This document shows, in pieces, positions 1 through 21,645 of a stretch of 21,645 nt of DNA. The position numbers and the translations under genes are program-made. Location of the stretch: positions 1-21,645 of the IMG/VR virus record IMGVR_UViG_3300037156_000435; one strand, 5' to 3'. The stretch is from a virus. The first letter of the stretch is position 1; each line of letters opens with the position of its first letter. The notes beneath the pieces are model-generated. The model saw nothing but the letters and a program-made list of their open reading frames with translations. It did no database searches and had not been told where the DNA came from.

Positions 1-366
1 GAAGGGGTCGTCGAGAGCGATATCACCTCGGCCGGGTCGACGGCCCACACCGACGCCGGCGTGATTGCGGGCGACATCAACACCGCCGCCAGCCAGGCGC
101 ACGGCGACGAAGGCCAGCTGCACACGGACGAAGGGGTCGTCGAGGCGGACATCAACGCCGCCGGGACTCAGGCCCATACCGACGCGGGCACGGCGCACGC
201 AGATGAAGGTGTCGTCGAGGGCGACATCACCGCGGCCGGAACCGCGGCCCACACCGACGCGGGAACCGCCCACACCGATGCCGGGACGGCCCACACCGAC
301 GCCGGCGTCATCGAGACCGACATCACCGCCGCCGGAACCCAGGCCCACACCGATGCGACGGCGGCC
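1..366 (+). repeat. Degenerate coding repeat (25-residue period, 18+7)
   Basis: This stretch encodes nine AHTDAG-type motifs whose His residues lie at visible-protein positions 16, 34, 41, 59, 66, 84, 91, 98 and 116. The spacings are 18, 7, 18, 7, 18, 7, 7 and 18. Three near-identical 21-bp units run in tandem at 247-267, 268-288 and 289-309. The repeat continues past the left edge of the window. It is coding throughout and in frame. Confidence 0.85.
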
Positions 367-1311
367 AACGCTTCGCTCGCCGCCATCGCCGCCAAGGGCC
401 AGGCGGCCAAGGCCGCGTCGATATCGGTTACGCCGGCGTCGGATCCGGACACCCGGGTCGCGGCGGCGAATATCACCGCCGCGGACGTGCTGACCATCGT
501 CACAGTCGGCCAGAGCGGCGTCTCGCTGGTCTCCGGCGCGCCGAGCGTGAATTCGTCCCAGGTCTGGGCGCTGAACGGCCACTCATCCGCCGCCCTGACC
601 TTCACTGGGCCGTTCGTCGCCTCGGTGAATATCGAGGTGTCGGCCGACGGCGGCCTGACCTATGCGCCGGCCAGCGGCAAGATCCGCGGCACGCCCGTGA
701 CCGCCTCGACAGTGACCGCGCCCGGCCTGTTCCAGGTCGACGTGACGGGCATAACGCATATCCGCTCCCGCTGCACCGCCTTCACCTCCGGCACGGTCGC
801 CGTGGCGGCGACGGCGTCGGCCAGCCCGGGCCTGACCCAGATCATAAATCCGATCCGGCTGGTCGACAGTTCGGGCAATAACGCCACCGTCAAGCCGGCG
901 ACGACCCAGGCCTCAACCGCCGACACGGCGTTGGTAGTCGCGCCGATCGCCGGCTCGACCGGTCGGGACTATAGCGCCGACGCGCCGGCCATCCCGAATG
1001 TCGGGGCCAACTTCGGCGGCTCTGGGCCCTTTGCGAGCTATGTGCGCGTGGGCGTCGTCGCCGCCAATCCCTCCCGCGCCAATATCGACGTTGAGAATGC
1101 CACCGGCGCACAGATCGTCTTGGTGCGTGACGATGGGACGGCGGCAACCGCGGCGGCCCCGGTCAACGCTTCGGCCTTCCCGCTGGCCGGCGGCGCGTTG
1201 GCCGGCGCCCAGGGCGGTTCGTGGGCTTCGACCACCTTCAAGGGGCGAATCCAAGTCTACGCGCCCGCCGCGCTGAGCGGAAACCAGTTCGTCGCCATGA
1301 TGGAAGATTGA
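1..1311 (+). CDS. Tail-fibre-like protein with coiled-coil repeat shaft (5' end outside the window)
   Basis: The reading frame is open from base 1, and the repeat pattern is already under way there, so the GTG at 61 is not the true start and the gene begins upstream. Residues 1-120 of the visible part consist of degenerate AHTDAG / EGVVExDI repeats. His residues fall at spacings of 7 and 18, and Ala/Ile/Val follow a 3-4 spacing, as in a coiled coil. The remainder is Ala/Gly/Ser/Thr-rich and probably beta-structured. The last ~70 residues (VENATG, VRDDG, QGGSW, FKGRIQVY) resemble the ends of phage virion surface proteins. No enzymatic motif is seen. I infer a trimeric fibre or shaft subunit because a clear fibre gene follows 4 bases later. 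The exact family is not recognised. Confidence 0.6.
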   Translation, partial: EGVVESDITSAGSTAHTDAGVIAGDINTAASQAHGDEGQLHTDEGVVEADINAAGTQAHTDAGTAHADEGVVEGDITAAGTAAHTDAGTAHTDAGTAHTDAGVIETDITAAGTQAHTDATAANASLAAIAAKGQAAKAASISVTPASDPDTRVAAANITAADVLTIVTVGQSGVSLVSGAPSVNSSQVWALNGHSSAALTFTGPFVASVNIEVSADGGLTYAPASGKIRGTPVTASTVTAPGLFQVDVTGITHIRSRCTAFTSGTVAVAATASASPGLTQIINPIRLVDSSGNNATVKPATTQASTADTALVVAPIAGSTGRDYSADAPAIPNVGANFGGSGPFASYVRVGVVAANPSRANIDVENATGAQIVLVRDDGTAATAAAPVNASAFPLAGGALAGAQGGSWASTTFKGRIQVYAPAALSGNQFVAMMED

Positions 1312-1315
1312 TACG

Positions 1316-4225
1316 ATGTCGTCACAGCCCCCCATTGTCACCGCGACCACTGGCGGCGCCGGCGACGCCGGCCTTATTCCGCGCCTGAACGCCGCCGGCC
1401 TGCTCGACGACACCATGATGCCAGCGGACATTGTCAGCACGGTCAGCCAGAACGCCGCCTACTGGCCGTCGACCGCGAACGCCCTCAGCAACGGTGTCGC
1501 CCAGATCGCCGGCCTGGTGGGCGGCTCGGGCGGAACGAACGGGACCTTCGCCCTGGCCTTCTCCGGCGGCGGCGGCTCGGGCGCGGCGGGCTCGTTCACC
1601 GTGGTCGGGGGTGTGGTGGTCTCCACTGTCATGCGATATGCTGGCGTGGGCTACACCAGCGCGCCCGCGGTCAGCTTTGCTGCCTGCAGCGGGCTCACCG
1701 GCGCATCGGCCGTGGCGCAATACGCCCCGAATGTCGCGCTTGGCGGTTATTTCAAGGTCCCTGTCACCGGCGGCTATAATCTCTACCAGGTGCAAGCCGG
1801 GCCCGCCGCCGTTCAGATCGGCAACACCTTTCCCGACAACACCGGCATTGCCTCTCTTGTCAGCACCGTGACCGGTTCGCCGGCCTATGCGAACCCTGGC
1901 GGGACGGGCAACCGCAAGAGCAGCGTCACCGTCACGGCGTCAGCGGGCCTGATCATCGCCGGGACGCCCCCGAACCTTGTCGATGGCGACACGTCCAGCT
2001 CCAGCTCGGCGAACAGCATCGAGTTCGGCGCCGTTGCGGTGGCAGGCTTATGGCTGCTCTTCGATTTCGGCGAGGACGCGGCGCGAGTCGTCACGGAGGC
2101 CACATGGTATCAGTCCGGAGCCAATGGCCACGGGACCTGGCAGTGGAGCGGCTCCAACGACGGCGTCACCTTCACCGCCATCGGCGGCACATTCACACTC
2201 GGCGGCGCGACGACACAGATCCAGGCGTCGCTCGCGGTCAACAGCACGCCCTATCGGTACTATCAGCTGCTTGGCGTATCCGGGTCTGCTTCGGCGTCGC
2301 CCTACATCGGCGAGGTCCAGTTCAAGATCGGGCCGGCCCAGGGGGACGGAAAGGCCGCGCTCGCCGAGCTGCTCGCCTACAAGCAAGCCCAGATCTTCCC
2401 CGCCGGGTTTCCGACCTCGAAGCTGATCTCCGCCTATTTCTTTGATCCGTCAGGCATCAACGGAACGAACGTCGTTGATCAGTTCGGGTCCAACCCCATC
2501 AACCTGACCGCCGCGACGAGTCCGAACTACACGCCAAATGGGCACGGCATTCGCCTCGCCGCCGGCCTGATCCAACTGCCGACGATCTTGGGCATGCGGT
2601 CCTACACGCTGCTAAATCGCTGCGACAAGGACGGCACAACCGGATTCCTGTTCTCCGGGGAAGGGCAGAACAGCGGCGGTGGCGTGCTCCAGGCCTTGGT
2701 TCCCACGACCGGGACGACGCTCTATGGCGGCTCCGGCGTGGACCTGCATGCGCCGATCTACAACACGACCAACTCGCCAGGCACCGCCTGCACCGAACTG
2801 AACCGCGGCAACTGGGGGAGCCTCCATCGCGAGATGGCCGCGGCGGACACGAGCTTCGCCTACGCCATTGGCGGTCGCGCCGCGACGACGACCTCGCGAT
2901 GCGCTGATTTTGAGGTCAATGCGCTGTTCCTTTGGAATGCGCCGCTGACCACGGCCGAGCGGGCGGTGGTGCACCTGTACATCCGTGCTCGCGCGCTGAA
3001 GTTCGGCATCTTCCTTCACAGCAACGACTGCCCGGTCAAGGACGACGTCTACATCGTAATGGGCGAGAGCACGGCCTCTGGCCGCGCCAACCTGCTTGAA
3101 CTGCCAGCTGCTAAGCAATCCCGTCTATTCGCCTCGACATTCATCACGCCCTGGGGCGGTGGCGGGTCGGTCTACCCATGGCAGCCTCTGAAGATGGGGC
3201 TAAACCAGCAGGTTCCTGAGAGCAGCGCCCTCTACTCGGCCAACTCGTTCGCACAGTATCGGGCGAACAACTTCTCCAACGGCGACACGCTCAAGGTCGG
3301 TAGCCAGACCTATACCTGGAAGGTGTCACTCACGGGCGCGGCCAACGAGGTCCTGATCGGGGCGAATTTCGCCGCGTCGGCCGCTAACTTCGTCGCGGCT
3401 CTGACGGCGGGGACCGGCGCTGGCTCGACCTATGGCACAGGAACGACCGCCAATGCATCGGCGACCGGCTACGTGCCGACTGGTGGGACGTCGATCGTGG
3501 CGATGGCGCTGGCCGCGGGGGCGACATCAGTGGCTGTGAGCTACACGCCGGTCGGATCGACGGTCGCGGGCGTGTGGGGTGACGGCTTCCTGGACGCGGG
3601 TCGCAGCGGCGGCGTGACGCCGACCTATCCGGACTCGCTCAGCATCGAGTACGGCATCGCCACGCAACGCGAGGCGGCGCTTCTGTCTGGGGCGAAGCGA
3701 CGGCCCTGCCGCATCATCAAGCCGGGCAAGGGGAGCACCTTCTTCGCGCCGTCCTCGACGGGGTATGCCGGCAGCGCGTCAGCGAGCTGGAACGCCGGCG
3801 AGAACGTCGGCAACGGGTGCCTCACCCAGGCGATAACGCACATCCAGCAGGGATTGCAGGACATGATCGCGCAGGGGATCGGCTTCGGCTCGATCAACCT
3901 CGACCTGCTGATGGGACTCAATGACTCACAGAGCACCACCTACGCCCCGGACGCGACGACCTACCAGGGCTATGTCCAGGCGTCCTTCAACGTGCTCGCG
4001 GGCGTCCTTCCGGGCGTTGTCATAGGGGGGGCGGTCTTCCTGCCGCACACCCATGACCCGGCCGGTAACGCCACGGCACAGGGGTATGTCCGCACGGGGC
4101 TCGCGGCCTTCGCAGGGGCCAACGGCCTGGCCAGCGTGGACACACAGTCCTTCGGCCTGGAGCCCGACAGCGTGCACTACAATGCCGATGCGAACCTAAG
4201 CATGGGCGTTACCGCGCATGGCTAG
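1316..4225 (+). CDS. Multidomain tail fibre/spike with SGNH-hydrolase-like C-terminus
   Basis: This 969-residue protein starts at an ATG 4 bases after the previous stop, with a GGAAG stretch upstream. Residues ~15-40 carry the GLIPRLNAAGLLDDTMMP type motif common near the N-terminus of tail fibres. A GYTSAP motif follows near residue 115. Residues ~180-340 resemble an F5/8C (discoidin) carbohydrate-binding fold, and ~385-555 resemble a LamG/concanavalin fold. From ~570 the chain looks like an SGNH hydrolase: GES 583-585 (block I), GLND 867-870 (block III) and DSVH 951-954 (block V). A separate phage-type module (GDTLKVGSQTYTWK, ~residues 660-770) is inserted between block I and block III. The likely role is host-glycan binding and ester (for example O-acetyl) hydrolysis at the cell surface. 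The domain calls are by eye; fibre identity is fairly secure and the exact substrate is unknown. Confidence 0.7.
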   Translation: MSSQPPIVTATTGGAGDAGLIPRLNAAGLLDDTMMPADIVSTVSQNAAYWPSTANALSNGVAQIAGLVGGSGGTNGTFALAFSGGGGSGAAGSFTVVGGVVVSTVMRYAGVGYTSAPAVSFAACSGLTGASAVAQYAPNVALGGYFKVPVTGGYNLYQVQAGPAAVQIGNTFPDNTGIASLVSTVTGSPAYANPGGTGNRKSSVTVTASAGLIIAGTPPNLVDGDTSSSSSANSIEFGAVAVAGLWLLFDFGEDAARVVTEATWYQSGANGHGTWQWSGSNDGVTFTAIGGTFTLGGATTQIQASLAVNSTPYRYYQLLGVSGSASASPYIGEVQFKIGPAQGDGKAALAELLAYKQAQIFPAGFPTSKLISAYFFDPSGINGTNVVDQFGSNPINLTAATSPNYTPNGHGIRLAAGLIQLPTILGMRSYTLLNRCDKDGTTGFLFSGEGQNSGGGVLQALVPTTGTTLYGGSGVDLHAPIYNTTNSPGTACTELNRGNWGSLHREMAAADTSFAYAIGGRAATTTSRCADFEVNALFLWNAPLTTAERAVVHLYIRARALKFGIFLHSNDCPVKDDVYIVMGESTASGRANLLELPAAKQSRLFASTFITPWGGGGSVYPWQPLKMGLNQQVPESSALYSANSFAQYRANNFSNGDTLKVGSQTYTWKVSLTGAANEVLIGANFAASAANFVAALTAGTGAGSTYGTGTTANASATGYVPTGGTSIVAMALAAGATSVAVSYTPVGSTVAGVWGDGFLDAGRSGGVTPTYPDSLSIEYGIATQREAALLSGAKRRPCRIIKPGKGSTFFAPSSTGYAGSASASWNAGENVGNGCLTQAITHIQQGLQDMIAQGIGFGSINLDLLMGLNDSQSTTYAPDATTYQGYVQASFNVLAGVLPGVVIGGAVFLPHTHDPAGNATAQGYVRTGLAAFAGANGLASVDTQSFGLEPDSVHYNADANLSMGVTAHG

Positions 4226-4229
4226 ATTG

Positions 4230-4853
4230 TCACTTAGCGCAGGCCGCGTTGACGCCCCGCTTGAATTCCATGCGGCCCGGGGCGTTCAGATGGACGCCGT
4301 CGACGGTCATGGCGGTCGGGAGCGGTTCGACAAACACGCCGCCGGTCGTGGACGCCAGGCGTCGCAGATAGGCATTTCCAGCTTGCGCCTGCGCCAGGAA
4401 GTGCGGGTCGGTCGGCAGGGCCACAATGATCGGGCGAGGAGCCAAGCCCGCAAGCCGTTCCATCTCCGCCTGGTAGCGCGCCAGCGGCGTGGGGTCGGCA
4501 ACGAGCAGGTCGTTCGCGCCGAGTTCGAGCACGAGGCGCGACGGTCGGGTGCGGGCGACCAGCGCGTCGGCCATTGGTAGTATGTCCTCGGCCTTGGCGT
4601 GGCTGATGGCGGCGTTAAACACGGGAACGCCGCATAGGCTGACAATCTGCTGGCGGTCTGTGATGCTGTCGCCGAGCACCAGCACGCCGCCTGGCGCCAT
4701 GTCGTTGGCGCGCCATAGAAGCACTTCATGCCGCGAGACGATCGGCGACGCGATGGGCTTTCGCCAGTGCGCGTAACCGAAAGCGACGCCAACGATCACG
4801 CCAACCAGTGCGATGAGCATCATTCTGAGTGTCGCCGGCGCGGTCTGGAGCAT
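4230..4853 (-). CDS. Membrane-anchored SGNH/GDSL hydrolase (opposite-strand cargo gene)
   Basis: The 207-residue protein has a hydrophobic segment at ~11-28, likely an uncleaved anchor, followed by a small SGNH hydrolase domain. The visible signatures are GDSI 61-64 (nucleophile S63), GAND 112-115 (N114) and DGVH 185-188 (D185, H188). The usual block II glycine region reads NAAISHA, so the oxyanion glycine is not obvious. The gene is convergent with the fibre gene (4-base gap) and divergent from the F homologue. It is the only minus-strand gene of the window, as expected for an independently expressed cargo ('moron') gene. The domain probably acts in the periplasm or at the cell surface on an ester such as an acetylated glycan; the substrate is unknown. 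M11 or M12 are alternative starts; no strong ribosome binding site is seen for any of them. Confidence 0.8.
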   Translation of the reverse strand: MLQTAPATLRMMLIALVGVIVGVAFGYAHWRKPIASPIVSRHEVLLWRANDMAPGGVLVLGDSITDRQQIVSLCGVPVFNAAISHAKAEDILPMADALVARTRPSRLVLELGANDLLVADPTPLARYQAEMERLAGLAPRPIIVALPTDPHFLAQAQAGNAYLRRLASTTGGVFVEPLPTAMTVDGVHLNAPGRMEFKRGVNAACAK

Positions 4854-4923
4854 CGGGCAGCTTTAGCAGCACTACGGGCCGACCGGAAAGGGCGCCCGCT
4901 ATAGGTTCATGAATGGAGTCGCC
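4854..4923. promoter_or_regulatory. Divergent intergenic region between the hydrolase gene and F
   Basis: This 70-bp gap separates the minus-strand hydrolase start from the head operon and must carry any promoter specific to the hydrolase. A TATAGG hexamer lies at 4900-4905, and the same spot reads TATAGC on the other strand. I see no matching -35 box on either side, so a promoter is only inferred from gene orientation. Confidence 0.3.
4915..4918 (+). promoter_or_regulatory. Ribosome binding site choosing the F start
   Basis: GGAG is followed by a 5-base spacer and the ATG at 4924. This favours 4924 over the in-frame ATG at 4909, which has only a weak AGG in front of it. Confidence 0.65.
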
Positions 4924-6168
4924 ATGCCCAAGATCATCCTCAAGCCGCTGCCGCCGAAGGAGGCGATCGCCTACTTCCGCGGCAAGGGGCTGGCCGAGAC
5001 CTTCGCCTGGCAGGACATGTGGCAGGAGGAGCATGCCAAGGCCTTCACCGTGGCCAAGGCGATGCGCGGATCCGTGCTGCAGGACATCCGCGACGCGGTC
5101 GACCAGGCGCTGGCCAACGGAACCACGCTGCAGACCTTCAAGGCCCAGCTGCAGCCGCTGCTGGAGGCGCAGGGCTGGTGGGGCAAGCAGCGGGCGATCG
5201 ATCCGCTGACCGGCGAGGAGAAGCTGGTCCAGCTGGGCTCGCCGCGCCGGCTGCGGACCATCTTCGACGTCAACATGCGCACCGCGCGCATGGCCGGCTA
5301 TTGGGAGCGGATCCAGGAGACCAAGGACGCGCTGCCCTATCTGCAGTACCAGACCGCCGGCGACGACCGGGTGCGGCCCGAGCACGCCGCCTGGGACGGA
5401 ACCACCCTGCCGGTCGACGACGACTGGTGGGACGTGCACACCCCGCCCTGCGACTGGGGCTGCCGCTGCACCATCACCCAGATGAGCAAGGGCCAGCTGG
5501 ATCGCTCCGGCGGCGATGTCACCGACAAGCCGGCGGCCTTCCCGTCCAGGAGCTACACGAACCCGCGCACCGGCGAGGTGGTGCGGGTCGAGGGCGGCAT
5601 CGGGCCTGGCTGGGGCTACAACGTAGGCCGGGCCTATCTGGAGCGCGACACGCCGTCGCCGATGGGCGCTCCGGACGGCGATGACGCGGCATCCGCGGCC
5701 TCGGCCGAGACGCCGATCGGCCGCACCACCGTGAGCGCCGAACTGCTGCTCGATGCCGGCGCTACGGCCGAGGAGGCGCAGGCCGCCTTCCTCGGCGGCT
5801 TTGGCGTGGCGCCGGGCAAGAGCCGCATCGTCACAGATCCCAGCGGCGACGGCCTGGTCGTCGGGCCTGGCCTGTTCAAGGACAGCGTCGGCCGGCCGGT
5901 CACGCTGCCCAGGGCGACCCTGCGCGCCCTGCCGCTGGTCGGCCTGGCGCTGCGCGAGCCGGCGGAGATCCGCCGCGCCTGGCGCCAGGGCCCTGACGGC
6001 GCCAGCCTTCTGACCCGCCGCTACATCGCCCGCTACCAGGTGGGCGACAGGCCGGTCGACGTGGTGGTCGACTGGGCCAACGGCGGCTGGTGGCCGGGCA
6101 CGTCGAACGCCCGGCATCTCGACGTGCAGCAGCTGCGCGACGGGCCGATCGCCTACACGGCGCCCTAA
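4924..6168 (+). CDS. F: Mu F-like head morphogenesis (minor capsid) protein with extra C-terminal domain
   Basis: This is a 414-residue protein from the ATG at 4924. Residues ~1-200 match the Mu F / SPP1 gp7 minor head protein family: an AIAYFRGKG start, a WQDMWQEEHAKAF stretch, an RTIFDVNMRTARMAGYWERI helix, and the family-typical PPCDWGCRC cysteine motif at 174-182. Such proteins bind the portal and act in early head assembly; some are ejected with the DNA. Residues ~225-265 form an Ala/Asp-rich linker. Residues ~300-414 form a separate domain (LALREPAEIRRAW, RRYIARYQ, DVVVDW, GTSNARH) that resembles the PBECR-type nuclease-like tails found on other MuF proteins. That last point is a judgement from pattern only. 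Downstream lies I, without the G gene that separates F and I in Mu. Confidence 0.88.
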   Translation: MPKIILKPLPPKEAIAYFRGKGLAETFAWQDMWQEEHAKAFTVAKAMRGSVLQDIRDAVDQALANGTTLQTFKAQLQPLLEAQGWWGKQRAIDPLTGEEKLVQLGSPRRLRTIFDVNMRTARMAGYWERIQETKDALPYLQYQTAGDDRVRPEHAAWDGTTLPVDDDWWDVHTPPCDWGCRCTITQMSKGQLDRSGGDVTDKPAAFPSRSYTNPRTGEVVRVEGGIGPGWGYNVGRAYLERDTPSPMGAPDGDDAASAASAETPIGRTTVSAELLLDAGATAEEAQAAFLGGFGVAPGKSRIVTDPSGDGLVVGPGLFKDSVGRPVTLPRATLRALPLVGLALREPAEIRRAWRQGPDGASLLTRRYIARYQVGDRPVDVVVDWANGGWWPGTSNARHLDVQQLRDGPIAYTAP

Positions 6169-6232
6169 CAGGCTTCTCAGAACCTTCTTTTCGGGTCATG
6201 ACTTGTGCGCCCGAACCCGCGCATCCGCGGTT

Positions 6233-6254
6233 CACCCTGAATTAGTTCAGGGTG
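6233..6254 (+). terminator. Perfect 9-bp hairpin between F and I (terminator or processing site)
   Basis: CACCCTGAA (6233-6241) pairs perfectly with TTCAGGGTG (6246-6254) across a TTAG loop. Only three T follow, so it would be a weak intrinsic terminator. It lies in the only sizeable gap of the head module (6169-6286) and could instead be an mRNA stabiliser, an attenuator or a protein-binding palindrome. The hairpin itself is certain; its role is not. Confidence 0.5.
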
Positions 6255-6286
6255 TTTGCAGGGCTCCGCCGCCGTGATTGTGCGGC

Positions 6287-7366
6287 ATGGCTTTTGGCAA
6301 ACGCACTTCCCTGATGGACACGGCCGCCGGCGAGGCGATCGCCGCCGCCAGCGCGACCGGCGAGCCGGTCACTCGCGTGCAGCTGCTGCCGATCGGCCAG
6401 ATCGTCTCCAAGCGCGACGGGCGCCGGTGGCTGGTGCGCGACCTGGCGCACGCCCAGGAGATCGTCGCCGCCACCGTGGCCACCGCGACACCCGCCGAGG
6501 TGCCGATCGACTATGACCACCAGCTGGTCACGGCAACACAGGAAGGCGGCCCAGGCGGCACCGCCAAGGCCGCCGGCTGGATGCGTAATTTTCAGGCCGA
6601 CGCCAACGGCATCTCCGCCGAGGTCGAATGGACCGCGGCGGCGGACGCCGCCCTGCGCGCCAAAGAGTACCGATACATCAGCCCCTTCTTCGGCTTCTCC
6701 AAGGCCTCCGGCGAGATCACGCGGATCTTCCACGCCGGCCTGACCAACTTCCCAGCCATCACCGAACTGGCCGCCGTGGCCAGCGCCGGAACAGGAGACT
6801 CCATGGACTTGACCGCACTGGCCGCGGCCCTCGGGTTGCCGGCGACCGCGACGCTCGAAGAGATCGTCGCCGCTGCGACCGCGGCCCGCGCCGCCGCCGC
6901 CGCCCAACTGACCGCCCTGGCCGCCGCCGCCGGCGTCCCGGCCGCGACGACCGTCGAGGCTGTCTCGACCGCCATCGCCGCCGCCAAAGCCGCTTCCGAG
7001 CCCGACCCCAGGGCCTTTGTGCCCATGGCGTCGTTCAAGGAGCTGCAGGGCCAGGTCAAGCAGCTGCTGGAGACCGGCGCGGCCTCGGCCGCCGCCACCG
7101 CCGTCGACGCCGCCTGCGCCGCCGGCAAGATCACCCCGGCCGGGCGCGAGCATGCGCTCAAGCTCTATGCCGCCGACCCGGCCGCCTTCGCCGAGTTCGT
7201 CGGTTCGGCGCCGGTGGTGGTCAAGCCTGGCGTGGCCGACACGGCCGCCGCCAGCGCCGACCTCAACGCCCCGCTGACCGCCGAAGAGAAGGCCGCCGCC
7301 TCGGCGATCGGCATCTCCGAGGAGGCCTTCCTCGCTTCCAAGAAACAACTCGCAGGAGTTAGCTGA
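6287..7366 (+). CDS. I: Mu I-like prohead protease/scaffold precursor
   Basis: This 359-residue protein matches the Mu-like protease family. It has a VQLLPIG entry strand (~31-37), VPIDYDHQ with H78, AAGWM (~95), GISAEVEWT (~108), EYRYISPFF with S132, and LTNFPAI (~152). In Mu the I product is the prohead protease, and its C-terminal half doubles as the scaffold. Here the region after residue ~172 is extremely Ala-rich and probably helical, as expected for a scaffold. H78 and S132 are the residues most likely to be catalytic, but this is inferred from conservation alone. I chose the ATG at 6287 over the upstream TTG at 6278 because ~30 residues precede the first conserved strand; no clear ribosome binding site supports either. 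Its stop overlaps the next start (TGATG). Confidence 0.87.
   Translation: MAFGKRTSLMDTAAGEAIAAASATGEPVTRVQLLPIGQIVSKRDGRRWLVRDLAHAQEIVAATVATATPAEVPIDYDHQLVTATQEGGPGGTAKAAGWMRNFQADANGISAEVEWTAAADAALRAKEYRYISPFFGFSKASGEITRIFHAGLTNFPAITELAAVASAGTGDSMDLTALAAALGLPATATLEEIVAAATAARAAAAAQLTALAAAAGVPAATTVEAVSTAIAAAKAASEPDPRAFVPMASFKELQGQVKQLLETGAASAAATAVDAACAAGKITPAGREHALKLYAADPAAFAEFVGSAPVVVKPGVADTAAASADLNAPLTAEEKAAASAIGISEEAFLASKKQLAGVS
6793..6797 (+). promoter_or_regulatory. Internal ribosome binding site for the Z-like scaffold
   Basis: AGGAG with a 5-base spacer (ACTCC) precedes the in-frame ATG at 6803. It falls exactly between the protease domain and the Ala-rich scaffold part. Confidence 0.7.
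6803..7366 (+). CDS. Z: Z-like scaffold protein from an internal in-frame start of I
   Basis: Within I, an AGGAG at 6793-6797 sits 5 bases before an in-frame ATG at 6803 (Met173 of I). This is a better ribosome binding site than that of I itself. Translation from it gives a 187-residue, Ala-rich, helical polypeptide made of the scaffold half without the protease. Mu makes its scaffold Z in just this way, as an in-frame internal product of I. The arrangement is seen directly; that it is used is inferred by analogy. It would supply free scaffold in excess of the protease fusion. Confidence 0.7.
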   Translation: MDLTALAAALGLPATATLEEIVAAATAARAAAAAQLTALAAAAGVPAATTVEAVSTAIAAAKAASEPDPRAFVPMASFKELQGQVKQLLETGAASAAATAVDAACAAGKITPAGREHALKLYAADPAAFAEFVGSAPVVVKPGVADTAAASADLNAPLTAEEKAAASAIGISEEAFLASKKQLAGVS

Positions 7367-7791
7367 TGGGTCTCGCCGCAGACCGCAACACGCCCCGCCG
7401 CACCGGCGAGCGTTTCGACCTGAACGTGAAGGGCAACGTCAAGATCTATGCCGGCGCCCTGGTCTGCTACGACGCCGGCGGCTTCGCCGTGCCCGGCGGC
7501 GTGGCGACGACCCTCAAGGCCGCCGGCCGCGCCGAGCACCAGGTGGACAACACCGGCGGCGCGGATGGCGCGCTCACGGTCGGCGTTCATCCCGGCATCT
7601 ACCGCTGGGACAACTCCGGCGGCGGCGACGTCATCGCCCAGGCCAACATCGGGGCCAATTGCTACGTCGTGGACGACCACACCGTCGCCCTGACCAGCGC
7701 GACCAACACCCGATCGGTCTGCGGCGTCATCCGCGACGTGGACGCCCTGGGCGTCTGGGTCGCCACCGGCCAACCCGCCTACGGCATCTAG
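7366..7791 (+). CDS. Capsid decoration/cement protein
   Basis: This 141-residue protein lies between scaffold/protease and major capsid protein, the usual place for a head decoration protein. It starts MGLAADRNTPRR and carries a VKIYAGALVCYDAGGFAVP strand pair, then DNTGG, YRWDNSGGGD, CYVVDDHTVAL and GVWVATG. All are typical of the small beta-rich cement proteins next to Mu-type T genes. Such proteins bind the outside of the shell after expansion and stabilise it. The ATG overlaps the stop of I by one base, and AGGAG lies 7 bases upstream, so expression is probably coupled to I/Z. The family assignment rests on position and pattern. Confidence 0.75.
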   Translation: MGLAADRNTPRRTGERFDLNVKGNVKIYAGALVCYDAGGFAVPGGVATTLKAAGRAEHQVDNTGGADGALTVGVHPGIYRWDNSGGGDVIAQANIGANCYVVDDHTVALTSATNTRSVCGVIRDVDALGVWVATGQPAYGI

Positions 7792-7803
7792 GAAACCCGC
7801 ACC

Positions 7804-8706
7804 GTGATCATCAATCGCGCCAATCTCATTACCCTGGGCGTCAGCTACAACGCCGCCTACCAGGGCGCCATCCTGCAGGCCAAGCCGCTCGCCGAGCGCA
7901 TCGCCACCGTGGTCAATTCGTCCACTGGGCGCGAGGAGTACGGCTGGATCGGCAAGATCCCCAACGTCCGCCAGTGGGTCGGCGACCGGCAGGTCCAGAA
8001 CCTGTCGACCTCGTCCTACTACATCAAGAACCTGCCGTTCGAGCTGACCATCGCCGTCGACCGCGACGACATCGAGGACGACAACCTGGGCGTCTACGGC
8101 CCGCTGTTCTCCGAGATGGGCCTGGCCACCGTCGCCCACAAAGACCAGCTGGTCTATGGCGCGCTGAACGCCGGCTTCGCCAATCTCTGCTTTGACGGGC
8201 TGCCCTACTTTTCGACGGCCCACCCGGTGCTCGATGTCAACGGCGCGCCGACGACCTACGCCAACACCGACGCGCCGGCCGGCAATCCGGCCTGGTTCCT
8301 GATCGACAGCAGCCGGTATCTGAAGCCGATCATCTTCCAGGATCGCCGGCCGTTCACCTTCGTCTCGCTCGACAAGCCGGACGATGAGAACGTCTTCAAC
8401 CGCAAGGAATTCGTCTACGGCGTGGATGCCCGGCACAACGTCGGCTACGGCTTCCCGCAGTTCGCCTGGGGCTCGACCCAGCCGCTCACCGCCGCCAACT
8501 ACGGCGCTGCGCGCGAGGCGATGATGGCTCAGAAGGGCGACTTCGGCCGCCCGATCGGCGTCATGCCCGACCTGCTGGTCTATCCGCCATCGCTTGAATC
8601 GAACGCCCTGCAGATCCTCAACGCCGAGTTCCTGCCGGGCGGCGGCGGCGGCTCCAACATCTACTGGAAGACCGCCGAGCCCCTGAACGTGCCCTGGCTC
8701 GCCTAG
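7804..8706 (+). CDS. T: Major capsid protein, Mu T family
   Basis: This 300-residue protein starts at GTG 7804. It has the Mu T signature: a short N-terminus (INRANL) with no long cleaved scaffold domain, Y..GAILQAKPLAERIA, the WIGKIPNVRQWVGDR stretch (~51-65), a YYIKNLPFELTIAVDRDDIEDD region (~78-100), and LVYPPSLE near the C-terminus. The length fits the family (~305 residues in Mu). It forms the icosahedral head shell with an HK97-type fold, using Z-type scaffold and I protease during assembly. Cement protein lies just upstream. Confidence 0.95.
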   Translation: MIINRANLITLGVSYNAAYQGAILQAKPLAERIATVVNSSTGREEYGWIGKIPNVRQWVGDRQVQNLSTSSYYIKNLPFELTIAVDRDDIEDDNLGVYGPLFSEMGLATVAHKDQLVYGALNAGFANLCFDGLPYFSTAHPVLDVNGAPTTYANTDAPAGNPAWFLIDSSRYLKPIIFQDRRPFTFVSLDKPDDENVFNRKEFVYGVDARHNVGYGFPQFAWGSTQPLTAANYGAAREAMMAQKGDFGRPIGVMPDLLVYPPSLESNALQILNAEFLPGGGGGSNIYWKTAEPLNVPWLA

Positions 8707-8710
8707 GCTC

Positions 8711-9067
8711 ATGATCGTCGCCCGCCTCCTCTCCACCCGGTCGCCATATCGGCGCGGCGGTCTCGTGTTCGACGCCTCCTCGCGTCGGGTCGCGGACGGC
8801 CGCGCCATGGTGGCGCTGACGCGGGAGCAGGCGGGGCGCATGTCGCCCGAGGATTTTACCGATCTTCGCGGCGACCCTGCGATCACCATCGAGCTGCCGG
8901 TGGACCTGGGCGGCTTTGTCGGCGTCTTCGTCGACATGAAGACGCTGGCGCGACTGGTCGCCGAAGCCCAGCGCGAACAGCCGGACGAGGAAGAGTCGAC
9001 CGTCGATGTCGAGACACCGCCGGCCAAGGCGGGCCCCAAGGCCAAGAAGCCCAGGGCCGGTGCGTAA
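8711..9067 (+). CDS. FluMu/Mu gp35-like small structural-region protein
   Basis: This 118-residue protein has an N-terminal domain of ~65 residues (RGGLVF, ALTREQ, DLRGDPAITIEL) resembling the FluMu N-terminal domain of Mu-like prophages (HI1506 type). A low-complexity tail follows with an acidic block (QPDEEES) and then a Lys/Pro/Ala-rich end. The function of the family is not established; it always lies between T and gp36 in Mu-like genomes, which suggests a role in head completion or the connector. Its TAA overlaps the next ATG by one base (TAATG). Confidence 0.72.
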   Translation: MIVARLLSTRSPYRRGGLVFDASSRRVADGRAMVALTREQAGRMSPEDFTDLRGDPAITIELPVDLGGFVGVFVDMKTLARLVAEAQREQPDEEESTVDVETPPAKAGPKAKKPRAGA

Positions 9068-9489
9068 TGGCCTATGCCACCACTGACGATCTTATCGCCC
9101 GGTTCGGCCTGCGCGAGCTGGTCCAGCTGACCGACAGGGCCACGCCGGCGACGGATCAGCCGGATCTGGCCGTCGCCCAGACCGCCCTGGACGCGGCCGA
9201 GGCCATGATCGACGGCTATGTCGGCGCAAAGTACGCCCTGCCGCTGCTGACCACGCCGCTGCTGCTGACCGACGTCGCCTGCGACCTGGCGCGCTACCGC
9301 CTCTTCGCCGACCAGGCCACCGACCTGGTCATCCAGCGCAACAAGGAAGCCGTCGAGACCCTGCGCCGGATCTCGGCCGGCGCGATCAAGATCGACGCCG
9401 CCGGCGTCGAGCCCGACTCCCGCGGCGAGAACGTCGTCACCTCCGGCCCCGACCGGATGTTCACCCGCGACAGCCTGAGGCGCGCCTGA
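9067..9489 (+). CDS. Mu gp36-like head-tail connector (DUF1320)
   Basis: This 140-residue protein starts MAYATTDDLIARFG, the hallmark of the gp36/DUF1320 family. It continues with ALDAAEAMIDGYVGAKYALPL (~40-60) and a helix with DLARYRLFAD, then a flexible C-terminus with GPDRMFTRDSL. These small helical proteins resemble the gp6/gp15-type head completion adaptors that extend the portal ring. Length and order fit Mu. The stop overlaps the start of the G homologue (TGATG). Confidence 0.88.
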   Translation: MAYATTDDLIARFGLRELVQLTDRATPATDQPDLAVAQTALDAAEAMIDGYVGAKYALPLLTTPLLLTDVACDLARYRLFADQATDLVIQRNKEAVETLRRISAGAIKIDAAGVEPDSRGENVVTSGPDRMFTRDSLRRA

Positions 9490-9995
9490 TGGCCGACCGC
9501 GCCGGCGTCAGCCTGTCGATCCGCCCCGAGGGCCTGAAGGACGTCCAGCGCAAGATGGCGCACGCCGTCACCCTGGCGAAGAAGCCGTCGGTGCTGATGA
9601 AGCGGATCGCCGCGGTGCTGGAAGGCTCCACGCGCCGGCGGTTCCGATCAGGCCTGGCGCCCGACGGCAAGGCCTGGAAGAAGAGCGCGCGGGTACTGGA
9701 GAAGGGCGGCTCGACGCTTTTTGAGCATGGTCATCTTGAGGGCTCGATCACCGCCGACGCCGACGACACCCATGCGGAAGTCGGGACCAACATCATCTAT
9801 GGCCGCATTCACCAGCTCGGCGGTGTGATCAAGGCCAAGGGCGGCGGCTTCCTGAAGTTCAACATCCCCGGCATCGGCTGGCGGATGGTGCGCAAGGTGA
9901 CGATCCCGGCGCGCCCCTACCTCGGCGTCTCCAACGACGACCGCACCGAACTGGCCGAGCAGACCAGCCGCTTCATCGGCGAGATGTTCGCATGA
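9489..9995 (+). CDS. G: Mu G-like virion morphogenesis / tail completion protein
   Basis: This 168-residue protein belongs to the phage virion-morphogenesis family (Mu G, P2 S-like). It shows an N-terminal coil, a SGLAPDGKAWK motif (~55-65), LFEHGHLEGSI (~77-87), AEVGTNIIYGRIHQLGG (~96-112) and a conserved IPARPYLGVS near the end (~139-148). The family acts at the head-tail junction as a tail completion protein. In Mu, G lies between F and I; here it lies after gp36, beside the genes for the other junction proteins. The stop shares ATGA with the next gene. Confidence 0.9.
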   Translation: MADRAGVSLSIRPEGLKDVQRKMAHAVTLAKKPSVLMKRIAAVLEGSTRRRFRSGLAPDGKAWKKSARVLEKGGSTLFEHGHLEGSITADADDTHAEVGTNIIYGRIHQLGGVIKAKGGGFLKFNIPGIGWRMVRKVTIPARPYLGVSNDDRTELAEQTSRFIGEMFA

Positions 9996-10636
9996 GGATC
10001 GGCGAGGTCGAAAACGCCATGCTGGCCTTCGCCGACGGGTGGGGAAAGCGCGACCGCGCGCCCTATCGGTTCCGCACGCTGACCACCTTCCCGAAGAACT
10101 TCGACGCCTATCTGCAGGCCACCGTTGTCCAGTACCCGGCGCTGTGGGTGGTGTTCGCCGGCGCCGGCAAGATCGAGCGCGTCGCGCGCGGCCGGTGGCG
10201 CGCCCACTGCTCGTTCGTCGCCGTGGTCGCGGCCGAGAACCTGCGCAACGAACAGGCCCGCCGGCATGGCGGAACGGCGGAGGAGCCCGGCTCCTACCAG
10301 CTGGCGGGCGATGTCGCCCGGCTGTTCGGCGACCAGAGGTTCGGCCTCGACATCAACGCCTTCGAGCCGATGTCGATCGAGGTGGTTGACGCCACCGACA
10401 TCCCCAAGGCGCGCGAGATCTCGATGTACGCGGTCAGCTTCGCCACCAGCCTCTATTTCGACTCGATGCCGGATCTGACCGGGCCGAACGATTTCCGACT
10501 GTTCCACGCCAACTGGGACCCCGCGCCCTATGGCCACGTCGACGCGGATCTCGAAACGCCTGGCGTGCAGATCCCCGACGATGTTCACGCCGCCGGCACC
10601 GACAACATCCACCTTCACCAGGACGACCCCGCATGA
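9992..10636 (+). CDS. Mu gp37-like tail-terminator-type protein (DUF1834)
   Basis: This 214-residue protein matches the gp37 family by its start (IGEVENAMLAFA), a FPKNFDAYL segment (~32), the VQYPALWVVFAG strand (~45-56), and later LFGDQRFGLDINAFEP (~110-125) and SFATSLYFDSM (~149-159). The C-terminal ~55 residues are Asp/Pro/His-rich and probably extended. Placed just before the sheath gene, it is likely a tail terminator or joining protein. It overlaps both neighbours through ATGA. Confidence 0.82.
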   Translation: MRIGEVENAMLAFADGWGKRDRAPYRFRTLTTFPKNFDAYLQATVVQYPALWVVFAGAGKIERVARGRWRAHCSFVAVVAAENLRNEQARRHGGTAEEPGSYQLAGDVARLFGDQRFGLDINAFEPMSIEVVDATDIPKAREISMYAVSFATSLYFDSMPDLTGPNDFRLFHANWDPAPYGHVDADLETPGVQIPDDVHAAGTDNIHLHQDDPA

Positions 10637-10893
10637 GCGAGATCCGCACCGTCACCATCCGCGGCGTCGAAGGCCGCAGGATCAGCTTCCCCGACCAGCC
10701 GCGGCGCATCCTGGCCGTCGACGGCGACGGCGAGGCCGTGACCTGGTCGACCTATTGGCACCGCGCCGTCGAGGCCGGCGACGCCGAGCTGGTCGATGAG
10801 GCCAGCGCCAAGAAGACGCCGCCGGCGCTGCTCTCGCCGCCCTCGCCGCCGCCCCCGCCGCCCGCCGCTTCGGCCAACGCTAAGGACGCCTGA
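10633..10893 (+). CDS. Mu gp38-like small protein (DUF2635) with proline-rich tail
   Basis: The 86-residue product has the compact DUF2635 pattern in its first ~55 residues (VEGRRISFPD, RILAVDGDGEAV, YWHRAVEAGDAELVD). The C-terminus is unusual: a polyproline stretch with six consecutive prolines and a SPPSPP lead-in, then a Lys/Ala end. The family lies upstream of the sheath gene in Mu-like phages; its function is unknown. It may remain attached to sheath assembly. Confidence 0.75.
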   Translation: MSEIRTVTIRGVEGRRISFPDQPRRILAVDGDGEAVTWSTYWHRAVEAGDAELVDEASAKKTPPALLSPPSPPPPPPAASANAKDA

Positions 10894-10895
10894 CC

Positions 10896-12359
10896 GTGAC
10901 CATCAGCTTCAATTCCATCCCTGTCGGCATCCGGCAGCCGGGCTCCTACGTCGAGTTCGCCAACACCCGCGCCCAGCAGGGCCTGGCGGTGTGGAACACG
11001 CGGATCCTGATCCTCGGCCAGGCGCTGGCCGCCGGCGTCCAGCCGAACTATGCGCCGCTGCAGATCACCAGCCGCCTGGACGGCGTGCTCGCCTTCGGCC
11101 GCGGCTCGATGCTGGACCGGATGATCCGCAAGGCGGTCGACGCCAACAGCTTCACCGAAATGTGGGCGATGTCGGTGCCCGACAACGGCGCTGGCGTGGC
11201 GGCAACCTACACCACCACCTTCACCGCCCAGCCGACCGCGGGCGGCACCCTGTCGCGCTACATCGCCGGCCAGCTGGTGCAGATCGCCGTCACGGCGGGC
11301 ATGACCAACAATGCGATGGCCGCCGCCCTGGCCGCGGCGATCAACGCCAACGCCGACCTGCCGCTGACCGCGACCGCGGCCGGCGCGGTGGTGACCTCGA
11401 CGGTGCGCTGGAAGGGCGTGACCGGCAACGCCCTGGACATCCGCAGCAACTATTGGTCCAGCGACGCCATGCCGGCCGGCCTTGCGCTGACCGACGCGGC
11501 CGGAACCGCGGGCTCCGGCGATCCGGACTTCACCGCCGCCCTGGCCCCGCTGGGCGACAAGCAGTACCAGATCATCGTCTTCCCCTGGTCCAGCGGCGGC
11601 GACCTGGCCGAGCTGACCACCGAACTGGACAGCCGCGCCGGCGGCCTGCGCATGATCGACGGCGTCGCCATCTGCGGCGTCGACGGCAGCCAGGGCGCCC
11701 TGTCGACCATCGGCGCGGCCCAGAACAGCAAATGGCTCTGCCTGCCCGAGGCGACCGGCCCGACCACGGTCTGGGAACGGGCGGCGGTCGAGGCGGCGGT
11801 GGCCATCTTCAACCTGACCAACGACCCGGCCAGGCCGCTGCAGACCCTGGCGCTGCCGGGCGAGCTGGCCCCCAGCCAGGCCGAGGCCTTCACCGGCACC
11901 CAGCGCGAGGCGCTGCTGCATTCGGGCATCTCGACCCACACGGTCGACGACGGCGGCCAGGTGATGATCCAGCGGCTGATCACCACCTACCAGCTCAACG
12001 CCCAGGGCCTCCCCGACCCGTCCTATCTGGACATCACCACCCTGCTGACCCTGAGCTATCTGCGCTTCACCCTGCGCGTCCGCTTCGCCCAGAAGTTCCC
12101 GCGGGTGAAGATCGCCAAGGACGGCACCAACGCCGCTCCGGGCACGGCCACGGTGACCCTGAGCACGCTCAACGCCGAGCTGGTCGCCCTGGCCCGCGAG
12201 TGGGAAGCCGCCGGCCTGGTGCAAGACGTCGACACCTTCAAGAAGCTGCTGATCATCCAGATCGATCCGACCGACGACGGCCGGGTCAATGCAGTGATCC
12301 CGCCCGACATCATCCCTGGTCTGCGCGTCTTCGCCGCCCAGATCGACTTCGCCATCTAG
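10896..12359 (+). CDS. L: Contractile tail sheath protein, Mu L family
   Basis: This 487-residue protein starts at GTG 10896, two bases after the previous stop. The N-terminus (ISFNSIPVGIRQPGSYVEF) is the classic sheath opening. A long Ala/Thr-rich central domain follows, then a C-terminal segment with LTLSYLRFTLRVRFAQKFPR (~385-405) and VNAVIPPDIIPGLRVFA (~466-482), typical of the sheath subunit interface. The length matches the Mu sheath (~495 residues). It polymerises around the tube and contracts on infection. Tube gene M follows 16 bases later. Confidence 0.95.
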   Translation: MTISFNSIPVGIRQPGSYVEFANTRAQQGLAVWNTRILILGQALAAGVQPNYAPLQITSRLDGVLAFGRGSMLDRMIRKAVDANSFTEMWAMSVPDNGAGVAATYTTTFTAQPTAGGTLSRYIAGQLVQIAVTAGMTNNAMAAALAAAINANADLPLTATAAGAVVTSTVRWKGVTGNALDIRSNYWSSDAMPAGLALTDAAGTAGSGDPDFTAALAPLGDKQYQIIVFPWSSGGDLAELTTELDSRAGGLRMIDGVAICGVDGSQGALSTIGAAQNSKWLCLPEATGPTTVWERAAVEAAVAIFNLTNDPARPLQTLALPGELAPSQAEAFTGTQREALLHSGISTHTVDDGGQVMIQRLITTYQLNAQGLPDPSYLDITTLLTLSYLRFTLRVRFAQKFPRVKIAKDGTNAAPGTATVTLSTLNAELVALAREWEAAGLVQDVDTFKKLLIIQIDPTDDGRVNAVIPPDIIPGLRVFAAQIDFAI

Positions 12360-12375
12360 CCAGGAGCGCGACCGC

Positions 12376-12735
12376 ATGGCCGATAAAATCATGGGCATCG
12401 TCGACATCGTGGTCGACGGCGTCACCCAACTCTCCGGCCTGGACGCCACCCTCGATCCCGGCGGCGTCACCCGCACCGTGGTCAAGGGCTCCAAGGTCCA
12501 CGGCTACCGCGAGGAGGTCCAGGAGGCGAAGCTGGAGTTCACCATCGCCATCGACGACACCTTCTCGATCGACACGATCCGGAACTGGACCAACGTGACC
12601 GCCAACTTCGAGGCGGACACCGGCCAGACCTATTCGATCCAGGGCGGCTGGTCGGCGACCCCGCCGGCGATCGGCCAGAAGGATGGCGCCGCCAAGTGCA
12701 CCATTGAAGGGCCCCCGGCCGAGGAGATCAGCTGA
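12376..12735 (+). CDS. M: Tail tube protein, Mu M family
   Basis: This 119-residue protein directly follows the sheath. It has the tube pattern IVDIVVDGVTQLS, a VKGSKVHGYREEVQEAK loop (~36-52), then FTIAIDDTFSIDTIRNW (~55-71) and AKCTIEGPPAEEI at the end. An AGGAG lies in the 16-base gap upstream. It stacks as hexamers to form the rigid inner tube that is driven into the cell. The stop overlaps the gp41 start (TGATG). Confidence 0.93.
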   Translation: MADKIMGIVDIVVDGVTQLSGLDATLDPGGVTRTVVKGSKVHGYREEVQEAKLEFTIAIDDTFSIDTIRNWTNVTANFEADTGQTYSIQGGWSATPPAIGQKDGAAKCTIEGPPAEEIS

Positions 12736-13034
12736 TGGCCGAGGGCCAATCGTACGAGCTGCTGTTCCCGATCGAGACCACCCGCAAGGTCAAGGGCGGC
12801 GAGGAGGAGACCGACGTCGTCAGTGTCGTCGAGATCCGCAAGGCCAAGGCCGGCGACCTTCTGGTCATGGACCGGCACAAGGGCCAGATCGCCCAGGCGC
12901 TGGCCCTGATCGAGCAGCTGAGCGACCTCAACATGGCCCAGGTGCGCAAGCTCGATGTCGAGGACATGCAGGCCCTGACGGAGATCGTCACCAGTTTTTT
13001 GCCCGGTTCCCAGACGGATGGGACGACGTCCTAG
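12735..13034 (+). CDS. Tail assembly chaperone, zero-frame product (Mu gp41-like)
   Basis: This 99-residue protein lies between tube and tape measure, the invariant place of the tail assembly chaperone. It resembles the P2 E / Mu gp41 type: a start with a YELLFPIET strand, VEIRKAKAGDLL (~34-45), then helices with QIAQALALIEQLSDL and MQALTEIVTSFLPG. These chaperones coat the tape measure before the tube assembles. The frame ends at a TAG at 13032-13034 just after a slippery heptamer, so this is the short of two products. Confidence 0.88.
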   Translation: MAEGQSYELLFPIETTRKVKGGEEETDVVSVVEIRKAKAGDLLVMDRHKGQIAQALALIEQLSDLNMAQVRKLDVEDMQALTEIVTSFLPGSQTDGTTS

Positions 13035-13153
13035 GCGACGTCGCCGGCGTCTTCCATTTTCCGCCCTCGGAGCTGTGGGAGATGGATGTTGACCAGCTCC
13101 TGATGTGGCACGCGCAGGCAGTCCGTTTTGGCAATCAAGGATCTCAAACTTAG
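12735..13153 (+). CDS. Tail assembly chaperone, -1 frameshift extended product (E/E' type)
   Basis: Ribosomes that slip back one base at 12995-13001 leave the gp41 frame after residue 89 and add 50 residues ending at the TAG 13151-13153, giving ~139 residues. The added part (RFPDGWDDVLGD, FHFPPSELWEMDVDQLLMWH) matches the P2 GpE'-like domain, a short helical segment with conserved Trp and EL. That segment has no ribosome binding site or good start of its own. The product ends inside the tape measure gene (26-base overlap). Two chaperone forms in a fixed ratio are a general rule in long-tailed phages. Confidence 0.88.
12995..13001 (+). promoter_or_regulatory. Programmed -1 ribosomal frameshift site
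   Basis: The heptamer T_TTT_TTG sits in phase with the gp41 frame (AGT TTT TTG) and fits the X_XXY_YYZ rule. The same heptamer is used for phage P2 E/E'. A 7-bp stem (13024-13030 with 13037-13043) carries the zero-frame stop in its loop; it starts 22 bases after the heptamer, farther than usual for a stimulator. Confidence 0.88.
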
Positions 13154-15011
13154 CCTGATCGTCGAGGCCATCGACCGGATGACCGCGCCGTTCACGCGGA
13201 TGAGCGCCGGGCTGAAGGGGTTCGAAGGCCGCATCGGCAAGCTGCAAGGGGCGATGAAGCGGCTGGGCCTCGCCGAGTTCATCGGCGGCGCTGCGATCAC
13301 CGGCGCGATCGCCGCCGCCAGCCGCGGCATCTGGGAGCTGACCAACAAGACCGCCGAGATGGGCGAGGCAGTGCTGCACGGCTCGATCAAGGCCGGGATC
13401 AGCGCTGAGCAGTACCAGCGCATGTCGTTCGCGGCCAAGCAGCTAGGCGTCGACCAGGACGCGCTGACCATGGTCTTCTTCCGCTTCAAGACCCACCTGG
13501 CCGACGCCATCAAGGGGACCAAGGAAACCCGCGGCGCGCTGAAGCTGCTGGGCATCTCCATGAGCGACGTGAAGAAGCTCTCGACCGACCCGGTCGAGGC
13601 CTTCCTGCGGCTCTCGGACGGCTTCCGCAAGATCAAGAACCCCACCGAACAGGCCAAGCTGGCCATGGATCTGTTCAGCCGCTCCGGCTATCAGATCCTG
13701 CCGATGCTGTTGGCCGGCCGCGCCGAAATCGGCCGCTTCGGCGACCAGCTCGACAAGGCGCACGCGGTGATGAGTACCGAGGACGCCAAGGCCGCCGAGG
13801 AGTTCATCCAGAACAAAAACCTGATGGGCCTGTCGCTGACCGGCCTGCAGATCCAGATCGGCCGCCGCCTGCTGCCGGCGATGACCCAGCTGGTCCAGAA
13901 GGTCACCGACTGGATCGAGCAGATGAAGCCGGCGGTGGTCGACCGTTTCACCCACGCCATCGACAGTCTGGTCGGCGCACTGCCCAAGCTGCTGCCGAAG
14001 ATCGAGCGGGCGGCCGAACTGAGCGTCAAGCTGGTCAATGGCCTGCTCAGTCTGGCCGACCATGCCGGCGCGGTGAAGGTCGCGCTGGGCGCCCTGGCCG
14101 TGTTCATGGGCCTGCAGTTCCTGGTCGTCTTTGTCTCGACCGTGACGGCCATCGCCTCGGGCGTGGTGGCCTTCGCCGAGTTCGTCGGAGTGATCGGCTC
14201 GCTGATCGGCCTCGCCAGCGGCATCGCCACCGTCGCCGACGCCATGGCGCTGCTCGACCTGGCGCTGGACGCCAACCCGATCGGAGTGGCCATCCTGGCG
14301 ATCGGCGCGCTGATCGCCGTCATCGCCCTGGTCGGCGTAGCGGTCTACCAGATCTACAATCACTGGAATGGCCTGGTCGATTGGTTCGCGGACCTTTGGG
14401 ACAACGTGGTCGCTATCTTCGAGACCAAGCTTGGGCCGATCAGCGACAAGCTCAACGAGTTCCTGGCGTGGGTTCCGACGATCAAGGACACGTGGGGCCA
14501 GCTTAAGAGCTTCTTCAGCGGGCTCTGGGATTCGATCGCCACGTCCTTCTCCAGTTTCTGGAAGCGGATGAAGGACACGATCCCGCCGTGGGGAAAGGCC
14601 CTGCTGAAGGCCGGCGCGTTCGGCGCCGCCATGCTCGTGCCGGGCGCCCCGGCCGTGGCAGCCGCCGTCGCCGTGGCGCATAATCTGCCCGCGCCGCGCG
14701 CGCCACTGGCCGGCTTCCAGCACTACGACCGCCTCATCTCCTCGCGGCACCTGATCGATCTGATGGGGAGCACATACAAGCCGCCGGAGAAGAGCCGGTC
14801 GACCGGGCCGTCGCCGGCGACGCCGGGTGCCGCGGGAAAGCCGGGCGCGGCTGGAAAGCCGGGGCAGCCGGGCAAGATGGATGTGCAGATCGGCAAGGGG
14901 CGCGTCGACGTCGAGGTGTCCGCGTCGCCGTCGCTGCAGGTGCAGATCAAGAAGCTTGAGGCCGCCGGCAACATGGACATGGCCGTCCACCGCGGCGTGT
15001 TCCCCGGATGA
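13128..15011 (+). CDS. Tail tape measure protein (Mu gp42-like)
   Basis: This 627-residue protein starts at TTG 13128, inside the frameshift extension. The N-terminus (LIVEAIDRMTAPFTRM) is the typical Mu-type tape measure opening. The N-terminal ~300 residues are mainly helical and amphipathic. Residues ~316-408 hold several hydrophobic segments, including the ANPIGVAILAIGALIAV motif common in these proteins, which may insert into the inner membrane on infection. Residues ~405-490 are Trp-rich and amphipathic. A short Gly-X-Y run (567-584) precedes the C-terminal ~40 residues. It sets tail length and leaves ahead of the DNA. No peptidase or lysozyme motif is visible. ATGA couples it to N. Confidence 0.92.
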   Translation: MAIKDLKLSLIVEAIDRMTAPFTRMSAGLKGFEGRIGKLQGAMKRLGLAEFIGGAAITGAIAAASRGIWELTNKTAEMGEAVLHGSIKAGISAEQYQRMSFAAKQLGVDQDALTMVFFRFKTHLADAIKGTKETRGALKLLGISMSDVKKLSTDPVEAFLRLSDGFRKIKNPTEQAKLAMDLFSRSGYQILPMLLAGRAEIGRFGDQLDKAHAVMSTEDAKAAEEFIQNKNLMGLSLTGLQIQIGRRLLPAMTQLVQKVTDWIEQMKPAVVDRFTHAIDSLVGALPKLLPKIERAAELSVKLVNGLLSLADHAGAVKVALGALAVFMGLQFLVVFVSTVTAIASGVVAFAEFVGVIGSLIGLASGIATVADAMALLDLALDANPIGVAILAIGALIAVIALVGVAVYQIYNHWNGLVDWFADLWDNVVAIFETKLGPISDKLNEFLAWVPTIKDTWGQLKSFFSGLWDSIATSFSSFWKRMKDTIPPWGKALLKAGAFGAAMLVPGAPAVAAAVAVAHNLPAPRAPLAGFQHYDRLISSRHLIDLMGSTYKPPEKSRSTGPSPATPGAAGKPGAAGKPGQPGKMDVQIGKGRVDVEVSASPSLQVQIKKLEAAGNMDMAVHRGVFPG

Positions 15012-16402
15012 CCTGGCGGGACGACTTCCAGGAAGGATCGTTTCGCGGGGCCGCGTTCCTGATCTCCGAGTCGCGCGCCACGTTCGGGCGGCGCAACCAG
15101 GTCCATGAGTATCCGCAGCAGGACAAGCCCTGGGCCGAGGACCTGGGCAAGTCGGCCGACCGCTGGACGATCGAATGCTTCGTCGTCGGCGAGGACTATT
15201 TCAGCGACCGCGACGCGCTGATCGCGGCGCTGAAGGCGGCGGGTTCGGGCACGCTGGTGCATCCCTATCTGGGAACCATCGATGCGAGCCTGGAGACGCC
15301 GGCCGAGGTCACGGAGTCAACCGACCACGGCGGCATGGCGAGCTTTTCGCTGTCGTTCGTGGAGAGTGGCGCCGACACCGCGCCGGCCGGATCGCCCGAC
15401 ACACAAGGCGCCGCCGACGCCGCCGCCGATGACGTCCAGACCACCGCCGACACCAGCGCCGCCGGCGACCTCGATGTCGCGGGTCAGCCCGGCTTCGTGA
15501 TCCAGGGCGCGCAGGACGTGCTGAGCGCAGCTGGCGACGCCATCGGCCAGGCGCTGGCCGTGATCCAGGCGCCGGCCGACGCCCTCTTCGCCATCCAGCA
15601 ACAGGTCGCGGGGCTGGCCTCGAACGGCTTGGCCTTGCTGCAGGCGCCGGCCGACCTGGTCGGCGTGCTGTTCGGAGCCATCGGCGCGATCGGCGACCTG
15701 GCGCCCGTCGCCGACGACGCGCTGTCGGCGCTATGCGGTTCCGATGTCTTCGCCGCCGCGCCGGCGCCGGTCGCGGTGCTGCCCGATGGGGTGGGCCCCA
15801 CCGGAATCGGTGCGGTGATCGGCGCCGACGGGGTGGAGACCCTGCCGCCGATCGGCGGCTTCGGGCTGGGCACGCTGCCGCCGGTCGACCGCTTCACGCC
15901 GGGCGCCGCAGCCGCGCCGCTGGGCGGCCTGTTCGGCTTTGGCGCGACACTGGCCCCGGTGCGGCTGGGCACGCCCGCCAGGGCCGTCCAGGCGGCCAAC
16001 CAGGCGGCGATCGTGCGCCTCGTGCAGTGCGCCACGGCCGCGGCGGCGGTGAAGGTGGTCGCCGACATGCCGTTCAATTCGTATGAGGATGCCGCCGGCG
16101 TGCGCGACGCCCTGGCCGACCAGCTCGACGCGGTGGCCATGGCGCTGGCCGACAGCGGCGACGACGCCCTGGCGGCCAGCGTCGATGTGCTGCGCACGGC
16201 GATGATCGCCGACGTGACCGCCCGCGGCGGCTCGCTGGCCAGCCTCTACGGCTACACGCCGGCGAAGGCCCGGCCGGCGGTGGTGATCGCCCAGGGCCTC
16301 TATCTCGACGCCACGCGGGCCGAGGACATCCTGGCCCGCAACTATGTCGAACACCCCGGCTTCGTGCCCGGCGGCCAGGTGCTGGAGGTGCTCAGTGCCT
16401 GA
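15008..16402 (+). CDS. N: DNA circularisation / tail protein, Mu N family
   Basis: This 464-residue protein has the N-terminal DNA-circulation domain in residues ~1-120 (WRDDFQEGSFRGAAFLI, HEYPQQDKPWAEDLG, IECFVVGEDY, DALIAALKAAGSGTLVHPYLG). An Ala/Gly/Pro-rich middle follows (~125-320). The C-terminal domain ends in the conserved ARPAVVIAQGLYLDATRAEDI and HPGFVPGGQVLEVL. In Mu, N is a tail/baseplate protein that enters the cell and protects and circularises the infecting DNA ends. The middle part is far richer in Ala than usual. It overlaps P by 8 bases. Confidence 0.92.
   Translation: MTWRDDFQEGSFRGAAFLISESRATFGRRNQVHEYPQQDKPWAEDLGKSADRWTIECFVVGEDYFSDRDALIAALKAAGSGTLVHPYLGTIDASLETPAEVTESTDHGGMASFSLSFVESGADTAPAGSPDTQGAADAAADDVQTTADTSAAGDLDVAGQPGFVIQGAQDVLSAAGDAIGQALAVIQAPADALFAIQQQVAGLASNGLALLQAPADLVGVLFGAIGAIGDLAPVADDALSALCGSDVFAAAPAPVAVLPDGVGPTGIGAVIGADGVETLPPIGGFGLGTLPPVDRFTPGAAAAPLGGLFGFGATLAPVRLGTPARAVQAANQAAIVRLVQCATAAAAVKVVADMPFNSYEDAAGVRDALADQLDAVAMALADSGDDALAASVDVLRTAMIADVTARGGSLASLYGYTPAKARPAVVIAQGLYLDATRAEDILARNYVEHPGFVPGGQVLEVLSA
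16384..16389 (+). promoter_or_regulatory. Ribosome binding site choosing the P start
   Basis: GGAGGT lies 5 bases before the GTG at 16395, within the end of N. It supports 16395 rather than the ATG at 16344, which would add 17 residues with no family resemblance. Confidence 0.8.
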
Positions 16403-17552
16403 CCAGCCCAGCGACTTCGTCCTGCAGGTGAACGGCCAGCGCTATGACGGCTGGACGTCAATCGAGGTGACGACCAGCCTGGACGCCATGTGCGGCGCAC
16501 TGGAGGCCGAGACCACCGACAGGTTTCCCGGCCATCCCGAACAATGGCCGATCCAGACCGGCAACGCCTACAAGATCCTCATCGACGGCGAGCTGCGGCA
16601 GACCGGCTGGATCGACGTGACCGAGCCGGATGAGGACGAGACCAAACACACAATCAAGATCGAGGGGCGGGGCCGCACCTGCGACCTGGTCGACTGCTCG
16701 GCTCTGAACAAGCCGGGCCACTGGACCAACGCCTCGCTGGTGCAGATCATCACCGACCTGTGCAAGCCGTTCGGGATTTCGGTGACCGCCGTCGGCGACA
16801 TGGGCGACAAGTTCGCCAAGTTCGCGCTGCAGCAGGGCGAGGCGGTCAAGGATGCGATCGACCGCCTGGTGCAGCAGCGCGGCGTCTTGCCGTTCGAGAC
16901 GCCGACCGGCGACCTGCAGCTGGTCAACCCCAGCGCCGATCGCGCGGCCGGCCAGCTGATCGTCGGCCCCGGCGGCAACTGCAAGGGCAGCGCCAAGCAC
17001 GACGCCAAGGAGCGGTTCTCGACCTATGTGGTCAAGGGCTCGCGCAAAGGCTCCAACCATGAGCACGGCAAGACGGTCGCCCAAGTGACCGGCGAGGCCA
17101 GCGACCCGCAGGTGACCCGCTATCGGCCGCTGATGATCATGGCCGAGGACCAGGCGACGGGCACGTCGGCCGCCACGCGCGCAAAGTTCGCCGCCACCGT
17201 CCGCGCCGGCAAGGCGCAGACCGGGAAGCTCCGCAAGGCCGGCGTGCGCGACGACACCGGCGCCCTGTGGAAGCCGAACTGCCTGGTCGCGGTCAACGCG
17301 CCCAACCTGGGCCTGATGGGCGATCTGCTGATCAAGGAAGTGAAGCTGAAGAAGTCCGGCGCCGGCTCCAGCGCCGAGATCGACGTCATCCGGCCGGAGG
17401 CCTACAGCCTGGGCGAGGTCAAGGGCGTGGGCCTCTCGCGCCTGGACAATTCCAAGGCCGGGCGGGGCATGAAGGCGCGCAGCGGGCGGGGCCGCGGCCG
17501 TGGCCGTGGCAAGGGGCCCGGCATCGCCGCCCTGGGCGACCTGCCGTCATGA
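16395..17552 (+). CDS. P: Baseplate hub protein, Mu P family (gp27-like)
   Basis: This 385-residue protein starts at GTG 16395. It shows the hub pattern: VNGQRYDGWTSIEVTTSLDAMCGALEAE (~13-40), a WIDVTEPDEDE strand region (~72-82), the nearly invariant GRGRTCDLVDCSA (~91-103), NASLVQIITDLC (~112-123), and an AVKDAIDRLVQQRGVLPF helix (~149-166). In Mu, P is a trimeric hub that connects tube to spike. The last ~35 residues are an Arg/Gly-rich tail with repeated RG dipeptides. The stop shares ATGA with the spike gene. Confidence 0.93.
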   Translation: MPDQPSDFVLQVNGQRYDGWTSIEVTTSLDAMCGALEAETTDRFPGHPEQWPIQTGNAYKILIDGELRQTGWIDVTEPDEDETKHTIKIEGRGRTCDLVDCSALNKPGHWTNASLVQIITDLCKPFGISVTAVGDMGDKFAKFALQQGEAVKDAIDRLVQQRGVLPFETPTGDLQLVNPSADRAAGQLIVGPGGNCKGSAKHDAKERFSTYVVKGSRKGSNHEHGKTVAQVTGEASDPQVTRYRPLMIMAEDQATGTSAATRAKFAATVRAGKAQTGKLRKAGVRDDTGALWKPNCLVAVNAPNLGLMGDLLIKEVKLKKSGAGSSAEIDVIRPEAYSLGEVKGVGLSRLDNSKAGRGMKARSGRGRGRGRGKGPGIAALGDLPS

Positions 17553-18088
17553 TCGCCGCCCTGCACCAGGCCGTGAAGGACACCAAGCGCCGCGTCGGCA
17601 TGATGGTCGGCCGCGCGGTGCTGAGCGCGATCGACGACAGCCAGCAATTCCAGTCCCTGCAGGTCGACCTGCTGGACAGCGAGACCGCCGACGACGTGGA
17701 ACACTTCCAGCCCTATGGCTTCAGCTCGAACCCGTTCCCAGGCGCCGAGGCCCTGCACCTGGCCGTCGGCGGCCTGCGCTCGCACGGGGTGATCATCTGC
17801 GCCGGCGATCGCCGCTATCGCCTGACCGGCGGCGCGCCGGGCGAAGTGGTGATGTATGACGACCAGGGCCAGAAGGTGCACCTGCAGCGCGCCGGGATCC
17901 TGATCACCAGCCCGATGAAGGTCACCGTCCACTCCGACGTCGAGGTCGATGTGACCGCGCCCAAGGTGGTGGTCACATCGGACGACGTGGAGCTGGGCGC
18001 GGCGGGCGGCAAGAAGGTCGTGCTCGATGGCGACAACGTCGTCCTGGGCAAGTGCGTGGCGTCGTCGACCAAGGTCAAAGCCACATGA
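17549..18088 (+). CDS. Baseplate spike protein, Mu gp45 family
   Basis: This 179-residue protein starts at the ATG in the ATGA overlap with P; longer upstream readings of this frame run inside P and are ignored. The N-terminal OB-like part has the family pattern QSLQVDLLDSE, VEHFQPYGFSSNPFPGAEAL (~51-69), GGLRSHGVIICAGDRRYR (~74-91) and GEVVMYDDQGQ. From ~105 a strand-rich, Val/Asp-alternating region (VEVDVTAPKVVVTSDDVEL) looks like the triple-stranded beta-helix needle. The expected His-X-His metal site near the tip is not visible; a lone Cys169 lies near the end. It pierces the outer membrane. Confidence 0.9.
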   Translation: MIAALHQAVKDTKRRVGMMVGRAVLSAIDDSQQFQSLQVDLLDSETADDVEHFQPYGFSSNPFPGAEALHLAVGGLRSHGVIICAGDRRYRLTGGAPGEVVMYDDQGQKVHLQRAGILITSPMKVTVHSDVEVDVTAPKVVVTSDDVELGAAGGKKVVLDGDNVVLGKCVASSTKVKAT

Positions 18089-18546
18089 CCGACATCCGCA
18101 TCTTCAACAGCAATGGCGGCGAGATCGTCGCCGAACTGGCCTTCGACATCGGCCTGATCGGGGCGGACCTGGCCACCGACGAAGGCATGGAGACGGCGGT
18201 CATCATGTCCTGGTTCAGCGACGCCGCGGCCGGCCCAGACGACGTGCTGCCGCAGCCGGGCGGCGACCGGCGCGGGTGGTGGGCCGACGCCTATGCCGAT
18301 GTGCCCGGCGACGTGACCGGCTCGAAGCTGTGGCTGCTGTCGCGCGAGAAACAGACCCAGGCGGTGCGCAAGCGGGCCGAGGGCTATGGCTCCGTCGCGC
18401 TGGCGTGGATGATCGCCGACAAAGTGGCCACCGCCATCGATGTCGTCGCCAGCTTTCCCCAGGAAGGCATCCTGGGCCTCGCCGCGACGATCACCCTGCC
18501 GTCCGGCCTGCAACGCAAATACGCCTACCAGGTGATCCCCAAATGA
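18085..18546 (+). CDS. Baseplate wedge protein, Mu gp46 family (gp25-like)
   Basis: This 153-residue protein starts at the ATG of an ATGA overlap with gp45. The family motifs are GDRRGWWADAYAD (~54-66), GSKLWLLSREKQT (~74-86), then a helix with SVALAWMIAD (~99-108) and a C-terminal LPSGLQRKYAYQ strand. In Mu, gp46 is the counterpart of T4 gp25, a wedge component that nucleates sheath assembly. The short start is preferred over the GTG-type extension at 18052, which overlaps gp45 and adds unrelated residues. Confidence 0.9.
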   Translation: MTDIRIFNSNGGEIVAELAFDIGLIGADLATDEGMETAVIMSWFSDAAAGPDDVLPQPGGDRRGWWADAYADVPGDVTGSKLWLLSREKQTQAVRKRAEGYGSVALAWMIADKVATAIDVVASFPQEGILGLAATITLPSGLQRKYAYQVIPK

Positions 18547-19574
18547 GCGACTTCGCGCGCCCGACACGCTCCGACCTGGTCGCCCGCGCCAAGGGCGATC
18601 TGAACGGCCGGCTGCCGGGCGCGGACTCGCGCCTGCGCCGATCGGTGGTGGGCGCGGTGGCGACCATGCACGCGGGCGGCCTGGACTCCACCTATGGCTA
18701 TCTGGACGGGGTGGCCGACCAGCTGTTCGCCGACAGTTGCACCCTGGCCAACCTGGTCCGCAAGGCGTCGCTGGTGGGCATCACGCCCAAGGCGGCGACG
18801 CCCTCGGCCGGCTCCATCGCCGGCGCCGATGTTCCCAATGGGACGATCTTCAACCGCGGCGACGGGGTCCAGTACGTCACCACCAGCGACCAGGTGATCG
18901 GTGGCGGGGTGGTTCTGGTGCAATGCTCGCTGCCCGGCGCGGCCGGCGACTGCGACGCCGGCGTGCAGCTGACCCTGGCGTCGCCGATCAGCGGCGTCGG
19001 CTCGGTGTTCACCGTCGGAGGCGACGGCCTGAGCGGCGGCTTCGACGCCGAAAAGCAGTCCGAGCTGCTGGCCCGCTATTACCAGCGCGTGCGGACACCA
19101 CCGAAGGGCGGCGGACCGGGCGACTACATCGGCTGGGCGCTGAAGCAGCCCGGCGTCACGCGGGCCTGGGAGCTGCCGCTGTGGATGGGGCTGGGGACTG
19201 TCGGGCTGACCTTTGTCTATGACGACCGCAGCGACATCATCCCGACCGGCGACGATGTGGCCGCCATGCAGGCCTTTATCGACGGCATCGCGCCGATGAT
19301 CGGGACCAACTATGTGTTCGCGCCCACGCCCTATCCGGTCGACTTCACCATTACCCCGACGCCCGCGACGGCCACCGTCGAGGCGGCGATCGAGGCCGAG
19401 CTGGAAGACTTCTTCTTCCGCATCGCCACGCCCGGCGGCACGATGCTTCGGACCCAATACTGCCAGGCGATCGGCGCGGCGGCCGGGATCGTCGACTACC
19501 TGGTCCCCACGCCCGGCGGCAACATCGTCGCGCCGGCCGGCTATCTGCCGGTCCCCGGCGTGTTCACCTGGTGA
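18543..19574 (+). CDS. Baseplate wedge protein, Mu gp47 family (baseplate J-like)
   Basis: This 343-residue protein starts at the ATG of the ATGA overlap with gp46. It has a start of baseplate J type (ARPTRSDLVARAKGDLNGRLPG), a helical LDGVADQLFADSC stretch (~57-69), a PNGTIFNRGDGVQYV beta strand pair (~98-112), and TPPKGGGPGDYIGWALKQPGVTRAW (~184-208), the signature of the family. A C-terminal alpha/beta domain ends with a VPVPG-like strand. It builds the wedge ring around the hub with gp46 and gp48. Three bases separate it from gp48. Confidence 0.93.
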   Translation: MSDFARPTRSDLVARAKGDLNGRLPGADSRLRRSVVGAVATMHAGGLDSTYGYLDGVADQLFADSCTLANLVRKASLVGITPKAATPSAGSIAGADVPNGTIFNRGDGVQYVTTSDQVIGGGVVLVQCSLPGAAGDCDAGVQLTLASPISGVGSVFTVGGDGLSGGFDAEKQSELLARYYQRVRTPPKGGGPGDYIGWALKQPGVTRAWELPLWMGLGTVGLTFVYDDRSDIIPTGDDVAAMQAFIDGIAPMIGTNYVFAPTPYPVDFTITPTPATATVEAAIEAELEDFFFRIATPGGTMLRTQYCQAIGAAAGIVDYLVPTPGGNIVAPAGYLPVPGVFTW

Positions 19575-19577
19575 CCC

Positions 19578-20156
19578 ATGCGTGACGCACAAGCCTATGG
19601 CGCCATGCTGGTCGACCTCTTGCCGCCGGGCCTGGCCTGGTCGCGCAATCCGGCTTCGCAGCTGGGACAGCTGGCGTTGGGCCTCGGCGATGAATTCGCG
19701 CGCCTCGACGCCCGCGCCCAGCACCTGATCGTCGAGTCGGACCCGCGCTACACCGTCGAGCTGCTGAACGAATGGGAGTTCGAATACGGCCTGCCCGACC
19801 CTTGCGCCGGCGAGAGCCAGACCCTCGCCGGGCGCCAACAGCGGCTGACCGCCAGGGTGATCGAGAACGGCGCCCTGAGCGAGCCGGAGCTGATCGGTTA
19901 CGCCCTGGCGCTCGGCTTCGTGATCACCATCACCAAGTTCGACCCCTACACCTGCGATTCCGACTGCGACGCCACCCTCTATGGCCCGCTCGACCGCTTC
20001 GTCTGGCGGGTCAACGGGCCGGCGGTCACCGTCGTCTCCAGCACCTGCGACAGCTTCTGCGACGAACAGATCGAGACCTTCGGCAACGCGGTCCTGGAAT
20101 GCAACATGCGGCGGTTCAACCCGCCGTTCGCCTTCGTCTATTTCGCCTACGGATAG
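19578..20156 (+). CDS. Baseplate wedge/fibre-connecting protein, Mu gp48 family (DUF2313)
   Basis: This 192-residue protein matches gp48/DUF2313 by YGAMLVDLLPPGLAW (~7-21), ARLDARAQHLIVESDPRYTVELLNEWE (~41-67), and LAGRQQRLTARVIENGALS (~83-101). It contains six Cys (76, 126, 130, 157, 161, 175), four of them in CDSDC and CDSFC pairs, which look like a metal or disulphide site. In Mu the gp48 protein sits at the outer baseplate and connects fibres. A fibre gene follows 9 bases later, as in Mu, where S follows gp48. Confidence 0.9.
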   Translation: MRDAQAYGAMLVDLLPPGLAWSRNPASQLGQLALGLGDEFARLDARAQHLIVESDPRYTVELLNEWEFEYGLPDPCAGESQTLAGRQQRLTARVIENGALSEPELIGYALALGFVITITKFDPYTCDSDCDATLYGPLDRFVWRVNGPAVTVVSSTCDSFCDEQIETFGNAVLECNMRRFNPPFAFVYFAYG

Positions 20157-20165
20157 GGAAAGTCC

Positions 20166-21278
20166 ATGAAACGGATCGACACCGCCAACTTCCTCGCCAA
20201 CCTGTTCGGCGCGGGCAAGCACGGCTTCCAGGACGCCAACGCCGTGATCGGCCAGCAGGCGACCAACCTCAACGCGGCCATGTGGAACACCATCCAGGAG
20301 GAGCTGGCCGGGGTCGTCGAGGGCGTCGGCGTGGCGCTCGACCCCACCGGGGCCGATATCAATCAGGTGCTTCAGGCGCTCGCCCTGGCGGCGCAGGTTC
20401 AATACTGGAACTTCTGCGGCGTCGCCGGCGGAACGGCCAACGCGGTGACCTGCAATCCGACCAATCTCCAGTCCGGGCTGGTGGCCGGCCTGCGGGTCAC
20501 CGGCTTCCTGTCGGCGTCCAACACCGCCGCCGCCACCCTCAAGGTCGGCGCGCTGGCGGCCAAGTCATGGCTGCGCCGAGACGGCACCCCGCTACAGCCC
20601 GGCGAACTCGTGGCCGGGCAGCCGTTCGAGGCCATCTACGACGGCGTGGCCTTTCGGCTGCTGGCCAACAGGAGTGTGTCCCACGTCTCGATCTACGCCA
20701 ATGTCGGCGGCGTGCAGATGGTCAGTCTCGACGGGGCGGCCTTTACGACGGTCGCCGCGGGCAGCTTCGCCGGCTCGCCAAACGGTGTTGTGGAGTACGA
20801 TGTGATCGGCGGCGGCGGCGGCGGCGGCAGTACCACCACCAACGCCTCCATCGGCGGCGGCGGCGGCGGCGGCGGCCGGGCATGGGGCGTCGCTACCGGT
20901 GTGACCGCGGCGCAGACCATCACCGCCGGCGCGGCGGGCGCCACGGCCTCCAACGGCAACGGCGGCGATGGGGGCGCTTCCAGCTTCGGCGCTATCGCCA
21001 GCGCGACGGGCGGCCTCGGCGGCGTGGGCGGCGGCTTCACGACCGGCGGCTCCAGCGGTGTTGGCACCGGCGGCTTTATCAATTCGGGCCTCGGCGACGG
21101 CGGCAACGGCAACTCGGCCGCCTTTATCCCCGGCGGCGACGGCGGCGGCGCCGGCGGCAAGGGCAATGTTATCGTCTCCGGCAGCCCCGGCCGCGCCTAT
21201 GGCGCCGGCGGCGGCGGCGTCCCCAATTCCCTGGTCTCCGGCGCCGGCTTCTCCGGCGCCGTAACGTTGAGGTACTGA
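20166..21278 (+). CDS. Tail fibre/adhesin with glycine-rich C-terminal domain
   Basis: This 370-residue protein has AGGGA within the nine bases before its ATG. Residues ~1-75 are of the usual fibre N-terminal type (LNAAMWNTIQEELAGVVE, then a helical INQVLQALALAAQ). A beta region with a KSWLRRDGTPLQPGEL segment follows (~100-170). From ~208 to 366 the chain is dominated by glycine: runs of seven and eight Gly, then GGLGGVGGGF, GGDGGGAGGKG and AGGGGVP. Such Gly-rich ends resemble the stacked polyglycine-II adhesin folds on some phage fibres that carry receptor specificity. The position after gp48 equals that of Mu S. The fold of the Gly-rich part is inferred from composition. Confidence 0.8.
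   Translation: MKRIDTANFLANLFGAGKHGFQDANAVIGQQATNLNAAMWNTIQEELAGVVEGVGVALDPTGADINQVLQALALAAQVQYWNFCGVAGGTANAVTCNPTNLQSGLVAGLRVTGFLSASNTAAATLKVGALAAKSWLRRDGTPLQPGELVAGQPFEAIYDGVAFRLLANRSVSHVSIYANVGGVQMVSLDGAAFTTVAAGSFAGSPNGVVEYDVIGGGGGGGSTTTNASIGGGGGGGGRAWGVATGVTAAQTITAGAAGATASNGNGGDGGASSFGAIASATGGLGGVGGGFTTGGSSGVGTGGFINSGLGDGGNGNSAAFIPGGDGGGAGGKGNVIVSGSPGRAYGAGGGGVPNSLVSGAGFSGAVTLRY
20808..20828 (+). repeat. (GGC)7 trinucleotide run in the fibre gene
   Basis: Seven tandem GGC units encode seven Gly in frame. Slippage would change the Gly count without breaking the frame. Confidence 0.9.
20853..20876 (+). repeat. (GGC)8 trinucleotide run in the fibre gene
   Basis: Eight tandem GGC units encode eight Gly in frame, 24 bases after the first run. 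It is a second site open to slippage or recombination. Confidence 0.9.
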
Positions 21279-21279
21279 C

Positions 21280-21645
21280 ATGCTGGCCCTGCTCGCACCC
21301 GACCACGATGGCGCCCTGAAGGTCGCCCAGATCGCCGACGAGGCGTTCGACGTGCACCCGAACTTCCAGTGGGTCGATCTGGCCGGCGTGACGCCCTCGC
21401 CCGATCACGGCTGGACGGCGGTGCAGACCGACGGCGTCTGGGCCTTCGCGCCTCCGCAGCCCCCGAGCCTCGTCGAACAGGCGCTGACGGCGCTGGCCGC
21501 CACCGACGGCGTGCCGAGGCGGGCGTTCGAGGATGGCGTGGTCTACCCTGGCGCCTGGAAAACCTACCGCAACGCTCTGCGCGATATCGTCGCCGGCCGC
21601 GAGGCGCCCGACGCACTGCCCGAGCAGCCGCCCTATCCCAGCTGA
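21280..21645 (+). CDS. Tail-fibre assembly/chaperone-like protein
   Basis: This 121-residue protein starts one base after the fibre stop, and its TGA forms the last three bases of the window. A Trp-containing N-terminal half (NFQWVDL, HGWTAVQTDGVWAFAPPQPP) is followed by a helical half with a WKTYRNALRDIVAGREAPDALPEQPPYP ending. That ending (YRxALRDI then P..PPYP) is common in small proteins beside phage fibre genes that are annotated as fibre assembly or tail chaperone proteins. The function here is inferred from the pattern and from the neighbouring fibre. Confidence 0.65.
   Translation: MLALLAPDHDGALKVAQIADEAFDVHPNFQWVDLAGVTPSPDHGWTAVQTDGVWAFAPPQPPSLVEQALTALAATDGVPRRAFEDGVVYPGAWKTYRNALRDIVAGREAPDALPEQPPYPS

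Follow-up and report, generated by a model that had tools for sequence, protein, structure and literature searches.

Why would a temperate phage have neighbouring genes for two SGNH-type proteins, one part of a tail fibre and the other predicted to be anchored in a membrane? The question is raised by a stretch of 21,645 nt (here called the window), a genome fragment from a Mu-like temperate phage; to judge from the closest relatives, its host probably belongs to the Caulobacteraceae. SGNH receptor-binding proteins of temperate phages are already published, and only lately have SGNH fibres of such phages been shown to be active esterases, as in the tail-fibre proteins of Klebsiella prophages (PMC13123978). 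Most known cases in which lysogens edit acyl groups are additions of acetyl by acyltransferases, and it has been asked whether AT3-only proteins have a separate SGNH protein as partner (PMC9558356). In open-licence papers, our searches brought up no account of anchored SGNH genes lying antisense next to fibres, a result that does not prove absence.

The fibre cassette between portal and MuF

The layout of the window is as follows.

1..1311, plus strand: repeat-rich cassette protein, truncated at the contig end (homologue, L022)
1316..4225, plus strand: tail-fibre-like gene of the cassette, an ORF of 969 aa upstream of MuF
4230..4853, minus strand: membrane-anchored SGNH hydrolase gene, an ORF of 207 aa convergent with the fibre gene
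4909..6168, plus strand: MuF head protein with a C-terminal PBECR2 domain (PF04233, 1e-21; PF18810, 4e-13)
20166..21278, plus strand: second, conventional tail fibre, after a Gp48-like baseplate gene
21280-21645: assembly-chaperone-like gene, directly 3' of the second tail fibre

The MuF gene is the right border of the cassette, and the portal-MuF interval that holds the cassette is a hypervariable cargo slot: the gap is ~0 in many relatives and reaches at most 5.5 kb in others. GC3 is 0.80-0.86 in the cassette versus 0.88-0.95 in the backbone. At locus L004, an unrelated antisense PEP-CTERM gene occupies the same place. The ORFs at 1316-4225 (plus) and 4230-4853 (minus) exist as the preliminary description had claimed, and their 3' ends face each other across 4 nt. 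The minus frame has the better codon-usage score (0.34 bits per codon, versus 0.04 for the plus-strand ORF that overlaps it).

The fibre and its SGNH-like C terminus

On sequence comparison, the product of 1316..4225 is a phage tail fibre or receptor-binding protein, given its partial match to virion proteins and its homologue L064, found at the corresponding position in a related phage. Residues 46-166 match phrog_26934 (8e-23) and residues 184-342 match phrog_33012 (8e-22); within the latter stretch, residues 187-340 are 38% identical to a "virion protein" of Dinoroseobacter/Roseobacter phages. The L064 fibre, which itself matches tail and tail-fibre PHROGs, aligns with the window fibre at 22% identity over 616 columns (E 6e-11). 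The parts of the gene are these.

1865..2341, plus strand: residues 184-342, domain common to other phage virion proteins
2408..2995, plus strand: residues 365-560, domain preceding the SGNH-like part, common to L064 (alignment)
3038..4222, plus strand: residues 575-969, SGNH-like C-terminal part (motifs and one homologue, L064)
3062-3070, plus strand: GES motif, residues 583-585 (G583-E584-S585)
3914-3925, plus strand: GLND motif, residues 867-870 (G867-L868-N869-D870)
4166-4177, plus strand: DSVH motif, residues 951-954 (D951-S-V-H954)

The three motifs stand at the residues first reported for them. SGNH blocks I, III and V thus follow in order at the C terminus and are kept in L064; this part of the fibre also contains an insertion of about 100 aa or more. 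When the fibre sequence was shuffled, the triple strand-G[DE]S, strand-GxN[DN], DxxH appeared in this order in 0.14% of cases for the whole protein and 0.015% for the C terminus. Of 1287 ORFs with 300 aa or more in the loci compared, only two contain it, one being the L064 fibre. Residues 365-560 look like LamG/jelly-roll by eye and have no Pfam match. The Pfam search of the whole fibre returned zero matches, and PDB and profile searches with the SGNH-like domain gave none. An AlphaFold model of the C terminus, built on a two-sequence alignment, reached a pLDDT of only 28, so the SGNH fold here is a motif-based candidate. No close relative of the fibre turned up among viral contigs, GTDB contigs, phages or plasmids, where only the domain at residues 177-340 was matched, and the C terminus had no match in 348 genomes of one family or in viral contigs.

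The nearest parallel is provided by the Klebsiella prophage SGNH receptor-binding proteins, likewise temperate-phage tail fibres with an SGNH-type domain and a proposed role in de-acetylating the receptor glycan (PMC13123978). In contrast to these, the window fibre is very divergent (GES for GDS, the large insertion, no Pfam match), its gene lies between portal and MuF, and its esterase role is a prediction from sequence. The esterase tailspike gp63.1 of coliphage G7C, which de-O-acetylates O-antigen, also carries SGNH motifs (GDS, GWND, DTTH) in a tail protein; unlike the window phage, G7C is virulent and has no anchored partner annotated next to gp63.1. Between the fibre domain and gp63.1 there is no detectable sequence similarity (hhalign probability 0.1%).

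The anchored protein and its homologues

The minus-strand gene is a real member of the SGNH hydrolase family with a predicted N-terminal anchor, as judged from PF13472, the catalytic triad, an AlphaFold model and PDB matches. Its features are listed below.

4770..4826, minus strand: N-terminal hydrophobic segment, residues ~10-28, hydropathy up to 2.27 over 19 residues
4290..4667, minus strand: catalytic residues, S63 to H188
4665-4667, minus strand: S63
4512-4514, minus strand: N114
4299-4301, minus strand: D185
4290-4292, minus strand: H188
4239..4634, minus strand: Cys74 (4632-4634) and Cys205 (4239-4241), possible disulfide

S63, N114, D185 and H188 were found where the preliminary description had placed them. 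Block I (GDS), block III (GxN) and block V (DxxH) are present in order, and the S, N, D and H positions are invariant across 24 homologues. The match to PF13472 (E=3.4e-6, 28.1 bits) is under the gathering cut-off of 32.9, which is a curated threshold rather than a biological feature; homologues pass it, with 61.5 bits at L153 and 71.5 bits in a Vibrio phage. The structure prediction called for at the outset bore out the assignment for this protein: the AlphaFold2 model (pLDDT 81.5, pTM 0.73) has an N-terminal helix at residues 7-31 and a predicted three-layer alpha/beta/alpha SGNH fold, and Foldseek matched it in the PDB to SGNH esterases (E 8e-8, TM ~0.66), the best being sialate and xylan O-acetylesterases with sialate O-acetylesterase on top. 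Cys74 and Cys205 are both invariant in an eight-row alignment (set A3), and Cys74 also in a ten-row one (set A6); Cys205 has no aligned counterpart in the Hyphomicrobiales rows; in several of these a C-terminal Cys lies close by.

The block II oxyanion Gly is His85 in the window alone, homologues having mostly Gly and some Ser, and because of this replacement activity could be weak or altered. Substitutions in block II are known in characterised SGNH members, such as Ser in the transferase SpOatA (PMC9487903), so His85 lowers the certainty of activity more than that of membership. As with the fibre, NCBIfam yields no name for the protein, and viral contigs, GTDB contigs, phages and plasmids held no close relative. 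A sigma-70 promoter scan near the gene returned no site, with a model that says little for this host.

Taken with the fibre motifs and L064, PF13472 and the model uphold the original view that adjacent genes encode two SGNH-type proteins, one of them with a predicted anchor. The similarity claimed for their block V is also real, both domains reading D-x-V-H-x-N-A. However, when the profile of the fibre domain was set against that of the anchored family, the probability was 1.3%; paralogy of the two is thus unsupported, and the N-A that follows block V in both does not point to it. Both were also considered as SASA/NanS esterases, which have Gln in block I and (H)QGE in block III, and excluded, the fibre reading GES/GLND and the minus gene GDS/GAND.

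Homologues of the anchored gene lie antisense beside tail-fibre genes in seq­uences of seven other prophages or viral contigs (L153, L159, L160, L162, L164, L181, L183). PHROGs or the Pfam Collar domain confirm the neighbouring fibre in all but L153, where it was identified from a GDSL domain and its place in the tail operon. On the homologue tree this placement requires at least four changes (gains or losses). L153, an unrelated siphophage-type prophage, is the only other locus with an SGNH-SGNH pair: an SGNH fibre convergent with an anchored SGNH gene, both above the PF13472 cut-off. The anchored gene is not tied to an SGNH fibre: at the other six of eight fibre-side loci (L159, L160, L162, L164, L181, L183) it adjoins a collar-type fibre in which no SGNH domain was seen. 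In L153, L181 and L183 the anchored gene appears, by eye, to lie between the fibre and lysis-type genes.

Elsewhere, homologues lie between the CI repressor and integrase genes of Vibrio phage ZF14_PE001 (L165), with an acyltransferase-3; overlap an acyltransferase-3 gene on a chromosome (L184); stand among GtrA, FkbM methyltransferase and epimerase genes (L182); or are near a hexapeptide sugar acetyltransferase (L179). Several others are chromosomal, without adjoining phage or glycan genes. The recurrent antisense placement, the tree, the acyltransferase and glycan neighbours and the CI-integrase homologue all speak for the anchored gene being phage cargo. It runs antisense to late genes at each of the eight fibre-side loci; with its non-structural product, the window gene matches the orientation expected of a moron.

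Possible roles in adsorption and exclusion, and the competing readings

The best reading, to which we give a probability of about 0.55, is a receptor cassette with an SGNH-ended fibre and an anchored, lysogen-expressed moron that edits glycan acyl groups. The cassette would most likely be swapped as one unit. The esterase-like domain of the fibre would bind and de-acylate the host surface glycan at adsorption, a role made plausible by the activity of the Klebsiella fibres (PMC13123978). The minus gene may be host-derived cargo with its own promoter, its product tethered by the N terminus with the catalytic domain in the periplasm. It would be expressed in the lysogen, as the homologue between the CI and integrase genes of the Vibrio phage indirectly suggests. 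In the periplasm it would edit ester groups, most likely O-acetyl, of the envelope glycan, presumably by hydrolysis rather than transfer; the glycan may be the one met by the fibre, and its editing would alter the receptor for other phages and lead to superinfection exclusion. This reading is argued for by the predicted fold and triad matching O-acetylesterases, the N-terminal anchor and the conserved Cys, as well as by the recurrence of homologues beside fibres, acyltransferases and glycan genes, the variable portal-MuF gap and the lower GC3 of the cassette. Counted on the other side were the lack of close relatives in the collections searched, the PF13472 score under cut-off, His85, the lack of a promoter-like site, the single other SGNH pair and the chromosomal homologues.

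Serotype-converting cargo offers a precedent: Sf6 OacA and O-acetylation by phage D3 likewise involve a phage-encoded membrane protein altering receptor-glycan acylation in the lysogen, as predicted here, and acetylation by Sf6 blocks superinfection by Sf6 (PMC9558356). Those proteins are acyltransferases, whereas the window gene encodes a stand-alone anchored SGNH protein with no acyltransferase in view. It could nevertheless be the acyl-transfer partner of a host or phage acyltransferase-3 or MBOAT, giving O-acetyl serotype conversion rather than hydrolysis. AT3-SGNH and MBOAT-SGNH systems (OafB, OatA, PatA-PatB) share the extracytoplasmic SGNH domain on a transmembrane helix that is predicted here, SGNH proteins finish acyl transfer in both (PMC9558356), and homologues of the anchored gene adjoin AT3 in the Vibrio phage and at L184. 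Moreover, some homologues have the block II Ser of SpOatA (PMC9487903), where the window has His, and superinfection-excluding modifications known so far are mostly additions (PMC13123978). In contrast to those systems, the window SGNH protein is not fused, and the visible 21.6 kb, a fragment of the phage genome, holds no AT3 or MBOAT gene, adjacent or elsewhere; the structure matches are hydrolases, though fold matches cannot separate the two activities. We regard a transfer role as unlikely. That the neighbours are there by chance, a host gene having been trapped in a region where cargo tends to insert and being functionally unrelated to the fibre, is somewhat less likely still: the slot accepts varied cargo, as the PEP-CTERM gene of L004 attests, and a fibre end may simply tolerate insertions, but one gene family stands repeatedly beside fibres, with at least four placement changes on the tree, and L153 repeats the SGNH pair.

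An esterase serving lysogen nutrition or another host benefit, with phage receptors uninvolved, we consider improbable. Stx prophages carry NanS-p O-acetylesterases, which aid growth on acetylated sialic acid (PMC8065619), sialate O-acetylesterase is the top fold match, and chromosomal relatives exist. However, NanS belongs to the SASA type, its oxyanion hole relying on Gln and its block III reading (H)QGE (PMC9487903), as against GxND in the window gene; anchoring in the inner membrane would suit scavenging poorly, and repeated antisense placement beside fibres, with glycan-modification neighbours, fits surface editing better. Least probable of all is action on peptidoglycan O-acetyl groups or phospholipids in aid of lysis, for which the position near lysis-type genes in L153, L181 and L183 and the presence of peptidoglycan esterases and TesA-type lipases among SGNH folds may be cited; yet the gene is antisense to late genes in every fibre-side case, and no lysis gene adjoins it in the window, L159 or L160.

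Within the acyl-editing reading, a more specific proposal is doubtful and is offered tentatively: a matched, exchangeable receptor module in which the fibre esterase and the anchored enzyme, whether it strips or sets the group, would act on the same acyl group, each swap of fibre specificity would bring its own exclusion enzyme, and the convergent pair would have arisen in unrelated temperate phages (the window phage and L153). Since its homologues pair with AT3, the anchored family also bears on the question of a partner for AT3-only proteins. The recurrence of the gene antisense beside tail fibres suggests, at the level of sequence, that lysogens edit acyl groups on the surface sugar that phages recognise; such a gene would join adsorption and exclusion chemistry in one swappable unit.

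The fibre and the anchored hydrolase of the window

The window genes treated here are:

1-1311, plus strand: first cassette protein, cut by the contig end, with degenerate 75-96-nt tandem repeats (AHTDAG/DI-AAGT type) at 1-360
1316-4225, plus strand: cassette fibre of 969 aa with C-terminal SGNH-like motifs (GES, GLND, DSVH)
4230-4853, minus strand: putative membrane-anchored SGNH hydrolase of 207 aa
4909-6168, plus strand: MuF head protein that ends in a nuclease-like PBECR2 domain (PF18810, E 4e-13), a candidate toxin-type domain

The fibre and the hydrolase gene lie tail-to-tail, their stop codons 4 nt apart, and both ORFs, with every motif cited for them in the preliminary description, were found where it had placed them. 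Codon usage marks the minus-strand gene as coding, and its product matches PF13472, under the curated cut-off. Its earlier assignment to the SGNH hydrolases is borne out by the predicted fold: in a good AlphaFold2 model, an alternating alpha/beta domain comes after a helix at 7-31, and the top PDB matches are SGNH-type esterases, namely sialate O-acetylesterases, PAF acetylhydrolase and the acetylxylan esterase Axe2. Across 24 homologues, the catalytic Ser, Asn, Asp and His are unchanged; Cys74 is retained in most.

The SGNH identity of the C-terminal domain of the fibre is less certain than that of the minus-strand gene. The motif triple is improbable by chance and is also present in a homologue in the same slot (locus L064) that matches tail-fibre PHROGs. 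For this domain the structure model failed, and profile searches gave no support.

Anchored SGNH genes beside fibres

Whole-genome searches located the anchored SGNH family in Alphaproteobacteria, and profile scans located its phage members; no close relative of the window protein was present in any collection searched (viral contigs, GTDB contigs, phages, plasmids). In eight loci, the window included, the gene is antisense beside a tail-fibre gene.

Table. Placement of antisense anchored SGNH genes
Convergent with the fibre 3' end: window, L153, L162, L164, L181, L183
Head-to-head with the fibre, flanked on the other side by a structural gene: L159, L160

Tail-fibre or collar PHROGs match the fibres of L159, L160, L162 and L164, and the Pfam Collar domain matches those of L181 and L183. 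The homologue tree requires fibre-side placement to have been gained or lost four times or more: at the window, with its chromosomal sister (35% identity); at L153/L145, nested in a chromosomal group; at L183; and in a single Hyphomicrobiales-type phage clade (n = 5).

The sharpest case is L153, a siphophage-type prophage (by eye). Its 768-aa gene in the fibre position carries a C-terminal GDSL domain above cut-off and is faced by an anchored SGNH gene (225 aa, also above cut-off), after which come spanin- and endolysin-like genes. This is the gene arrangement of the window in an unrelated phage.

The portal-MuF slot and the likely host

The window, a virus record of 21,645 bases without a host genome, carries structural genes of Mu-like type: those for MuF, protease, coat, sheath, tape measure and baseplate come first, then a conventional fibre gene and one resembling an assembly chaperone. 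The nearest relatives of its MuF are viral contigs (76-84% identity). Among named genomes a Caulobacter MAG comes nearest (65%), and from these relatives a Caulobacteraceae host is likely.

Portal and MuF adjoin in many of about 100 relatives, and others hold up to 5.5 kb of cargo between them, which in near relatives of the window is a series of large, varied fibre-like proteins. In the slot of L003 lies a fibre whose GDSL domain exceeds the Pfam cut-off. In L023, L036 and L051, SGNH-like motifs were recognised by eye alone, and Pfam gave no support for those of L036 and L051. In L004, a minus-strand gene just before MuF (1870-2511), in the same place as that of the window, encodes a PEP-CTERM signal above the Pfam cut-off, and its product is apparently exported. 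GC3 is lower in the cassette genes of the window than in the phage backbone. The portal-MuF gap resembles a slot whose receptor and cargo genes can be swapped.

Across L003-L127 the junction is hypervariable (0 to 5.5 kb), and large fibre-like proteins fill it in Caulobacteraceae-type phages. Several cassette fibre-like proteins have Sec signal-like N-termini by eye (L008 5782, L021 5559, L006 923, L010 1364/5301/5697, L022 4124), unexpected since virion assembly is cytoplasmic. At about 7980-8140 of L022, after a fibre cassette near tail genes and beside lysis-type genes, a short ORF comprises just the first 40-odd MuF residues, and the L021 contig likewise stops at MuF residue 42; these fragments may be a trace of cassette recombination. 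Another phage of the set, L054, encodes upstream of its packaging genes (1335-3681) a fibre-like protein of 527 aa in which SGNH motifs are clear, then a 253-aa partner.

Proposed acyl editing and its alternatives

In Vibrio phage ZF14_PE001, a homologue and an acyltransferase-3 gene lie between the CI repressor and integrase, on the strand of both, a lysogeny-module position. At a chromosomal locus (L184 341-2127), the anchored SGNH is a gene of its own that overlaps an acyltransferase-3 gene; the two are candidates for a split AT3/SGNH pair. In L182 the genes around the homologue encode GtrA, an FkbM methyltransferase and a sugar epimerase. The viral record L179 (577-3623) has its homologue close to genes for a hexapeptide sugar acetyltransferase and a possible beta-helix protein. 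Other chromosomal copies adjoin unrelated genes. Taken together, the neighbours in these four loci suggest that the family edits acyl groups on envelope glycans.

The anchored SGNH may remove acyl groups or take part in their transfer: SGNH domains can also carry out the last step of acyl transfer when partnered by AT3 or MBOAT proteins (PMC9558356). Among the 24 aligned homologues, the block II Gly is replaced by His in the window protein only, and a transferase with a block II substitution is known (PMC9487903). Less likely are a role in lysis and one in nutrition like that of NanS-p (PMC8065619).

Temperate phages with SGNH fibres and lysogens that edit acyl groups are already known; in the open literature searched, we found no description of an anchored SGNH gene that recurs antisense at the fibre, nor of two unrelated phages that pair it with an SGNH fibre. 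On the best reading, a de-acylating fibre is combined with a lysogen-expressed anchored acyl editor. The fibre would remove acyl groups from its receptor glycan, and the anchored enzyme, periplasmic and expressed in the lysogen, would edit those of the cell's glycan. The group may be acetyl, both enzymes may act on one substrate, and the editing may exclude superinfecting phages. Published work makes each half plausible: esterase activity is known for the SGNH tail fibres of Klebsiella prophages (PMC13123978), and phage-directed O-acetylation stops superinfection by Sf6 (PMC9558356).
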